A stretch of DNA of 64,000 bases from Streptomyces sp. NBC_00370. Its GTDB lineage: Bacteria > Actinomycetota > Actinomycetes > Streptomycetales > Streptomycetaceae. The notes below the pieces were generated by a model. It did no database searches. It saw only the letters and a list, made by a program, of their open reading frames with translations, and was not told the origin of the DNA. The DNA is taken from the NCBI RefSeq assembly GCF_036084755.1, contig NZ_CP107968.1, positions 2,486,501 to 2,550,500 on the forward strand, in the 5' to 3' direction. Both the position numbers and the translations under genes were made by a program. Positions 1 to 64,000 of the stretch are shown here, piece after piece; positions within the stretch are counted from its first letter, which is position 1; every line of letters begins with the position of its first letter.

Positions 1-1419
1 GTCGTGCCAGGCGGAGATGCCGCACTCCTCGCCGTAGCGGTACGCGGCTTCGTGGTCGCCCTGGAGCGCGAGGACGATGCCGAGCGCCCACAGGGCGCGG
101 GTGTGGTCGGGGCCCGGCGCGTCATGGGCGTCGACGGCGCGTTCCAGGAAGTTGCGGGCCTCGTGCAGATGGCCGCAGCAGCTCCAGAACAGCCCGGCGC
201 GGCCCGCCATTTCCACGGCGGTCGCCGGGTCGCTGCGCAGCAGGTGCTCGATCGCGGCGCACAGGTCGGCGTGCGTGTCGGCGACCCGGCGGTACCAGGC
301 GACCTGGCGCGGGCCCAGCCAGCCCGCGTACGCCTGCCGGGTCAGCTCGGCGAAGTGCGCCGCGTGCCGGTCGGCGATGAGCCGTTCCTCGCCGAGTTCG
401 GCGAGCCACATGGCGCCGTACTCGCGCAGCGTGTCCAGCATCCGGTAGCGGCTGCCGTCCTGCCGGAGCACGGACTGGGCGACGAGTCCGGCGAGCGCCG
501 CCGGGATGTCGGCGGCGGCGAGCGGACCGCCCGTACAGACGGCGACGGCGTCCTCGGGGTCGATCTGGCCCCGGAAGACGGAGAGCCTGGCCCAGAGCAG
601 GCGTTCGAGGGGCGCGCAGAGTTCGTGGCTCCAGCCGATGGCCGTGCGCAGGGCGCGGTGCCGCTGGGGCCAGACGTTCTTGTCGGTGAGGATGTCGAAC
701 CGGGAGGTGAGCCGGGCGGCGATCTGTTCGACGCTGCTGTCGCCGAGCCGGGCGCAGGCGAGTTCGACGGCGAGCGGGATGCCTTCGAGTCTGCGGCAGA
801 TCTCGGCGGCGGCGCCTGCCGTGCGCGGGTCGTCGAGGCTGAGCTGCGGTGCGATACGCCCGGCCCGGTCGCGGAAGAGCTGGAGGGCGTCCTCGTCGCC
901 GTCCAGCGGGAGCGGCGTGACGTCGATGCGGTGTTCGTCCGTGGCGCCGAGCGGATGTCTGCTGGTGGCGAGGACGGTGAGGCCGGGGGCCGCGGTGAGC
1001 AGTTCGCCGACGAGATGGCGGCAGGCGTCCACGAGCCGTTCGCAGCAGTCGAGGACGAGCAGCAGCTTTCTGTTCGCGAGCCATTCGCAGAGCGCCTCGA
1101 CGGGGCTGCGCGTGGTGTGGTCGAGGAGTCCGACGGCCTCGGAGACGGTGGAGAGCAGCAGCCGCTCGTCGTAGAGCGGCGAGAGGTCGACCCAGGCGAC
1201 TGCGTCGGGGCGCCGCTCGACCGCCGTACGGGCAGCGCGCAGGGCGAGCCGGCTCTTGCCGACGCCACCGCTGCCGATCAGGGTGATCAGCCGGTGCTTC
1301 TCGATCGATGCTTCCAGGACGGCCAGTTCTGTCCTGCGCCCCACGAAGCTGGTCGTCTCATGCGGAAGGTTTCCCACCACGGCACACAGTTTGGCGTAGT
1401 TGTCGCTCGCTGTCGGCAC
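1..1419 (-). CDS. AfsR/LuxR-type ATPase regulator, 3' end cut by window
   Basis: Large STAND/AAA ATPase transcription regulator; only the N-terminal 473 residues are inside the window and the frame is still open at base 1. The start is a GTG at 1419, directly downstream of an in-frame stop. A 'TSFVGRRTEL' segment opens the ATPase domain, followed by a Walker A motif GSGGVGKS near residue 45, a Walker B-like 'LLLVLDCCE', the 'LATSR' motif and the 'EICRRLEGIPLAVELA' block typical of the AfsR/MalT-like ATPase core. The last part has the helical repeat character of a TPR region (e.g. 'ALWALGIVLALQGDHEAAYRYGEE'). No N-terminal winged helix is present, so any DNA-binding domain would be at the missing C-terminus (LuxR-type HTH), or the protein works through a partner. 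Target genes are unknown. Confidence 0.85.
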   Translation of the reverse strand, partial: MPTASDNYAKLCAVVGNLPHETTSFVGRRTELAVLEASIEKHRLITLIGSGGVGKSRLALRAARTAVERRPDAVAWVDLSPLYDERLLLSTVSEAVGLLDHTTRSPVEALCEWLANRKLLLVLDCCERLVDACRHLVGELLTAAPGLTVLATSRHPLGATDEHRIDVTPLPLDGDEDALQLFRDRAGRIAPQLSLDDPRTAGAAAEICRRLEGIPLAVELACARLGDSSVEQIAARLTSRFDILTDKNVWPQRHRALRTAIGWSHELCAPLERLLWARLSVFRGQIDPEDAVAVCTGGPLAAADIPAALAGLVAQSVLRQDGSRYRMLDTLREYGAMWLAELGEERLIADRHAAHFAELTRQAYAGWLGPRQVAWYRRVADTHADLCAAIEHLLRSDPATAVEMAGRAGLFWSCCGHLHEARNFLERAVDAHDAPGPDHTRALWALGIVLALQGDHEAAYRYGEECGISAWHD

Positions 1420-1451
1420 CCGTGGCGGGATCTGTCACAAACCCGTTGAGG

Positions 1452-3146
1452 TCATTGGCCGGATTCCACCGGGTGCGCGGACCACCAGACCGTGGTGTCG
1501 GCGGGAAGTACGGTCCTGTCGGCCGCCGTAGGACCGCTGGCGAGCAGCACGCTGCCGTACGCGGCGAGGCGTACGGGGCTGTCCGTCGTGTTGACGGCGC
1601 AGACGAAACCCGGGCGGCGGAAGACGAGGACGCCGTCCGGTGCTTCGAGCCATTCCACCCGGTCGCCCGCGCCGAGGCCGGGGTGTTCCTTCCGTACGGC
1701 GAGCGCCGAGCGGTACATCTCCAGGGTCGATCCGGGGTCGCCGGTCTGTGCCTCGACGCTCAGTTCGGCCCAGGAGCCGGGCTGCGGCAGCCAACTGCCG
1801 CCCGCACCGAAGCCGTACGAGCCGCCGTCCCTGGTCCACGGGACCGGCACCCGGCAGCCGTCACGGAAGCCGTCCTGGCCCGCCGCGCGGAAGAACGACG
1901 GGTCCTGCCGCACCTCGTCGGGCAGGTCGGTGACGTCGGGCAGGCCCAACTCCTCGCCCTGGTAGAGGTAGGCGGAGCCGGGCAGCGCGAGCATCAGCAG
2001 CGTGGCGGCGCGGGCCCTGCGCAGGCCGAGCGCGCGGTCGCCGGCCTGCCGGGTCTGGATGCCGGCGCCCGGCGGGTTCGCGAAGCGGGTGGCGTGCCGG
2101 GTCACGTCGTGGTTGGAGAGCACCCAGGTGGTGGGGGCGCCGACGGGGCGCATCGCGGCGAGCGAGAGGTCGATGACCTCGCGCAGCTCGCCGGCCCGCC
2201 ACGGGGCGCTCAGATACTGGAAGTTGAACGCCTGGTGGAGTTCGTCCGGGCGGACGTAGTTCGCCGTACGGGCGACGGTCGAGGTCCAGGCCTCGGCGAC
2301 GGCGATCCGCTCACCGGCGTAACTGTCCAGCAGGACCCGCCAGTCGCGGTAGATCTCGTGCACGCCGTCCTGGTCGAAGAACGGCAGGAGGTCGTCGGCG
2401 AGCAGCCGGACCGTGCCGCCCTCGCCGATGTCGGGCATGCCGGGTGCCTTGACGAGACCGTGGGCGACGTCGACCCGGAAGCCGTCCACGCCCGCGTCGA
2501 GCCAGAAGCGCAGGATCGACCGGAACTCCTCGGCGACCTCCGGGTGGTCCCAGTTGAAGTCGGGCTGCTCGGGCGCGAAGAGATGCAGGTACCAGTCGCC
2601 GGGCGTGCCGTCGGAGTCGGTGGTGCGGGTCCAGGCGGGGCCGCCGAAGACCGAGGGCCAGTCGTTGGGCGGCAGTTCGCCGCCCGGGCCCTTGCCGGGA
2701 CGGAAGTGGTAGCGCGTGCGCGCCGCGGATCCGGGGCCGTCCCGCAGGGCCTGCTGGAACCACGGATGGTCGCTGGACGAGTGGTTGGGCACGAGATCGA
2801 CGATGACGCGCAGCCCGAGCGCGTGGGCGTCGCCGATGAGCACCCGCGCGTCGTCGAGCGTGCCGAACATCGGGTCGACAGCGCGGTAGTCGGCGACGTC
2901 GTACCCGGCGTCGGCCTGCGGCGACGCGTAGAACGGGCTCAGCCACACGGCGTCCACGCCGAGGTCCCTGAGATGCGGCAGCCGGCCGCGTACCCCGGCG
3001 AGATCGCCCATGCCGTCGCCGTTCGCGTCGGCGAAGCTGCGCGGATAGACCTGGTAGATCACCGCGTCCCGCCACCAGCCGGAGCTGGGGTCCGGTGCGC
3101 GGCGCCCGGAGGCACCGCCGGCGGTTGCGGCGATGTGCTGGGTCAT
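1452..3146 (-). CDS. GH13 alpha-glucosidase / oligo-1,6-glucosidase
   Basis: Cytoplasmic glycoside hydrolase family 13 enzyme of 564 residues, the usual size for alpha-glucosidases that release glucose from maltose or isomaltose-type oligosaccharides. The start MTQHIAAT is preceded by a 'caggga' ribosome binding site; longer upstream frames lack one. Family landmarks are visible: 'WWRDAVIYQVYPRSF' near the N-terminus, 'IVDLVPNHSS', the nucleophile region 'GFRVDVAHG' (about residue 224), the acid/base region 'AVAEAWTS' (about 284) and 'LSNHDVTRH' (about 346). It has no signal peptide. In Streptomyces such genes usually act in maltodextrin use, but no sugar importer lies inside the window. Exact substrate is not readable from sequence. 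Confidence 0.92.
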   Translation of the reverse strand: MTQHIAATAGGASGRRAPDPSSGWWRDAVIYQVYPRSFADANGDGMGDLAGVRGRLPHLRDLGVDAVWLSPFYASPQADAGYDVADYRAVDPMFGTLDDARVLIGDAHALGLRVIVDLVPNHSSSDHPWFQQALRDGPGSAARTRYHFRPGKGPGGELPPNDWPSVFGGPAWTRTTDSDGTPGDWYLHLFAPEQPDFNWDHPEVAEEFRSILRFWLDAGVDGFRVDVAHGLVKAPGMPDIGEGGTVRLLADDLLPFFDQDGVHEIYRDWRVLLDSYAGERIAVAEAWTSTVARTANYVRPDELHQAFNFQYLSAPWRAGELREVIDLSLAAMRPVGAPTTWVLSNHDVTRHATRFANPPGAGIQTRQAGDRALGLRRARAATLLMLALPGSAYLYQGEELGLPDVTDLPDEVRQDPSFFRAAGQDGFRDGCRVPVPWTRDGGSYGFGAGGSWLPQPGSWAELSVEAQTGDPGSTLEMYRSALAVRKEHPGLGAGDRVEWLEAPDGVLVFRRPGFVCAVNTTDSPVRLAAYGSVLLASGPTAADRTVLPADTTVWWSAHPVESGQ

Positions 3147-3279
3147 GATGTCCCTGACGTGTCTTGATGTGGCTTGATGCCGGAATTCGAGACCCTGTTC
3201 GCGACCGGCCGCGAATGCGGGACCCCCGCCGTCGGGGGATGATCGGTCGGATGGTGGGTATCTGGCAAACTCTCTCACT

Positions 3280-4173
3280 ATGGGTGAAACGACCATGCAA
3301 TCGCAGGAAGGCCGAACGGCTGCCACGTCACCCACGAAGGACGAGGAAGCCGAGGCGTCAGAAGTGACAGAACCGCAGGCCACGGCGGCTCGCCGGAGCT
3401 GGATCCAGCGGGCGAGAACGCCCCGCCACCCACGGATCTGGTTCGAGATCCTGCTGATCGGCGTCAGTTACTGGGTGTATTCACTGATCCGGAACGCGGT
3501 CCCCGAACAGCGCGTCAAAGCGTTGCACAACGCGAACTGGATTTGGCATACCGAACATACTTTGGGAATTGCGTTCGAACAGTCGGTCAATCACGCCTTG
3601 AATTCTGTGACCTGGCTTATTGTAGGCATGAACTACTACTACGCAACTCTCCACTTCATTGTCACCATCGGTGTGCTCATCTGGTTGTACCGCCGTCATC
3701 CGGGCCGTTATGCCGCCGCCCGGCTCGCCCTCTTCGCGACCACCGTGGTGGCCCTGCTCGGTTACTACCTGTATCCACTGGCGCCGCCCCGGCTGATGAC
3801 GCACACCCACTTCATCGACACGGTCGCCGTGCACCAGACCTGGGGCTCGATGTCCGCCGGCAGCCTCAAGCAGGTGTCGAACCAGTACGCGGCCATGCCG
3901 TCGATGCACATCGGCTGGTCGCTGTGGTGCGGGATCACCATCTTCGCGCTGGCCAAGACGCCGTGGGCGCGGATCCTGGGCCTGCTCTACCCGTGTGTCA
4001 CGCTGCTGGTCATCGTCTCCACCGCGAACCACTTCGTGCTGGACGCGGTCGGCGGGGCGCTGTGCCTGGCCTTCGGGTACGCCGTGTCGTACGCCTGGTA
4101 CCGGCGGCTGCCGTACCAACTGCCCAGGCTCCCGGCGGCAGACGAGAAGCAGCGGGCGTCCGTCGGCTCCTGA
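3280..4173 (+). CDS. PAP2-superfamily membrane protein
   Basis: Integral membrane protein of 297 residues with about six hydrophobic segments after a charged N-terminal tail of roughly 60 residues. The phosphatase/transferase signatures of the PAP2 superfamily are present: 'AAMPSMHIGWS' (about residue 205) and 'TANHFVLDAVGG' (about 245), carrying the conserved His and Asp. 'YPLAPPRLM' fits the inositolphosphotransferase-like (PAP2_3, Aur1-related) branch, which moves or removes phosphoryl head groups at the membrane surface. Two starts are possible: ATG 3280 and ATG 3295; neither has a strong ribosome binding site, so a leaderless or short-leader message is likely. It is divergent from the alpha-glucosidase gene. 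Substrate unknown. Confidence 0.85.
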   Translation: MGETTMQSQEGRTAATSPTKDEEAEASEVTEPQATAARRSWIQRARTPRHPRIWFEILLIGVSYWVYSLIRNAVPEQRVKALHNANWIWHTEHTLGIAFEQSVNHALNSVTWLIVGMNYYYATLHFIVTIGVLIWLYRRHPGRYAAARLALFATTVVALLGYYLYPLAPPRLMTHTHFIDTVAVHQTWGSMSAGSLKQVSNQYAAMPSMHIGWSLWCGITIFALAKTPWARILGLLYPCVTLLVIVSTANHFVLDAVGGALCLAFGYAVSYAWYRRLPYQLPRLPAADEKQRASVGS

Positions 4174-4227
4174 GGGGCGGGGCGGTCCTGAAGGCCGCGG
4201 CGGCCCGGCCCTGTCGCGCGGCGCCCG

Positions 4228-7200
4228 CTACGTCGCGTCGTAGAACAGCTCCTCCATCACGGCGCGCGCCCTGCGCGTCGTACGGCGGTAGTCCTCCAGC
4301 ATGTCGCCGATGTGGCCGGGCCCGTAGCCCAGGTAGCGGCCCATCGCGCCCAGTTCACGGCCGTCCGAGGGAAACGTGTCGCCCGGCCTGCCCCGTACCA
4401 GCATCACGCCGTTGCGCACCCGCGTCGCCAGCACCCACGCCTCGTCCAGCGTCCGTGCCTCCTCCTCGCCGAGCAGCCCCGCCTCGCGCGCGGCGGCGAG
4501 CGCGGCGCGGGTGCGGGTGGTCCGCAGCCCCGGCACCGCCCAGGCGTGCCGCATCTGGATCAGCTGGACCGTCCACTCGACGTCGGAGAGTCCGCCCCGG
4601 CCGAGCTTGGTGTGCAGGGTCGGGTCGGCGCCGCGCGGCATCCGTTCCGTCTCCATCCGCGCCTTGAGCCGGCGGATCTCCCGTACCGCGTCCTCGCCGA
4701 GGCCTTCGACGGGGTAGCGCAGCGGGTCGACCAGCTCGATGAACCGCCGTCCCAGGTCCGGGTCGCCCGCCATCGGCTCGGCGCGCAGCAGGGCCTGGCT
4801 CTCCCAGCCGAGCGACCAGCGGCGGTAGTACGCGGCGTAGGAGGCGAGCGTACGGACCAGCGGGCCGCTCTTGCCCTCGGGGCGCAGATCGGCGTCGATC
4901 ATCAGCGGCGGGTCGGCCGTGGGGATCTGCAGCAGCCTGCGCATCTCGGCGACGACGGTGTTGGCGGCGCGGGCCGCCTCCGGCTCGTCCACGCCTTCCC
5001 GTGGCTCATGCACGAAGAGCACGTCCGCGTCGGAGCCGTACGCCAGCTCGTGGCCGCCGAAGCGGCCCATGCCGATGACGCTGAAGCGGGTGGGCAGGGT
5101 GTCGCCCCACTCGGCCCGTACGGCGGCGCGCAGGGCGCCGGCGAGGGTGGCCGCGTTCAGATCGGTGAGGGCGTTGCCGACGCGGTCGACCAGGGCGCCG
5201 GGGTCCTCCTCCGCCGGGCTGTCCTCCGTACCGTACGAGCCGATGAGGTCGGCGGCGGCCGTACGGAACAGCTCCCGCCTGCGTACGCCGCGCGCCGACG
5301 CGACAGCGCCTTCGGCGGTGTCCGCCCGGCCGACCGCCGCGACGATCTCCTGCTCAAGGCCCGCGCGGGCGCGCGGCTCAAGACCGTGCGGGTCGCCGAG
5401 GATCGCGACCGCCTCGGGGGCCCGCAGCAGCAGGTCGGGGGCGAGCCGCCCGGCCGACAGGACACGCGCCAGATTCTCCGCCGCCGCGCCCTCGTCCCGC
5501 AGCAGCCGCAGGTACCAGGGCGTCTTGCCCAGGGCGTCGGAGACCTTGCGGAAGCCCAGCAGCCCGGCGTCCGGGTCGGCGGAGTCGGCGAACCAGCCGA
5601 GCAGCACCGGCAGCAGCGTCCGCTGGATGGCCGCCTTGCGGCTCACGCCCGACGACAGCGCCTCCAGATGCCGCAGCGCGGCCACCGGGTCGGCGTAGCC
5701 GAGCGCTTCGAGCCGCTGCCCCGCCGCCTTCGCGCTGAGCCGGATCTCACCGGGGGCGAGCTGGGCGACCGCGTCGAGCAGCGGCCGGTAGAACAGCTTC
5801 TCGTGCAGTCGGCGCACCACCGAGGCGTGCCGCTTCCACGCCTTGTTCAGCTCGGCGACGGGATCGCCGCGCAGGCCGAGGGAGCGGCCGAGCCTGCGCA
5901 GATCGGCCTCGCCCTCGGGCACCAGATGGGTGCGGCGCAGCCGGAACAGCTGGATGCGGTGCTCCATGGTGCGCAGGAAGCGGTACGCCTCGTCGAGTTG
6001 GGCGGCGTCGGCCCTGCCGACGTATCCGCCCGCGGCGAGCGCCGCCAGCGCTTCGAGCGTCGAACTGCGGCGCAGCGAGGAGTCGTTGCGGCCGTGCACC
6101 AACTGCAGGAGCTGTACGGCGAATTCGACGTCCCGCAGGCCGCCGGGCCCGAGCTTCAGCTCACGCTCGACCTGCCCGGCCGGGATGTTGTCGACGACCC
6201 TGCGGCGCATCTGCTGCACGTCGGGCACGAAGTGGTCGCGCTCGGCCGCCTGCCACACGAGCGGGGCGAGCGCGTCGATGTACGCGGCGCCGAGCGCCGC
6301 GTCCCCGGCCACCGGACGTGCCTTGAGCAGCGCCTGGAACTCCCAGGTCTTGGCCCAGCGCTGGTAGTAGGCGAGATGGCTGCTGAGCGTGCGGACGAGC
6401 GGCCCGTTGCGGCCCTCGGGCCGCAGATTCGCGTCGACGGGCCAGATGGTCCCCTCGGCGTTCGTCTCGGAGCAGATCCGCATGAGGTGCGACGCGAGCC
6501 GGGTGGCCGCCTGGACGGCCTTGCCCTCGTCGGCGTCCTCGGGAGCGCCCTCGGGGAGGTCGCCGACGAAGATCACGTCCACGTCGGAGACGTAGTTCAG
6601 CTCGTGGCCACCGCACTTGCCCATCGCGACGACGGCCAGCCGGCAGGCCGCCGCGTCCTCCGGTGCGGCGGCGCAGGCCATCGTGAGCGCGGCGCGCAGG
6701 GTGGCGGTGGCGAGGTCGGCCAGCTCGGCCGCCGCCTGGGCCACGTCCGTCGTACCGCAGACGTCCCTGGCGGCGATGGCGAGCAGGCAGCGGCGGTAGG
6801 CGACCCGCAGCGACACGGGGTCGGTGGCGTCGGCCAGGCCGCGCTCGAACTCGGCGACACCGGGGTGCAGGTCGGCCGACTCGTAGGTGACCAGGACGCG
6901 CCAGTCCGCCGGGTGCCTGGCCAGATGGTCGCCGAGCGCCTCGGACGCCCCGAGCACGCCGAGCAGCCGGTCCCGCAGCGGCTTGGCCGTGACCAGCGTG
7001 TCCAGCAGGACGTTGCGCTCCTTCGGCTCCTGCGCCTCGGCCAGCCGGACGAGACCGCGCAGCGCCAGATCGGGGTCGGCGGTGGCGCCGAGTGCGTCGA
7101 GGAGCAGCGGATCGGACCGTATGGCGGACATCTCGGGGGTGTCGAGGAACCGCTCGGCGGTGGAGGGATCGGTGAAGCCGTGCCGCAGCAGACGGGTGAA

Positions 7201-7230
7201 CGTACTGCTCCTGCGCCCCGGCACCGTCAT
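4228..7230 (-). CDS. glnE: Bifunctional glutamine synthetase adenylyltransferase/adenylyl-removing enzyme GlnE
   Basis: GlnE of 1000 residues, full length for the family. It attaches AMP to, and removes it from, the regulatory tyrosine of type I-beta glutamine synthetase in response to nitrogen status. Two nucleotidyltransferase cores are clear: 'GKCGGHELNYVSDVDVIFV' at about residue 210 (N-terminal, deadenylylating) and 'GRFGGHELAYGSDADVLFV' at about 728 (C-terminal, adenylylating). The repeated 'NLRPEGRNGPLVRTL' and 'DLRPEGKSGPLVRTL' blocks follow each core. The start MTVPGRRSS is chosen because 'ggagagagagaccc' precedes it; a longer frame to 7293 has no such site. A perfect inverted repeat lies about 50 bp upstream. 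The atypical synthetase glnA2 is 7.7 kb away in the same orientation. Confidence 0.97.
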   Translation of the reverse strand: MTVPGRRSSTFTRLLRHGFTDPSTAERFLDTPEMSAIRSDPLLLDALGATADPDLALRGLVRLAEAQEPKERNVLLDTLVTAKPLRDRLLGVLGASEALGDHLARHPADWRVLVTYESADLHPGVAEFERGLADATDPVSLRVAYRRCLLAIAARDVCGTTDVAQAAAELADLATATLRAALTMACAAAPEDAAACRLAVVAMGKCGGHELNYVSDVDVIFVGDLPEGAPEDADEGKAVQAATRLASHLMRICSETNAEGTIWPVDANLRPEGRNGPLVRTLSSHLAYYQRWAKTWEFQALLKARPVAGDAALGAAYIDALAPLVWQAAERDHFVPDVQQMRRRVVDNIPAGQVERELKLGPGGLRDVEFAVQLLQLVHGRNDSSLRRSSTLEALAALAAGGYVGRADAAQLDEAYRFLRTMEHRIQLFRLRRTHLVPEGEADLRRLGRSLGLRGDPVAELNKAWKRHASVVRRLHEKLFYRPLLDAVAQLAPGEIRLSAKAAGQRLEALGYADPVAALRHLEALSSGVSRKAAIQRTLLPVLLGWFADSADPDAGLLGFRKVSDALGKTPWYLRLLRDEGAAAENLARVLSAGRLAPDLLLRAPEAVAILGDPHGLEPRARAGLEQEIVAAVGRADTAEGAVASARGVRRRELFRTAAADLIGSYGTEDSPAEEDPGALVDRVGNALTDLNAATLAGALRAAVRAEWGDTLPTRFSVIGMGRFGGHELAYGSDADVLFVHEPREGVDEPEAARAANTVVAEMRRLLQIPTADPPLMIDADLRPEGKSGPLVRTLASYAAYYRRWSLGWESQALLRAEPMAGDPDLGRRFIELVDPLRYPVEGLGEDAVREIRRLKARMETERMPRGADPTLHTKLGRGGLSDVEWTVQLIQMRHAWAVPGLRTTRTRAALAAAREAGLLGEEEARTLDEAWVLATRVRNGVMLVRGRPGDTFPSDGRELGAMGRYLGYGPGHIGDMLEDYRRTTRRARAVMEELFYDAT

Positions 7231-7281
7231 CTGGGTCTCTCTCTCCTGTCGCACCGGCCCCGGACCACGAGGGTCCCGGAC

Positions 7282-7309
7282 CTCTCGGATCAAGGTCCGG
7301 ATCCGAGAG
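7282..7309. promoter_or_regulatory. Perfect 10-bp inverted repeat in glnE leader region
   Basis: CTCTCGGATC-N8-GATCCGAGAG lies in the 179-bp divergent space, 52 bp upstream of the glnE start and about 100 bp upstream of the PNPOx-like gene. It could be an operator dyad or a transcript hairpin; there is no T-run on either side. I do not recognise it as a GlnR box (which has GTnAC half-sites). Confidence 0.5.
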
Positions 7310-7409
7310 TAGTCGCAGCCCAGCGATGAGTCTCGGGCGCGCGCACGGTCTACACATGGCAGGAGCGAACGTACGGCGTGAACGAGTGGACGACCGAGAG
7401 GACAGCGTC

Positions 7410-7922
7410 ATGGCGCAGCAGACCCCGCGTACCGAGCTGGACGCCCGCTACGGCGAACCGCGGGCCACCGCGACGGAGTGGGGGCGGGCGGTGGCGCTGC
7501 TGACGGAGGCGGAGCTGTTCTGGCTGACGACGGTACGTCCGGAGGGCCGCCCGCACGTCACACCGCTGCTGGCGGTGTGGTCGGACGGCGCGCTGTACTT
7601 CTCCACGGGGGCGCGGGAGCGCAAGGCGCGCAATCTCGCCCAGAACCCGGAGGTGGTGCTGACCACCGGCACGAACGCCCTGCACGGCGGCTGCGATCTG
7701 GTGGTCGAGGGCCGGGCGGTGCGGGTGACGGACGACGCCCGGCTGACCGCGCTCGCCACGGCGTGGGAGGAGAAGTACGGCGCGGACTGGCACTTCGACG
7801 TACGGGACGGCGCGTTCGCCGGTGAGCGGGGCAACGTGGCGTATGTCTTCGAGGTGGCGCCGCGCACGGCGTTCGGCTTCGGTAAGGCGCCGTACAGCCA
7901 GACGCGGTGGGAGTTCGGGTGA
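7410..7922 (+). CDS. Pyridoxamine 5'-phosphate oxidase-fold (FMN/F420-binding) protein
   Basis: Small 170-residue protein of the PNPOx-like split-barrel superfamily, which binds FMN or F420 and includes F420-dependent reductases. Typical signatures are 'ELFWLTTVRPEGRPHVTPLLAVW', the strand pair 'DGALYFSTGARERKARNL' and 'VVLTTG', and a C-terminal 'AFGFGKAPYSQTRWEF'. The start MAQQTPRT follows 'gagaggacagcgtc'; an upstream frame beginning at 7326 lacks this. It is the only gene pointing right in this interval and is divergent from glnE. No substrate can be assigned. An F420 link is possible because an F420:NADP reductase is also in the window, but at 26 kb distance this is weak support. Confidence 0.85.
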   Translation: MAQQTPRTELDARYGEPRATATEWGRAVALLTEAELFWLTTVRPEGRPHVTPLLAVWSDGALYFSTGARERKARNLAQNPEVVLTTGTNALHGGCDLVVEGRAVRVTDDARLTALATAWEEKYGADWHFDVRDGAFAGERGNVAYVFEVAPRTAFGFGKAPYSQTRWEFG

Positions 7923-7926
7923 GGGG

Positions 7927-9501
7927 TCAGGGGGCCTGGTCGACCGGGGCCGCTGTGGGCGAGCGGCGCGAGAGGGCGAGCAGCATCATCAGCCCGAGGG
8001 CGACGCCCAGCCACACCAGCGCCGCCCAGAGGGCCTGAATGATCCAATTGCCCCCGTCCAAGCCCTGGATGACGAGAAAGCACGACGCCGACCCCATCGC
8101 GACGAGCGAGATCAGGTTCCCTGAACCGGACGGCAGCCCGTCAATCTCCCCCGCCATTCCCGAGATGGCGAAGCCGACAAACAGGAAGAACGGGATTCCC
8201 AGGAGTCCGAACCCCAACGTCACCCAGGAGAAGTCCGCCAGGAGCAGGGGCACGGCGCAGGCCGGCGGAATACATGCGGCTACGCAGCCGAGAGCGCCGT
8301 CGCCCGGCGTGGCCGCAGTCTGCCGGGTCCTGCTCCACACCACGAGCAGCAACACACCGACGGCCAGTGCGATCGTCGGTGCCCACCACAGCTCCGCCGC
8401 CGAAGTGGTCGCGATCAATGCCGTGTTGACGGCGGCGCCGCCCAGCACGGCGACCCGTCGGGTCGCCCGGGGCGACAGCCGCTCGGGTACGGCGGGTTTG
8501 GCCGTCGCAGGCGTCGCCGGGCTGACCGCAGTCGGCTTCGGCACAGCCTGCTTCGCCGGGGCCGTAGCCGTCGGCGCGAAGGCATCAGCCACGCGCACCG
8601 GTGGGCGTACCGGCGGCGCGTCCCTGGGGGGTGGCGCCGGCTGCGCCCGTGCTCCGTCCGGGAGTGCGCCGATCCGGTCCGCCACCGTACGGGCGTCGGC
8701 CGGGCGCAGGTCCGGGTCCTTGGCGAGCAGGTCGAGGACCAGCGCGTCCCACTCGGGCCCAAGGCCCGGCCGGTGGGCGCTGGGTGGGGTCGGCGGCTCG
8801 TCGAGGTGTTTGCGCAGCACGACGTGCCAGGCGCTCGCGGGGAACGGCGTACTGCCGGTCAGCAGCACGTAGAGCACACAGCCCAGGGAGTAGAGGTCGC
8901 TGCGCGCGTCGAGCGTGCGGTCCCCGCGTGCCTGTTCCGGTGACATGTAGGCGGGCGTGCCCATCATGCCGCCCGACGCGGTGAGCGTGGTGAGGTCGGT
9001 GGTGCCGGTGAAGCGGGCGAGGCCGAAGTCGAGGACGACGGCGCGTCCGTCCTCGTTGAACATGACGTTCGCCGGTTTGAGGTCGCGGTGCACGATGCCC
9101 GCCTTGTGGGCGACCTGCAGGGCGCGGCAGATGTCCCGCACCCATGCCTTGACCTGGGCGAGGTCCGTCGTCGTACCGTTCAGCAGGCGGTCGAGCGAGC
9201 GGCCGGGCAGCTCCTCCATCACCAGGAACAGCACCGTGCCGGTGGGCAGTTCCTCCGTGCCGGAGTCATGGACCGTGACGATGTGCGGGCTGTTGAGCCG
9301 GGCCGCGGCCATCGCCTCGCGTTCGAACCGCTCGGCCGACACCCGCTCGGCCTCATCACCCAGCCCGGTCTGCGCGTTGAGCGTCTTCACCGCGACCGGG
9401 CGGCGCAGCCGCTCGTCCGTGGCGTGCCACACCGTGCCCATACCGCCCGAGCCGATGCGCGCGCCGATCCGGTAGCGACCGGCCAGCAGTGTGCCTTCCA
9501 C
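7927..9501 (-). CDS. Membrane Ser/Thr protein kinase (Pkn family)
   Basis: Hanks-type kinase of 524 residues starting at GTG 9501, which has 'ggggag' eight bases upstream and gives the standard N-terminus 'VEGTLLAGRYRIGARIG'. Kinase motifs in order: glycine loop GSGGMG, 'VAVKTL' lysine, 'HRDLKPANVMF' catalytic loop, 'LDFGLA' and 'GTPAYMSPEQ', ending near residue 270. A proline/alanine-rich linker follows, then about four hydrophobic segments at the C-terminus. Unlike PknB there are no PASTA domains, so the signal sensed is unknown and the C-terminal membrane bundle may be the sensor. It is divergent from a GNAT gene with a 59-bp spacer. Substrates unknown. Confidence 0.93.
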   Translation of the reverse strand: MEGTLLAGRYRIGARIGSGGMGTVWHATDERLRRPVAVKTLNAQTGLGDEAERVSAERFEREAMAAARLNSPHIVTVHDSGTEELPTGTVLFLVMEELPGRSLDRLLNGTTTDLAQVKAWVRDICRALQVAHKAGIVHRDLKPANVMFNEDGRAVVLDFGLARFTGTTDLTTLTASGGMMGTPAYMSPEQARGDRTLDARSDLYSLGCVLYVLLTGSTPFPASAWHVVLRKHLDEPPTPPSAHRPGLGPEWDALVLDLLAKDPDLRPADARTVADRIGALPDGARAQPAPPPRDAPPVRPPVRVADAFAPTATAPAKQAVPKPTAVSPATPATAKPAVPERLSPRATRRVAVLGGAAVNTALIATTSAAELWWAPTIALAVGVLLLVVWSRTRQTAATPGDGALGCVAACIPPACAVPLLLADFSWVTLGFGLLGIPFFLFVGFAISGMAGEIDGLPSGSGNLISLVAMGSASCFLVIQGLDGGNWIIQALWAALVWLGVALGLMMLLALSRRSPTAAPVDQAP

Positions 9502-9560
9502 GTGGCATCTCCCCCTCTTCCACGACGTTCGCAGTCTGTCACCGGTGGTTGGCTTGCTGT

Positions 9561-10439
9561 GTGACTTCGGACAAGGAACAGCCGACCTGGGCCCGGGAAG
9601 CGCTGGCCCGGATCGACCGCTATCAGGACGCGCTCCCCCGCAGGGCCGGGCGGGCGGAGGACTTCGGGCCGTTGACCCTGTTCGTGCGGCGCGACGGCGG
9701 AGGACCGCTGCACGCCCGCCCGTCCCCGGGCGGCGCTGCCGCACGGCGGGCGGTGCGCGCGGCTGATGTCGAGCGGGTACGCGACCGGCAGCGGGCGCTC
9801 GGTGTTCCCGAGGTCTTCGAATGGGTCGCCGAGTCGGCGCCCGAGCTGCGCGAGGCGGCGGAGGAGGCCGGACTGACCGTCCAGGAGAGGCCGTTGCTGG
9901 TCTTTCCCGCCGACGTACCAACACCTGTCGCGGCGGCGAGGGCCGTACCGGCCGGGATCTCCGTACGTACGGTCGCGGCCGACGACCCGAGGCTGGCGAG
10001 CGCGGTCGCCGTCGCGCATCTCGCCTTCGCCGAGCTGGGCACGCATGTCGGTACGGCGGGCGCGGCCGAACTGGCTGTCGCCGTACGGGTGTACGCGCCG
10101 GAGACCGCGCGGACGGCCGGGCAGATCCGCGCGGGTACGAAGACCGTCGTCGCGGCGGTGGAGGTGACGGCGGGCGGCAGGGCCGGGGGCGCGCTCAGCT
10201 CCGGAGTGCTGCCCGGCGTGATCGACGGCTGCACCGAGATCAGCGCGGTCGGCACCCTGCCTGCCGCGCGGCGGCGCGGCCTTGCCGGGGCGGTCACGGC
10301 GCGGCTGGTGGCCGAGGCACGTGAACTCGGCGCGCGGACGGTGTTCTTGGGCGCGACGGACGAGACGGTGGCCCGCGTCTACGGCAGGCTCGGCTTCCGC
10401 CGGGTGGGTACGTTCCTGGAGGCGGAACCGGCGCGTTGA
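9561..10439 (+). CDS. GNAT-family N-acetyltransferase
   Basis: Protein of 292 residues with a C-terminal GNAT fold. The acetyl-CoA binding stretch 'VGTLPAARRRGLAGAVTARLVAEA' (about residue 235) matches motif A, and 'VARVYGRLGFRRVG' is the usual terminal motif B. The N-terminal 130 residues are a less conserved extension seen in several Streptomyces acetyltransferases. GTG 9561 is chosen as start ('VTSDKEQPTWAREAL'); the upstream region would overlap the divergent kinase promoter. No convincing ribosome binding site is visible, so start choice is moderate. Acceptor substrate unknown. Confidence 0.85.
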   Translation: MTSDKEQPTWAREALARIDRYQDALPRRAGRAEDFGPLTLFVRRDGGGPLHARPSPGGAAARRAVRAADVERVRDRQRALGVPEVFEWVAESAPELREAAEEAGLTVQERPLLVFPADVPTPVAAARAVPAGISVRTVAADDPRLASAVAVAHLAFAELGTHVGTAGAAELAVAVRVYAPETARTAGQIRAGTKTVVAAVEVTAGGRAGGALSSGVLPGVIDGCTEISAVGTLPAARRRGLAGAVTARLVAEARELGARTVFLGATDETVARVYGRLGFRRVGTFLEAEPAR

Positions 10440-10456
10440 GCGTTTCAGCTGACCGT

Positions 10457-11338
10457 TCAGAGGTCGAGCTGGAACTCCAGCGAGGTGTGCGTGGGGACGT
10501 ACCCGAGCGCGTCGTTGATGCTCCGCATGGGCCGGTTGCTGTCGGCGGTGTCGGTCAACAGACCGTCGAGTTCCGGGTGTTGTTCGCGCGCCTGGCGGAT
10601 CGACTCGGCCTTCATCCAGCGGCCGAGGCCGTGCCCGCGGTGGAGCGGCAGCACCGCCGTGCCGTAGTGCTGACCGTCGCCCGTACCGGCACCGGGGACG
10701 ACGAGTTCGGTGAACCCGGCGATCGAGCCGTCCGACTCGGCCACGGCGGCGACGGTGTGCAGCACGTCGCCCCGGTCCTCGACGGCGCGCGCCGCGGCCT
10801 TGACCCGCGCGGCGTCCCAGACCTGGCGCCCGTAGTCGGCGTCCTCCAGCGGCATGTCGTCCATGGCCCGGCGGGACGCGGTGAACGTGTCGAGCAGTTC
10901 GTCGGGCACCGTGCCGGACCACGACGTCAGCCGGTACCCAGGGTGCGGGCGCTCGACGAGGGCGGTGAGCGCGGCGGTGTCGGCGGCGGCGAGCGGCAGC
11001 CGGGTGTGCGTCAGCGCCAGCACCTTGCGGAAGCCACGGGCCGGCAGGAACTCCTCCCCCGCCGAGCCCGGGTCCGGCTGCGCGATGACGGTACGCCGCC
11101 CGTCCGCACGGGCGGCGGCGACGGCGGCGTCCAGCAGCGCGGACCCGACGCCGGCCCGGCGCTCGGCCGGGTGCACCCGCAGATCGAGTTCGGCGAGATG
11201 TTCCTGACCGGCCCGGGTGAATACCCGCAGGAACGCCGTACCGACCGGACTCCCGTCCACACCGACGCCGAGCCATACGAGCCGGTGACTCGTGGCACTG
11301 CGGTCGGGATCGACCAGCGGGACGACACGTATCGGCAA
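10457..11338 (-). CDS. GNAT acetyltransferase with two GNAT domains
   Basis: A 293-residue protein that appears to hold tandem GNAT domains, as in mycothiol synthase-like and several antibiotic-modifying enzymes. The N-terminal copy has 'LRVHPAERRAGVGSALLDAAV' (about residue 75), and the C-terminal copy has 'VLPLHRGHGLGRWMKAESI' (about 225) followed by 'SNRPMRSINDALGYVP'. The latter 'N..M..IN..LGF/Y' ending is typical of the C-terminal domain of this group. Convergent with the preceding GNAT gene (17-bp gap). Substrate unknown; it lacks features that would make it MshD specifically. Confidence 0.85.
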   Translation of the reverse strand: MPIRVVPLVDPDRSATSHRLVWLGVGVDGSPVGTAFLRVFTRAGQEHLAELDLRVHPAERRAGVGSALLDAAVAAARADGRRTVIAQPDPGSAGEEFLPARGFRKVLALTHTRLPLAAADTAALTALVERPHPGYRLTSWSGTVPDELLDTFTASRRAMDDMPLEDADYGRQVWDAARVKAAARAVEDRGDVLHTVAAVAESDGSIAGFTELVVPGAGTGDGQHYGTAVLPLHRGHGLGRWMKAESIRQAREQHPELDGLLTDTADSNRPMRSINDALGYVPTHTSLEFQLDL

Positions 11339-11395
11339 GGCGTCTCCGTCAGGAACGGGGGATCGCGGCGCGGGCCGCGGCGGCGCTCCCCAGTA

Positions 11396-12385
11396 TCACT
11401 GCTGGAAGTGGCCGGGTCCCACGACTTTCCACTGCTTGGTGTCCGGGGTCTTGACGGCGGAGTACGGAACGTTGAAGTCCAGTACCTGCTTGGTGGTGCG
11501 CTTGATCGCCCACAGTGTGGGCTTCTTGGCGGACCGGTCCCAGGCGATGGCCTGGCCCTCGACGTCCGGCAGGGTGACGGTCGCGTCCCAGGTCAGGTCC
11601 GAACTCTCGGCCGGGATGCTCATCACGTACGCCTCGCCGAGGTCGTGCCCGGTGAGCCAGAGCCGGCCGTCAGGACCCCAGGAGCCGCCGGAGTTGCTCA
11701 TGGGCCGCACCCGGTCGAGGATCGCCTGCGGGAGCGTCCAGGACTGCTCGACGGCGAACTTGTCGTTCATCTTCACGATCTGGGTGTTGTCCGTCTTCCC
11801 GTACGGCTCGGTCTGCCCGGACCCGACGATGTCGTAGTTGGCGAACCCGGCCCACCAGGCGCCGTCGTGGCGGTCGAGCCAGGTCAGCGAGCCGCGGTAG
11901 ATGCCGAAGCTGAAGGTGTCGAGGTGCCGCATGGTGCGGGTGTCGAAGACCTCGACCGAGCTTTTCTCCGGGTACGTGCTGTAGTTGGACGTCGCGGCGT
12001 AGAGCTTGTCCCCGACCACGGCGGCGCTGTCCATGTGCGTGATCGGGCCGCCCGCGTCGCCGACGAACTGGAGCAGCGGCTTGCCGGTGGCCCTGTCGTG
12101 CTTGGTGATGGTGCTGTTGTTGACCGCGTAGAAGTACTTCTTGTCGACGGCGACGCCCTGGTTGGCGTCGAAGGTGTCGTACGACCTGGCGAGCGTCGCG
12201 GTGAGGGTGGGCGGCGCGGGTACGGCGGCGGGTGCCTTGACGGGCGCCTGCACGCTGTCCGTGGCCTGCGCCCTGTCCGCGGCCTGCGCAGGACCGGCGG
12301 CCTGCGCGGGCAGCCCGAACCCCAGCAGCGCGCCGGCGGTGATCGAGACGACGGCTCCGGTGACGATTTTCGTTCTGACGAGCAT
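11396..12385 (-). CDS. Secreted protein, probable beta-propeller
   Basis: Exported protein of 329 residues. Start MLVRTKIV has 'ggagg' six bases upstream (the ATG four codons earlier does not). A clear Sec signal peptide of about 32 residues ends at 'LPAQAAG', followed by an Ala/Pro-rich spacer to about residue 65. The mature part has repeated short beta-strand units of the type 'VVGDKLYAATSNYSTY', 'SSVEVFDTRTMRHLDTF', 'YVMSIPAESSDL', which read like propeller blades of the six-bladed/PQQ-like kind. No catalytic motif is recognised. Neighbouring genes do not point to a role. Confidence 0.7.
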   Translation of the reverse strand: MLVRTKIVTGAVVSITAGALLGFGLPAQAAGPAQAADRAQATDSVQAPVKAPAAVPAPPTLTATLARSYDTFDANQGVAVDKKYFYAVNNSTITKHDRATGKPLLQFVGDAGGPITHMDSAAVVGDKLYAATSNYSTYPEKSSVEVFDTRTMRHLDTFSFGIYRGSLTWLDRHDGAWWAGFANYDIVGSGQTEPYGKTDNTQIVKMNDKFAVEQSWTLPQAILDRVRPMSNSGGSWGPDGRLWLTGHDLGEAYVMSIPAESSDLTWDATVTLPDVEGQAIAWDRSAKKPTLWAIKRTTKQVLDFNVPYSAVKTPDTKQWKVVGPGHFQQ

Positions 12386-12551
12386 GTTGTCCTCCACGAA
12401 GGGTGTGGGCCCGGCGGCGGTGACCGGACCAGTTCCTTACGCGAATGACGCGAACTGCCCCGGCCCGCCGCCGAGAACACTCCCGCCCCGTCCACTCCCC
12501 CGTGCAAACTCGACCCGACCGCACCATGAACCGATCACGTAGGGACGGCGC

Positions 12552-12923
12552 ATGCCGCTATCGCTCCACCACATCGTCATCGACGCCCACGACCTGCCTG
12601 CCCTGGCCCGCTTCTGGTCCCAGGTGCTGGACTGGCGGATCCTCTCCGAACGCCCCCGCGAGGTGGTGATCGGCCCGTCCGAAACGGCCCCGGTCGGCAT
12701 CTGCTTCATGCCGGTCCCCGACCGGAAGACCACCAAGAACCGCCTCCACCTGGACCTGACCCCGTCCGCCGAGGACCGGGAGGCAGAAATCGCCCGCGTC
12801 CTCGCCCTGGGCGCGACCCGGGTGGACGTGGGCCAGTCGGGGACGGAGTCCTGGACGGTCCTGGCGGACCCGGAAGGCAACGAGTTCTGCGTGATCCGCG
12901 CCAAGACGACCCTGATCGCCTGA
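12552..12923 (+). CDS. VOC-superfamily (glyoxalase-like) protein
   Basis: Small 123-residue protein with the vicinal-oxygen-chelate fold. 'LHHIVIDAHDLPALARFWSQVLDW' is the first beta-alpha-beta unit, 'NRLHLDLTPSAEDREAEIARVLALGA' the second, and 'WTVLADPEGNEFCVI' the terminal unit with the conserved 'DPEGNEFC'. The family includes glyoxalases, dioxygenases and antibiotic-binding proteins; the conserved His and Glu metal-ligand positions are present, but the reaction cannot be told. ATG 12552 has 'ggga' upstream. Convergent with the NmrA-like gene (15-bp gap). Confidence 0.88.
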   Translation: MPLSLHHIVIDAHDLPALARFWSQVLDWRILSERPREVVIGPSETAPVGICFMPVPDRKTTKNRLHLDLTPSAEDREAEIARVLALGATRVDVGQSGTESWTVLADPEGNEFCVIRAKTTLIA

Positions 12924-12938
12924 CGAAGTCGCGGACCG

Positions 12939-13784
12939 TCAACTACTCGACCGCAGCTCCCTTTCAGCGAGAGCGCGGAAGGTGCCTGCGGGGCGGCCGG
13001 TGAGGCGCTGGACGTTGTCGGTGACGCGGTCCTCGGACCCCTCGGCGATGGCCCGGTCCATGCCGGCGAGCAGCGCGGCGAACTCCGCCGGAATCTGCGC
13101 CGCGAGGCGGTCGCGCAGTTGCTCGTACGACAACTGGCGGTGGATCACCGGCCGTCCGGTGACCTCGGTGGTGATGGCGGCGATCTCGTCGTAGCTCAGC
13201 ACCTCGGGCCCGGTGAGGACGAGATCGGTGTTGGGGGCCTGTTCGCCGGTCAGGGCGCTGACGGCGACGGCCGCGATGTCCTCGGCATCGACGAAGCCGA
13301 CGCGGCCGCTCCCGGTCGCGGACCGGATGACGCCCTCCTCGCGGATGCTCTCGGCGTGTGCGTGCGCGCCGGTGAAGTTCTGCATGAACCAGGAGGGCCG
13401 CAGCACCGCCCACTCGTCGAACAGACCGGGCAGCGCCTGGTGCACCGCGCCCACCGCCGGTCCGCCCTCGGGGATGGCCGAGGAACTGAGAAGCACGGCG
13501 CGGCGCACGCCGGCGGTACGGGCCTGGCGGAGGAACGGCAGCATGACGGTCGCGGGGTCGGAGTCGCCCAGCGGCGGAATGAGGTAGACGCGGTCGACCC
13601 CTTCGAGGGCGGCGGCATGCGTGCCGGGCTCGTACCAGTCGAAGGCCACCGGCTCCGCGCCGGCGACGGGGGCGGCCCGACGGCTGGCGGCTTTGACCCG
13701 GTGACCCGCGGCTGCGAGCTGCGCCGCGGTACGGCTCCCTGTGGTGCCGGTCGCGCCGATGACCAGAGTGGCGGCGCCGGTCAT
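12939..13784 (-). CDS. NmrA-like NAD(P)-binding protein / atypical SDR
   Basis: Rossmann-fold protein of 281 residues related to NmrA, HSCARG and quinone oxidoreductase-2 (QorB). The nucleotide-binding loop 'LVIGATGTTGSRTAAQLAAAG' opens the protein, 'VYLIPPLGD' and 'VLLSSSAI' follow, and 'RPSWFMQNF' is the family mark near residue 135. Its ATG overlaps the stop of the upstream NTF2-like gene by 4 bp (ATGA), so the two are translationally coupled in one operon read from the divergent TetR promoter region. It probably acts as an NAD(P)H-dependent reductase or redox sensor; substrate unknown. Confidence 0.88.
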   Translation of the reverse strand: MTGAATLVIGATGTTGSRTAAQLAAAGHRVKAASRRAAPVAGAEPVAFDWYEPGTHAAALEGVDRVYLIPPLGDSDPATVMLPFLRQARTAGVRRAVLLSSSAIPEGGPAVGAVHQALPGLFDEWAVLRPSWFMQNFTGAHAHAESIREEGVIRSATGSGRVGFVDAEDIAAVAVSALTGEQAPNTDLVLTGPEVLSYDEIAAITTEVTGRPVIHRQLSYEQLRDRLAAQIPAEFAALLAGMDRAIAEGSEDRVTDNVQRLTGRPAGTFRALAERELRSSS

Positions 13785-14206
13785 CGACCGCTCCTCGTGA
13801 AGTCGGTCCCGGGTTCGAGGACGGCGAGGGGGTTCCAGTAGTCGCGGTACGAGGTGAAGCGGCCGTCCCGGACGGTCACGACGGCGATGTACGTCATGTC
13901 GAAGGCGCTGTCGGTCTCCACCCGGCGCCCGACGCCGCGCATCTCGACCACGATGACCTCCGGCTCTGCGGTCTCGTGGATCCGCAGGGCGGGGAAGTCG
14001 TGCAGATCGATGTGGTCCGGGTAGTGCCGCATGTAGTCGGCGACGGCTTCCTTGCCGTCCAGACGCGCGGGCCAGCCTTCGGGGGCGAAGGGGAATTCCA
14101 TGACGCCGTCCTCGGCCCAGAGGCCGACCCAGCCGGACATGTCCTTGTCCAGCAGCAGTCGCAGACTGTGGCGGTAGAGATCCGCCGGGGAAGTCGGTGC
14201 GGACAT
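13781..14206 (-). CDS. NTF2-like (SnoaL/limonene-hydrolase fold) protein
   Basis: A 141-residue protein with the compact NTF2-like cone fold: 'YRHSLRLLLDKDMSGWVGLWAEDGVMEFPFAPEG' at the N-terminus and the closing strands 'VRDGRFTSYRDYWNPLAVLE'. Such proteins act as polyketide cyclases, isomerases, hydrolases or ligand binders. First gene of a two-gene operon with the NmrA-like gene, divergent from a TetR regulator, with two matching dyads in between. That arrangement suggests a small inducible unit for a stress or detoxification function, which is inference only. Confidence 0.85.
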   Translation of the reverse strand: MSAPTSPADLYRHSLRLLLDKDMSGWVGLWAEDGVMEFPFAPEGWPARLDGKEAVADYMRHYPDHIDLHDFPALRIHETAEPEVIVVEMRGVGRRVETDSAFDMTYIAVVTVRDGRFTSYRDYWNPLAVLEPGTDFTRSGR

Positions 14207-14226
14207 GAGTATCCTCCGTCTCATAC

Positions 14227-14249
14227 AATCCGGACCTCGGGTCCGGATT
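14227..14249. promoter_or_regulatory. Operator dyad 1 for the TetR/NTF2-NmrA divergent unit
   Basis: Perfect inverted repeat AATCCGGACC-N3-GGTCCGGATT, 21 bp from the NTF2-like start. The core CGGACC-N3-GGTCCG recurs in dyad 2. Position and repetition argue for the binding site of the adjacent TetR protein. Confidence 0.75.
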
Positions 14250-14260
14250 GATTCAAAGAT

Positions 14261-14277
14261 ACGGACCCTGGGTCCGT
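14261..14277. promoter_or_regulatory. Operator dyad 2 for the TetR/NTF2-NmrA divergent unit
   Basis: Perfect inverted repeat ACGGACC-N3-GGTCCGT, sharing the CGGACC-N3-GGTCCG core with dyad 1. The dyad centres are 31 bp apart, about three helical turns, so two TetR dimers could sit on the same face of DNA. It ends 20 bp before the TetR start, allowing autoregulation. Confidence 0.75.
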
Positions 14278-14297
14278 TTCGCAAACGAAGGAGCACC

Positions 14298-14873
14298 ATG
14301 ACCGAGCGCAAGCCCCGCAAGGACGCCGCCCGTAACCGGGAGGCCGTCCTGGCGGCAGCCGACGCGCTCTTCGCCCGCGGCGAGAGCCCCGAAGAGATCA
14401 CCATGGCCGACATCGCGGCGGCGGCCGGCGTCGGCAAGGGCACGCTCTTCCGCGCGTTCGGCGACCGCCCGGGCCTGCTCCGCGCGCTGTACGAGACGCG
14501 ACTCGAACCACTCGGAGAGGCGATCGAGACCGGCCCCCCACCCCTGGGCCCCGCCACCCCACCCCGCGACCGCCTGCCGGCCCTGCTCGACGCCGTCCTC
14601 TGCTTCAAACTCGACAACCGCCGCCTGGCCCTGGCCTTGGAGGAGAGCGGGAGCAACAGCCCTTACCAGGCTGAGCATTACGAGCGCTGGCACCACCTGC
14701 TCCGAGCCGTGCTGGAGCAAATCCCGGGCCTCCCCGACCCCGAATTCACGGCCCACGCCCTACTCGCCGCGACCCGCGCCGACCTGGTCGAACACCTGGC
14801 GGAGAAGGAGCGGGTACCGCGCGACCAAATGCGCGCACAGCTGGCAGCCTTCACCGCCAGGGTCCTGGGCTGA
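14298..14873 (+). CDS. TetR-family transcriptional regulator
   Basis: A 191-residue one-component regulator. The N-terminal helix-turn-helix is typical: 'NREAVLAAADALFARG', 'EITMADIAAAAGVGKGTLFRAFGDRPGLLRALYE' (residues about 10-60). The C-terminal ligand/dimer domain belongs to the SbtR-like type by general appearance. Start MTERKPRK follows 'gaaggagcacc'. It faces the NTF2-like/NmrA operon across 91 bp holding two copies of the same dyad, so it very likely represses that operon and itself. Ligand unknown. Confidence 0.92.
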   Translation: MTERKPRKDAARNREAVLAAADALFARGESPEEITMADIAAAAGVGKGTLFRAFGDRPGLLRALYETRLEPLGEAIETGPPPLGPATPPRDRLPALLDAVLCFKLDNRRLALALEESGSNSPYQAEHYERWHHLLRAVLEQIPGLPDPEFTAHALLAATRADLVEHLAEKERVPRDQMRAQLAAFTARVLG

Positions 14874-14903
14874 TCCCCTCGCCCCTGAGGGCAGACACGA
14901 CAA

Positions 14904-14932
14904 CGGGCCGACGGTTCGCACCCGTCGGCCCG
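14904..14932. terminator. Bidirectional hairpin terminator
   Basis: CGGGCCGACGG-N7-CCGTCGGCCCG, an 11-bp perfect stem between the convergent TetR and glnA2 genes. No T-run, as is common in Streptomyces. Confidence 0.8.
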
Positions 14933-14952
14933 GCGTCGCGTTCGGTCTGCGG

Positions 14953-16314
14953 CTACAGCACCGGGAGGCTCTTGCGGAGTTCGAAGGCCGTTACCTCGCT
15001 CCGGTACTCCTCCCACTCCTGCTTCTTGTTGCGGAGAAAGAAGTCGAAGACGTGCTCGCCCAGCGTTTCCGCCACCAGTTCGCTGCGTTCCATCAGGGCG
15101 ATGGCCTCGCCGAGGTTCTGCGGGAGAGGTTCGATGCCCATCGCGCGGCGTTCGGCGTCGGAGAGGGCCCAGACGTCGTCGTCGGCGCCTGCCGGGAGTT
15201 CGTAGCCCTCCTCGATGCCCTTCAGGCCCGCGGCGACCAGGACCGCGTAGGTGAGGTAGGGGTTGGCGCCCGAGTCGATGGAGCGGACCTCCACGCGCGC
15301 CGAGCCCGTCTTGCCCGGCTTGTACATCGGGACGCGGATCAGGGCCGAGCGGTTGTTGTGGCCCCAGCAGATGTACGAGGGGGCCTCGCCGCCCGAGCCG
15401 GCCGTGCGGCTGGAGCCGCCCCAGATGCGCTTGTACGAGTTGACCCACTGGTTGGTGACGGCGGAAATCTCGGCGGCGTGCTTCAGCAGGCCGGCGATGA
15501 AGGAGCGGCCCACCTTCGACAGCTGGTACTCGGCGCCCGACTCGTAGAACGCGTTGCGGTCGCCCTCGAAGAGGGAGAGGTGGGTGTGCATGCCCGAGCC
15601 CGGGTACTCCGAGAACGGCTTCGGCATGAACGTGGCCTGGACGCCCTGCTCCAGCGCGACCTGCTTCATGACCAGCCGGAACGTCATGACGTTGTCGGCG
15701 GTGGACAGCGCGTCCGCGTAGCGGAGGTCGATCTCCTGCTGGCCCGGGGCGCCCTCGTGGTGGCTGAACTCCACGGAGATGCCCATGGATTCGAGCATCG
15801 TGATCGCCTGGCGGCGGAAGTCCATGCCCACGTTCTGCGGGGTGTGGTCGAAGTAGCCCGAGCTGTCGGCGGGGGTCGGGCGGGTGCCGTCGACCGGCTT
15901 GTCCTTCAGCAGGAAGAACTCGATCTCGGGGTGGGTGTAGAAGGTGAAACCCAGGTCGGAGGTCTTGGCCAGCATCCGCTTCAGCACGTAGCGCGGATCG
16001 GCGAAGGACGGCGAGCCGTCGGGCATCAGAATGTCGCAGAACATCCGGGCCGTGCCGGGCGCCTCGGCGCGCCAGGGCAGGATCTGGAAGGTCGCCGGGT
16101 CCGGCTTGGCGATCATGTCGGACTCGTAGACGCGGGCGAAGCCCTCGATCGCCGAGCCGTCGAAGCCCATGCCCTCGTCGAAGGCCTGCTCCAGCTCGGC
16201 GGGCGCGACGGCGACCGACTTCAGGAAACCGAGAACATCGGTGAACCACAGACGCACGAAGCGGATGTCGCGCTCCTCCAGCGTCCGGAGCACGAATTCC
16301 TGCTGCTTATCCAT
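14953..16314 (-). CDS. glnA2: GlnA2-type gamma-glutamylpolyamine synthetase (glutamine synthetase-like)
   Basis: Glutamine synthetase-fold protein of 453 residues. The N-terminus 'MDKQQEFVLRTLEERDIRFV' and the lack of the usual GSI opening mark it as the GlnA2 paralogue; in S. coelicolor GlnA2 is known to glutamylate polyamines rather than make glutamine. Catalytic-domain marks are present: 'FDGSAIEGFARVYESDM' (about residue 52), 'GMHTHLSLFEGDRNAFYES', 'VTNQWVNSYKRI' and 'VEVRSIDSGANPYL'. An ATG six codons upstream exists, but the MDKQQ start fits the known protein length. At the position of the GSI-beta adenylylation loop it reads 'EGYELPAGADD'; whether GlnE acts on it is unknown. Convergent with TetR; a 270-bp space to the MarR gene holds its promoter. 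Confidence 0.93.
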   Translation of the reverse strand: MDKQQEFVLRTLEERDIRFVRLWFTDVLGFLKSVAVAPAELEQAFDEGMGFDGSAIEGFARVYESDMIAKPDPATFQILPWRAEAPGTARMFCDILMPDGSPSFADPRYVLKRMLAKTSDLGFTFYTHPEIEFFLLKDKPVDGTRPTPADSSGYFDHTPQNVGMDFRRQAITMLESMGISVEFSHHEGAPGQQEIDLRYADALSTADNVMTFRLVMKQVALEQGVQATFMPKPFSEYPGSGMHTHLSLFEGDRNAFYESGAEYQLSKVGRSFIAGLLKHAAEISAVTNQWVNSYKRIWGGSSRTAGSGGEAPSYICWGHNNRSALIRVPMYKPGKTGSARVEVRSIDSGANPYLTYAVLVAAGLKGIEEGYELPAGADDDVWALSDAERRAMGIEPLPQNLGEAIALMERSELVAETLGEHVFDFFLRNKKQEWEEYRSEVTAFELRKSLPVL

Positions 16315-16584
16315 GTTTGCTGTCCTACCCATCTTTGCTGGTCAGGCCATCCGCTCCGATGCCGAGGGCACGTGGGGGGCTCCTGGGGGCACGCATCGGC
16401 ACACGAGCATCCCACCGCACGATTTCCAGCACGTTGCGAGGTTCTGTACGGGGCCTCGCGACGGGGTGGAAGTACGTCCCCGCTGCCCATAGTGCCTGCC
16501 CAGACGGCGTGCGGCTAACAGTGGACCGCAATCGGCGCCGCAAGGGGGAGCAAAACGGGAGGTAAGAGGAGGAAAAGAAAGGGG

Positions 16585-17172
16585 TCAGGAGGCGTGTCGT
16601 GGGTGGGTGTCCGACCAGCCGGGGGGATAGGCCTCCGCCGTGTCACCGGGAATCGCCGGCTCCCCGCCCGCCTCGGTGAACGCGGCGAGCGCGGTGACCA
16701 GTGCCGACCGCTGGCCGGGGCTGAGCCGCTGGACGATCGCCGCGACCTCGCGGTGGCGCGCGGCCTTCACCTCGGCGACCAGCCGGCGCCCCTCGGGGGT
16801 CAGCCGCAGCATCGTCTCGCGCCGGTTGTCGGGGTTGCTCTGCCGGTCGGCGAGGCCCGCGGCGATCAGCCGGTCCAGCATCCGCATCGCCGTGGACGGA
16901 TTCACCCCGAGCCGCTCGGCCAGCTGCACCAGCTTGGCGTCGCCGTGCGCCGCGAGCACCATCAGCAGCCGGAACTGCGGCAGGGTGACGCCCTCGGTGA
17001 CGGCGGCGAGGGAACGGGCGGACACGGCGATCAGCAGCCGGGAGGCCGCCAGGACCGCGGCGGTCACGTCGTCGACGCCCGGTTCGGCTTCCGGGGCGTC
17101 GGACGCGTTCGGCACGGCCTCCCCCGTACCGTCCGATTCGTCCGGTGAGGGCGGCTCTGCGGGCTCGGTCAT
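16585..17172 (-). CDS. MarR-family transcriptional regulator
   Basis: A 195-residue winged-helix regulator with an acidic N-terminal extension of about 40 residues. The MarR DNA-binding domain is clear: 'LPQFRLLMVLAAHGDAKLVQLAERLGVNPSTAMRMLDRLIAAGLADRQSNPDNRRETMLRLTPEG' spans about residues 77-140 (helix 3 'VNPSTAMRMLDRLI', wing 'NPDNRRE'). Start MTEPAEPP at 17172 is supported by 'agag' upstream. Divergent from a small secreted-protein gene with an 80-bp spacer; no strong dyad seen there. Regulon unknown. Confidence 0.9.
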   Translation of the reverse strand: MTEPAEPPSPDESDGTGEAVPNASDAPEAEPGVDDVTAAVLAASRLLIAVSARSLAAVTEGVTLPQFRLLMVLAAHGDAKLVQLAERLGVNPSTAMRMLDRLIAAGLADRQSNPDNRRETMLRLTPEGRRLVAEVKAARHREVAAIVQRLSPGQRSALVTALAAFTEAGGEPAIPGDTAEAYPPGWSDTHPRHAS

Positions 17173-17252
17173 GGCTCTTTGTACCGCGTCGGACCCCACT
17201 CCCGTACCGCACTGTGCCCTACCGAGGGTCGTACGCACTACGATCTGCGCCC

Positions 17253-17663
17253 ATGGGGGGACCGCGGCACCGGCAGCGAATACGGGTCACGCGTCCCACG
17301 GCGCTGCTGGGTGCCGTGGCGACGCTGTTCGCCGCACTCCTCATCTGTACCGGCGCCGACCACCCCCGTACGACAGAGGCGACGAACGCGACCGGCGCGT
17401 CCGGCATGACCCTGGTCACCGGCGCCGGGGCCGAACATCCCGCCGAGGCCGCCTTCGTCTGCCCGTACGACCCCACAGGCTGCAGCCTGTTCCCGCATCT
17501 GAGCCCGGCCGTACTCACCGTGCCGCCGCCGGCCGCGCCGCTCGGCGCCGACGTACAGCCCGTACGTCTCGAACTGCCCCACCCCGACGGCCGGTCGCTC
17601 CGGTCCGGCGGGGCGCGGGCCCGGGCGCCCGACCTCCATGTCCTTCAAGTGCTGCGCACCTGA
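17253..17663 (+). CDS. Small secreted or membrane-anchored protein of unknown function
   Basis: A 136-residue protein with one hydrophobic segment ('TALLGAVATLFAALLICTGADH', about residues 15-36) preceded by an Arg-rich start, so exported or anchored by its N-terminus. The outer part contains a pair of Cys in 'FVCPYDPTGCSLFPHLSP', plus His and Pro residues. No family recognised. It is followed after 83 bp by the DUF3105-DUF305 pair, and the three may form one extracytoplasmic unit. Start ATG 17253 is preceded by a weak site; a frame open further upstream to 17145 runs into the divergent promoter. Confidence 0.6.
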   Translation: MGGPRHRQRIRVTRPTALLGAVATLFAALLICTGADHPRTTEATNATGASGMTLVTGAGAEHPAEAAFVCPYDPTGCSLFPHLSPAVLTVPPPAAPLGADVQPVRLELPHPDGRSLRSGGARARAPDLHVLQVLRT

Positions 17664-17746
17664 CGGAGCCGGTTTCCCCAGGCCACGGAGTCCCGCCCGG
17701 GATTCCTCCTCCGTCCCCACAGCCACCCCCATAAGGACACGACATC

Positions 17747-18397
17747 ATGGCTTCCAAGTCCCAGTCCGCCGAGCGCAAGGCCCGAATAGAGGAGATGCGC
17801 CGCGCCGAGCACGCGCGCGAGCGGCGCAACCGCATCCTCACGATCTCCATCAGCGCCGTGGTGGTGCTGGCGCTCGTCGGGTTCGGTGCCTTCGTACTCA
17901 ACAAGAAGTCCGACGAGAAGGACGAGCAGCAGGCGGCGGCCAAGGCCCCCATCAAGGGCGAGAAGTCCTGGGACGCCAAGAAGCTGACCCGCAACCACGT
18001 CGAGAAGGCCGTCAGCTACCCGATGAAGCCGCCGGTGGGCGGCGACCACAACCCGGTGTGGATCAACTGCGACGGCGACGTCTACAAGAAGCCCATCCCC
18101 GACGTCAACGCCGTCCACGCGCTGGAGCACGGCGCCGTGTGGGTCACGTACACGGACAAGGCGTCGGCCGACGACGTGAAGGCGCTCGACGACAAGGTCT
18201 CGAAGACCCCGTACTCGCTGATGAGCCCGTACCAGGGCCAGGCCGGCGCGATCATGCTGAGCGCCTGGGGCAAGCAGGTCACCGTGGACAGCGCGAGCGA
18301 CCCGCGGGTCAACGCCTTCTTCACGAAGTACGTGCAGGGCGCGCAGACGCCGGAGCCGGGCGCTGCCTGCACGGGCGGGCTGGACGGCCCCAAGTGA
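17747..18397 (+). CDS. DUF3105-family membrane-anchored protein
   Basis: A 216-residue protein with a charged cytoplasmic N-terminus ('SAERKARIEEMRRAEHARERRNR'), one membrane segment (about residues 27-50) and an exported domain. The DUF3105 hallmarks are visible: 'PVGGDHNPVWINCDGDVY', 'NAVHALEHGAVWVTY' and 'MSPYQGQ'. Conserved His and Cys residues suggest metal or redox handling, but the family has no established function. Its stop overlaps the GTG start of the DUF305 gene by 4 bp (GTGA), so the two products are made together. Confidence 0.88.
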   Translation: MASKSQSAERKARIEEMRRAEHARERRNRILTISISAVVVLALVGFGAFVLNKKSDEKDEQQAAAKAPIKGEKSWDAKKLTRNHVEKAVSYPMKPPVGGDHNPVWINCDGDVYKKPIPDVNAVHALEHGAVWVTYTDKASADDVKALDDKVSKTPYSLMSPYQGQAGAIMLSAWGKQVTVDSASDPRVNAFFTKYVQGAQTPEPGAACTGGLDGPK

Positions 18398-19050
18398 CCC
18401 GCACCAACTGGGCGGCGATCACCGCTGTCGTCCTGGCGCTGCTGTTCGCCGGTACGGCGAGTGTGATCGCCGCGGGGAACGACGACGGGCCGAGCGGCCC
18501 CGCCACCCCGACGACGCAGTCGGCGGACGCCGGCTTCGCCCGTGACATGGCCGTCCACCACCAGCAGGCCGTCGAGATGTCCTTCATCGTGCGGGACGAC
18601 ACGGACGACGAGGACGTGCGCCGGCTGGCGTACGACATCGCCAACACGCAGGCCAACCAGCGCGGGATGCTGATGGGCTGGCTCGACCTGTGGGGGCTGC
18701 CGAAGACGGCGGCCGACCAGGCGCCGATGTCCTGGATGCCGATGGACATGCAGATGGGTCCCGGGCACGCGATGCACCAGGCCCACGACGGTTCGCTGAT
18801 GCCGGGCATGGCCACCAACACCGAGCTGGACCAGCTGCGCACAGCGCGCGGCAAGCAGGCCGAGGTGCTGTACCTCCAGCTGATGACCGACCATCACAAG
18901 GGCGGGATCACCATGGCCGAGGCGTGCGCGAAGCTGTGCGCGCCGGGCACGGAGCGGGAACTGGCGCAGGGGATGGCCCTGTCGCAGCAGTCCGAGATCA
19001 AGCTGATGGCGGACATGCTCAAGGAGCGGGGCGCGAAGCCCCGCCCGTAG
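18394..19050 (+). CDS. DUF305-family exported His/Met-rich protein
   Basis: A 218-residue protein starting at GTG 18394, coupled to the DUF3105 gene. One N-terminal membrane segment ('WAAITAVVLALLFAGTASVIAA') is followed by two DUF305 halves with the marks 'FARDMAVHHQQAVEMS' and 'LMTDHHKGGITMAE'. Between them is a Met/His-rich loop, 'MSWMPMDMQMGPGHAMHQAH', which looks like a copper-binding stretch. DUF305 proteins are ferritin-like four-helix bundles, often found with copper resistance genes. A role in extracytoplasmic copper binding is inferred. Confidence 0.88.
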   Translation: MTRTNWAAITAVVLALLFAGTASVIAAGNDDGPSGPATPTTQSADAGFARDMAVHHQQAVEMSFIVRDDTDDEDVRRLAYDIANTQANQRGMLMGWLDLWGLPKTAADQAPMSWMPMDMQMGPGHAMHQAHDGSLMPGMATNTELDQLRTARGKQAEVLYLQLMTDHHKGGITMAEACAKLCAPGTERELAQGMALSQQSEIKLMADMLKERGAKPRP

Positions 19051-19139
19051 GCGGACAGCAAGCGGTCGCCGGGCGCGGCAGGGGTACCTATCCCGGCCGC
19101 GCCCGGCATCGCGTCAGAGAGACGATTACACTGGGCCGC

Positions 19140-20900
19140 GTGCCTCAACTACGTCTCGCTCTGAATCAGATCGACTCGACCGTCGGCGACCTCGCCGCGA
19201 ACTCCGAGGCGATCGTCCACTGGACCCGGCACGCCGCCGAGCAGGGCGCGCATGTCGTCGCGTTCCCCGAGATGGTGCTGACCGGCTACCCCGTCGAGGA
19301 TCTGGCCCTGCGGTCGTCCTTCGTCGAGGCGTCCCGTACGGCGCTGCGCGCGCTCGCCGTGCGCCTCGCCGACGAGGGCTTCGGCGAGCTGCCGGTGATC
19401 GTCGGCTATCTGGACCGCTCCGAGCACGCCCAGGCGCGCTACGGACAGCCCGCGGGGTCCCCGCAGAACGCGGCGGCCGTGCTGCACGGCGGTTCCGTCG
19501 TGCTGACGTTCGCCAAGCACCACCTGCCGAACTACGGCGTGTTCGACGAGTTCCGCTACTTCGTCCCCGGCGACACGATGCCCGTCGTACGGGTCCACGG
19601 CATCGACATCGCGCTGGCGATCTGCGAGGACCTGTGGCAGGACGGCGGCCGGGTGCCGGCCGCCAGGTCGGCGGGGGCCGGGCTGCTGGTGTCGATCAAC
19701 GCGTCACCGTACGAGCGCGAGAAGGACGACACCCGGCTGGAGCTGGTGCGCAGGCGCGCCAGGGAGGCCGGCTGCACCACCGCGTATCTCGCGATGATCG
19801 GCGGCCAGGACGAGCTGGTCTTCGACGGTGACTCGATCGTCGTGGACGAGCACGGCGAAGTCGTGGCGCGCGCACCGCAGTTCGCCGAGGGCAGCGTCAT
19901 CCTGGATCTCGACCTGCCGGCCGCTGCGGCCGAACCGCCGACCGGCGTCGTGGACGACGGGCTGCGCATCGACCGTGTCGTCCTGTCGGAGAAGCCGCTC
20001 CCGGCCTACGAGCCGGAGCTGGCGGGCGGTTACGCCGACCGGCTGGACGACGACGAGGAGATCTACTCCGCCCTGGTCGTGGGGCTGCGCGCGTACGCGG
20101 CGAAGAACGGCTTCAGTTCCGTGCTCATCGGCCTGTCGGGCGGGATCGACTCCGCGCTGGTCGCGGCCATCGCCTGCGACGCGCTCGGCGCGCCGAACGT
20201 GTACGGGATCTCGATGCCGTCCAAGTACTCGTCGGAGCACTCGAAGGACGACGCGGCCGATCTCGCCGGCCGGACCGGGCTCAACTTCCGGACCTTCCCG
20301 ATCGAGCCGATGTTCGACGCGTACATGGGCTCGCTCGGTCTGACCGGGCTCGCCGAGGAGAACCTCCAGGCGCGGCTGCGCGGCACGCTGCTGATGGCGC
20401 TGTCCAACCAGGAGGGCCAGATCGTGCTCGCCCCTGGCAACAAGTCCGAGCTGGCGGTGGGCTATTCGACGCTGTACGGGGACGCGGTCGGCGCGTACGG
20501 CCCGATCAAGGACGTCTACAAGACGGCGGTGTTCCGGCTCGCCCGGTGGCGTAACCGCGCGGCCGAGGAGCGCGGCCAGACGCCGCCGATCCCGGAGAAC
20601 TCCATCTCCAAGCCGCCGAGCGCCGAACTGCGCCCGGGACAGGTCGACACGGACTCGCTGCCGGACTACGACGTACTGGACCGGATCCTGGAGCTGTACG
20701 TCGACCGCGACCAGGGCAAGGACGCGATCGTCGCCGCCGGTTTCGACGAGGCCATGGTCACGAAGACACTGCGGATGGTGGATGTCGCGGAGTACAAGCG
20801 GCGGCAGTACCCGCCGGGCACAAAGATCTCGGCGAAGGGCTTCGGCAAGGACCGCAGGCTGCCGATCACCAACCGGTGGCGGGAGAAGACCGGCGGCTGA
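19140..20900 (+). CDS. nadE: Glutamine-dependent NAD+ synthase
   Basis: NadE of 586 residues, the two-domain glutamine-hydrolysing type. It makes NAD+ from deamido-NAD+, ATP and glutamine. The N-terminal nitrilase-like amidase carries Glu in 'VVAFPEMVLTGYP' (about residue 45), Lys in 'LTFAKHHLPNYGVFDE' and Cys in 'IALAICEDLWQDGG'. The C-terminal synthase has the ATP loop 'LIGLSGGIDSALVAAIACDAL' (about residue 330) and 'NQEGQIVLAPGNKSELAVGY'. The GTG at 19140 ('VPQLRLALNQIDSTVGDL') is the start that matches the family N-terminus; frames upstream overlap the DUF305 gene. The stop at 20898-20900 is followed after 8 bp by the 19-bp repeat array. Confidence 0.97.
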   Translation: MPQLRLALNQIDSTVGDLAANSEAIVHWTRHAAEQGAHVVAFPEMVLTGYPVEDLALRSSFVEASRTALRALAVRLADEGFGELPVIVGYLDRSEHAQARYGQPAGSPQNAAAVLHGGSVVLTFAKHHLPNYGVFDEFRYFVPGDTMPVVRVHGIDIALAICEDLWQDGGRVPAARSAGAGLLVSINASPYEREKDDTRLELVRRRAREAGCTTAYLAMIGGQDELVFDGDSIVVDEHGEVVARAPQFAEGSVILDLDLPAAAAEPPTGVVDDGLRIDRVVLSEKPLPAYEPELAGGYADRLDDDEEIYSALVVGLRAYAAKNGFSSVLIGLSGGIDSALVAAIACDALGAPNVYGISMPSKYSSEHSKDDAADLAGRTGLNFRTFPIEPMFDAYMGSLGLTGLAEENLQARLRGTLLMALSNQEGQIVLAPGNKSELAVGYSTLYGDAVGAYGPIKDVYKTAVFRLARWRNRAAEERGQTPPIPENSISKPPSAELRPGQVDTDSLPDYDVLDRILELYVDRDQGKDAIVAAGFDEAMVTKTLRMVDVAEYKRRQYPPGTKISAKGFGKDRRLPITNRWREKTGG

Positions 20901-20908
20901 ACCCGGCG

Positions 20909-21345
20909 GCCGTCAGCCGGGCCGATCGCCGTCAGCCGGGCCGATCGCCGTCAGGCGGCCCGGTCGCCGTCAGGCGGCCCGGTCGCCGTCAGGCGGCCCG
21001 GTCGCCGTCAGGCGGCCCGGTCGCCGTCAGGCGGCCCGGTCGCCGTCAGGCGGCCCGGTCGCCGTCAGGCGGCCCGGTCGCCGTCAGGCGGCCCGGTCGC
21101 CGTCAGGCGGCCCGGTCGCCGTCAGGCGGCCCGGTCGCCGTCAGGCGGCCCGGTCGCCGTCAGGCGGCCCGGTCGCCGTCAGGCGGCCCGGTCGCCGTCA
21201 GGCGGCCCGGTCGCCGTCAGGCGGCCCGGTCGCCGTCAGGCGGCCCGGTCGCCGTCAGGCGGCCCGGTCGCCGTCAGGCGGCCCGGTCGCCGTCAGGCGG
21301 CCCGGTCGCCGTCAGGCGGCCCGGTCGCCGTCAGGCGGCCCGGTC
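20909..21345. repeat. 19-bp tandem array: 21 perfect and 2 variant copies
   Basis: Unit GCCGTCAGGCGGCCCGGTC, 19 bp, repeated head to tail 21 times without any mismatch from 20947 to 21345. Two diverged copies (GCCGTCAGCCGGGCCGATC) at 20909-20946 form the nadE-proximal edge. It fills the whole space between the convergent nadE and EEP genes; the TGA stop of the EEP gene overlaps the last two bases of the array. On the minus strand each unit carries TGA, and since 19 is not a multiple of three all minus frames are closed. On the plus strand it stays open, which creates long artificial reading frames. Confidence 0.97.
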
Positions 21346-22369
21346 AGAGTTCGACGCGCGCCGCGATCGGCAGATGGTCGCTGCCCGTCCTCGGGAGCGT
21401 CCAGGACGACGTCGGCTCGATGCCGCGCACCATGATCTGGTCGATGCGCGCCATCGGGAAGGCGGCGGGCCAGCTGAACCCGTAACCGTCCCCCGCCGCG
21501 CCCTGGGTGGAGCGCATCTGCGAGGTGACCGAGTTCAGCGAGCGGTCGTTCATCGTGCCGTTGAGGTCGCCGAGCAGGATGACCCGGTCCAGCGGTTCGT
21601 CCGCGATGGCCTCGCCGAGCGCGTCGGCGCTGTTGTCGCGCTGGTTGGCGGTGAATCCGGCGTGCAGCTTGACTCGTACGGACGGCAGGTGCGCCACGTA
21701 GACGGCCACCTTGCCCTCGGGCGTGGTCACGGTCGAGCGCAGGGCCCGGGTCCAGCCCATCTTCGTGTCGACGGGCTCGGTGCCGGTCATCGGGTACTTG
21801 CTCCACAGCCCGACCGTGCCCTGCACGGAGTGGTACTTGTACGTCGCCGCCAGCCCCTCGGCGTACGTCGGGACGTCGTCCGCGGTCAGCTCCTCCAGCG
21901 CGACGACGTCGGCGCCCGACTTGACCAGGTCGCGCGCGGTGCCGGCCGGGTCGGGGTTCTCCGCGTTGACGTTGTGCGTGGCGACGGTCAGGTCACCGCC
22001 GCCGCCCGACTTCTCCAGCAACAGCCCGCCGAAGAGGTTGATCCAGACGACGGCCGGGAGCAGCAGGGCGATCAGCGCGGTCACCGAGCGGCGCACCAGG
22101 GCGAGCACCAGGATCACCGGCACGAGCAGGCCGAGCCAGGGCAGGAACGTCTCGGTGAGGCTGCCCAGGTTGCCGATCTTGTTGGGGATCTTCGAGTGCA
22201 GGATCATCAGCAGCGCGGCCAGCACGGCGATGACGGCGAGCACGATGCCGCGCCGCCAGATGTTCCTGTCGCCCCGCCAGCGGTCGAACAGCGTCAGCAC
22301 TCGCCGGACCCCGGTGCGCTCGTGGTGCGAGCCGGCCGTCACCGACTCCGCCGTGTACTCCTGCGTCAT
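21344..22369 (-). CDS. Endonuclease/exonuclease/phosphatase-family membrane protein
   Basis: A 341-residue protein. Residues about 30-115 contain three hydrophobic segments ('GIVLAVIAVLAALLMIL', 'WLGLLVPVILVLALV', 'ALIALLLPAVVWINLF'), which place the C-terminal EEP domain outside the cell. EEP marks follow: 'LTVATHNVNAEN', 'VVALEELTADD', 'VYVAHLPS', 'VILLGDLNGTMND' and 'IDQIMVRG', ending in 'SDHLPIAARVEL' with the catalytic Asp-His. Such proteins act as phosphodiesterases or nucleases; several Streptomyces members are cell-surface. Start MTQEYTAES at 22369 has a purine-rich 'gagggcgg' upstream. Its stop codon is formed at the edge of the tandem array. Confidence 0.88.
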   Translation of the reverse strand: MTQEYTAESVTAGSHHERTGVRRVLTLFDRWRGDRNIWRRGIVLAVIAVLAALLMILHSKIPNKIGNLGSLTETFLPWLGLLVPVILVLALVRRSVTALIALLLPAVVWINLFGGLLLEKSGGGGDLTVATHNVNAENPDPAGTARDLVKSGADVVALEELTADDVPTYAEGLAATYKYHSVQGTVGLWSKYPMTGTEPVDTKMGWTRALRSTVTTPEGKVAVYVAHLPSVRVKLHAGFTANQRDNSADALGEAIADEPLDRVILLGDLNGTMNDRSLNSVTSQMRSTQGAAGDGYGFSWPAAFPMARIDQIMVRGIEPTSSWTLPRTGSDHLPIAARVEL

Positions 22370-22598
22370 GTCCGCCGCCCTCGCTGCCTTGCCGTGGTGC
22401 ACGCCCGCCCATGACCCTAGGGGATTCGAGAGGCGGTTTCGTTGCCGTCCCGCGACGGCTGTACGGACACGAGGACGTAACGGACGGGCCACGGGGTTCC
22501 GGTCGTGGACGAATGGGCGGCGGCTGTGACAGAACGCGCATGTGCCGCGCATGGTCCCGGCACGACGCGGTCCGGCCGACCGGGCGGGGCGCCGCGCG

Positions 22599-23222
22599 TC
22601 AGTCGTCGTCGCCCGTGGGGCGCAGCCCCTCCAGCACCGTACGGACGATCTGCTCGGCCAGGCCGTCGGGGAGGTCGCCGTACGGGCGGTGCACGGAGCG
22701 CATCAGCATGGGGCCCGTCAGCAGGTCGTTCATGAGCTGCGGATCGATGTCGTCGCGCAGCTCACCGGCCGCGACCGCGCGCAGGATCACCTCGAAGGTG
22801 GCCTGGCGGCGCGGCGCGATGACCGTGTCGTGGTACTCGTCCCACAGCTTGGGGTGGCTCTTCATCTCGACGAAGACGTTGTGCAGCATCGCGGACGAGC
22901 GCTGGGCGAGGCCGCGTACCCGCATCGCCTCCAGGATGACCACCAGGTCGTCCAGGGCCGAGGTGCCGGGCAGGGCCGGCTCGGGCGGCTCGACCTCGCG
23001 CAGGACGTCGACGAACAGCTCTTCCTTGCCGCGCCAGCGCCGGTAGATGGTGGCCTTGCCGACGCCGGCCGTACGGGCGATGCGCTCGATGGAGAGGGCG
23101 CCGAGCGGGACACCGTCCTCCAGCAGGGTCACGACGGCGTCCAGGATCGACCGCTCGACCGCTTCACTGCGTGGCCTGCCGCGCCGCTGCTCCGGTGCGT
23201 GATCCTGATCGCGCGCCTGCAC
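22599..23222 (-). CDS. TetR-family transcriptional regulator
   Basis: A 207-residue TetR regulator: 'RRGRPRSEAVERSILDAVVTLL' then the HTH 'ALSIERIARTAGVGKATIYRRWRGKEELFVDVL' (about residues 40-75). The C-terminal domain resembles TetR_C_16/AcrR types ('GELRDDIDPQLMNDLLTGPMLMR'). It lies downstream of, and in the same direction as, a DHA2 MFS exporter gene, separated by 250 bp holding a palindromic element. It is the obvious candidate to bind the perfect dyad in front of the exporter gene. Ligand unknown, probably an exported drug. Confidence 0.92.
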   Translation of the reverse strand: MQARDQDHAPEQRRGRPRSEAVERSILDAVVTLLEDGVPLGALSIERIARTAGVGKATIYRRWRGKEELFVDVLREVEPPEPALPGTSALDDLVVILEAMRVRGLAQRSSAMLHNVFVEMKSHPKLWDEYHDTVIAPRRQATFEVILRAVAAGELRDDIDPQLMNDLLTGPMLMRSVHRPYGDLPDGLAEQIVRTVLEGLRPTGDDD

Positions 23223-23245
23223 GTACTCCGCCTCTCGCCGTCCCT

Positions 23246-23421
23246 AGGTCGTGTCCGCGAAGTCTCGTCTGGCTCGCGATGCCTGGCACGCACGCTCGCT
23301 GCGTTGCCGACCTGCCCGAGTAGCTCCGCTACAAGGGCACACCGGCGCCTTACGATCGCACGCACCAGCCCCCGCGAGCCCCGCCCAAAGGGCGGACGAC
23401 GATACTTCGCGGACACTCCCT
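23246..23421. repeat. Palindromic element, copy A (about 170 bp)
   Basis: The ends are inverted repeats: GTGTCCGCGAAGT at 23251-23263 pairs with ACTTCGCGGACAC at 23404-23416, and the match extends inward to 18 of 19 bases. The middle contains the hairpin core CCCGAGTAGCTCCGCTACAA followed by GGGC at about 23314-23338. The core and flanking 80 bp match copy B (33699-33842) on the opposite strand, while the outer stems are unrelated in sequence. It lies in the 250 bp between the MFS stop and the TetR start, so it is in the TetR leader. No transposase gene. Confidence 0.8.
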
Positions 23422-23472
23422 GCCCCCGCCTTGTCGATTCTCCCGCACGACGGGGGCCGGAGGCGCCCGGCG

Positions 23473-25095
23473 TCAGCGCCGTGCGGCCGGCTCCGTGGCC
23501 GGTTCCCGCTTCTCACCGGCGTTCGGCGCCTCGCCGGACCCGTCGGCCGCCGGCCGGCCGGGCAGGAACAGGACGACCACGACGGCGCCGATCAGCGCCA
23601 CGGCGGCCGAGCCGACGGCCGTGACGTGCATGGCGTGCAGGAACGCGTCGTGCGCCGAGGTGATCAGCGGCCGGCCCGCGGGTCCGAGCTTCTCCGCGAT
23701 GCCGATGGTCGCCTCGATCGACTCCCCCGCCGCGTCCCTCGCCCCGGCCGGTACGGCGCCGAGGTGTCCCTCGATGCCGCTGCGGTACGTCGCCGACAGC
23801 ACGGAGCCGAGTACGGCGATCCCGAGCGCGCCGCCGACCTGCCGGAAGGTGTTGTTGACCGCCGAGCCCGAGCCGGCCTTCTCACGGGGCAGCGCCTGCA
23901 TGATCGAGACGGTCACCGGCGGCATGATGTGCGCCATTCCGGTGCCCTGGACGAAGAAGACCACGCACAGCACCCAGACGGGCGTGGTGGCGTCGAAGAA
24001 GGCGAACATCGCCAGTCCCGCCGCGACGAGCACCATGCCCGCCGTGCAGACGGCGCGCGCGCCGAACCGGTCGACGACCAGCCGGGCCCGTGGCGCGAAG
24101 ACCATCTGGGCGGCGGCGAGCGGCAGGATCAGCAGCCCGGACTGGAGCGCGCTGTAGCCGCGCACGCTCTGCAGGTAGAAGGCGGAGAAGAAGGTCACGC
24201 CCATCAGCGCGAAGAACACCAGCGCGATGGCGGCGACAGCGGCGGCGAAGGCCGGCTTCTTGAAGTACCCGACGTCGATGGCCGGGTGGCTGCTGCGCTT
24301 CTCGTGCCAGACGAAGCCGGCCAGCACGGCCACCCCGCCCAGCAGCGGGCCGAGCGAGGAGACCGCGGTGAAGTCGGCCAGCTCGCCGCCGCGGATGATC
24401 CCGTACACCAGCAGGACGAGTCCGACGATGGACAGCAGCACGCCCAGCGGGTCGAGCTTCCCCGGCCTGGGGTCCCTGGAGTCCGGCACCAGCAGGACCA
24501 TGGCGATCAGCGCGACGGCGGCGACCGGCACGTTCACCAGGAAGATGGAACCCCACCAGAAGTGCTCAAGCAGCAGTCCGCCGGTGATGGGGCCGATCGC
24601 GATGCCGAGGCCGACACCGCCCGCCCAGATACCGATGGCCTTGGGCTGCTCGTCGCGCTCGAAGACGTTCATCAGCACGGCCAGTGTGGCCGGCATCACA
24701 AAGGCGGCGCCGAAGCCCATCAGGGCGCGGAAGGCGATGAGTTGGGCGGGCGAGCCGGACATCGAGGCGAGCGCGGAGCCGACGCCGAAGACGACGATGC
24801 CGAAGAGCAGCACCTTCTTGCGGCCGATGCGGTCGCCGAGCAGTCCGGCGGTGAACAGCAGTCCGGCGAAGACGAGCGTGTAGGCGTTGATGGCCCATTC
24901 GAGCTGGCTCTGGGTGGCGCCGATGCCGATGGGCTTCGGCGCCGCGATGGTCTTGACGGCCACGTTCAGGATCGAGTTGTCCAGCACGACGATGAGCAGG
25001 CTGAACATCAGGACGGCCAGGATGGCCCAGCGCCTGCGGTGGACAGTTTCGGGTATGCGTGGCGCGGCGGCGGGGCCGCCGGACGGTATGGACAT
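23473..25095 (-). CDS. DHA2-family MFS drug exporter (14 TM)
   Basis: A 540-residue major-facilitator antiporter of the EmrB/QacA (DHA2) group with 14 predicted membrane helices. Signatures: '[20 protein letters not shown]' (motif D1, TM1), '[19 protein letters not shown]' (motif A), and '[20 protein letters not shown]' (motif C, which marks antiporters). Start MSIPSGGP at 25095 lies 25 bp from a perfect operator-like dyad; longer frames cross it. The TetR gene downstream on the same strand is the likely regulator. Substrates cannot be read from the sequence. Confidence 0.93.
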
Positions 25096-25119
25096 GGCGA
25101 ACAGCGTAGAGCAATTTCG

Positions 25120-25138
25120 ATACGAGACCGTCTCGTAT
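25120..25138. promoter_or_regulatory. Operator-like dyad before the MFS exporter gene
   Basis: Perfect inverted repeat ATACGAGA-N3-TCTCGTAT, 25 bp upstream of the exporter start. It is A+T-rich for this genome and is the type of site bound by TetR proteins of exporter operons; the TetR encoded at 22599-23222 is the likely binder. Confidence 0.75.
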
Positions 25139-25302
25139 TGGAAATTCTTTGCCCGCGGGGACGGGTCCCGAACCCGCACCGGGAGAGCCGCGGAGACCCG
25201 TCTGCCCCACCCCCACTTCCCGTCAGCTCCGTGGAGTGCCACCATGGGTGTGGTCCGGGGACGCCGTCAGGGCGCCTCGAGATGACGAAAGGGCCGTCGG
25301 CC

Positions 25303-26178
25303 ATGTCGCTCCACTCTGCGCAGAACCCGCCCGCGGGCAGCCCCTCCGACAGCAGCAAGGCGCTGTACGGCGGCAAGAGCTCCCGTCGCATCACCGTCCA
25401 TGACATCACCGCAGCGAAGGACCGCGGCGAGAAGTGGCCCATGCTCACCGCGTACGACGCGATGACGGCGTCCGTCTTCGACGAGGCGGGCATCCCCGTG
25501 ATGCTCGTCGGCGACTCGATGGGCAACTGTCATCTGGGCTACGAGACCACCGTGCCGGTCACCCTCGACGAGATGACGATGCTGGCCGCCGCCGTCGTGC
25601 GCGGCACCAAGCGCGCCCTGATCGTCGGTGACCTGCCGTTCGGCACGTACCAGGAAGGGCCGGTACAGGCCCTGCGCAGCGCCACCCGGCTGGTGAAGGA
25701 CGCCGGTGTGGGCGCGGTCAAGCTGGAGGGCGGCGAGCGCTCGCACAGCCAGATAGAGCTGCTGGTGCAGTCCGGCATCCCGGTGATGGGCCACATCGGG
25801 CTCACCCCGCAGTCGGTCAACTCGATGGGCTACCGGGTGCAGGGGCGCGGCGAGGAGGCCGCGCAGCAGATGCTCCGCGACGCCAAGGCCGTGCAGGACG
25901 CGGGCGCCTTCGCCGTCGTCCTGGAGCTCGTACCGGCCGAGCTGGCCGCCGAGGTGACCCGGATCCTGCACATTCCGACGGTCGGGATCGGCGCGGGTCC
26001 CGAGACCGACGCGCAGGTGCTCGTGTACACCGACATGGTCGGTCTCACCGGCGGCAAGGTCCCGCGCTTCACCAAGCAGTACGCGAACCTGCGGCAGACG
26101 ATGGGCGACGCCGCGCGGGCGTTCGCCGAGGACGTCGTGGGCGGAACGTTCCCGCAGGAGGAGCACACCTTCCACTGA
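25303..26178 (+). CDS. panB: 3-methyl-2-oxobutanoate hydroxymethyltransferase
   Basis: PanB of 291 residues. It transfers a hydroxymethyl group from methylene-tetrahydrofolate to alpha-ketoisovalerate, the first step of pantothenate (and CoA) synthesis. Family blocks: 'MLTAYDAMTASVFDEAGIPV', 'LVGDSMGNCHLGYETTVPVT', 'AVKLEGGE', 'GHIGLTPQSVNSMGY' and 'HIPTVGIGAGPETDAQVLV', with Mg-binding Asp and Glu. ATG 25303 has 'aaaggg' upstream; ATG 25282 ('MTKGPSAMSLHSAQ') is an alternative. The much longer open frame upstream, reaching into the MFS gene, is antisense noise. A strong hairpin terminator follows. Confidence 0.96.
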   Translation: MSLHSAQNPPAGSPSDSSKALYGGKSSRRITVHDITAAKDRGEKWPMLTAYDAMTASVFDEAGIPVMLVGDSMGNCHLGYETTVPVTLDEMTMLAAAVVRGTKRALIVGDLPFGTYQEGPVQALRSATRLVKDAGVGAVKLEGGERSHSQIELLVQSGIPVMGHIGLTPQSVNSMGYRVQGRGEEAAQQMLRDAKAVQDAGAFAVVLELVPAELAAEVTRILHIPTVGIGAGPETDAQVLVYTDMVGLTGGKVPRFTKQYANLRQTMGDAARAFAEDVVGGTFPQEEHTFH

Positions 26179-26224
26179 GCGGCTGTCCGCCGAAGCACCT
26201 TCCCCTGACCACTCCTCGCACATC

Positions 26225-26262
26225 CGACAGCCCGCCGATCATCCCCCGTCGGCGGGCTGTCG
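26225..26262 (+). terminator. Hairpin terminator after panB
   Basis: CGACAGCCCGCCGA-N10-TCGGCGGGCTGTCG, a perfect 14-bp stem 46 bp after the panB stop. Confidence 0.85.
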
Positions 26263-26347
26263 CACGCCGTCGCCCGGGGTCGGCGCCCTGTCGGCGATGT
26301 CGGCGGCCTGTCGGTGGATTGTCGGTGGCGTCTGGTGCTATGTACCC

Positions 26348-27385
26348 ATGACGCGAATCGACAAGAACCCCAGCGGCAGCCGCACGGGCATCGCCGTCGA
26401 GGTGCGGGGGCTGGTCAAGCACTACGGCGCGACCAAGGCGCTCGACGGCATCGACCTGGACGTGCGCGAAGGCACCGTCCTCGGTGTCCTCGGGCCCAAC
26501 GGCGCCGGCAAGACAACTCTCGTACGGATCCTCTCCACCCTGGTCCAGCCCGACGCGGGCACAGCGGTGGTAGCCGGCTACGACGTGCTGCGCCAGCCCA
26601 GGCAGCTGCGCCGAACGATAGGCCTCACCGGCCAGTACGCCTCGGTGGACGAGAAGCTGTCCGGCCGGGAGAACCTCTACATGATCGGCAGGCTGCTCGA
26701 CCTGTCCCGCAAGGACGCGCGCCGCCGTGCCGACGAACTGCTGGAGCGCTTCTCGCTCACGGACTCCGCCAAGCGGCCCGTGATGCAGTACTCCGGCGGT
26801 ATGCGGCGCAGGCTCGACCTGGCCGCCTCGATGATCGGGCAGCCCGCCGTGCTCTATCTGGACGAGCCGACGACGGGCCTCGACCCCAGGACCCGCAACG
26901 AGGTCTGGGACGAGGTGCAGCGGATGGTCGCCGAAGGCGCGACGGTCCTGCTGACCACGCAGTACATGGAAGAGGCCGAGCAGCTGGCGAGCGAGCTGAC
27001 GGTCATCGACAAGGGCAAGATCGTCGCCAGTGGCGCGGTGGACGAGCTGAAGGCGAAGGTCGGCGGCCGCACCCTGCAGATCAGGCCCACGGATCCGGCC
27101 CAACTGCCCGCGATGGCACGGGCGCTGGCCGAGACGGGGCTCGACGGCGTGTCGGGTACGTCCGTGGTGCCCGACGAGGGTCTGCTGTACGTCCCGATCC
27201 TCAGCGACAGCCAACTGACGGCGGTCATCGGACTGCTGGCCGAGCGCGGCTTCTCCGTCGCCCATATCGGCACCCATCTGCCCAGCCTGGACGAGGTGTT
27301 CCTGGCCATCACCGGCGAGAAGCTGACCTCGGAGTCCGACACCGCAGCCGACGCCGGCTCCGCGCCCGAGGAGGTCGCCGTATGA
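26348..27385 (+). CDS. ABC transporter ATP-binding protein (DrrA-like)
   Basis: A 345-residue ATPase of the daunorubicin-resistance DrrA group of ABC-2 exporters. Walker A 'GPNGAGKTTLVRILSTL' at about residue 50, signature 'MQYSGGMRRRLDLAASMI', Walker B 'LYLDEPTTGLDPRTR', and the switch His region. The last 100 residues are the DrrA C-terminal domain ('GRTLQIRPTDPAQLPAMARAL', 'LPSLDEVFLAITGEK'). Start ATG 26348 lies only a few bases downstream of a possible -10 box, so the message may be leaderless. Its stop overlaps the permease ATG by 4 bp. Substrate probably a hydrophobic drug or lipid-like product; unknown. Confidence 0.93.
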   Translation: MTRIDKNPSGSRTGIAVEVRGLVKHYGATKALDGIDLDVREGTVLGVLGPNGAGKTTLVRILSTLVQPDAGTAVVAGYDVLRQPRQLRRTIGLTGQYASVDEKLSGRENLYMIGRLLDLSRKDARRRADELLERFSLTDSAKRPVMQYSGGMRRRLDLAASMIGQPAVLYLDEPTTGLDPRTRNEVWDEVQRMVAEGATVLLTTQYMEEAEQLASELTVIDKGKIVASGAVDELKAKVGGRTLQIRPTDPAQLPAMARALAETGLDGVSGTSVVPDEGLLYVPILSDSQLTAVIGLLAERGFSVAHIGTHLPSLDEVFLAITGEKLTSESDTAADAGSAPEEVAV

Positions 27386-28236
27386 GCACCACCACGCTTC
27401 CCACGTCCGCACCCGAGCAGACAACCGCTCCGGCCCGCAGGCCCGTCGACGAGGGGCGGATCGGGCTGCGCGCCAATGTGCGCCACATCGGCGCGCTGGC
27501 CCGGCGCAACGTGCTGCAGATCAAGCAGGACCCGGAGTCGATGTTCGACGTCCTGCTGATGCCGATCATCTTCACGCTGCTGTTCGTGTACGTCTTCGGC
27601 GGCTCCGTCGGCGCGAGCATCGGCGGCGGCCGTGAGGCCTATGTGAACTACGTGGTGCCAGGGCTGATGGCGATGATGGGCATGAACATCGCGATGGCGG
27701 TCGGCACGGGGGTCAACGACGACTTCCGCAAGGGCGTCATGGACCGGTTCCGTACGATGCCGATCGCCCGGTCGTCGGTGCTGATCGCGAAGATCGTGGT
27801 CGAGATCGGCCGGATGCTGGTCGCCACGGCGATCCTGCTCGGCATGGGCTTCCTGCTCGGCATGAGCGTCGGGACGTCCGTCCTGGAACTGCTCGCCGCC
27901 GTCGGCCTTTCGCTGGTCTTCGGCGCGTCCCTGATGTGGGTCTTCATCCTGCTGGGTCTCACCATGAAGACGGCGCAGGCCGTCCAGGGGGTGGCCATGC
28001 TGGTCCTGATGCCGCTGCAGTTCGGCTCGTCGATCTTCGCCCCGCCGTCGACGATGCCCGGCTGGCTGCAGAACTTCACCGACTACAACCCGCTGTCGAA
28101 TCTCGCCGACGCGGCGCGCAATCTGCTCAACGGCGGCCCGGTGGCCCACTCCGTCTGGATCACGCTGGCCTGGGCCGCCGGGATCACGCTGGTGACGGCG
28201 CCGCTCGCGGTGGCCAGGTTCCGCAAGAAGTCCTGA
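27382..28236 (+). CDS. ABC-2 type transporter permease (DrrB-like)
   Basis: A 284-residue membrane partner of the DrrA-like ATPase, with six hydrophobic helices after a cytoplasmic N-terminus. Marks: 'NVLQIKQDPESMFDVLLMPI', 'YVNYVVPGLMAMM', 'RKGVMDRFRTMPIARSSVLIAK' and the terminal 'FTDYNPLSNLADAARNLLNGG'. These are the DrrB/ABC-2 family blocks. Translationally coupled to the ATPase (ATGA). No regulator gene is directly attached; the AfsR-type regulator is convergent after 107 bp. Confidence 0.93.
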   Translation: MSTTTLPTSAPEQTTAPARRPVDEGRIGLRANVRHIGALARRNVLQIKQDPESMFDVLLMPIIFTLLFVYVFGGSVGASIGGGREAYVNYVVPGLMAMMGMNIAMAVGTGVNDDFRKGVMDRFRTMPIARSSVLIAKIVVEIGRMLVATAILLGMGFLLGMSVGTSVLELLAAVGLSLVFGASLMWVFILLGLTMKTAQAVQGVAMLVLMPLQFGSSIFAPPSTMPGWLQNFTDYNPLSNLADAARNLLNGGPVAHSVWITLAWAAGITLVTAPLAVARFRKKS

Positions 28237-28343
28237 CCCGCGCGGCCGGGACACGTCCGAGGGCGCCCGAGGCGTCCCGGGAGCCGCGAGGTGGCTCCGG
28301 ATTCGTAGGGGTCTCCTGAGCCGATGACCCGGTGCTCCCGGGA

Positions 28344-31300
28344 TCAGACGAGGGCGACGGCCTCCTCCATCGTGAGGCCGCCGCCCTCGGCGCGTGCCGC
28401 GTCGAAGCGGGCCGTGTCGCCACCGAGCGAAGCCAGCACGGCCTCGCGCGCCCCCCGCATGACCATCCTCTCGGTGGCGACGCGGAAGTGGCCGGTGGGC
28501 AGCAGCGCCTCGTACGCGCCGATCAGCCGGGCCGCGTCCTCCGCCCGCTCCCCGCCGAGACCCCCGAGCGCCCAGGCGGCCGTCAGCAGATGCACGGCGA
28601 CCATCTCGGGGGCAATCATCCGGGACAGCGGTGCGTTCGCCTGTATCGCGGCCTCCCGCGCCAGCACCCGCGCCCGCGCGAAGTCGCCGTCCGCACAGTC
28701 CAGCCAGGCGAAGGCGCCCTTCGCGAACCCCTCGAAGACAGCCAGTGAGTCCTGGGCGAGTGCGGCCTGCAGCAGCTCCAGTTGCTCCCTGGCCTCGTCC
28801 CTGCGCCCGCTGCGGCCGAGCCACATCGCCAGGAACAGCCGGGCGATCGGCACCGGTTCCCGGTCGGGCCGTTCGTCCGCCGCCTCCTCGCCCTCGGCCA
28901 GCGCCTCGCGCAGGATCCGCTCGCCCTCCTCCGGGTGGTCCGACTCCAGGAGATTGCCCCCGAGCCGGCAGCGCAGCAGGGTCACATGGCCCCGGGCACC
29001 GAGACCTTCGGCGTAGCGGATGGCGGCGGTGAAGTCCTCGACGGCGCCGTCGAAGTCGCCTGCCCTCTCCCGGGCCTCGCCGTGCGCCGACAGCGCCTCG
29101 GCGGCGCCCCAGTCGTCACCGAGCCGCTCGTAGATCTCCCGGGCCCGGTCGGCGTCCCTGGCCGCGTCCTCGGCCGAAATGCCCCTGTTGGCGAGGAGGT
29201 TGGCGCGCGTCTGGAGAGCCGCCGCCAGCTCCCAGTCGAAGCCGAAGTCCTCGCAGGCGCTGACCGTCGTGTTGAGAGCCGCCAAGAGCCGTTCCCCCTC
29301 GCCGGCGAACAGCATCGAGAAGAACCACATCGTGCCGGGGAACCGGCAGGTCTGCGGCAGTCCCGCGCGGTAGACCTCGCTCACGGCCCCGAACCATTCG
29401 ACGCGTTCGGTCATGCTCCATTCGCTGTCCGAGTGATCCATGCTGACCAGCTCGATCAGCCGGACCTCACGGCGCGCCTCCAGCAGCACCTCGGGGCTCA
29501 TGGGCGGCGGCGCGTCCGTGCACCGCTCCTGGAGCGGTTCGGCGGGTCGGTAGGGCGGGGCGAACGGATCGGGCCCGAGCGCCGCCCCCGCGCTCGCCCA
29601 CTGCATGGCGTCGAAGCGCAGGTCGCGCATCTGCCAGTACCAGGCGAGTGACAGGACGAGGCACAGCACCTCCTGCTCGTCCTCGGCGGCGACGGCCCTG
29701 CGCAGCGCGGTGCGCACGTTCTCGTTCTCCAGCTCCAGCCGGGCGAGCGCCGCGCGCTGTCCGCTGCCGCGCAGTTCGGGGTCGCTGGTCCTGGCCAGTT
29801 CGCGGTAGTAGGTCAGATGGCGCCGTTCGGTGGCCTGCCGGTCGTCGGCCTCGTCCAGGCGCTCGGCGGTGTACTCGGTGACGGTCTCCAGCAGCCGGTA
29901 GCGCATGCCGCCGTCCTCCGAGGGGGCGGCGACGACAAGGGACTTGTCGATGAGCGAGCCGAGCAGCGCGGCGACCTCGCGGGCCGGGACGCCGGGCCCC
30001 GCGCACACGGACTCGGCGGCCGTCAGGTCGCAGCCGCCGGAGAAGACCGACAGCCGGCGCAGGACGGCGCGTTCGGGCAGGTCCAGCAGCTCCCAGGACC
30101 AGTCGACGACGGCCCGCAGGGTCTGCTGGCGCGGCAGAACGGTCCTGCTGCCGCTGGTCAGCAGCCGGAACCGGTCGTCGAGCCGGTCCGCGATCTGGCG
30201 CGGCGTGAGCAACCGCAGCCGGGCGGCGGCCAGTTCGATCGCCAGCGGCAGCCCGTCGAGACGGCGGCAGATCTCGGCGACGGCGGCGGGGTCGTCCGCC
30301 GGATCGAATCCGGGCCGCACCGCGCGCGCACGCTCGGCGAACAGCCGGTGCGCCGGGTCACGCGGCAACGGCTCCACGGGCCGCAGGGCCTCGCCGGGCA
30401 CGCCCAGCGGCTCCCTGCTGGTGGCGAGGACCGTCAACTCGGGGCAGTGCGCGAGAAGTTCCTCGGCGAGGGTGGCCGCCGCCTCGATCACGTGCTCGCA
30501 GTTGTCGAGGATCAGCAGCATCCGGCGGCGCGCGCAGTGCTCGGCCAGCCGGGCGAGCGGATCGCCGGAATGCCGGTCGACGGCGCGCAGTTCTTCGGCG
30601 CCGGCGCCGCGCAGCACGGTCTCGCGGGCGCCGAGCGCGGTCAGTACGGCCTCGGGGACGCCCTTGGGGTCGTCAACGGGGGCGAGTTCGGCGAGCCACA
30701 CACCGTCCGGCCACTGCTCGGCCATCGCTTCCGCCGCCTCCTGCGACAGCCGGGTCTTGCCGGCGCCGCCGGGGCCGAGCAGGGTGACGAGCCTGGCGCG
30801 GCCGAGGTCGTCGTGGAGGGTGCCGATGTCGCTCTCGCGGCCGACGAAGCTGGTGAGCCTGGCCCGGAGGTTGCCGCGCGCCCTCGCGGGGGCCCCGGCG
30901 GGCGCCGGCCGGGCGCCCTGGAGCGGGGCGGGCGCCGGGGGCGGCTCGTGCCCTTCGTGGAGCAGTTCCTGGTGCAGCGCGGTCAGTTCGGGGCCCGGGT
31001 CGGCGCCGAGCCGGTCGGCGAGCGCGTGTCTGACGTGCTCGTAGGCGGCCAGTGCCTCCGCCGTACGTGACGCGTCGCGCAACGCGCGGATACGCAGCGC
31101 CTGGAGCGGTTCGTCCAGCGGGAACTCGTCGCAGAGGGCGGCCAGTTCGGGCAGCGACTCCTCGGCGCCGCCCAGCGCGAGCGCGGCGGCCAGCCGGGTC
31201 TTGCGCGCGCCGACCCGCCGGGTCTCCCAGCGGACCGCGTCGGGCGCGCGCTCCGGCAGGTCGGTCAGCGCGGGGCCGTGCCAGAGCGCGAGCGCGTCGT

Positions 31301-31670
31301 CGAGCAGCCCCGCCGCCTTGGCCGGGTCGCCCGCCCGCAGGGCCCTTGCGCCTTCGTCGGCGAGCCGGCCGAAGCGGTGCAGATCCACGTCCTCCGCGTC
31401 GACGCCGAGCTGGTAGCCCCCTTCGTAGGAGGCGACGGCGCCGGGCCCGAGCGCCCGCCGCAACCGGCCCACCAGGGCCTGGACGGCGCCCACCGCGTCG
31501 GCGGGCGGATCGCCGTCCCACACCTCCGCCACGAGCACGGCGACGGGCACGGTACGGCCGGGCCGCAGCGCGAGGGCCGTCAGCAGGGCACGCAGCCGCG
31601 CCCCGCCGAGGGCGACGGGGGTGCCGTCGTCGTGCAATGCCCGGGTCGTGCCGAGGACGGAGATACGCAT
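28344..31670 (-). CDS. AfsR/SARP-family regulator, large form
   Basis: A 1108-residue regulator with the AfsR-like layout. N-terminal OmpR-type winged helix (residues about 1-95: 'GARLRALLTALALRPGRTVPVAVLVAEVWDGD', 'ALVGRLRRALG'), bacterial transcriptional activation domain (about 95-245), NB-ARC-like ATPase with Walker A 'LLGPGGAGKTRLSQ' (about residue 300) and 'LLILDNCEHV', and a long helical TPR-like C-terminal part. Such proteins switch on antibiotic or secondary-metabolite genes, and ATP/ADP binding controls assembly. No biosynthetic cluster is next to it; the DrrAB-like exporter is the nearest convergent unit. The M50 gene is divergent. Confidence 0.93.
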   Translation of the reverse strand: MRISVLGTTRALHDDGTPVALGGARLRALLTALALRPGRTVPVAVLVAEVWDGDPPADAVGAVQALVGRLRRALGPGAVASYEGGYQLGVDAEDVDLHRFGRLADEGARALRAGDPAKAAGLLDDALALWHGPALTDLPERAPDAVRWETRRVGARKTRLAAALALGGAEESLPELAALCDEFPLDEPLQALRIRALRDASRTAEALAAYEHVRHALADRLGADPGPELTALHQELLHEGHEPPPAPAPLQGARPAPAGAPARARGNLRARLTSFVGRESDIGTLHDDLGRARLVTLLGPGGAGKTRLSQEAAEAMAEQWPDGVWLAELAPVDDPKGVPEAVLTALGARETVLRGAGAEELRAVDRHSGDPLARLAEHCARRRMLLILDNCEHVIEAAATLAEELLAHCPELTVLATSREPLGVPGEALRPVEPLPRDPAHRLFAERARAVRPGFDPADDPAAVAEICRRLDGLPLAIELAAARLRLLTPRQIADRLDDRFRLLTSGSRTVLPRQQTLRAVVDWSWELLDLPERAVLRRLSVFSGGCDLTAAESVCAGPGVPAREVAALLGSLIDKSLVVAAPSEDGGMRYRLLETVTEYTAERLDEADDRQATERRHLTYYRELARTSDPELRGSGQRAALARLELENENVRTALRRAVAAEDEQEVLCLVLSLAWYWQMRDLRFDAMQWASAGAALGPDPFAPPYRPAEPLQERCTDAPPPMSPEVLLEARREVRLIELVSMDHSDSEWSMTERVEWFGAVSEVYRAGLPQTCRFPGTMWFFSMLFAGEGERLLAALNTTVSACEDFGFDWELAAALQTRANLLANRGISAEDAARDADRAREIYERLGDDWGAAEALSAHGEARERAGDFDGAVEDFTAAIRYAEGLGARGHVTLLRCRLGGNLLESDHPEEGERILREALAEGEEAADERPDREPVPIARLFLAMWLGRSGRRDEAREQLELLQAALAQDSLAVFEGFAKGAFAWLDCADGDFARARVLAREAAIQANAPLSRMIAPEMVAVHLLTAAWALGGLGGERAEDAARLIGAYEALLPTGHFRVATERMVMRGAREAVLASLGGDTARFDAARAEGGGLTMEEAVALV

Positions 31671-31872
31671 GACCCCATTGTCCCTGTGCGCGCCCGGCAG
31701 CTCACACCGTCCGTACGTTCGGGTGTGTTCGTTCCCGGGTCCCGCGTCCGAGGGCGGCAGGAGCGCCGTACGCCCGGCGGACCGGGGGGAACCAGGTGCC
31801 CCCTCGGGTCGTTTCCCCCGCGTCACCAGTACGGTCGATCCGCACAGCCGCCGACCAACGGGAGAACCACCC

Positions 31873-32694
31873 ATGACCACCGCCATCAACCGCAACAGCG
31901 ACCGGCGGATCAGTCCCGTCTTCGTCGGGATCGTCGCCGTCACCGCGGTGTCGGGCTGGGCCGTGTGGGAGAGGTACGCGGCCAGCGCCGGTTTCGCCGT
32001 CTTCCTGTTCGTCACGGGCGGCTGGATCGTCTCGCTCTGTCTGCACGAGTACGCGCACGCCCGCAGCGCCCTGCACAGCGGTGACATCTCCATCCCGGGC
32101 AAGGGCTATCTGACGCTCAACCCGCTCAAGTACACGCACGCGCTGCTGAGCATCGTGCTGCCGGTGGTCTTCGTGATCCTCGGCGGTATCGGACTGCCCG
32201 GTGGCGCCGTCTTCATCGAGCGGGGCCGCATCCAGGGCCGCTGGAAGCACAGCCTGATCTCGGCGGCCGGCCCGCTGACCAACGCGCTGTTCGCCGTCGT
32301 CTGCACGGCGCCGTTCTGGCTCGGCGGGCTCGACGGGGTGCCGATGGAGTTCCAGTACGCGCTGGCGTTCCTCGCGCTGCTCCAGGTCACCGGCGCGATC
32401 CTGAACTTCCTGCCGGTGCCGGGGCTCGACGGCTACGGCGTGATCGAGCCCTGGCTCTCGCACAAGATCCGCCGCCAGGTCGAGCCGTTCGCGCCGTTCG
32501 GACTGATCGCGGTGTTCGTCATCCTGTACATCGGCAGCGTGAACGAGGGCTTCTTCGACGCGGTCGACGCGGTGCTGCGCCGGCTGGGGGTCAGCAACCC
32601 GAACGCGGCCTACTGCGGGCAGAACCTCTACCAGTTCTGGACGAGCACCGACCCGTACTGCAAGGCGGGCGCCGGGCTCAGCTTCAGCCGGTGA
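31873..32694 (+). CDS. M50-family (site-2 protease) membrane metalloprotease
   Basis: A 273-residue protein with about six membrane helices. Zinc motif 'LCLHEYAHA' (HExxH, about residue 57) lies in the first helix pair, and the third ligand motif is 'NFLPVPGLDGYGV' (about 178, the NxxPxPxLDG form). This is the rhomboid-unrelated S2P/SpoIVFB class that cuts substrates within the membrane, usually to free anti-sigma factors or transcription factors. No PDZ domain is visible. The cytoplasmic tail 'NAAYCGQNLYQFWTS' holds Cys residues. 'gggagaacc' precedes the ATG. The 3' end overlaps a small convergent gene by 11 bp. Confidence 0.92.
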   Translation: MTTAINRNSDRRISPVFVGIVAVTAVSGWAVWERYAASAGFAVFLFVTGGWIVSLCLHEYAHARSALHSGDISIPGKGYLTLNPLKYTHALLSIVLPVVFVILGGIGLPGGAVFIERGRIQGRWKHSLISAAGPLTNALFAVVCTAPFWLGGLDGVPMEFQYALAFLALLQVTGAILNFLPVPGLDGYGVIEPWLSHKIRRQVEPFAPFGLIAVFVILYIGSVNEGFFDAVDAVLRRLGVSNPNAAYCGQNLYQFWTSTDPYCKAGAGLSFSR

Positions 32695-32878
32695 CGGTCG
32701 TCGTACGGGCCGCGCGCTCCGCCTTCGCCCTGCGCAGGTAGTACCAGGACATGTTCGACGAGAGCCCGGCGATCAGCACCCACACGATGCCGATCAGATT
32801 GCCCTGGACGAAGGAGATGACGGCGGCTGCGACGGCGAGGACGCAGACGACGGTGGCGTACACGGCGAGGCGGGGCAT
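32684..32878 (-). CDS. Small membrane protein of unknown function
   Basis: A 64-residue protein with two hydrophobic helices ('LAVYATVVCVLAVAAAVISFV' trimmed at 'QGN', then 'IGIVWVLIAGLSSNMSWYYL') and an Arg/Lys-rich tail. It overlaps the M50 gene end by 11 bp in the opposite direction. No family recognised. Codon bias supports coding on this strand. Confidence 0.6.
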   Translation of the reverse strand: MPRLAVYATVVCVLAVAAAVISFVQGNLIGIVWVLIAGLSSNMSWYYLRRAKAERAARTTTVTG

Positions 32879-32962
32879 GGGGGTCGGCTCCTGTCGGCGG
32901 CTTCCGGACTGCGGTGGTACGCCGTCCAGTGTCCCCCATGCCCGCTGCCCGTCGGACGCCGG

Positions 32963-33676
32963 TCAGACGTCCGTGGCGCGCAGGCCCGCGTGGGCCTTGT
33001 AACGGCGGTTCATCGAGATCAGGTTGGCGACGAGCGACTCCACCTGGTGGGCGTTGCGCAGCCGTCCGGCGAAGACACCCCGCATGCCGGGGATCCGGGC
33101 GGCGAGCGCCTGTACGAGGTCCGTGTCGGCCCGCACCTCACCGAGCACCATCACATCGGTGTCGATCAGCTCGATCTCCGGGTCCTGGAGCAGTACCGCC
33201 GAGAGATGGTGGAAGGCGGCGGTCACCCGGGAGTCCGGCAGCAGGGCCGCGGCCTGTTCGGCGGCGCTGCCCTCCTCGGGGGTGAGGGCGTAGGCGCCCT
33301 TCTTGTCGAAGCCGAGCGGGTTGACGCAGTCGATAACGAGCTTGCCCGCCAGCTCCGCCTTGAGGGACTCCAGGGTCTTGGCATGGCCGTCCCACGGCAC
33401 GGCGACGATGATCACGTCGCTGCGGGTCGCGCAGTCCGCGTTGGCCGCGCCCTCGACCCCGTGGCCGAGTTCGGCAGCCGCGGCCTCGGCGCGCTCGGCG
33501 GCCCGCGAGCCGATGATCACTTTCTGCCCCGCCCTGGCCAGCCGGTAGGCGAGACCGCGGCCCTGGTCGCCGGTGCCGCCGAGCACACCGACCACGAGAC
33601 CTGACACGTCGGGGAGGTCCCAGGGGTCCTTGGCGGGAGGCTTGGGCGCGGCGCTGCCGCCGTCAGTAGAAGTCAT
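32963..33676 (-). CDS. fno: F420:NADP oxidoreductase (NADPH-dependent F420 reductase)
   Basis: A 237-residue protein of the NpdG/Fno family, which moves hydride between NADPH and coenzyme F420. After a 25-residue extension the NADP-binding loop is 'VGVLGGTGDQGRGLAYRLARA' with 'VIIGSRAAERAE' supplying the Ser-Arg that picks the 2'-phosphate. 'VIIVAVPWDGHAKTL', 'VIDCVNPLGFDKKGAYAL' and 'VTAAFHHLSAVLL' are family blocks. In Streptomyces it supplies F420H2 to F420-dependent reductases. The start at 33676 is followed upstream by palindromic element B, only 22 bp away. Confidence 0.92.
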   Translation of the reverse strand: MTSTDGGSAAPKPPAKDPWDLPDVSGLVVGVLGGTGDQGRGLAYRLARAGQKVIIGSRAAERAEAAAAELGHGVEGAANADCATRSDVIIVAVPWDGHAKTLESLKAELAGKLVIDCVNPLGFDKKGAYALTPEEGSAAEQAAALLPDSRVTAAFHHLSAVLLQDPEIELIDTDVMVLGEVRADTDLVQALAARIPGMRGVFAGRLRNAHQVESLVANLISMNRRYKAHAGLRATDV

Positions 33677-33698
33677 GCCACTGACATTAGTGCCGCGA

Positions 33699-33842
33699 CC
33701 GGCAATCTTTGCCCGTCAGGGAGCGGGGCCCGGTGGGGGTGATCGCAAGGCGGCCGGGAGCCCTTGTAGCGGAGCTACTCGGGCTCCCGGCCAACGCGGC
33801 GAGCGCGCGTGCCGGGGACCGCGACAGGGCAAAGCTTGCCGG
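33699..33842. repeat. Palindromic element, copy B (144 bp)
   Basis: Ends CCGGCAATCTTTGCCC (33699-33714) and GGGCAAAGCTTGCCGG (33827-33842) pair at 15 of 16 bases. Inside, on the minus strand, is GGCCGGGAGCCC, the loop GAGTAGCTCCGCTACAA, then GGGCTCCCGGCC: a perfect 12-bp stem with a conserved loop. The core matches copy A (23246-23421) but the outer stem does not. It lies in the divergent space before the F420:NADP reductase gene. Confidence 0.8.
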
Positions 33843-33956
33843 GAGGGGCACTGCGCACCGACGGCCCGCGTTACGTCGCACCGGCCGGCCACGTTCGGGT
33901 GAGGGTGCGGCCGAACGGGGGGTGCGGGCGGGGCGCGAGGGGCAGGATGCGGCGCC

Positions 33957-34568
33957 ATGGATGCCGTACGTGTCGCCCTGCTGCGTGAGGTTCTGGCCGG
34001 TACCCGGTGGCCGTCGGCGACCCGGCGGTTCGCCGGGACGCTGCGTGCCTCCGTCGTCCCGCAGGGCGGTGGGCTGCTGCTGGTCGGCACGGAGGAGTAC
34101 GAGCCGTGGCATCTGGCGGCGCATCTGGTCGACGAGGCGGCCTGGTCGGGACAGCCCGAGCTGGCCCCCACGCTGGTGCGCCACCAGGTGCGGCCCGGTG
34201 AACCGGCCCACCTCGCCGTCGGGCTCGGCCGGCTCGCCGGGGCCGGCCGGGGCTCGACGCTGCTCGTGGTGGCGCCCGACCGGCCGGGCGAGGGGCTGCT
34301 GGAGCGGGTGCACGACGCGCGCAGGGCCGGTGCGACGGTGCTGGCGCTCGACAGCGGCGACCCGGAGGTGCACGGCCTCGCCCACGAGGCGCTCACCGTG
34401 CCGGAGTCCGAGGCGCTCCCGGGTGTGGACTTCGACACAGTGCAGCATCTGGTCAGCGCGGCGGCCGGGGAGAACAGCGTGCCGGGCCCGCGCGGCCGGC
34501 GGCGGTTCAGGGACCGGCTGTCCCGGTTCGCGGACCGGCTGACGGCGCCGCCGCCCGCCCGCTGGTAG
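33957..34568 (+). CDS. Conserved-looking protein of unknown function
   Basis: A 203-residue cytoplasmic protein. Alternating strands and helices ('GGGLLLVGTEEYEPWHLAAHLVDEA', 'GSTLLVVAPDRPGEGLLERVHDARRAGATVLALDSGD') suggest a Rossmann-like or SIS-like alpha/beta fold, with a basic Arg-rich C-terminus ('GRRRFRDRLSRFADRL'). The phrase 'VVAPDRPGEGLLERVHDARRAGATVLAL' is like the sugar-isomerase (SIS) topology, but no catalytic residue is certain. I do not recognise the family. Start ATG 33957 is the first in frame after element B. Confidence 0.65.
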   Translation: MDAVRVALLREVLAGTRWPSATRRFAGTLRASVVPQGGGLLLVGTEEYEPWHLAAHLVDEAAWSGQPELAPTLVRHQVRPGEPAHLAVGLGRLAGAGRGSTLLVVAPDRPGEGLLERVHDARRAGATVLALDSGDPEVHGLAHEALTVPESEALPGVDFDTVQHLVSAAAGENSVPGPRGRRRFRDRLSRFADRLTAPPPARW

Positions 34569-34621
34569 GGGGCACCGCACCGGTTCGCACCGTACGTAAC
34601 GCGCTTGCACCGCACACGTAT

Positions 34622-35965
34622 GTGCACGGAACATGGCGCCTCGTGACGAAAAAGCTCGGCGCGATCCTGCCGGACCTCACCCCTCTGCGGACGCTGCGGG
34701 AGTTCCGGCTGCTCTGGACCCAGGGCCTGGTGACGCAGTTCGGCAGCTCCATGGCGATGATCGCGCTGCCGCTGCAGATCAAGGACCTGACCAACTCACC
34801 GTTCGCGGTGGGCGCGATGGGTGCCGTCGAGCTCGTACCGCTGATCGTGTTCGGTCTGTACGGCGGCGCGCTCGCCGACGCCGTCGACCGGCGCCGGGTC
34901 ATCCTGCTCTCCGAGGCGGGGCTCGGCCTGCTGGCCGTCGTCCTGCTGCTGAACGGGCTGCTGCCGCACCCGGCGCTCTGGCCGCTGTACGTCGTGGCCG
35001 CCGGCGTCTCCGCGCTGTCCGGGCTGCAACAGCCCGCCCTGGGCTCGCTGATCGCCCGGATCGTCCCGCACGACCAGCTCACGGCGGCCGCGGCGCTGAA
35101 CTCCACCCGCAGCCAGACGGCGGCCGTCGCCGGCCCGTCGCTCGCGGGTGTCGTCGTCGCGTACGCCGGTACGCCGACGGCCTACGCGGTGACCGTGGCC
35201 GGGTTCGCCGTCTCCGTGCTGATGTGTCTGCGGCTCTCCCCCGCGCCGCCCACGCACGAGGCGGGCCGTCCTTCGCTGCGCAGCATCGTGGAGGGCGCGC
35301 GGTACGCGTGGAGCAAGCCGGTGCTGCTGGGCACGTACGCGATCGACACGGTCGCGATGTTCTTCGCCTATCCCGTCGCGATCTTCCCGTTCCTCGCCCA
35401 GGAGCTGGACGCGCGGTGGGCGCTGGGGCTGATGTACGGGGCGATCCCGTTCGGCGCCGTGCTGCTCAGTCTGACCAGCGGCTGGGCGTCCCGTACCCGG
35501 CGGCACGGCCGGCTCGTCGTGCTCGGCGCCGCGAGCTGGGGGCTGGCCATGACGGCGGCGGGGCTGATGTCGAACATCTGGCTGGTGCTGCTGTGTCTGA
35601 CGGTCGCGGGCGGCGGCGACATGCTCAGCGGGCTCGCCCGGCACACCATCTGGGACCAGACGGTGCCCGAGGAGCTACGCGGCAGGCTGGCCGGGATCGA
35701 GGTGCTGTCGTACAGCTGCGGCCCGCAGCTCGGGCAGGTGCGCGCGGGCACCATGGCCGGCTGGACCGGGACCCGTCCGGCGGTGTGGGGCGGCGGGCTG
35801 GCGTGTGTGGCGGGGGTGGGGCTGCTGGCCGCCGTCCTGCCGAAGCTGATGACGTACGACGCGCGGACGGACGAGGACGCGCTGCGCCGCCGCGCCCAGA
35901 AGGAAGCGGCGGCGGCAGCGGCTGCGCCGGCCGTGGTCGCGCCGGTGGCGGGCGCGGAGGCCTGA
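34622..35965 (+). CDS. MFS transporter, EntS-like
   Basis: A 447-residue, 12-helix major-facilitator protein of the EntS/MFS_3 type. 'FRLLWTQGLVTQFGSSMAMIAL' is the usual first helix, 'GLYGGALADAVDRRRVILLSE' is motif A, and 'GLQQPALGSLIARIVPHDQLTAAAALNS' is a block typical of this group. An Ala-rich cytoplasmic tail ends the protein. The frame starts at GTG 34622; a second GTG at 34643 ('VTKKLGAIL') is equally possible. EntS exports enterobactin in E. coli, but no siderophore genes are here, so the cargo is unknown. Confidence 0.9.
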   Translation: MHGTWRLVTKKLGAILPDLTPLRTLREFRLLWTQGLVTQFGSSMAMIALPLQIKDLTNSPFAVGAMGAVELVPLIVFGLYGGALADAVDRRRVILLSEAGLGLLAVVLLLNGLLPHPALWPLYVVAAGVSALSGLQQPALGSLIARIVPHDQLTAAAALNSTRSQTAAVAGPSLAGVVVAYAGTPTAYAVTVAGFAVSVLMCLRLSPAPPTHEAGRPSLRSIVEGARYAWSKPVLLGTYAIDTVAMFFAYPVAIFPFLAQELDARWALGLMYGAIPFGAVLLSLTSGWASRTRRHGRLVVLGAASWGLAMTAAGLMSNIWLVLLCLTVAGGGDMLSGLARHTIWDQTVPEELRGRLAGIEVLSYSCGPQLGQVRAGTMAGWTGTRPAVWGGGLACVAGVGLLAAVLPKLMTYDARTDEDALRRRAQKEAAAAAAAPAVVAPVAGAEA

Positions 35966-36026
35966 GGGTCCTCGGCGGGAACCCGGGACGCCGGGGCTCA
36001 GGAGGTCGGGACCCGGGAGGCCGGGC

Positions 36027-36257
36027 TCAGGAGGCCGGGCCGTCGCCGCGGTTCGCGTCGTGCCAGTGCGGGTCGCTCTCCCACTCCTCGTTGCGCTCGC
36101 GCGCCGTCTCCATCGCGTGCTCGGCCTCCTCGCGGGAGGCGTAGGGCCCCATCCGGTCCTTGGCCGGGCAGTCGGGGCCCTCCTCGACCTTCTTGTGCTG
36201 CAGGCAGTAGTACCACTCGCCGGGTTTGCCGGCTGTGCGCTTCTTGAACAGGGCCAT
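36027..36257 (-). CDS. Small conserved hydrophilic protein
   Basis: A 76-residue charged cytoplasmic protein. '[25 protein letters not shown]' holds two Cys and His that could bind metal, followed by a helical '[20 protein letters not shown]' segment. The ATG at 36257 has AAGGA six bases upstream; the ATG at 36263 would have it directly attached, so 36257 is the start. Divergent from map. Function unknown; such small proteins are frequent in Streptomyces. Confidence 0.75.
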
Positions 36258-36309
36258 CTTCATTCCTTCCCTCGACGCCATGCTGCCCCATGAGGGGCGT
36301 TCGAACGCT

Positions 36310-36325
36310 GGATAGACTCTTTGTT
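36310..36325 (+). promoter_or_regulatory. Probable leaderless promoter -10 of map
   Basis: TAGACT at 36313-36318 lies seven bases before the ATG of map, the distance expected for transcription starting at or next to the A of ATG. No ribosome binding site is present in between. Confidence 0.55.
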
Positions 36326-37183
36326 ATGTCTGGCCAGTCGCTGCTCGTACCAGGGGAGCTCTCTCCCGCACGCTCCGTCCCCGGAAACATCCGGCGCCCC
36401 GAGTACGTCGGGAAACCGATGCCGGCGCGGTACACCGGGCCCGAGGCGCAGTCCGACGAGATCATCGAGCGGATGCGGATCGCGGGCCGTATCGCTGCCG
36501 ACGCGCGGGAGGAGGCGGCGAAGCACATCGCGCCCGGGGTGACCACGGACGAACTGGACCGGGTGGCCCACGAGTACATGTGCGACCACGGCGCCTACCC
36601 CTCGACGCTGGGCTACCGGGGCTTCCCCAAGTCGCTGTGCACCTCCGTCAACGAGGTGATCTGCCACGGGATCCCGGACTCCACGGTGCTGCGGGACGGC
36701 GACATCGTGAATCTGGACGTCACCGCCTACATCCACGGGGTGCACGGCGACACCAACGCCACCTACTTCTGCGGCGATGTGGACGAGGAGTCGAGGCTGC
36801 TCGTCGAGCGGACCCGCGAGTCGCTGAACCGCGCGATCAAGACCGTCAGGCCCGGCCGGCAGATCAATGTCATCGGGCGCGTCATCGAGTCGTACGCGAA
36901 GCGCTTCGGCTACGGCGTGGTCAGGGACTTCACCGGGCACGGCATCAACACCTCCTTCCACTCGGGGCTGGTGATCCCGCACTACGACAGCCCGCAGGCC
37001 ACGACCGTGATCAAGCAGGGCATGACCTTCACCATCGAGCCGATGCTGACGCTCGGCGGGTACGACTACGACATGTGGGACGACGGCTGGACGGTCGTGA
37101 CGAAGGACCGCAGGCGGACGGCGCAGTTCGAGCACACGCTGCTGGTCACGGCGACGGGCGTCGAAATCCTCACGCTGCCCTGA
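36326..37183 (+). CDS. map: Methionine aminopeptidase, type I
   Basis: A 285-residue enzyme that removes the initiator Met from new proteins. It is the actinobacterial type Ic with an N-terminal extension ('[14 protein letters not shown]') of about 40 residues that docks on the core. Metal ligands are visible in order: Asp in '[10 protein letters not shown]', Asp in 'GDTNATYF', His in 'GHGINTSFH', Glu in 'TFTIEPML' and Glu in 'AQFEHTLL'. His in 'NEVICHGIP' is the substrate His. The ATG at 36326 has no ribosome binding site but a TAGACT -10 box just upstream, so the message is likely leaderless. Confidence 0.95.
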
Positions 37184-37251
37184 GCCGGACACCGGGTGGC
37201 GGTGGGAGCCGGGCGGGAGTCTTACCGACAGCACGTCGGGAAACTGTTGAC

Positions 37252-37270
37252 TTAGGTAAGCCTAAGTTAG
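37252..37270. promoter_or_regulatory. Iron box (DmdR/IdeR-type) before haem oxygenase
   Basis: TTAGGTAAGCCTAAGTTAG matches the 19-bp DtxR/IdeR consensus at 15 of 19 positions, and ACTTAGG-N4-CCTAAGT is a perfect dyad. It overlaps a TTGACT -35 element (37247-37252), so iron-loaded repressor would block polymerase. Confidence 0.85.
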
Positions 37271-37352
37271 AGGATCGGTGCTGGCGGCACACTGTGCCGC
37301 CGGCGCAGGCGCGTTCGCCTGCTCCCGCACCTCTCGGCCCCGGAGGCCAGCC

Positions 37353-38012
37353 TTGGACGCAACCGCCACCCCGTTCTCCACACTCCTGCGCGAGGCCACC
37401 CACGAGGAGCACACCCGGACGAACACCTCCACCTTCATGACCGACATGCTCAACGGCGGGCTCGGGGTGGACGCGTACACCCGGTACACCGAGCAACTGT
37501 GGTTCGTCTACGGGGCGCTGGAACGCGCCACCGACCTGCTCGCGGACGATCCGGTGGCCGGCCCCTTCGTCCGGACGGAACTGGCCCGCACCCCCGAGCT
37601 GGAGCGCGATCTGGCGTATCTGCGGGGCGCCGACTGGCGCACGGGCCTGGAGCCGCTGCCGGCGACCGCCACGTACGCGGCGCGCATAGAAGAGTGCGCC
37701 CGCACCTGGCCGGGCGGCTATGTGGCCCACCACTACACGCGCTACCTCGGCGACCTGTCCGGCGGCCAGATCGTCCGCGACACGGCGGAGAAGACCTGGG
37801 GCTTCGCCCGCAAGGGCGACGGGGTGCGGTTCTACGTCTTCGAGTCCATCACCAACCCGGCTGCCTTCAAGCGGGGTTACCGCGAGATGCTCGACGCGGT
37901 GGCGGCCGACGAGCTGGAGAAGCGGCGCATGGTCGAGGAGTGCAAGCGCGCTTTCGACTTCAACGGCGCCGTGTTCGCCGAGCTGACCGCTTCCTTCTCA
38001 CGCAGCGCGTGA
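37353..38012 (+). CDS. hmuO: Biliverdin-producing haem oxygenase
   Basis: A 219-residue haem oxygenase that opens haem to biliverdin, CO and Fe2+. The axial His is in 'LLREATHEEHT' (His17), and the distal-helix glycine motif is 'TRYLGDLSGGQI' (about residue 130). 'FYVFESITNPAAFKRGYREML' is the family's C-terminal block. The start is TTG 37353, set by GGAGG at 37342-37346 with a six-base spacer; GTG 37278 upstream has no such site and would overlap the promoter. Controlled by the iron box upstream, so made when iron is short. It would release iron from haem brought in by the neighbouring hmuTUV importer. Confidence 0.95.
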   Translation: MDATATPFSTLLREATHEEHTRTNTSTFMTDMLNGGLGVDAYTRYTEQLWFVYGALERATDLLADDPVAGPFVRTELARTPELERDLAYLRGADWRTGLEPLPATATYAARIEECARTWPGGYVAHHYTRYLGDLSGGQIVRDTAEKTWGFARKGDGVRFYVFESITNPAAFKRGYREMLDAVAADELEKRRMVEECKRAFDFNGAVFAELTASFSRSA

Positions 38013-38020
38013 GCGTACCG

Positions 38021-38050
38021 GGCGTGGCCGCGCGGACGCGCGGCTACGCC
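38021..38050. terminator. Bidirectional hairpin between hmuO and phzF-like gene
   Basis: GCCGCGC-N4-GCGCGGC with outer pairing of GGCGT to ACGCC; the stem overlaps the stop codon of the convergent PhzF-like gene. Confidence 0.6.
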
Positions 38051-38709
38051 GGGTCGCCCGCGGGCCCCAACAGCAGGACCCGGCCGCCGAGTTCGATCTC
38101 GCCGTCCGGGGCGGGCGCCGTGATGAGCTGGGAGCCGCGGCCCTGGGTGATGTTCAGGGCGCGGCCGAGCCGATCCGTGAGCAGCAGCGCCGCCGCGCCC
38201 GTCGCCTCGTCCTCAACGATGCCGTCGTCCCGGCGCGGGAAGGCGCGGGCCCTGACCCGGCCCGCCGCCTCGTCCTGCCAGGCCCAGGCGTAGAGCCAGC
38301 CTTCGCCGGGCGGCGGCGCCGGCAGTGCCTCGACCTCGGCGACGGAGCCGTACTGCCGTAGCTCGCGCGGCGGGGCCCATTCGGGCCGGGCGGTGATCCA
38401 GGTGAACTCGCCGTCCTGGCGCACCCACACCTCGCCCGCCGGCGGGTTGACCGCTTCGACGTCGAGCAGCCAGGCGACACCCACCAGTGGGTGTCCCGCG
38501 AACGGCAGCCGCAGCCCCGGTGTGTAGATGTCCACCACGCCGCGCTCCGGGTCGTCCACGAACACCGTCTCGCTGTAGCCGAGTTCGGCGGCGATGGCCT
38601 GCCGGGACGCCTGGTCGGGGTGGTTCCTGCCCTCGCGCACGACGCCGAGCGTGTTGCCGTGTCGGCCGTCGGCGGCGCAGAAGACGCGGAGCACGTCGAT
38701 GTCAGTCAC
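38044..38709 (-). CDS. PhzF-family isomerase/epimerase-like protein
   Basis: A 221-residue PhzF-fold protein, shorter than the usual 260-300, with the first-domain marks 'DVLRVFCAADGRHGNTLGVV', 'ELGYSETVFVDD' and 'LPFAGHPLVGVAWLL', and 'EDEATGAAALLLTDRLGRAL' in the second domain. The Glu of 'YSETVF' is the catalytic acid/base in PhzF. Start GTG 38709 ('VTDIDVLRVFC') is best, as longer frames cross a GC-rich spacer. It lies 88 bp behind htaA on the same strand, so may be transcribed with the haem proteins; a haem-related role is not established. Confidence 0.85.
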   Translation of the reverse strand: MTDIDVLRVFCAADGRHGNTLGVVREGRNHPDQASRQAIAAELGYSETVFVDDPERGVVDIYTPGLRLPFAGHPLVGVAWLLDVEAVNPPAGEVWVRQDGEFTWITARPEWAPPRELRQYGSVAEVEALPAPPPGEGWLYAWAWQDEAAGRVRARAFPRRDDGIVEDEATGAAALLLTDRLGRALNITQGRGSQLITAPAPDGEIELGGRVLLLGPAGDPA

Positions 38710-38797
38710 CCCGGCATTGAAGCACCACGGGGTGACCGGCCGCACCGCCGGTTCTCGCGCGGTGCGGCCGTTCTCGTGCTGCCTGCCGGCTGTTGGT

Positions 38798-40384
38798 TCA
38801 GCCTGCGTGCGGTGCCGTACGGCGGCGGCGCGCGGCGAAGACGACGGCCGCGCCCGCGGCGGCGATGGCTCCCGCCGCACCGAGGAGGGCGCCGGTGGGA
38901 AGGTCGGACCCGGTGGAGGCGAGGGCGCCGGTGTCGGTCGTCAGACCGCTGCCGCCGACCGAGCCGCTGCCGGTGCTGCCGCCGGTGCCGGAGCCGCCCG
39001 TGCTGCCGGACGGGTCGTCCGTGCCGCCGCTGCCGCCGGTACCGCCCGGGAGGTCGGCGCCCGCGTCCAGGGAGACCGCGAGCGTCAGCTTGTCGAGGGA
39101 CGTGCCCGCCGGGTACATCCCGCCGAACGCCTTGGTGCCGTCGGCGGTGAGGGTCGCGGGGACGGCGCTCAGGGTCAGCACGCCGTCCTTGGCGGCCAGT
39201 TCACCGGCCGGGAGGTCGAGCGTGGCGAAGGTGAGGCCCTGGTACGTCGAGACCTTGTGCGTCTCGCGGTCCTTGGTGGCCACATCGGCGACGAGCGTGC
39301 CCTTGCCGTCTTTCACCGCGACCTGGAAGCCGCTGAGGGTGAGGTCGAGGACGTACTCCCCCGCTTCCTGGTGACCGAGGAAGCGGACGCTGCCGCCGAA
39401 GGACGCGGCCAGGCTCTGCTCGGACGCGTCGAAGGTGCCGGTGCCCTTGGGGAAGCGGTACGCGGCGCCCGACTGCGTGGCGCCTGCGACGAGTTCGACC
39501 TTGCCGGCCGCGATCGGGCCCGTGATGTAGGTACGGAAGGACTCCTTGACGCCCCAGTCGAGGTTGCCGTCCACGATCGCGCCGTCCACGGCCGCCGGCT
39601 GCGAAGCGGGCGGCGGGACCGGGGTCGAGCCGGTGGGCGTCGGGGTCGGCTTCGTGGTCGCCGGCGGGTCGGTGGGCGCGGTCTCGGTGGGGGTGGGGTC
39701 CGGGTCGGTGCCGGGGTCGGTGACCGTAGGCGACGGGTCGGGCTCGGGGGTCGCGTAGTGGACGGCGAGCGTAGCCGGGTCGAGCGCCGTGCCTTCGGCG
39801 TACATGCCGTTGAACGCCTTCGCGCCGTCGGCGGTCAGCTTGGCCGGGATGTCCTTGAAGACCATCGCGCCGTCGGCCGTCTCCGGGCGGACGCCCGCCA
39901 GGTCGATCGAGGCGAGGTCGATGTCGTCCTGGGTGGCGCCGTTGAGGGTGACGTCCGCCTGGATGGCGCCGGTGGTGCCCTCGGTGACGAGCTTGACGTC
40001 GGCGACCTTGATGTCGAAGCCGTGGGCGGCCGAGGAGAAGCGCACGGCGCCGTCGAAGTCCGTGCTGACGTTGTGGGTGGCCGGGTCGTAGGAGCCCGTG
40101 CCGTTGCCGAAGGTGAAGGCGCCGTTGCCGGCCGCCTGGGTGGCGCCGTCGGACGGGGTGATGGTGCCTGCGGCGATGCCGGTCACATAGGAGCGGAAGG
40201 ACTGCTTGAGCCCCCAGTCCAGGGTGGAGTCGGTCAGCTCCAGCTTCGGTGCGGCGGCGGGCGCCGCCTGCGCGGCGGCGGGTCTGCCGGCCGCGAACGC
40301 GGGGAGCGCGAAGGCCGTCGCTCCCAGGGCGGTCACCGTCGCTACGGCGGCGGCGAGGGCTATCGGGCGGGCGGTGGTTGCCAT
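38798..40384 (-). CDS. Cell-wall HtaA-domain haem-binding protein with LAxTG anchor
   Basis: A 528-residue surface protein. Signal peptide to about residue 32 ('ALPAFAAG'). Two HtaA domains follow: the first starts 'LTDSTLDWGLKQSFRSYV' (about residue 50), the second 'IVDGNLDWGVKESFRTYI' (about 290), separated by a Pro/Thr/Asp linker ('EPDPSPTVTDPGTDPDPTPT'). HtaA domains bind haem through conserved Tyr and His in Corynebacterium. A Gly/Ser linker leads to 'LASTGSDLPTG', a hydrophobic helix and 'RRRR', a sortase E-type LAxTG sorting signal. It is probably co-transcribed with the HtaA gene upstream (61-bp gap), under the iron box at 41877. Confidence 0.92.
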   Translation of the reverse strand: MATTARPIALAAAVATVTALGATAFALPAFAAGRPAAAQAAPAAAPKLELTDSTLDWGLKQSFRSYVTGIAAGTITPSDGATQAAGNGAFTFGNGTGSYDPATHNVSTDFDGAVRFSSAAHGFDIKVADVKLVTEGTTGAIQADVTLNGATQDDIDLASIDLAGVRPETADGAMVFKDIPAKLTADGAKAFNGMYAEGTALDPATLAVHYATPEPDPSPTVTDPGTDPDPTPTETAPTDPPATTKPTPTPTGSTPVPPPASQPAAVDGAIVDGNLDWGVKESFRTYITGPIAAGKVELVAGATQSGAAYRFPKGTGTFDASEQSLAASFGGSVRFLGHQEAGEYVLDLTLSGFQVAVKDGKGTLVADVATKDRETHKVSTYQGLTFATLDLPAGELAAKDGVLTLSAVPATLTADGTKAFGGMYPAGTSLDKLTLAVSLDAGADLPGGTGGSGGTDDPSGSTGGSGTGGSTGSGSVGGSGLTTDTGALASTGSDLPTGALLGAAGAIAAAGAAVVFAARRRRTAPHAG

Positions 40385-40445
40385 GGTTCGGGGTTCTCCT
40401 CTGAGGTGGTGTGACGTGATGTGTGAGGGGGTGTTGCGTGCGGGC

Positions 40446-41834
40446 TCAGCGCGCGGTGCGGCGCCTGATGGCGACGTACACGCCGAGCGCCGCGAGGACG
40501 AGCACACCCGCGCCTATCGCCGCGTAGGTCCCGGCGCCGACGGACGGCGAGGAGGACGCGGCTTCGGCGGGCTGCTCGGTGGGGCCGGTGGTGGCCTGCG
40601 GCGAAGCGGACGGCGCCGCCGACGCGGCCAGGGTGGTGTCGCTGCCGAGGTCGGGCAGTGCGGGCAGTTGCGCCTTCGTGTCGACGGCGACGGCCAGCGA
40701 CAGGGGGTCCATCGCCGTGCCGGCCTCGTAGAGGGAGCCGAAGACCTTGGCGCCCCGCGAAGTGAGCTTGGTGGGAGCCTCGTCGAGGCTGACGAGCCCC
40801 TTCTTGGCGGTGATGTCCTCGGCCGGGAAGGTGACCAGGGGCACGGCGTTCGCGGACAGTGTGCCCGTGCCGTCCTTCACCCGCACGGTGACCTTGGTCA
40901 GTGTCAGGTCGAGTCCGGTGCCCTGGAAGCGGACACTGCCGGCGAAGGCGGCGTCGAGTGTGTGCCCTGCCGGGTCGTAGCTGCCCTTCCCGCGCGGGAA
41001 GCGGAACAGTGCGCCGCCGTCCTGTGCGCCGCCGCTCAGCGTCCACTTCCCCTTGGCGATGGGGCCGGTGACGTACTCGCGGTAGGTGCGGCGGACGCCC
41101 CAGTCGACGGCCGCCGTCCGGAAGGCACCGGTGGTGTGTTTCTTCGGTGCGCGCGCTTTCGGTGTGCCCGGTTCCGGCGCCGAGGTCGTCGCGGGTGCCG
41201 GCTTGGCAGGAGTCAGTGTGTCGACCGAGAGGCTGACCGGGTCGAGCGCGGTACCGGCCGTGTAGTACCCGGCGAAGGCGGTGGCGCCCTGCGCGGTGAG
41301 CCTGGCCGGGAGGTTGTTGAGGGTGACGGGGGTCGAGCCGCCCCGCATATTGATCCCGGCCGTGCCGAGGGTGGCGAGCGGGACCTGGGCTGCCGTGCTG
41401 ACCCGGCCGGATCCCTTGGCCTTGCTGGTCATGTCCGCGTAGAGGGTGCCCGCGCCGCCGGAGATCCGCACCGTCGGCCGGCTGATGGTGAGGTCGAGTT
41501 CGTACGAGCCGTCCGTCTTCCGGTGGCCGAGGAAGTGCACGCCGCCGGAGAAGCCGGCCCGGAGCGTGCCGCTGTCCGGGTCGTAGGAGCCGGTGGCCGA
41601 GTGGAACTGGAACTGGCTGCCGCCGACGGTCGCCGCACCTCCGGTGAGGCTCCAACTCCCGTTCGCGATGGGCCCGGTGACATAGCTCTGGAACGAGGAC
41701 TTGATGCCCCAGACCAGTCTGCCGCCCCGCACCGTACGGTCCGCCGCCTGCGCGCTGCCCGCGGGGAGCAGCGCTCCCGGCAGTGCGACGAGCAGTGCGG
41801 CGGCAAGTACGCGCACGGGTCTGAAGGGCAGCAT
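40446..41834 (-). CDS. Membrane-anchored HtaA-domain haem-binding protein
   Basis: A 462-residue exported protein. Signal peptide of about 30 residues ('LLPAGSAQAAD'), HtaA domain 1 from 'LVWGIKSSFQSYVTGPIANG' (about residue 40), HtaA domain 2 from 'AVDWGVRRTYREYVTGPIAKG' (about 245), an Ala/Ser/Pro linker, and a C-terminal helix 'YAAIGAGVLVLAALGVYVAI' with 'RRRTAR'. Unlike its neighbour it has no LAxTG motif before the helix, so it stays in the membrane. It likely receives haem from the wall protein and passes it to HmuT. Divergent from hmuT with a shared iron box. Confidence 0.92.
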   Translation of the reverse strand: MLPFRPVRVLAAALLVALPGALLPAGSAQAADRTVRGGRLVWGIKSSFQSYVTGPIANGSWSLTGGAATVGGSQFQFHSATGSYDPDSGTLRAGFSGGVHFLGHRKTDGSYELDLTISRPTVRISGGAGTLYADMTSKAKGSGRVSTAAQVPLATLGTAGINMRGGSTPVTLNNLPARLTAQGATAFAGYYTAGTALDPVSLSVDTLTPAKPAPATTSAPEPGTPKARAPKKHTTGAFRTAAVDWGVRRTYREYVTGPIAKGKWTLSGGAQDGGALFRFPRGKGSYDPAGHTLDAAFAGSVRFQGTGLDLTLTKVTVRVKDGTGTLSANAVPLVTFPAEDITAKKGLVSLDEAPTKLTSRGAKVFGSLYEAGTAMDPLSLAVAVDTKAQLPALPDLGSDTTLAASAAPSASPQATTGPTEQPAEAASSSPSVGAGTYAAIGAGVLVLAALGVYVAIRRRTAR

Positions 41835-41876
41835 GGCATGGCTCCTGGAGGGCGTGAGAGATGCGGGACTCGCTAG

Positions 41877-41895
41877 GAAGGTAAGGCTAACCTAA
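41877..41895. promoter_or_regulatory. Iron box between htaA and hmuT
   Basis: GAAGGTAAGGCTAACCTAA matches the DtxR/IdeR consensus at 16 of 19 positions with a full right half-site. It lies 42 bp from the HtaA start and 49 bp from the hmuT start and could govern both divergent promoters. Confidence 0.88.
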
Positions 41896-41944
41896 GCTAC
41901 ATTCGAGCCAGAGCGGAACCCTCCGCCACCACAGGAACAGGACG

Positions 41945-42970
41945 GTGCACTCCGTGCGCAGATCACGCCTGGCGGGCGCACTCGTCTCGGTGCTCGCCCT
42001 CGCCATGACCGCGACCGGCTGCGGCGCCGACGGTGGTGACACCGCCGCCGGCAGTGGCAGGGGCAGCGCCGCCGCCCGCCCGGCCGACCGCGTCGAGCCG
42101 CTGGCGACAACCCCCGTACCCCGGCTGCCGGTCACCGTCGACTCCGCCGACGGCGGCAGGACCACCGTCACCTCCACCGACCGGATCGTGCCGCTCACCG
42201 GCTCGCTGAGCGAGATCGTCTTCACCCTGGGCCTCGGCAAGCACGTCGTGGCCCGTGACATCACCGCCACCTTCGAGCAGGCGGCCCAACTGCCGGTGGT
42301 GACACGGGCGCACGACGTCTCGGCGGAGAGCGTGCTCTCCCTGCGTCCCACCCTCGTCATCGCCGACACGACCACGGGACCCGCCGAGGCCGTCGACCAG
42401 ATACGCGACGCCGGTGTCCCGCTGCTCGTCGTGAAGCCGGCCAAGTCCCTCGCCGACGTCGGACCCCGGATCGACACCGTGGCGGCGGCCCTCGGCGTCA
42501 AGGCGGCGGGCACCGCGCTCAAGGAGCGTACGGAGCGGCGGATCGCCGCCGTGCGGAAGGACATTCCGGCGCACGGGAAGGACGGCAGCCCCCGGGTCGC
42601 CTTCCTCTATCTGCGCGGGTCGGCGTCCGTATATCTGCTCGGGGGCGCCGAATCCGGGGCGAGTTCGCTGCTCGAAGCGGCGGGAGCCGTCGACGCGGGC
42701 AAGGCGTCCGGGCTGCGGAAGGACTTCACGGCCATCACCAGCGAGGCGCTGGCGAAGGCGGCGCCCGACGCGATCCTCGTCATGACCAAGGGACTTGAGT
42801 CCGTGGGCGGCCCCGAAGGGCTGGTCAAGATCCCCGGTGTCGCCGAGACCCCGGCGGGGATGGACCGCAGGATCGTCTCGGTCGACGACGGCGTCCTGCT
42901 CAACTACGGTCCGCGCACCGACGAGGTGCTGAGGTCGGTCGTCGACCAGCTCTACCCGGACGGGATGTGA
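41945..42970 (+). CDS. hmuT: Haem ABC transporter substrate-binding lipoprotein
   Basis: A 341-residue class III periplasmic-type binding protein. Signal peptide with lipobox 'MTATGC' (Cys at about residue 26), so it is a lipoprotein on the outer face of the membrane. 'RIVPLTGSLSEIVFTLGLGKHVVARDITATF' starts the binding fold, and the long hinge helix is near residue 190. 'VAFLYLRGSASVYLLGGAESGASSLL' matches the HmuT/HtsA haem branch. GTG 41945 has 'aggac' upstream; GTG 41954 is an alternative. First gene of hmuTUV, 49 bp from the iron box. Confidence 0.92.
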   Translation: MHSVRRSRLAGALVSVLALAMTATGCGADGGDTAAGSGRGSAAARPADRVEPLATTPVPRLPVTVDSADGGRTTVTSTDRIVPLTGSLSEIVFTLGLGKHVVARDITATFEQAAQLPVVTRAHDVSAESVLSLRPTLVIADTTTGPAEAVDQIRDAGVPLLVVKPAKSLADVGPRIDTVAAALGVKAAGTALKERTERRIAAVRKDIPAHGKDGSPRVAFLYLRGSASVYLLGGAESGASSLLEAAGAVDAGKASGLRKDFTAITSEALAKAAPDAILVMTKGLESVGGPEGLVKIPGVAETPAGMDRRIVSVDDGVLLNYGPRTDEVLRSVVDQLYPDGM

Positions 42971-42976
42971 CGGGCC

Positions 42977-44071
42977 GTGACATCGACGTCACGACCGGGG
43001 CCACGACCGGCGTCACGCACGTCCCCCGCGCGCGGCGTGAGCCTGCCCGGTAACACCGCGCTGCTGACCGGCGGGATGCTCGCCGCGCTGCTGGTGCTCG
43101 CGCTGCTCTCCGCCGGCATCGGCGCGTACCACATCCCCTTCGGCGACGTACTGGCCTCCGTACAGGCCCGGTTGGGGCTCGGCGGAACCCCGCTGGACCG
43201 GGTCGGCGAGAGCGTCCTGTGGAACGTACGGCTGCCGCGTGTGGTGCTGGCACTGCTCGTCGGCTCGTCGCTCGGCTGCGCCGGGGCCCTGATGCAGGGG
43301 GTGTTCGGCAATCCGCTCGCCGAACCCGGCGTCATCGGCATCTCGTCGGGGGCGGCCGTCGGCGCCGTCGCCTCGATCGCGCTGGGCCTGACCTTCTTCG
43401 GCAACTGGACGGTGACCGTCTGCGCGTTCGTGGCGGGGCTGGTGACCGTCCTGCTGGTGTACGCGCTGTCCCGCTCCGGCGGCCGTACGGAAGTGGTGAC
43501 CCTGATCCTCACCGGTATCGCGGTGAACGCGTTCGCCGGGGCGCTGATCGGTCTGTTCATCTTCTTCGCCGACAGCGCGCAGATCAGCCAGATCACCTTC
43601 TGGCAGCTCGGTTCGCTGGCGCAGGCGACCTGGCCGAAGGTGCTCGCCGTGCTGCCCTGCGCGCTGGCGGGTCTTGCCGTGGCGCCGTTCTCCGCGGGCA
43701 AGTTGGACCTGCTCGCGCTCGGCGAGCGGCCCGCCCGCCATCTCGGGGTCGATGTGGAGCGGCTGCGGGTGGTGCTGGTCCTGGTGGTCGCGCTGCTCAC
43801 GGCCGCCGCCGTGGCCGTGGCCGGAATCATCACCTTCGTCGGACTGCTCGTACCGCACCTGCTGCGGATGGCGCACGGGCCCGGACACCGGTTCCTGGTG
43901 CCGGGCAGCGCACTTGGCGGCGCGCTGGTGCTGGTGGCGGGCGATCTGGCGGCCCGTACGGTCGCCGCGCCCGCCGAGCTGCCGCTGGGTGTGCTGACGG
44001 CGCTGTTCGGCAGCCCGTTCTTCTTCTGGCTGCTCCGGAGGACCCGGCGCGGACAGGGCGGCTGGGCATGA
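42977..44071 (+). CDS. hmuU: Haem ABC transporter permease (FecCD family)
   Basis: A 364-residue, about ten-helix permease of the FecCD/BtuC class. Landmarks: 'NVRLPRVVLALLVGSSLGCAGALMQ' trimmed at 'GVFGNPLAEPGVIG', 'VTLILTGIAVNAFAGALI', 'ITFWQLGSLAQATW', and the coupling region 'FVGLLVPHLLRMAHGPGHRF' that meets the ATPase. GTG 42977 starts six bases after the hmuT stop. Its own stop overlaps the hmuV ATG (ATGA). It carries haem across the membrane with HmuV and HmuT. Confidence 0.94.
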   Translation: MTSTSRPGPRPASRTSPARGVSLPGNTALLTGGMLAALLVLALLSAGIGAYHIPFGDVLASVQARLGLGGTPLDRVGESVLWNVRLPRVVLALLVGSSLGCAGALMQGVFGNPLAEPGVIGISSGAAVGAVASIALGLTFFGNWTVTVCAFVAGLVTVLLVYALSRSGGRTEVVTLILTGIAVNAFAGALIGLFIFFADSAQISQITFWQLGSLAQATWPKVLAVLPCALAGLAVAPFSAGKLDLLALGERPARHLGVDVERLRVVLVLVVALLTAAAVAVAGIITFVGLLVPHLLRMAHGPGHRFLVPGSALGGALVLVAGDLAARTVAAPAELPLGVLTALFGSPFFFWLLRRTRRGQGGWA

Positions 44072-44949
44072 TCCTCAACCGTCTCTTCGGCGACGCGCGC
44101 GGGCTGGCGCTGCCCGAACGCCCCTCCCCCGGCGCGCCCGTCGCCGAAGCCGCCGGGCTCCATGTGCGGCTCGGCGCACGCTCCGTACCCACGAGGGACG
44201 CGCCCGCCAAGAACGTGCTCAGCGGGATCGATCTGGCGGTGCGCGCCGGTGACGTACTCGCGCTCGTCGGACCCAACGGCGCCGGCAAGTCGACGCTGCT
44301 CGCCGCGCTCGCCGGTGATGTGCCCCCGGCGGACGGCGAGATACGGCTCTGCGGCCGTCCCGCCGCCGGCTGGTCGGCGGCCGAACTCGCCCTGCGCCGC
44401 TCCGTGCTGCCCCAGGCCGCCACCCTCTCGTTCCCTTTCCCCGTCGGGGACGTCGTACGGATGGGCCGGGCGCCCTGGGCGGGCACCGAGCGGGCGGACG
44501 AGGACGAGGCGGCTGTCGCGGAGGCGATGGCGGCCACCGAGGTCACCGCGTTCGCCGGCCGGCCCTTCGACGCGCTCTCCGGCGGCGAACGGGCCCGGGT
44601 CGCGCTGGCGAGGGTGCTCGCCCAGCGGACACCGCTGCTGCTGCTCGACGAGCCGACGGCCGCGCTCGATCTGCGCCACCAGGAACTGGTGTTGCGGATC
44701 TGCCGGGAGCGGGCTGCGGCCGGGGACGCCGTCGTGGTCGTCCTGCACGATCTGGGACTCGCGGCGGCGCACGCCGACCGGGTCGCCGTCCTGCACGAGG
44801 GCGTGATCGCCGCCGAGGGACCGCCCGCCGCGACCTTCGACGCCGAACTGCTCAGCCGGGTCTACCGGCAGCCCGTCGAGGTGTTTCCGCACCCCCGTAC
44901 AGGGACACCGCTCGTGATCCCCGAGCGCGCGCCGAAACCGCCTTCTTGA
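44068..44949 (+). CDS. hmuV: Haem ABC transporter ATP-binding protein
   Basis: A 293-residue ATPase of the HmuV/FecE type. Walker A 'LVGPNGAGKSTLLAALAGD' (about residue 70), Q-loop 'VLPQAATLSFPF', signature 'LSGGERARVALARVLAQ', Walker B 'LLLLDEPTAALDLRHQ' and switch 'VVLHDLGLAA'. The first 30 residues are an extra N-terminal piece. 'LSFPFPVGDVVRMGRAPW' is typical of haem importer ATPases. Coupled to hmuU. Last gene of the operon; a 190-bp space with another iron box follows. Confidence 0.94.
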   Translation: MILNRLFGDARGLALPERPSPGAPVAEAAGLHVRLGARSVPTRDAPAKNVLSGIDLAVRAGDVLALVGPNGAGKSTLLAALAGDVPPADGEIRLCGRPAAGWSAAELALRRSVLPQAATLSFPFPVGDVVRMGRAPWAGTERADEDEAAVAEAMAATEVTAFAGRPFDALSGGERARVALARVLAQRTPLLLLDEPTAALDLRHQELVLRICRERAAAGDAVVVVLHDLGLAAAHADRVAVLHEGVIAAEGPPAATFDAELLSRVYRQPVEVFPHPRTGTPLVIPERAPKPPS

Positions 44950-45081
44950 CCGGCGCTTGACCTGATTCTGGGACGACCCACGGCAGACCGTGACCGCACT
45001 GTGTCCCTCGGTCGAAAGCGGCGAAGAGTGAGATGCGTATCACTGGACGGACGCCCTCCGGCCAGGTAAGCCTTCGTTAAG

Positions 45082-45100
45082 TTAGGTCTGCCTCACCTGC
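45082..45100. promoter_or_regulatory. Iron box before efeO
   Basis: TTAGGTCTGCCTCACCTGC matches the DtxR/IdeR consensus at 14 of 19 positions, with an intact TTAGGT half-site, 39 bp before the efeO start. A further partial half-site (AGGTAAGCCTT) lies at 45064. Confidence 0.8.
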
Positions 45101-45139
45101 TTGTGCCACCTACTTCTTCCAGCCATTGTGGAGCCCCGC

Positions 45140-46288
45140 ATGCGCCCCGTCCGCCTCTCCGTCGTCACCGCAGCCACCGCGCTGGCTGCTCTGACCGCCG
45201 TCACCGGTTGCGCCGACAAGAGCGACTCGAAAGCCTCCAGCGGCGGCAGCGGTTCGATCCAGGTCACCGCCAAGGACGACTCCTGCAGCGTCTCGAAGAA
45301 GTCGTTCCCCTCGGGCCATGTCGAGCTGGCCGTGGAGAACAAGGGCTCCAGAGTCACCGAGGTCGAACTCCTCTTCCCGGACGACCGGATCGTCACCGAG
45401 CGCGAGAACCTCGGCCCCAGCACCAGCGCGAAGATCACCGCCGAGGTGAAGGCCGGTTCGTACGAGATCGCCTGCATCCCCGGGATGAAGGGCGACGGCA
45501 TACGCCAGAAGGTCACCGTCACCGGCGGCACAGCGGCCAGGCGCAGCCCGGAGATGGACGCGGCCGTCGCCGGCTACCGCAAGTACGCGCAGGAGCAGGC
45601 CGACGCGACGCTGCCGAAGGTGAAGGTGTTCACCGACGCCGTGCGCGCCGGTGATCTGGAGGCGGCGAAGAACGCGTTCGCGCTCTCCCGGGTGGGCTGG
45701 GAGCGCACCGAGCCGGTGGCCGAGTCGTTCGGTGACATCGACCCGAAGACGGACACCCGCGCCGACGGCCTGGAGGCGGGCCAGAAGTGGACCGGCTGGC
45801 ACGCGCTGGAGAAGCAGCTCTGGCAGGACAAGAAGCTCGGCTCCGACGCGACGCCGCTCGCCGACCAGCTGGACAAGGACCTCGCCGACTGGCAGCAGCG
45901 CGTGGGCAAGGCCGAGATCACCCCGACCTCCATGGCCAACGGCGCCAAGGAGCTGCTGGACGAGGTCGCCTCGGGGAAGGTCACGGGTGAGGAGGACCGC
46001 TACAGCCACACCGACCTGTCCGACTTCAAGGCGAACGTCGAAGGCGCCCAGCAGGCGTACGAACTGCTCAAGCCCATCGCGTCGAAGAACGACCCGGCGC
46101 TGACCACCGAGCTGGACAAGCAGTTCACCGCGATCGGCACGCTGCTCGACAAGTACCGCAGCACGTCGAGCCCCGACGGCTTCGTCTCCTACGACAAGGT
46201 CACCAAGGCGCAGCGCAAGGAGCTCTCCAACGGCGTGAACGCGCTCGCCGAGCCGCTCTCGAAGCTCGCGGCGGCCGTCACCAAGTAG
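45140..46288 (+). CDS. efeO: Iron uptake system lipoprotein EfeO
   Basis: A 382-residue exported lipoprotein (lipobox 'AVTGC', Cys at about residue 24). It has the N-terminal cupredoxin-like (Cup) domain with 'DDSCSVSKKSFPSGHVELAVENKG' and 'YEIACIPGMKGDG' (Cys, His/Met metal ligands), followed by the all-helical M75 imelysin-like domain from about residue 145, with the 'GWHALEKQLWQ' motif (HxxE type 'WHALE') and 'YSHTDLSDFKANVEGAQ'. It binds iron outside the membrane and delivers it to EfeU. ATG 45140 is selected by 'ggag' eight bases upstream. First gene of efeOBU. Confidence 0.94.
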   Translation: MRPVRLSVVTAATALAALTAVTGCADKSDSKASSGGSGSIQVTAKDDSCSVSKKSFPSGHVELAVENKGSRVTEVELLFPDDRIVTERENLGPSTSAKITAEVKAGSYEIACIPGMKGDGIRQKVTVTGGTAARRSPEMDAAVAGYRKYAQEQADATLPKVKVFTDAVRAGDLEAAKNAFALSRVGWERTEPVAESFGDIDPKTDTRADGLEAGQKWTGWHALEKQLWQDKKLGSDATPLADQLDKDLADWQQRVGKAEITPTSMANGAKELLDEVASGKVTGEEDRYSHTDLSDFKANVEGAQQAYELLKPIASKNDPALTTELDKQFTAIGTLLDKYRSTSSPDGFVSYDKVTKAQRKELSNGVNALAEPLSKLAAAVTK

Positions 46289-46319
46289 CGCCGTCACCAA
46301 GCAGAGGGGAGAGCCGACG

Positions 46320-47573
46320 ATGGACGAGCAGACCAACTCGTCTTCCCCGTCGCGCCGTTCGTTGCTGGGCTGGGGCGGTGCCGGGCTCGCGCTCGGCGCC
46401 GCTGCGGCCGGCGGTACGGTCGCGGCGCTGCGCGACGGGGGTGATGACTCGGCGGCGCCCGCCGCCGATACGGGCGCCGCCGTCGCCTTCCACGGCCCGC
46501 ACCAGGCTGGGATCGCGACCGCCGTCCAGGACCGGCTGCACTTCGCCTCGTTCGACGTGACGACCGAAGACCGCGCGGAACTGGTCCAGTTGCTGAAGGA
46601 CTGGACCCGGGCCGCCGAGCGGCTGACCGCCGGCAGCACCATCGGCGAAGGCGCCTTCGGCGGCATCGACGAGGCGCCGCCGGACGACACGGGCGAGGCG
46701 GTCGGACTGCGCCCGTCCCGGCTCACCCTGACCGTGGGGTTCGGCCCCGGCCTGTTCGCCAAGGGCAGGTTCGGGCTCGAAGGACAGCGCCCGGCCGCCC
46801 TGGCCGACCTGCCGAAGTTCCCCGGCGACAACCTCGACCCGGCGCGCAGCGGCGGCGATCTGTGCGTCCAGGCATGCGCCGACGACCCGCAGGTCGCGGT
46901 GCACGCGATCCGCAACCTGGCGAGGATCGGCTTCGGCAAGGTCGCCATCCGCTGGTCCCAACTGGGCTTCGGCAAGACCTCGTCGACCACCCCCGACGCC
47001 CAGACCCCGCGCAACCTCTTCGGGTTCAAGGACGGCACGGTCAACATCTCGGGCACCGACACCAAGACGCTGGACGACCATGTCTGGGTGCCGGAGAAGG
47101 ACGGCCCCGGCTGGATGACCGGCGGCTCCTACCTCGTGGCCCGGCGGATCTCGATGCGCATCGAGATCTGGGACCGCACCGGGCTCAAGGAGCAGGAGGA
47201 CGTCTTCGGCCGCGACAAGGGCGAAGGCGCCGCCTACGGCAAGGCGCACGAGCGTGACGCGCCCAACCTCAAGGCCCTGCCGCCGACTTCGCACGTACGC
47301 CTCGCCCACCCCGACACCAACAACGGGGCCAGGCTGCTGCGCCGGGGCTATTCCTTCACCGACGGTACGGACGGACTCGGCCGGCTCGACGCCGGGCTGT
47401 TCTTCCTCGCGTACCAGCGCGACATCCGCGACGCCTTCATCCCCGTACAGACGCGCCTCGCGCGCACCGACGCGCTCAACGAGTACATCCAGCACGTGGG
47501 TTCAGCGGTCTTCGCGATCCCGCCGGGCGTCCGTGACAAGGACGACTGGTGGGGCCGGGCCCTGATGTCCTGA
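46320..47573 (+). CDS. efeB: Dye-decolourising peroxidase / deferrochelatase EfeB
   Basis: A 417-residue DyP-type haem peroxidase exported by the Tat path; the signal is 'SSPSRRSLLGWGGAGLALGA' with twin Arg. The catalytic Asp motif is 'LFGFKDGTVNISG' (GxxDG, about residue 240), and 'SYLVARRISMRIEIW' carries the distal Arg. 'LLRRGYSFTDG' and 'LFFLAYQRDI' are C-terminal family blocks. In the Efe system it oxidises Fe2+ or takes iron out of haem, giving EfeU its substrate. It lies 31 bp after efeO. Confidence 0.95.
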   Translation: MDEQTNSSSPSRRSLLGWGGAGLALGAAAAGGTVAALRDGGDDSAAPAADTGAAVAFHGPHQAGIATAVQDRLHFASFDVTTEDRAELVQLLKDWTRAAERLTAGSTIGEGAFGGIDEAPPDDTGEAVGLRPSRLTLTVGFGPGLFAKGRFGLEGQRPAALADLPKFPGDNLDPARSGGDLCVQACADDPQVAVHAIRNLARIGFGKVAIRWSQLGFGKTSSTTPDAQTPRNLFGFKDGTVNISGTDTKTLDDHVWVPEKDGPGWMTGGSYLVARRISMRIEIWDRTGLKEQEDVFGRDKGEGAAYGKAHERDAPNLKALPPTSHVRLAHPDTNNGARLLRRGYSFTDGTDGLGRLDAGLFFLAYQRDIRDAFIPVQTRLARTDALNEYIQHVGSAVFAIPPGVRDKDDWWGRALMS

Positions 47574-47600
47574 GCATCTCCTGAGCAGAAAGGTCCCGCC

Positions 47601-48566
47601 GTGTTCGGCAACTATCTCATCGGTCTGCGCGAAGGTCTTGAGGCCAGTCTCGTCGTCTGCATCCTGGTGGCCTACCTGGTGAAGACGGGCCGGCGTGACG
47701 CGCTGCGCCCGATCTGGATCGGGGTGGCCGTCGCGATCGTCATCGCGCTCGGTTTCGGCTTCGGGCTCGAATACGGCTCGCAGGAGATGACGTTCGAGGC
47801 GCAGGAGGCGCTCGGCGGTTCGCTGTCGATCGTCGCCGTCGGTCTGGTGACGTGGATGGTCTTCTGGATGCGGCGCACGGCGCGGCACTTGAAGTCGGAG
47901 CTGCACGGCAAGCTCGACACCGCGCTCCAGATGGGCACGGGCGCGCTGGTCGCCACCGCCTTCCTCGCCGTCGGCCGCGAGGGCCTGGAGACGGCGCTGT
48001 TCGTCTGGGCGTCGGTGCGGGCGTCGCAGGACGGCACCCACGGGCCGCTGCTCGGTGTGGTGCTCGGCATCGCGACCGCCGTCGTGCTCGGATACCTCTT
48101 CTACCGGGGCGCGATCCGGATCAATCTGGCCAAGTTCTTCACCTGGACCGGCGGCATGCTGGTGATCGTCGCCGCCGGCGTCGTCGCGTACGGCGTGCAC
48201 GACCTCCAGGAGGCCGACATCCTCGGCGGACTGACGCACACGGCCTTCGACATCAGTGACACGATCCCGCCGGACAGCTGGTACGGCACGCTGCTGAAGG
48301 GCGTCTTCAACTTCCAGCCCGATCCGACGGTCGTTCAGGCCGTGGTGTGGCTGGTGTATCTGATCCCGACGCTCGCCCTGTTCCTCGCCCCGGTAGGGTT
48401 CGGACGGTCAGCGCGGGGTGGGGTCAAGGAGCAGAAGGCGACCGATGAGAAGGCCGATTCGGGCAGCGGCGGGGGTCGCGACGGCGGCGGTGCTGTCGTT
48501 GGCGGCGAGCGGGTGCGTGACGGTGCACGGGGAGCTGGCGGTTCTTCCGGCGGTCCAGCGCAGTGA
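47601..48566 (+). CDS. efeU: FTR1-family iron permease EfeU, with extended out-of-frame-like tail
   Basis: Seven-helix iron permease. Both REGLE-type iron-binding motifs are intact: 'IGLREGLEASLVVCI' (residue about 8) and 'AVGREGLETALFVW' (about 130). GTG 47601 follows 'gaaagg'. The open frame is 321 residues, longer than the roughly 280 usual for the family. After about residue 281 it becomes a hydrophilic Gly-rich tail ('SGSGGGRDGGGAVVGGER') and overlaps the next gene by 122 bp. At 48445 the sequence ATGA would be the normal stop/start overlap, but TGA is in another frame, so a single-base indel near 48400-48445 probably abolished the normal stop. Confidence 0.92.
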   Translation: MFGNYLIGLREGLEASLVVCILVAYLVKTGRRDALRPIWIGVAVAIVIALGFGFGLEYGSQEMTFEAQEALGGSLSIVAVGLVTWMVFWMRRTARHLKSELHGKLDTALQMGTGALVATAFLAVGREGLETALFVWASVRASQDGTHGPLLGVVLGIATAVVLGYLFYRGAIRINLAKFFTWTGGMLVIVAAGVVAYGVHDLQEADILGGLTHTAFDISDTIPPDSWYGTLLKGVFNFQPDPTVVQAVVWLVYLIPTLALFLAPVGFGRSARGGVKEQKATDEKADSGSGGGRDGGGAVVGGERVRDGARGAGGSSGGPAQ

Positions 48567-49434
48567 GGCCGCCAAGGCGCTGGCGCAGTTCACCGACGCG
48601 TACAACGCAGCCGACAAGGCGTACGATCCGGCGCTCGACGCGAACCGGGTGACCGGCGCGCTCGGCGCGATCAACCAGGCGGGGCTCAAGGCGCGCAGCA
48701 TCACGAGCCCCGACGGCAACGCCGGGCACCAGGACCTCGAACTGACCGACCCGGTCTTCACCATCCCCAAGAAGGCCGGCTGGCCGCGGTGGTTCGTCGC
48801 GGTCGCCGACAGCAACCGCGACCGGGACAGCGGCCCCGGGGACAACAGCTGGGTGCTGGTGTTCCTGCGGCACAGTGTGAGCGAGCCGTGGCAGGCCGCG
48901 TATCTGACGATCCTCTCCCCCGACGAGATCCCGAAGTTCAAGACGGACAAGGACGGTTGGGCGCAGCCGGTGCCGGCGGACAGCACGGCGACCACGGTGC
49001 CTCCCAAGGAGCTGAGCGGCCAGTACGCCTCATATCTGAAGAGCGGTCAGCCGGACACCTTCGCGAAGGGTCCGCACACCGACGGGTGGCGCGCCGACCG
49101 CGCGAAGGACGCCAGGCTGCCGGGGCTCACCACGCAGTACATCGACCAGCCGGTGACGGGTGGGGACTTCGAGCCGCTGGGTCTCGCCACGGAGGACGGC
49201 GGCGCGCTGGTGTTCCTCACCACGCGGTTCTTCGAGCGGCAGACGGCGGCGAAGGGCTACCGGCCGAAGGTGAGCGCCGACGTGGCCGCGCTGATGACGG
49301 GCGAGGTGACGAACACCGTCACGCAGGAGTCGGTGTCGAGCGCGGCCGTGTACGTACCGAAACGCGGCGCCGACCCGTCGCAGGTGATCGTGGCGGGCCG
49401 GCTCCAGGGCATCACGGGAGCGAAGGGCTCGTAA
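48445..49434 (+). CDS. Lipoprotein of unknown function downstream of efeU
   Basis: A 329-residue lipoprotein: 'MRRPIRAAAGVATAAVLSLA' then lipobox 'AASGC' (Cys at about residue 24). The mature domain has a helical start ('AVQRSEAAKALAQFTDAYNAAD') and mixed strands such as 'PRWFVAVADSNRDRDSG' and 'NSWVLVFLRHSVSEPWQAAYL'. No family recognised. Codon usage and the clear signal sequence show that this frame, not the overlapping efeU tail, is the one under selection from 48445 onward. It is probably the last gene of the efe transcript, so possibly iron-regulated. Confidence 0.85.
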   Translation: MRRPIRAAAGVATAAVLSLAASGCVTVHGELAVLPAVQRSEAAKALAQFTDAYNAADKAYDPALDANRVTGALGAINQAGLKARSITSPDGNAGHQDLELTDPVFTIPKKAGWPRWFVAVADSNRDRDSGPGDNSWVLVFLRHSVSEPWQAAYLTILSPDEIPKFKTDKDGWAQPVPADSTATTVPPKELSGQYASYLKSGQPDTFAKGPHTDGWRADRAKDARLPGLTTQYIDQPVTGGDFEPLGLATEDGGALVFLTTRFFERQTAAKGYRPKVSADVAALMTGEVTNTVTQESVSSAAVYVPKRGADPSQVIVAGRLQGITGAKGS

Positions 49435-49495
49435 CGCCGGCCGAAGGGCTCGTCGAGGTCCGGGCGCGGTCGTCGGCGGGCCGCGGGGCCGGCGC

Positions 49496-50248
49496 TCAGC
49501 GGCCGAGCGGCCAGGCCACCGCGTGCGGGTCCAGCTCGCCGTTCTCCCCCGCGTACCGGGCACAGGCGTCGGTCAGCGTCTCCAGCAGCGACAGCGGATC
49601 GGGCAGCGGATGCTCGGGGCCGCGCAGCCAGCCCACGGCCAGCTCACCGGGCAGCCGGGCGGGCGGTACGAGCACGTAGCTGCCCCGGCAGTGCCAGCGC
49701 AGGCCCGGGTGCTCGTCCATCGTCTCGGGATGGCAGTCCAGCTCGCAGGGCCACCACTCGTCCTCCTCCTCGGGAGTGCCGCGGGTGGCGGTGAAGAACA
49801 GCATCCGGTCGCCGCCCGAATCGGCGACGGGCCCGACGTCGACACCGGCGTCCAGCAGCCGCTCCAGCGCCCTGCTGCCCGCTTCGAGGGGGACGTCCAG
49901 CACGTCGTGGACCATGCCGGTCGCCGTGATGAAGTTCGCCAGGGGCTGGTTGCGCGCCCAGCGCTCGATCTGCGCGCGGTCGGTGGTCGACTGCGTCTGC
50001 CAGGCGAACGAGATGGGGTGCCGCGCCGGGGTGGGACAGCCGATCCGCTCGCACGAACACCGGTAACCGAGCGGGTGCGCCGCTGGGGCGATGGGCATAC
50101 CGGCCTCGGCGACGGCGAGGAGCAGTCCCTCCCTGGCCGCTGCTTCGCCCTCGCGGGCGGAGTCCGCCGCGGCCTTCTTGGGGCGGCGTCGCAGCCACTG
50201 GGGAATCCTGCCGTCCGTGCCGCGATAACGGCCGAAATCGTCGCCCAT
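49496..50248 (-). CDS. Bifunctional primase/polymerase-like (prim-pol) protein, orphan
   Basis: A 250-residue protein with the N-terminal prim-pol type layout seen in Streptomyces proteins: 'LLLAVAEAGMPIAPAAHPLGYRC', 'CERIGCPTPARHPISFAW', 'ITATGMVHDVLDVPLEAG' and 'WHCRGSYVLVPPARLPG'. The Asp pair that binds metal in prim-pols is reduced to 'HDVLDVP', and no helicase domain is attached, so it may be non-catalytic or a nucleotide-binding relative. The Cys/His stretch at 'CSCERIGCPTPARH' could hold zinc. Start MGDDFGRYR has 'gagggg' upstream. It is convergent with the lipoprotein gene. Confidence 0.75.
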   Translation of the reverse strand: MGDDFGRYRGTDGRIPQWLRRRPKKAAADSAREGEAAAREGLLLAVAEAGMPIAPAAHPLGYRCSCERIGCPTPARHPISFAWQTQSTTDRAQIERWARNQPLANFITATGMVHDVLDVPLEAGSRALERLLDAGVDVGPVADSGGDRMLFFTATRGTPEEEDEWWPCELDCHPETMDEHPGLRWHCRGSYVLVPPARLPGELAVGWLRGPEHPLPDPLSLLETLTDACARYAGENGELDPHAVAWPLGR

Positions 50249-50518
50249 GTATCCCCTCACAACCCTCGCACTCGCCCCTGCGGACACTGCCATGGTCGCA
50301 CCATCCTGCTACCCGGCGGGCCGCTCTCCCCAACCGGGGGGCGCGGGCCGAGGTGCCGGGCGGGGGTTCATCACGGACTATGTACTGATATGCGGTACCG
50401 GTACGGGCGGCTGCGGGACACGAACCACCCGATCGGATCACAGCGGTCCGGCCGCTCGGAGCGGACCATGGCTCTCACGCACAATGTCGTGCGCACCATC
50501 GCTCGTGAGGAGCCCACA

Positions 50519-51334
50519 TTGCCTCGTGAAGCCTCGCCCCGCCGGTACCTGATGTGCCCGCCGGCCCACTTCAGGGTGACGTATTCGATCAATCCCTGGA
50601 TGGACCCGGCCAAGCCGGTGGACCTGCCGCTCGCCCTCGCCCAGTGGGAGGACCTGCGCGACCGCTATCTGGCCCTCGGCCACTCCGTTTCCCTGCTGGA
50701 GCCCCGCCCCGAACTGCCCGACATGGTGTTCGCGGCGAACGGCGCCACCGTCATCGACGGGCGCGTGCTCGGTGCCCGCTTCGCCTACGAGGAGCGCGTA
50801 CGGGAGGCCGAGATCCATCTGGAGTGGTTCCGCTCCCGCGGCTACGCCGACGTACGCGAACCCGCGCACATCAACGAGGGCGAGGGCGACTTCGCCGTGA
50901 CCGGCTCGTACGTGCTGGCGGGGCGCGGCTTCCGGTCGAGTCCGCTGTCGCACAGCGAGGCCCAGGAGTTCTTCGGGCGGCCGGTGATCGGGCTCGATCT
51001 CGTCGATCCGCGCTACTACCACCTGGACACCGCGCTGTGCGTGCTGGACGAGGCGGCGGACGAGATCATGTACTACCCCGGCGCCTTCTCACCGGGCAGC
51101 AGGGCCGTGCTCGCCCGGCTCTTCCCCGGCGCGCTGATCGCGGCGGAGGAGGACGCGGCGGCGCTCGGTCTGAACGCGGTCAGTGACGGACGTCACGTAC
51201 TGCTGCCGCAGGCGGCCGTCGGACTGTACGAGCCGCTGCGGGAGCGCGGCTTCGAGCCGATCGGCATCGATCTGGGTGAGCTGCTCAAGGGCGGCGGCAG
51301 CGTGAAGTGCTGCACGCAGGAGCTGCGGGGCTGA
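50519..51334 (+). CDS. ddaH: Dimethylargininase (DDAH-like amidinotransferase)
   Basis: A 271-residue enzyme of the guanidino-modifying family, which hydrolyses N-methylated arginine to citrulline and methylamine. Catalytic residues are seen in 'HINEGEGDFAVTGSYVLAG' (acidic residue), 'YYHLDTALCVL' (His) and 'GGGSVKCCTQELRG' (Cys near the C-terminus). TTG 50519 is taken as the start because GAGGAG at 50507-50512 precedes it by six bases and 'PREASPRRYLMCPPAHF' is the family N-terminus. ATG 50468, 17 codons upstream with 'ggag', is an alternative. A perfect hairpin terminator follows. Confidence 0.9.
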   Translation: MPREASPRRYLMCPPAHFRVTYSINPWMDPAKPVDLPLALAQWEDLRDRYLALGHSVSLLEPRPELPDMVFAANGATVIDGRVLGARFAYEERVREAEIHLEWFRSRGYADVREPAHINEGEGDFAVTGSYVLAGRGFRSSPLSHSEAQEFFGRPVIGLDLVDPRYYHLDTALCVLDEAADEIMYYPGAFSPGSRAVLARLFPGALIAAEEDAAALGLNAVSDGRHVLLPQAAVGLYEPLRERGFEPIGIDLGELLKGGGSVKCCTQELRG

Positions 51335-51357
51335 CCCGGGGCCCGAGCTGCCACCTG

Positions 51358-51388
51358 GGCTCACCGGCGTCCTGGTCGCCGGTGAGCC
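51358..51388. terminator. Bidirectional hairpin terminator
   Basis: GGCTCACCGGCG-N7-CGCCGGTGAGCC, perfect 12-bp stem between the convergent dimethylargininase and STAS-domain genes. Confidence 0.85.
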
Positions 51389-51406
51389 GGGCCGGACCGG
51401 CATGTC

Positions 51407-51793
51407 TCAGCAGCCCGCCGCCGCGTGCCACGCGGGGTCACGGGGTGACGGCACGTGCGCGGCCGGACGGGCGAACGGCAGCCCGCCGAGCAGGAATTCA
51501 CAGCCCGTCAGTTCGATGACCCGGTACGTCAGCGGCTGTGGACGACAAAGCCTCAGGACACCACCGGCTTCGGTGACGTTGAGCGCTGCGAGCAGGAACG
51601 AGTTGAGCCCGCTGCAGTCGCAGAAGGTGACGTCGGACAGATCGATGTCGACGGTCAGCACGCCGTCGTTCAGGCACCCCTGGACCGACTCGCTTACCAA
51701 CGCGGCCATGTCCAGATCGATTTCTCCGGACAGAGTAAGCAACGTCCGGTCCGTACTGTCGTGTCGACGGACAGTCAGTTGGGGTTGCGGCAT
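51407..51793 (-). CDS. STAS-domain anti-sigma factor antagonist
   Basis: A 128-residue SpoIIAA-like protein. 'LTLSGEIDLDMAALVSESVQ' and 'VDIDLSDVTFCDCSGLNSFLLA' are the STAS core; the Ser in 'DCSGLN' is the site phosphorylated by an anti-sigma kinase. When unphosphorylated, such proteins bind the kinase and free a SigB-like sigma factor. No anti-sigma or sigma gene is beside it, as is common for scattered Streptomyces antagonists. The C-terminal 'PSPRDPAWHAAAGC' tail is extra. Confidence 0.92.
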   Translation of the reverse strand: MPQPQLTVRRHDSTDRTLLTLSGEIDLDMAALVSESVQGCLNDGVLTVDIDLSDVTFCDCSGLNSFLLAALNVTEAGGVLRLCRPQPLTYRVIELTGCEFLLGGLPFARPAAHVPSPRDPAWHAAAGC

Positions 51794-51988
51794 GACGCCT
51801 CGGTTCGGAAGACCCGCCGGTCGACTGTCGCGGACGAACCGGGCTTCCGATCCTTCCGACGTGCGTCCGGTCGGGTGTGCTCCGGCGGCTGCGTCTCACA
51901 ACGCCCTACCACCGGCCGCCGGGGTCTCGGGCGTCTCCCGCAGCATAGTCCCGCCTGGGGCCGCACGGGCGGTCGCAGGGCATCTGTC

Positions 51989-53041
51989 TCAGTCGGTGTC
52001 CGGCGGCCAGGCGTCGCCCCAGGCCGTGTCACGCGCGGCCCGGTACAGCGGCCCCTGCCGCTTGGCGACGATCGTCCGCAGCAGCCCGTCGTCCACGGTG
52101 CACAGGTCGAGCAGCACCTGCCCCTTGCGGATCTGCGGCTTGCGGATCACCCGTGCCGTTACGGGAAGCGCGTCGACCGGCGGCGCGTCGAAGCGCACCG
52201 CCGCCACGTAGCTGAACTTCTCGTCCTCGTACGGCAGCGAGCCGCCCTTCACCTGCCGGTGCAGCGACGACCTGCTGACCCGGGCGGCGAAGTGGCACCA
52301 GTCCGTGCCCTGTTCGATCGGGCAGCGGCCACTGTGCGGGCAGGGCGCCACGACCCGCAGCCCGGCGGCGATCAGCTGGTCACGGGCCTCGATGATCCGC
52401 AGATAGCCGTCGGGGGTGCCCGGTTCGACGATCACCACGGCCTGTCCCGCCCGCGCCGTCTCGTCGACGAGCGCGGCGCGGTCCCGTTCGGTCAGCTCCT
52501 TCAGCACGTACGAGACGGTCACCAGATCGGCCTCGGGAAGCTTCAGCGCCCCGCCGATCCTCGCCCGCCGCCACTCGGCGGTCCGCGGCCCCACGGCGTG
52601 CGACCCGGCCGCCAACTCCCTGCCCAGGTCGAGCGCGGGGGCGGCCCAGTCCAGCACGGTGGTCGTCCGGGGCGTCCCGCCCTCGCTCCCGTCCGGGGCC
52701 GTCCCGGGCTGCTGTTCCCAGACCGCTTCGGCGGCCCAGACCGCCGCGCCCGTGCCCCCGCCGACGTCGAGCTGGCTCGCCGGCTCCCAGTACGGGGCCG
52801 CGTCCGCCAGCGCTTCGAGCGCCGCGCGTACGGCTTCGAACGTCGCCGGCATCCGGTACGCGGCGTAGGCGGCGACGTCCGACCGGTCGCGCAGCAGGGG
52901 CGCGTCGGTCGGGGTGGTGCCCCGGTAGTTGGCGATCAGCCGGTCGACGGCCTGCGCGGCCTGGCTGGGCGGCAGTCCGTCGAGCAGTCCGGCGAGCGCG
53001 GCACGCAGGGCTTCCGCGGTGGAGTGGGTCGCGTCGTTCAC
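51989..53041 (-). CDS. Rsm22-like methyltransferase with Cys cluster
   Basis: A 350-residue SAM-dependent methyltransferase-fold protein of the Rsm22 (mitochondrial ribosome assembly) family. 'ASQLDVGGGTGAAVWAAEA' is the SAM-binding motif I (about residue 95), 'ADLVTVSYVLKELTERDRA' motif IV/V region (about 180). 'VAPCPHSGRCPIEQGTDWCHF' (about 235) has the Cys set thought to hold an Fe-S cluster in this family. 'KGGSLPYEDEKFSYVA' and 'RKPQIRKGQVLLDLCT' are C-terminal blocks. Start GTG 53041 (or 53044); no good ribosome binding site. Role in rRNA or ribosome maturation is inferred from homologues. Confidence 0.88.
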   Translation of the reverse strand: MNDATHSTAEALRAALAGLLDGLPPSQAAQAVDRLIANYRGTTPTDAPLLRDRSDVAAYAAYRMPATFEAVRAALEALADAAPYWEPASQLDVGGGTGAAVWAAEAVWEQQPGTAPDGSEGGTPRTTTVLDWAAPALDLGRELAAGSHAVGPRTAEWRRARIGGALKLPEADLVTVSYVLKELTERDRAALVDETARAGQAVVIVEPGTPDGYLRIIEARDQLIAAGLRVVAPCPHSGRCPIEQGTDWCHFAARVSRSSLHRQVKGGSLPYEDEKFSYVAAVRFDAPPVDALPVTARVIRKPQIRKGQVLLDLCTVDDGLLRTIVAKRQGPLYRAARDTAWGDAWPPDTD

Positions 53042-53170
53042 CACCGAATCGTAGGGGGTCGGGACGGGGCGTCCGGCGCATAACGGCACGGACGTAACGG
53101 TACGGGATCGAACTGCTGCGGACAGTGAGGAAGTTGCTACTCTGACGGCCATCGGGACCATGGGGGGACC

Positions 53171-54538
53171 ATGAGGCAGCGCGTCGTACGACTGACCCTG
53201 GTGGCCGGGGTGACCGTGCTGGCGCTGCTGCTCCTGGTCGCCATGTGCGGCGACGGGGGAAAGGGCGACGGCTCGGACGGCCCGGGGAGCGCGGGCGGTT
53301 CGGACGGTTCGGGCGGTCCGACGCCCGCGTCGGGCGCCGCACCGGGCGCGGCGCCCGCCACGCGGCTGACCGTGCCGCCCTCGTACGACACGGGGCGCGG
53401 CTGGGACATCGCGGGCGTCTCCCCCGACTACGCGCTCGCGGCGACGGCCGGCACCGTCGCCTCGCTGGAGCGCTCCGGCGCCGACCGGTTCCGGCTGCGC
53501 ACGCTCGACTACGCGACGGGCAAGCCCCGTTGGACCGGTGCGCCGTGGCGACCGCTGTTCGCCGCCGACCGCTACCCCGACCGCTTCCCCGGGCTGCTGT
53601 CCGTCACGAAGGGCGCCGCCGAGTACGTCGCGACCTGGTCGTACGGGAAGCTCGAACCGCGCGGGACGACTCCGTCCGACTCCGTCGTCTCCCTCGACGT
53701 GTACGACGCGGCCGACGGCTCCCGGCGCCATGTCGAGGTGCCGTGGTCCGGTGACCCGACGGTCTCCGCCGACGGGCCCGGGATCCTGATCACCGACGGG
53801 CGGGCGACGAGCGCGGTCGTCGACCCGGCCGACGGCAGCGTGACCAAGGTCCCGCAGAGCAAGCTCGGTTATCCGAAGGACTGTCCGGGCTGCCGCAGAC
53901 TCACCGAGGTGCGAGGCGTCACCGCCAAGGGCCTGTTGGTGGGCGGCGACGGCGGGTTCTGGGTGCGCGGCGGCTGGTCCAGCCGTACGGTCGCACCGGC
54001 CGGCGCCGACCCGGCGACGGGTAAGGCCGCTTCGACGGCCGCCGGTTACGTACTCGCGAAGTGGCAGCGCCCCAAGGGCGCCAAGGACGCGGCCGCACAC
54101 GAGATCTGGGCTCTGCACGACGCGTCGACCGGCAAGGCCGTCGCCCGGGTCAGCTGCCGCAAACCCGCGATCGAACCGGGCGACGACCCCCGCCTCCTGG
54201 CGTCGCCCGGCGGGCACTTCCTGATCGCGGGGCGGCTCGCCTTCGACGTGGACGCGAGGACGGGCCGCTGCTTCGAGGAGCCGGACGGCACCGCGCCGCT
54301 GACCCTGACCGCGGTCACGGACTACGGCACGGCGTACGGCGCGAAGAACGCGCTGAGCGTGCCGGAGGCGGCGGCCGGCAGCGGGATCCCCTTCTCCGTC
54401 GACCTGGCGGCCGGTACCCCCGAGGCGCTGGCGGCCAATGTGCGGCTGCCGGTGGGAGAGGCGGCGGGCGTCGGCCTGTTCCGCTGGACGGACGCCCGTG
54501 ACGTACCGCACCTGACGGGGTACCCGGAGCGCGGCTGA
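53171..54538 (+). CDS. Exported or membrane-anchored protein, probable beta-propeller
   Basis: A 455-residue protein with one N-terminal hydrophobic helix ('LTLVAGVTVLALLLLVAMC', Cys at about residue 26; the box is a poor lipobox) and a Gly/Ser/Asp-rich linker to about residue 65. The outer domain is made of strand-rich units such as 'LRTLDYATGKPRWTGAPWR', 'VVSLDVYDAADGSRRHVEVPWSG' trimmed, 'EIWALHDASTGKAVARVSC' and 'FDVDARTGRC', as in PQQ/WD-like propellers. Two Cys in 'DCPGCRRL'. ATG 53171 follows 'tgggggacc'. Function unknown. Confidence 0.75.
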   Translation: MRQRVVRLTLVAGVTVLALLLLVAMCGDGGKGDGSDGPGSAGGSDGSGGPTPASGAAPGAAPATRLTVPPSYDTGRGWDIAGVSPDYALAATAGTVASLERSGADRFRLRTLDYATGKPRWTGAPWRPLFAADRYPDRFPGLLSVTKGAAEYVATWSYGKLEPRGTTPSDSVVSLDVYDAADGSRRHVEVPWSGDPTVSADGPGILITDGRATSAVVDPADGSVTKVPQSKLGYPKDCPGCRRLTEVRGVTAKGLLVGGDGGFWVRGGWSSRTVAPAGADPATGKAASTAAGYVLAKWQRPKGAKDAAAHEIWALHDASTGKAVARVSCRKPAIEPGDDPRLLASPGGHFLIAGRLAFDVDARTGRCFEEPDGTAPLTLTAVTDYGTAYGAKNALSVPEAAAGSGIPFSVDLAAGTPEALAANVRLPVGEAAGVGLFRWTDARDVPHLTGYPERG

Positions 54539-54603
54539 CCGCGAGGGCTACGTGCGAGGGCTACGAGGCCCCGCTGCGTGGCGGCCCTTCACGCGGCGGC
54601 CCT

Positions 54604-55914
54604 TCACGCGGCGGGCACGGCTCCCGCCGGTGGCCGGTTGCGCTGCCAGGGCCGTACCAGACCGAAGAAGCACGCGACGGACCCGACCGCGCAGACCACC
54701 TGGACCACGGCCATCGGGACGGCCGTGTGTTCGCCGGCGATCCCGACGAGGGGCGAGGCCACGGCCCCGATGAGGAACGAGGACGTGCCGATGAGGGCGG
54801 AGGCCGAACCCGCGGCGTGCGGGGTGCGCATCAGCGCCTGCGTGTTGGTGTTGGGCATCGCGAGCCCCATCGCCGACATCAGGACGAACAGCGCGGCGGC
54901 GACGGGGAACAGGCCCACGTCCCCGAACACCCCGGTCGTCATCAGCAGCAACGACACGGCCGCGACGACGACCACACCGAGGCCGAAGGTGAGCGCCTTG
55001 TCCATACTGACGCGGCCGACCAGGATCTTGCCGTTGATCTGCCCGACGATCATCAGGCCGATGGAGTTCACGCCGAACAGCAGACTGAACATCTGCGGCG
55101 ACGCCCCGTAGATCTCCTGCACCACGAACGGCGAGGCCGACACGTACGCGAACAGCGCGGCGAAGGCGAGCCCGCCCGACAGCAGATAGCCGCTGAACAC
55201 CCGGTCGGCCAGCAGCGACCGCATGGTGCGCAGGGCGGCCCCCACTCCCCCGCTGTGCCGGCGCTCCGGCGGCAGCGTCTCGTGCAGGCACTTCCACACG
55301 ACCAGCGTGAGCAGGATGCCGACGACGGTCAGCACCACGAACACCCCGCGCCAGTCCGTGATCCGCAGCACCTGGCCGCCGAGCACCGGCGCGATGACCG
55401 GCGCGACACCGGAGATCAGCATCAGGGTGGAGAAGAACCGCGCCATCTCGATGCCGTCGTACAGGTCACGCACCACCGCGCGGGCGATGACGATACCGGC
55501 GGATCCGGCGAGCCCCTGCAACAGCCTGAATCCGATGAGGAGTTCGGTGTTGGGGGCGAGGGCGCAGATCGCGGTGGCGAAGATGTAGACGACCATCCCG
55601 AGCAGCAGCGGCCTGCGCCGCCCCCACCGGTCGCTCATCGGCCCGATGACGATCTGGCCGAGCGCCATGCCCGCGAGGCACGCGGTGAGGGTGATCTGTA
55701 CGGTCGCGGCGGGCGCGCCCAGCGAGCGGGTGACCGCGGGCAGCGCCGGGAGGTACATGTCCATGGAGAGCGGCGGCAGTGCCGTGAGCCCTCCGAGTAC
55801 GAGGGTGACCAGCAGACCTACGCGGCGGGTTGCGGGCGTACTGGTGGCTTTCTGCTGCCGCTGGCGCGGTATCCGTCCTTGTCGTTCACGAGTGGTCTGG
55901 CCGCCGTCCGGCAT
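54604..55914 (-). CDS. Bcr/CflA-family MFS drug exporter
   Basis: A 436-residue, 12-helix MFS protein of the Bcr/CflA type (bicyclomycin/chloramphenicol efflux). Hallmarks: 'LGGLTALPPLSMDMYLPALP' (TM1), 'GQIVIGPMSDRWGRRRPLLLG' motif A, 'GSAGIVIARAVVRDLYDG' motif C region and 'INGKILVGRV'. ATG 55914 has 'ggag' six bases upstream; ATG 55926 ('METRMPDGG') is only plausible if the message is leaderless. Divergent from the Gfo/Idh gene across a short promoter region. Substrate unknown. Confidence 0.92.
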   Translation of the reverse strand: MPDGGQTTRERQGRIPRQRQQKATSTPATRRVGLLVTLVLGGLTALPPLSMDMYLPALPAVTRSLGAPAATVQITLTACLAGMALGQIVIGPMSDRWGRRRPLLLGMVVYIFATAICALAPNTELLIGFRLLQGLAGSAGIVIARAVVRDLYDGIEMARFFSTLMLISGVAPVIAPVLGGQVLRITDWRGVFVVLTVVGILLTLVVWKCLHETLPPERRHSGGVGAALRTMRSLLADRVFSGYLLSGGLAFAALFAYVSASPFVVQEIYGASPQMFSLLFGVNSIGLMIVGQINGKILVGRVSMDKALTFGLGVVVVAAVSLLLMTTGVFGDVGLFPVAAALFVLMSAMGLAMPNTNTQALMRTPHAAGSASALIGTSSFLIGAVASPLVGIAGEHTAVPMAVVQVVCAVGSVACFFGLVRPWQRNRPPAGAVPAA

Positions 55915-55993
55915 CCGCGTCTCCATGTAGTTGAATCGGCTATCTATGCTCTCAGAGCGGCGGAGTGGTTCAGAACCAGTTAATGAGGCGTTG

Positions 55994-57010
55994 ATGACAG
56001 CGGTACGAGCGGGACACGAACAAAAGGTGCGCTGGGGTGTCGTTGCCACCGGTGGTATCGCCGCGCGGTTCACCGAGGACGTCCAGGCGCTGCCGGACGC
56101 CGAGGTGGTGGCGGTGGCATCGCGCAGCGAGGCCCCGGCCAAGGAGTTCGCCGGCCGGTTCGGGATCCCCCGCGCGTACGGGGCGTGGGCGGACCTGTTC
56201 GCCGACGACGAGGTGGATGTCGTCTACGTCGCCACCCCGCACTCGGCGCACCGGGCGGCTGCGGGCGCCGCGCTGGCGGCGGGCAAACCGGTGCTCTGCG
56301 AGAAGGCGTTCACCATCAACGCCCGCGAGGCCGAGGAGCTGGTGGCCCTCGCGGGCGAGCACGGCCTGTTCCTGATGGAGGCCATGTGGATGTACTGCAA
56401 CCCGGTGATCCGCCGGATGGTGCGGTTGGTACGGGACGGCGCGATCGGCGACATCCGCACGGTCCAGGCCGACTTCGGCCTACAGGGCCCGTTCGCTCCC
56501 GAACACCGCTTGCGCAACCCGGACTTGGGCGGGGGCGCGATCCTCGACCTCGGCGTCTACCCGGTGTCCTTCGCGCAACTGCTGCTCGGCGAACCGGACC
56601 GGGTGCAGGCGGATGCGCTGCTCTCCCCGGAGGGCGTGGACCTCAACACCGGGATGCTGCTGGGCTGGGACTCGGGCGCGACGGCGCTGCTGAGCTGCTC
56701 GGTGACGGGCGCTACGCCGACGACGGCGACGGTGACCGGCACGGAGGGGCGTATCGAGGTCGCTTCGGCGTTCTTCAACCCGGACCGGCTGGTGCTGCGC
56801 CGTGAGGGTGAGGAGCCGGTGGAGTACACGGCGGCCGGCGAGGCTTCGGAGCTGGCGGGGATGCAGCACGAGGCCGCCGAGGTGATGCGCTGCCTGCGGG
56901 CGGGCGAGACGGATTCGCCGCTGATCCCGCAGGCGGGGACGCTCGCGGTGATGCGGACGCTGGACCGGGTGCGGGAGCTGGTGGGCGTGCGGTTCCCGGT
57001 GGACGCGTAG
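55994..57010 (+). CDS. Gfo/Idh/MocA-family oxidoreductase
   Basis: A 338-residue NAD(P)-dependent dehydrogenase. The Rossmann loop is '[18 protein letters not shown]', followed by '[20 protein letters not shown]' and '[17 protein letters not shown]', and the key Lys in '[17 protein letters not shown]' (EKP-like motif, about residue 96). '[16 protein letters not shown]' and '[20 protein letters not shown]' carry the active-site His/Asp region of the dihydrodiol-dehydrogenase/xylose-dehydrogenase branch. ATG 55994 follows 'gagg' six bases upstream. The sugar or diol substrate is unknown. Confidence 0.92.
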
Positions 57011-57083
57011 TCGGGATCGTCCCGCATCCCGGGGGCGGGTGTGTCCCGGTCGGGGATGCCCCGCTCCCGTACGCTGCGTGGCC

Positions 57084-57866
57084 ATGAACGCCAAGCAGAA
57101 GATCGCAGTGGTGACGGGAGCGGGCTCGGGCATCGGACGGGCCGTGGCGCCGGTGCTGAGCGGCGCGGGCTGGTCGGTGGTGCTGGCGGGACGGCACACC
57201 GAGACGCTGGAGGAGACGGCGGCGGCCGTTGGGACTGCCGTGGGGTCCGCCGCTCAGTCCGCCGCCGACGTGCTGACCGTACGCACGGACGTGTCGGTCC
57301 CGGAGGACGTGGACGCGCTGTTCGCGGTGGTGCGTGAGCGGTACGGGCGGCTGGACCTGCTGTTCAACAACGCGGGCACGTTCGGCCCGGCCGGCTACGC
57401 CCTGGACGAACTGCCCTTCTCGGCCTGGCAGAAGGTCGTGAACACGAACCTGACCGGCGCTTTCCTGTGCGCGCAGGGCGCGTTCCGGCTGATGAAGGCG
57501 CAGGACCCGCAGGGCGGCCGGATCATCAACAACGGTTCGATCTCGGCCCACACGCCCCGGCCGAACTCGGTGGCGTACACGGCGACCAAACACGGCATGA
57601 CCGGGCTGACGAAGTCCCTTTCGCTGGACGGCCGCCCGTACCGGATCGCCTGCGGCCAGATCGACATCGGCAACGCCGCGACGGACATGACGGCACAGAT
57701 GCAGCGCGGTGTGCCGCAGGCCAACGGCGAGCTGGCGGTGGAGCCGGTGATGGACGCGGCGGACGTCGCGCGGACGGTCCTGCACATGGCGGAGCTGCCG
57801 CTGGAGGCGAACATCCAGTTCGCGACGGTGCTGGCGACGACGATGCCGTACGTGGGGCGCGGCTGA
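57084..57866 (+). CDS. Short-chain dehydrogenase/reductase
   Basis: A 260-residue classical SDR: cofactor loop '[17 protein letters not shown]', '[11 protein letters not shown]', catalytic Ser in '[11 protein letters not shown]' and '[10 protein letters not shown]' (YxxxK). An Ala-rich insert, '[18 protein letters not shown]', sits between strands 2 and 3. ATG 57084 is used; a TACGCT -10-like box eight bases upstream suggests a leaderless message, and the frame is open further to 57039. Follows the Gfo/Idh gene by 73 bp. Substrate unknown. Confidence 0.92.
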
Positions 57867-57907
57867 GGGACGGGAATGGATCCTCGCCCGCGACAGTTGC
57901 GCGACAC

Positions 57908-58798
57908 ATGACGGAACATCCAGTAGCCGACGCGACTGACGGCCCCGAGATCCTTCGCTACACCGCCTTCTCCAGCACCCCGGAGGGCGGCAACCGGGCG
58001 GGCGTCGTCCTCGACGCCACCGGCCTTGACGACGGACGGATGCTGGCGATCGCCGCCGAGCTGGGCTACAGCGAGTCGGCGTTCCTGACGCCGCCCCCGG
58101 CAGGACTCGGCGAGCCCAGCAGGGCGTTCACCATCAGGTACTTCAGCCCGAAGGCCGAGGTGCCCTTCTGCGGTCACGCGACGGTCGCGACGGCCCTCGC
58201 CCTGGCGGAGCGGACAGGCCCCGGCGACCTGGTGTTCGCGACGCAGGCGGGCACCGTACCTGTGACGGTCACGGAGACCGACGGCGCGCTGCGGGCGACG
58301 CTCACCAGCGTGGAGCCGCATGTCGAGGCCGCGCCCGACGAGGACGTACGGGAAGCCCTGGCCGCGCTCAACTGGCCCGCCACGGACCTCGATCCGGACC
58401 TGCCGCCGCGTATCGCCTTCGCGGGAGCCCGCCACCTGGTGCTGGCGGCGGCGACCCGCGCACGGCTGGCGGACCTCTCGTACGACTTCGACCGGCTGGC
58501 GGCGCTGATGCACCGCCGGGACCTGACCACGGTCCAACTGGTCTGGCGCGCATCGGAGTCGGTGTTCCACGTCCGCGACCCCTTCCCGGTCGGGGGCGTG
58601 GTCGAGGACGCGGCGACGGGCGCGGCCGCTGCGGCGTTCGGCGCGTACGCCCGCGAACTGGGCGCCGTACCGGCCGACGCGGTCCTCACCCTGCACCAGG
58701 GCGAGGACATGGGCCGGCCGGGGGTACTGACGGTGGAGCTACGGGCGGGCGACGCGCGGGTACGGGTGAGCGGCGCGGGAACCGCGATCAAGGAGTAG
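57908..58798 (+). CDS. PhzF-family protein, full length
   Basis: A 296-residue PhzF-fold protein. 'LRYTAFSSTPEGGNRAGVVL' and 'AAELGYSESAFLT' start domain 1 (catalytic Glu of 'YSESAF'), 'VPFCGHATVATALAL' is the GHAT motif, and 'VVEDAATGAAAAAFGAYARE' with 'LHQGEDMGRPG' lie in domain 2. The family covers isomerases and epimerases of aromatic or amino-acid-like substrates. No sequence here decides which. ATG 57908 is 41 bp after the SDR stop. The 3' end overlaps a convergent membrane-protein gene by 11 bp. Confidence 0.9.
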   Translation: MTEHPVADATDGPEILRYTAFSSTPEGGNRAGVVLDATGLDDGRMLAIAAELGYSESAFLTPPPAGLGEPSRAFTIRYFSPKAEVPFCGHATVATALALAERTGPGDLVFATQAGTVPVTVTETDGALRATLTSVEPHVEAAPDEDVREALAALNWPATDLDPDLPPRIAFAGARHLVLAAATRARLADLSYDFDRLAALMHRRDLTTVQLVWRASESVFHVRDPFPVGGVVEDAATGAAAAAFGAYARELGAVPADAVLTLHQGEDMGRPGVLTVELRAGDARVRVSGAGTAIKE

Positions 58799-59348
58799 CT
58801 GTCCTGAGCTGGCTCTCGACCCGGTCGATCCGGCGCAGGGCGCGCCGGTTCATCCACACCAGCCAGCCGAGGAACAGGACGCCGAAGGCCGCCATCACAC
58901 CGCCGCGTACGTACTCGCCGACGGCGAACCAGAACGCGGACCCGCCGAAGACCATCACGGCAAGCAGCGGAAACGCCCACCCCCGCGCCCGCGTCAGCTT
59001 CTCCCGCCGCCGCCGCGCGAGCCGGGCCATGGCCTGCCGCTCGGCGGGGTCGTCGGGGATGTCCCCCTTCATGATGCGCCGGTCGAGCGCGGGCACGGCG
59101 GCCGAGTCGACCCCGACGGACCCGGCGTCGGCCCGGCGCCGCCGGACGATCCACCAGGACATCCACCCGGCGTAGACGACGCCACCGATCACGGCCCCGG
59201 GCCAGGCATCAAGCCCGGAGAACGCCAACCGCAACCCCACCCAGAGCACCAGCGCGACGCTGGCGAACACCCACCACCGATCCCGCCGGGGCTGCTTCCC
59301 CTGCGTATCCGTCTGCGCGCTCCCCTGCTCGACCCTCGCGTAGCCCAC
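58788..59348 (-). CDS. Four-helix membrane protein of unknown function
   Basis: A 186-residue protein with two pairs of hydrophobic helices: 'WWVFASVALVLWVGLRLAF' and 'AVIGGVVYAGWMSWWIV' near the N-terminus, then 'FPLLAVMVFGGSAFWFAV' and 'GGVMAAFGVLFLGWLVWM', joined by a basic loop 'RQAMARLARRRREKLTRARG'. No family recognised. It starts at GTG 59348. It is the last gene before the repeat-rich gene-free stretch. Confidence 0.75.
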   Translation of the reverse strand: MGYARVEQGSAQTDTQGKQPRRDRWWVFASVALVLWVGLRLAFSGLDAWPGAVIGGVVYAGWMSWWIVRRRRADAGSVGVDSAAVPALDRRIMKGDIPDDPAERQAMARLARRRREKLTRARGWAFPLLAVMVFGGSAFWFAVGEYVRGGVMAAFGVLFLGWLVWMNRRALRRIDRVESQLRTATP

Positions 59349-59439
59349 AACGCCACCCCCTGGTCCGTAACGCCCCTGCTGTGCGGTCGCGTTGCGAGTA
59401 CCCGGGGATGGATGCCCGATGCGGCCGGCGCAGGAACGG

Positions 59440-59567
59440 GCTCGTGGTGCCGGGTGCCGGGTGCCGGGTGGCAGGCGGCACGCGGCACGCGGCAGTGGCG
59501 TGGGGCGACTCGGGTTGGCTCGGCGTCCAGCCCGGGGGGTGGTCGGTTGTGACTCATGCCCCGCTGA
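59440..59567 (+). repeat. Long unit, outer left copy
   Basis: Starts CTCGTGGTGCCGGGTG and ends GACTCATGCCCCGCTG; a direct repeat of the unit at 59809-59930. Inverted relatives lie at 60770-60892 and 61100-61202. The copy also contains a short internal GGGTGCC duplication. Confidence 0.8.
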
Positions 59568-59685
59568 TCACTCTGGGGCGGCGGGTGCGGGTCAGGGCGG
59601 CATGAGCCGGGAGCTGGGCGGGCCCGGAAGTTAGCCGAACCGAGGGCCGCCCCTGAGGTTTGAGTGTCGCGGTTACGGTCCGGGC

Positions 59686-59744
59686 GTCAAGGGCGCTCCT
59701 ACGTCGCGTCGGCTGCGCCGATTGCGCTGCGCTTAACCCTTGAC
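59686..59744. repeat. 59-bp palindrome, left copy
   Basis: Ends GTCAAGGG and CCCTTGAC, enclosing a GC-rich partly self-complementary middle (GTCGCGTCGGCTGCGCCGAT). The second copy, also 59 bp, is at 60960-61018 in inverted order. No T-run, but could fold as a hairpin in RNA. Confidence 0.8.
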
Positions 59745-59808
59745 CCCCGGCCCTCCACCGCAAGGGAAGGCTGGGGGGGCGGCCGGGGAGCTCCACGGAG
59801 GCGCTGGG

Positions 59809-59930
59809 TTCGTGGTGGCGGGTGCTTGGCCGACTGGCAGGTGCCACGCACCAGTTGCATGGGGCGACTCGGGCCGTCTCGGCGTCCACCCCCACCGGGT
59901 AGCAGTTGCGACTCATGCCCCGCTGGTCAC
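59809..59930 (+). repeat. Long unit, inner left copy
   Basis: Starts TTCGTGGTGGCGGGTG and runs to CCCCGCTGGTCAC. Direct repeat of 59440-59567, inverted copy at 60770-60892. Confidence 0.85.
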
Positions 59931-60053
59931 TGGGGGTGGGTGTACGGCGGGAGGGTGCCTCGCCTTGGGTTGTGGGCCGGGCATCGGGCCGGTGGATGGG
60001 GCGGGTGTGACTGGGGTGACGGGGGATGGTTGGTGGGACGGCCATCCGGCACC

Positions 60054-60080
60054 TTTTGCGTCCCGTGTTGCGTTAAGCGC
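60054..60080 (+). repeat. GTTGCGTTA box, copy 1
   Basis: TTTTGCGTCCCGTGTTGCGT then TAAGCGC. Related boxes occur at 60174-60200 (plus), 60402-60431 and 60619-60645 (both minus), so two point inward from each side of the centre. Confidence 0.75.
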
Positions 60081-60173
60081 GCCATAGAGCGCGGCGGGCG
60101 GAGGGGTCCTGGGAGGCGGGGTGGGTGTGACTGATGGGGCAGAACTGGACCCGTGGGATGGCGGTCCGGCCTC

Positions 60174-60200
60174 TTATGCGTGGGGAGTTGCATTCCGCGC
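60174..60200 (+). repeat. GTTGCGTTA box, copy 2 (diverged)
   Basis: TTATGCGTGGGGAGTTGCAT then TCCGCGC, a diverged direct repeat of copy 1. Confidence 0.65.
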
Positions 60201-60401
60201 GCTGCGGAGCGCACCCAGGAGGATGGGCCGGTGTCGGGGATCCCCCGGAGTGGAAGTGGGCTACGGCAGGGGGCCGTCGTGGGTTGAGGCGCCAGCCACC
60301 CACGCGAATCGGCTGTCAGACATCCCCACCAGCACACCCCTGCCCTACCAGTCACACCCGCCCCATCGCCTGGCTGTCCCGCCGTTCTGACACGCCCCGC
60401 A

Positions 60402-60431
60402 GCGCATCTAACGCAACCACCCACGCAAAAG
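60402..60431 (-). repeat. GTTGCGTTA box, copy 3 (inverted)
   Basis: Reads CTTTTGCGTGGGTGGTTGCG then TTAGATGCGC on the minus strand; near match to copy 1. Confidence 0.7.
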
Positions 60432-60618
60432 GCACCCGCCGGCGGCCTCACCGGGCACTCGTGTCACATCCGCCCCACCGACGGGCCCGGGTACGGCCCC
60501 TGGACCCACCCGACCCCGCCGAGACCAGGACCGCCGGGCCGATGAACACCCGTCGCCCCACGCCCCGCACGAAACACCCCGCCCGGGGCCATCTCAGCGG
60601 CCTGACACACTCCGTAGT

Positions 60619-60645
60619 GCGCTTAACGCAACACGGGACGCAACA
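60619..60645 (-). repeat. GTTGCGTTA box, copy 4 (inverted)
   Basis: Reads TGTTGCGTCCCGTGTTGCGT then TAAGCGC on the minus strand; the mirror partner of copy 1 and almost identical to it. Confidence 0.78.
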
Positions 60646-60769
60646 GGCGCCGGATGGCCGCCCCACCAACCATCCCCCGTCACCCCAGTCACACCCACCC
60701 CATCCACCGGCCCGATGCCCGGCCCACAACCCAAGGCGAGGCACCCTCCCGCCCCGGACCCACCTCCAG

Positions 60770-60892
60770 TGACCAGCGGGGCATGAGTCTCAGCCGCTAC
60801 CCGGTGGGGGTGGACGCTGAGACGGCCCGAGTCCCCCCATGCAACTGGTGCGTGGCACCCGCCAGTCGGCCAAGCACCCGTCACCACGAGCC
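60770..60892 (-). repeat. Long unit, inner right copy (inverted)
   Basis: Reverse complement of the unit at 59809-59930; includes CATGCAACTGGTGCGTGGCA at 60838, matching TGCCACGCACCAGTTGCATG on the left. Confidence 0.85.
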
Positions 60893-60959
60893 CAGCTCCT
60901 CCGTGGAGCCCCCCCCGGCCGCCCCCCCTCAAAGAAGTACTTGCGGTGGAGGGCCGGGG

Positions 60960-61018
60960 GTCAAGGGTGGAGCGAAGCGCAATCGGCGCAGCCGACGCGA
61001 CGAAGGAGCGCCCTTGAC
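60960..61018. repeat. 59-bp palindrome, right copy
   Basis: Ends GTCAAGGG and CCCTTGAC; mirror copy of 59686-59744 with a few substitutions. Confidence 0.8.
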
Positions 61019-61099
61019 GCCCGGACCGGAGCCGCGACACTCAACAGAAAGGGGCGGCCCTACGGGCGCCTAACTTCCCGGCCCGCACAGGACCCGGCT

Positions 61100-61202
61100 C
61101 AGCCGACCACCCGCCGGGGCGGACGCCGAGACAGCCCGAGTTCCCCACGCAACTGCCGCGCAACACCCGCAGTCGGGCAAGCACCCGCCACCACGAACCC
61201 AG
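61100..61202 (-). repeat. Long unit, outer right copy (inverted)
   Basis: Reverse-complement relative of 59440-59567, shorter by small deletions; ends near CCACGAACCCAGCTCC, the mirror of GGAGCTCC and TTCGTGGTGG on the left. Confidence 0.75.
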
Positions 61203-61272
61203 CTCCCCTCCCCCGCACCCGCCACCCCGAACCGAACCGGCGCATATGCTCACCGCACTCCCGGGCATTAAC

Positions 61273-61812
61273 TCAAGGCTCGGTCAGGCGTTCGCGTAGG
61301 CCTGCTGCCAGTGCGGCGACGGTGAGCAGGTCGACGAGGCCGCCGGCGTGTTCGACGAGACGGCGGTGTTTGACTCCGTTGATGCGAAAGCGCAGGTGGA
61401 CCCGGGTCGTACCGGACGCTTCCGGTGTGAGGGTGATGGTCCAGCTGATGCTGAGCCGGCCACGGGTGGAGCGGTGCACGAGGGCGTGCGGGGCGTCGTG
61501 GATGACGATCTTGAAGGTGGCCTGCCGTCCGCCCCAGTCGTCGATGATGTCGCCGGGTCGGAGGTGTTGCAGGGCGGGTTCGATCTCGCGCAGTGCCCGT
61601 CGTCCCGGCGGGACGGCTCGTTCCAGCCAGGCGGGCATGTACCAACCGGCGCGGTTCTTGCCGAGCTGGTTGAACCACGGCCAGACCTCCTCGGGAGGCG
61701 CCGGCAGGGTGAAGGCACGGTCCATGACCGCGTCCGGGCGGAGAACGAGATCGTCTCCCGGCAGGGCGCGGGACGTCTCGTCGGGGCGGGGGGCGACCGT
61801 GGTGGTGAGCAT
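61273..61812 (-). CDS. SRPBCC (START-like) domain protein
   Basis: A 179-residue protein with the helix-grip fold: 'AVMDRAFTLPAPPEEVWPWF' (strand 1 and helix), 'GGRQATFKIVIHDAPHALVH', 'SWTITLTPEASGTTRVHLRFR' and a long C-terminal helix 'VEHAGGLVDLLTVAALAAGL'. Such proteins bind hydrophobic ligands or act as cyclases. ATG 61812 has 'ggag' upstream. It is divergent from a methyltransferase gene. The long frame extending upstream to 63525 is the antisense of other genes and is not real. Confidence 0.88.
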   Translation of the reverse strand: MLTTTVAPRPDETSRALPGDDLVLRPDAVMDRAFTLPAPPEEVWPWFNQLGKNRAGWYMPAWLERAVPPGRRALREIEPALQHLRPGDIIDDWGGRQATFKIVIHDAPHALVHRSTRGRLSISWTITLTPEASGTTRVHLRFRINGVKHRRLVEHAGGLVDLLTVAALAAGLRERLTEP

Positions 61813-61874
61813 CAGGAACTCCCTCCGACTCAGATCAAGGTTCCGACGTGACAGGAGACCACAAGCGCCCGACC

Positions 61875-61889
61875 GTATCGAATGATACC
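61875..61889. promoter_or_regulatory. Possible operator, GTATCGAATGATACC
   Basis: GTATC-N4-GATAC dyad, A+T-rich for this genome, in the 165-bp space between the divergent SRPBCC and methyltransferase genes. A near copy (GTTTCGAGTGATACC, 13 of 15) lies at 63684 before a MarR gene. Confidence 0.55.
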
Positions 61890-61977
61890 GTCGCGATCGT
61901 AATGGAATCCAGCGCGCCGCTGAACGGACCGGTCGTGCCGTGTTCGTCCGCCGCGCGGTTGACCTGTGAGGTGGTTC

Positions 61978-62832
61978 ATGGCCAGCGAACTTTCCGGGAT
62001 CGACGCCATCGGGCGAACCGCGTTCGCGGTTGCCTCTCTGCGTGCGGCCGAACACCGTCACCCCGAAGGCCTGTTCACCGATCCGTACGCCGAGCGCATC
62101 CTTCGCGCGGCCGGCATGCCGCTGGAACCGCAGGCCGACAGCCGAGGCTTCGCCGCGGTGATGGGGGCTCAGGTCGTCGTGCGCAGCCGGTACTTCGACG
62201 ATCTGCTGCTCGGCGCGGCGGCAACGGGGTGCCGCCAGATCGTCCTCGTGGCCTCCGGCATGGACAGCCGGCCTTGGCGGCTGGCCTGGCCCGAGGGCAC
62301 CGTGCTGTTCGAGGTCGAGCAGGAGCCGGTACTGAGGTTCAAGGACCACGTGATGGACGAGCATGACGCCCAACCCGCAGGCCTCAGGCACCCCGTGGCG
62401 ACCGATCTGCGGGACGACTGGGCCTCGGCCCTGACAGAAGCCGGCTTCCACGCGGACCTCCCGACGGCCTGGCTCGTCGAGGGCCTCCTGTACGCCCTGG
62501 AGGAGACCAGCGCGGACCAGCTTCTGGCCGTGCTGAGCGAACTCAGCGCTCCAGGAAGCGTCCTGGCCTTCGACCACTTCGAGGTCGGGCCTTCGCTGCG
62601 CGCGGCCACGGACCGGATCAGCCCGGACCTCACCCGGCTGTGGAAGTCGGGGCCGACCGATCCGGCGGCCTGGCTCCACCGGCACGGGTGGGAGCCGTCC
62701 GTACACGAACTCGCCGACGTCGCCGACTCGTTCGGCCGCACGGTGCACCCGGCCTATACGCCGGGCCCGGCAGCCGAAGGCCACTCCTGGCTGGCCTCCG
62801 CCACCCGCACCACCGCGGCCCTCCCGGACTGA
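61978..62832 (+). CDS. TcmP/LCM-family SAM-dependent methyltransferase
   Basis: A 284-residue class I methyltransferase of the leucine carboxyl methyltransferase family (TcmP, PpmA; Pfam Methyltransf_11-like LCM). Marks: 'LFTDPYAERILRAAG', 'GAQVVVRSRYFDDLLLGAAATG' trimmed, SAM motif 'IVLVASGMDSRPWRLAWP' (about residue 95), 'VLFEVEQEPVLRFK' and 'AWLVEGLLYALEE'. ATG 61978 is preceded by 'gaggtg'. Members methylate carboxyl or hydroxyl groups of secondary metabolites; substrate unknown here. Confidence 0.92.
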   Translation: MASELSGIDAIGRTAFAVASLRAAEHRHPEGLFTDPYAERILRAAGMPLEPQADSRGFAAVMGAQVVVRSRYFDDLLLGAAATGCRQIVLVASGMDSRPWRLAWPEGTVLFEVEQEPVLRFKDHVMDEHDAQPAGLRHPVATDLRDDWASALTEAGFHADLPTAWLVEGLLYALEETSADQLLAVLSELSAPGSVLAFDHFEVGPSLRAATDRISPDLTRLWKSGPTDPAAWLHRHGWEPSVHELADVADSFGRTVHPAYTPGPAAEGHSWLASATRTTAALPD

Positions 62833-62945
62833 ACGGCGGCGGCCAACGACCGGCGACCCGCGACCGCCACCGGCCGCCAGCCTCCCCAAACCCGAACCCC
62901 GCAACGCGCCGCACGCCGTCACGGCCCGCTCGCGGAGCAGACCGT

Positions 62946-63662
62946 TCACCCCGTCGGCGCCTTGCGCAGGGGCATGGCCCGGCGGGCGAAGGTGATGGTC
63001 ACGGCCACGATGCAGGCGAAGATCGGCCCCGTGGCGATGTGGAGGACGCCGAGCACGACGGGCTCGTTGTCGCGGTAGTAGACGACCTGGAGGGCCGCGT
63101 TCACCACGTTGACGGCGACGCACACCCAGGTGGAGTTGCGGTAGACACGGCGCAGCCCTGGACGGTGGCGCCAGTCGGCGGGGCCGCCGCTGACCCGGTT
63201 GAGGATCACGCCGGTCAGCGGTCGGCCGATCAGGATGCTGGCCAGGCACACGGCCAGAACGACGAACGGGATCAGGGCGGGCAGCAGAAAGAAGCCGCGC
63301 GCCTGACCGGTGAGGGCGGCCACGGCGGCGCAGGCGCCGACGACGAGCAGGCCGATGACGGCCTGGCGGAGTTTCTCCTTGCGCAGCAGGCGCCAGGCGA
63401 AGGCGGCCGTCGCGGTGACGCCGGCCGCGACGAGTCCGGCATTGAGTGAGGCGGCCGCGTTGGCCACCAGAAAAGCGATCGTGGGAGCGGCGGCGACCGC
63501 AGCGCCGGAGAGCTTCGCGCGCCATCCGCCTCCTGCCGCGACTGCCCCTCCCGCCTCTCCCGTCTCTCCCGCCTCTCCCGCGTTCTGCGCGGGCTCGGGT
63601 CCTGGGTCCGTGGAGCTGGCCTGATGGGTACTGGTGGCATCCATGGATCGATAGTTACACAT
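62946..63662 (-). CDS. DUF3159-family membrane protein
   Basis: A 238-residue protein with five or six hydrophobic helices after a Glu/Gly-rich N-terminal tail. 'VAAAPTIAFLVANAAASLNAG', 'AFAWRLLRKEKLRQAVIGLL', 'LPALIPFVVLAVCLASILI' and 'GRPLTGVILNRVSGGPADWR' match DUF3159, an actinobacterial integral membrane family without known role. ATG 63662 has 'gagag' nine bases upstream; ATG 63644 ('MDATSTHQ') is possible. Divergent from a MarR gene with only 45 bp between starts, so that regulator may control it. Confidence 0.88.
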   Translation of the reverse strand: MCNYRSMDATSTHQASSTDPGPEPAQNAGEAGETGEAGGAVAAGGGWRAKLSGAAVAAAPTIAFLVANAAASLNAGLVAAGVTATAAFAWRLLRKEKLRQAVIGLLVVGACAAVAALTGQARGFFLLPALIPFVVLAVCLASILIGRPLTGVILNRVSGGPADWRHRPGLRRVYRNSTWVCVAVNVVNAALQVVYYRDNEPVVLGVLHIATGPIFACIVAVTITFARRAMPLRKAPTG

Positions 63663-63683
63663 GAAACAGTCTCTCGCAACGTC

Positions 63684-63698
63684 GTTTCGAGTGATACC
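63684..63698. promoter_or_regulatory. Possible MarR operator, GTTTCGAGTGATACC
   Basis: Sits in the 45-bp space between the divergent DUF3159 and MarR genes and matches the dyad at 61875 in 13 of 15 bases. Confidence 0.55.
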
Positions 63699-63707
63699 AT
63701 CTCACCC

Positions 63708-64000
63708 ATGACGAACGACGCTGCCATCGTTCCGCGTCCCCGAGCCACCGACGGACCCGGCGACCGCTCCACCTTCGCGCTGGGACTGATACTGCGCCGC
63801 GCCCACAACCGGGCGGTGGGAGCTGTGACGCGCGTGCTGCGCCCGCTGGGCCTCGAACCGCGTCATTTCGCCGTGCTCATCGCTCTGTGCGGCCAAGGGC
63901 CCATGAGTCAGAGCGCGTTGGTGCGGGTCACCGGCAGCGACCGGGCCACGATGGTGCGCGTCGTGGACGACTTGGAGCGCGCGGGGCTGGTGACGCGGGC
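63708..64000 (+). CDS. MarR-family regulator, cut by window end
   Basis: The first 97 codons of a winged-helix regulator. 'FALGLILRRAHNRAVGAVTRVL' is helix 1, 'LGLEPRHFAVLIALCGQGPM' helix 2, 'SQSALVRVTGSDRATMVRVV' the recognition helix, and 'DDLERAGLVTR' the start of the wing. The frame is open at base 64000. Divergent from the DUF3159 gene; a repeated motif upstream (63684) and before the methyltransferase (61875) suggests its regulon. Confidence 0.88.
   Translation, partial: MTNDAAIVPRPRATDGPGDRSTFALGLILRRAHNRAVGAVTRVLRPLGLEPRHFAVLIALCGQGPMSQSALVRVTGSDRATMVRVVDDLERAGLVTR

Follow-up and report, generated by a model that had tools for sequence, protein, structure and literature searches.

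REP doublets are inverted repeats that form hairpins (PMC3116915), and REPINs and BIMEs are inverted REP pairs mobilized by RAYT. Another palindromic repeat family, the CGTC-type REPs, lacks a dedicated transposase (PMC3733652), and the words Actinobacteria and Streptomyces are absent from the main text of that survey. In Streptomyces telomeres, the 3' strands fold into clover-leaves whose GNA loops are closed by sheared G:A pairs, and they are bound by Tap (PMC4513846, PMC8743542).

Here we describe a mirrored repeat at positions 59430-61205 of a 64,000-nt window, the whole stretch of DNA analyzed, from Streptomyces sp. NBC_00370. Like REPINs and BIMEs it is non-coding and intergenic, has two inverted, hairpin-forming palindromic modules, and has relatives that appear to have spread as whole units. 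It differs from them in being about ten times larger (0.8-2.7 kb), in having a core of about 75 nt with several small hairpins where they have one short hairpin, and in having long arms of tandem units that are able to enclose a gene. The REPIN arrangement of two palindromes inverted as one unit is found here too, with 71 adjacent core pairs facing inward and none outward among the matches listed, whereas the short REPIN unit with its GTAG foot is not; the ends of our element are GTTGGGGCCGCCC-like. MITEs are likewise non-autonomous and multicopy, with terminal inverted repeats and sharp ends, and both of these terminal features occur in multiple copies of the element (genomes G532, G092 and G305), but the arms are very long and structured, no target-site duplication was evident by eye in the pairs compared and no parent transposon was found among the cores listed. 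Like the CGTC-type REPs, this is a palindromic repeat family with no known mobilizing enzyme, although those are short palindromes. With Streptomyces telomeres and the terminal inverted repeats of linear plasmids the element shares a clover-leaf whose 3' strand bears C(GNA)G loops, these triloop hairpins lying in its core; chromosomal copies, however, are internal and lack a telomere tip at the center, and arms at both replicon ends were found only on the linear plasmid NZ_CP109028.1. Our preferred reading, which we consider reasonably probable, is that the locus is a single copy of a mobile, non-autonomous DNA element of Streptomyces, with the entire inverted repeat of 0.8-2.7 kb as the mobile unit.

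Results

Structure of the mirrored locus

A repeat search of the window paired positions 59785-60099 with 60600-60914 (315 nt, 91% complementary) and 59603-59764 with 60940-61101 (162 nt, 88% complementary), besides smaller mirrored pieces, and blastn merged both blocks into a single 500-nt match of 89% centered near 60350. Arms of such length are not a chance product. The original prediction, made from the letters of the sequence, of a 1.8-kb inverted repeat with imperfect arms thus describes a real feature, and the mirrored blocks that it named do share one dyad near 60350: the AAGTTAG end (59629 and 61072), the 59-bp palindrome (59686-59744 and 60960-61018), the GTGTGACTG and GTTGCGTTA boxes, and the units of about 120 bp. 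GC skew reverses at this center, from about +0.26 to -0.29. The region had also been called gene-free, and no coding-like ORF was found within 59430-61205; the stretch is intergenic, and its neighbors, both on the minus strand and both outside the element, are a gene for a 186-residue predicted membrane protein on the left (58788-59348) and one of about 200 residues, SRPBCC-like by eye, on the right (61273-61890, start approximate).

The left arm (59603-60099, plus strand) consists of a core module and a long unit, and the right arm (60600-61101, minus strand) is its reverse complement. The core hairpin module lies at 59678-59752 on the plus strand and, inverted, at 60952-61026 on the minus strand, each copy containing one of the two palindromes and scoring 93 and 96 bits, respectively, by the covariance model described below. 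Further in, two tandem units of about 120 bp with GTGTGACTG and GTTGCGTTA / GTTGCATTC boxes occupy 59998-60237 (plus strand), and inverted inner units with CAGTCACAC and TAACGCAAC boxes occupy 60324-60711 (minus strand). The whole element extends over 59430-61205, as proposed; its outermost stretches, 59430-59600 and 61100-61205, do not mirror each other cleanly but consist of additional, incomplete long-unit copies. They include, at 59477-59577 (plus strand, 76% to 59836-59936), a diverged copy of a portion of the long unit and, at 61170-61206 (minus strand, 92% to 60863-60899), a partial copy of its end.

The window locus is also present in Streptomyces sp. AcH 505 at 97% identity, so an assembly artifact is disfavored. 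A comparison of arm-arm pairing between the two strains found 47 paired positions lost, 14 unpaired positions that gained pairing, and five positions changed on both sides yet still paired, a balance that argues against selection on the full-length hairpin. Because base-by-base pairing is not strictly kept, full-length arm pairing was rejected as the selected feature.

Related loci in the same genome

Twelve related loci were found on the 8.6-Mb contig, all of them intergenic and confined to the 2.5-4.7 Mb span, in which dnaA lies at 4.325 Mb. Ten of the 11 loci outside the window are mirrored, which makes 11 of the 12 composite inverted repeats, 1.5-2.7 kb in length; the copy beside dgt is one arm only. 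In the common plan, outer units of about 355 bp have forward orientation on the left side and reverse orientation on the right, and several loci have inner units of about 120 bp between them. The genes flanking the 12 loci are unrelated and their orientations mixed, for which reason a transcript terminator between convergent genes was rejected as an explanation. In several copies the arms enclose a single unrelated gene. The passengers in this genome are a TPR protein, an alpha/beta hydrolase, a methyltransferase and a small membrane protein; those in genome G410 are an ankyrin protein, a GNAT acetyltransferase and two unknowns. The intergenic gap at dgt measures 549 bp here versus 232 bp at the orthologous position in genome G044, a difference of about the length of the partial element, which a deletion in G044 would fit equally.

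Distribution in Streptomyces and beyond

BLAST searches with a 497-bp arm segment returned clear matches in 44 of 393 Streptomyces genomes, the best conserved part being the palindrome of about 59 bp, GTCAAGGGCGCTCC...CCACCCTTGAC. With the 11 further loci in this genome, these matches bear out that part of the original prediction which saw a dispersed intergenic element of Streptomyces. A covariance model was built on the 75-nt core and used for a genus-wide search, in which the core was found in 44 of 121 genomes, at one to 40 copies each; in the other 77, several of them closed, it went undetected under strict filters.

To the 71 inward pairs mentioned above can be added 14 more, counted by eye in genomes G197 and G532. 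Wherever a retrieved locus has both cores, the left one is the forward copy and the right one the reverse copy, and nearly all inward pairs examined bound an inverted repeat. Lone cores do occur, as at locus L021 and as the sole match in genome G015.

A class-wide sample outside Streptomyces gave weak matches only, below 50 bits, and phages gave no match to the element. One weak inward core pair with 251-bp inverted arms (74.5%) was seen in a second genus, in an actinomycete of another family (L213, 2194-3007), and a non-Streptomyces genome has three weak core-like palindromes on the same strand, a few kb apart (L207, at 2802, 6784 and 9756). Single cores of 72-78 bits, with no inverted partner within the fetched stretch, lie on a circular Nocardia plasmid (L201, 5004-5077) and in the interior of a linear Streptomyces plasmid (L202, 3993-4067). 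Elements also recur, in several species, in a neighborhood near serC and a gene for an FAD-linked oxidase, not always in the same gap (L115, L123, L129, L138, L141, L146 and L025). The serC neighborhood was considered as a home locus supplying a trans-acting gene, and rejected; by eye, the genes there encode the FAD-linked oxidase, a LysR regulator and a transporter.

A clover-leaf core with a strand bias

The core forms a stem crowned by small hairpins, in the manner of a clover-leaf, and the outer stem, which has an internal loop, reaches about 26 bp. Pairing holds in 87% of the cells, with a covariation score of 0.185 versus 0.046 in shuffles (0 of 500), and the covariation collapses once partners are slid; the stems of the small hairpins swap by changes on both sides. 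Covariation is strong in the core; strict conservation of pairing along the full arms is not seen.

The two strands of the core are not equivalent. Wobble-type cells number 119 (32 genome-position events) when the outward-reading strand is folded versus two (two events) for the inward strand, and the outward strand also carries the purine-rich internal loops. Its hairpin loops are of the type C(GNA)G, with GCA 161 times, GAA 107, GGA 32 and GTA 26. Outward GNA hairpins occur at 1.72 per kb in the arms versus 0.41 in the background, a fourfold difference, but the excess is confined to the core, and the idea that such hairpins run throughout the arms was dropped. Taken together, the strand-biased mispairs and the outward GNA loops indicate that it is the outward strand, on the 3' side of each strand, whose fold of the core is functional or exposed, whether as RNA or as single-stranded DNA.

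Whole elements as the unit of spread

Core-to-core distance is genome-specific, at about 600 bp in G305, 695 bp in G249, 774 bp in G054, and 1310-1385 bp in most copies in G092. Whole elements, asymmetric center included, recur within a genome in both chromosomal orientations. Two copies in G532 are 99.1% identical over 785 bp, and two in G092, in opposite orientation, are 97.8% identical over 1527 bp; both pairs have sharp ends and unrelated flanks, and sharp copy boundaries are seen in G305 as well. That sharply bounded whole units, up to 99.1% identical, occupy unrelated sites in either orientation implies spread as units, and from these sequence comparisons we infer with high confidence that the element is a dispersed unit spreading within genomes. 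Spread is not the only process that the copies suggest. Core segments are mixed in similarity among loci and between left and right arms, being usually nearer to copies at other loci than to the partner arm, and such shuffling means that gene conversion contributes to similarity within a genome. Since some sites lie within gene neighborhoods common to different species, many copies must be old and inherited.

No transposase or autonomous partner was identified for the element, no autonomous transposon sharing its ends was found among the cores listed, and inspection by eye of the few copy pairs compared showed no obvious target-site duplication. Model PF01797 (Y1, the RAYT/IS200-type transposase) has no match in carriers G000, G249, G305, G107, G098 and G408, three carriers having been examined in detail; matches do occur in certain other carriers and in one genome that lacks the element. 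Mobilization by RAYT/IS200 is rejected on current evidence, as the transposase is absent from several carriers. An apparent autonomous IS4-type version in G249 (L116) is a plain insertion into the core palindrome, at 3513-5310, with GCCCTTGACAC repeated on both sides as an apparent target duplication. Inversion of the center by recombination between the arms, considered for G305, was dropped in favor of the simpler account of whole elements in either orientation. At the pirin locus, an empty-site comparison found no conserved neighbor gene.

Element arms at linear-plasmid ends

The linear plasmid NZ_CP109028.1 (132,838 bp) carries the core at 572-648 (minus strand) and at 132179-132247 (plus strand), about 0.6 kb from each end. 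Across the ends the geometry is the inward one of an element, with the cores about 1.2 kb apart, as in an element split at its center. A 776-bp terminal inverted repeat (L199 and L200) comprises the telomere and one arm at each end, the arm lying between telomere and genes, and elements of G092 match the regions 437-697 bp and 434-686 bp from the two ends at 76-80%. A second linear plasmid, NZ_CP108294.1 (338 kb), has a truncated arm, its core cut midway, about 4.1 kb from the right end (L203, 8160-8240). Arms near ends were thus found in two of 72,556 plasmids, one of them degenerate.

This genome's own left telomere has TNC loops on the 5' strand, the same polarity as in the core. It gave no strong core match (best 15.4 bits), and no DNA homology was found between it and the element. 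The left contig end looks like an archetypal telomere short of the very tip (L149, 1-250), and inspection of the right contig end by eye revealed no telomere palindromes (L150).

Discussion

How the element would move can be sketched from its architecture. The mobile unit would consist of a short asymmetric center, or one passenger gene, flanked by long and complex terminal arms that both face inward. One strand would become exposed, the folded core would be recognized by an enzyme supplied in trans, and the unit would be copied or moved; with the mirrored layout, each strand would have a folded end close to its 3' side. For the mobilizing enzyme this candidate mechanism is offered with low confidence. 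Given telomere-like hairpins together with arms at linear-plasmid ends, the element ends may, by analogy, use the replication machinery of linear replicons or derive from it. A broader picture, of a mobile class with telomere-like clover-leaf ends that carries single passengers, multiplies in Streptomyces chromosomes and exchanges ends with linear plasmids, possibly via host telomere replication proteins, strikes us as unlikely.

Of the other readings, a telomeric origin ranks first but is doubtful. The arms would be subtelomeric terminal inverted repeats, and the internal elements would be ends joined tip to tip, or openable into ends, maybe served by Tap and Tpg. The inward cores at both ends of NZ_CP109028.1, the resemblance of G092 elements to its end regions, the truncated arm on the second plasmid, and the GCA, GAA, GGA and GTA loops, which read outward as on telomere 3' strands (PMC8743542, PMC4513846), all agree with it, but the centers of chromosomal elements lack telomere tip sequence, this genome's telomere has no strong core match, the plasmids are only two among so many, and no half-element stands at a chromosome end among the matches listed. 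The two plasmids may be compatible with elements derived from ends, with ends derived from elements, or with neither. That the inverted pairs are kept by host need, as a structural element for chromosome folding or as a replication or recombination site, seems improbable to us. Strict orientation, strong core covariation, and the intergenic placement of all loci here in one span of the contig that includes dnaA fit such a role, against which stand the patchy distribution, with the core undetected in 77 of 121 genomes and copy number ranging from one to 40, and a G532 copy about 37 kb from a contig end; near-identical copies at unrelated sites and genome-specific lengths better fit spread.

Two divergent genes for structured RNAs, both read outward from the center, a possibility to which we give slightly less credence still, would explain the outward-strand wobble pairs and the purine-rich internal loops, both expected of RNA. 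A known Rfam family is ruled out, however, as no covariance model matched with E-values up to 1, no conserved outward promoter or T-tract terminator was seen by eye, and GNA triloops are just as characteristic of telomere hairpins in single-stranded DNA. Last, the original prediction had proposed an old inverted duplication of a dispersed intergenic element. The dispersed element stands, but whole elements at unrelated sites in both orientations argue against a duplication made in place, and the inward pair is itself the unit repeated across the genus, which refutes in-place duplication as a general explanation. For the window locus alone, the inner long-unit stretch is more alike arm to arm (93%) than to other loci (about 86%), as local duplication would predict; yet all adjacent core pairs found face inward, core segments are usually nearer to other loci than to the partner arm, and the same locus exists at 97% in AcH 505, so that an in-place duplication, or an assembly artifact, is highly improbable.

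We return, then, to the non-autonomous mobile element. A family of such elements, with clover-leaf ends and inverted arms of unusual length, is probably new: no description was found in the literature searched, a scope that subscription papers mostly fall outside, and an element with up to 40 core copies per genome seems to have gone undescribed. Streptomyces is a heavily studied, antibiotic-producing genus. The covariance model suffices to annotate the element, and the element's long inverted repeats may account for some breaks in assemblies. In the 1300-contig genome G028, two of the four matches begin at a contig end. With its passengers, the element is a concrete candidate for the movement of small single genes between sites on the Streptomyces chromosome, and it suggests a connection, open to testing, between internal mobile DNA and linear-plasmid ends.
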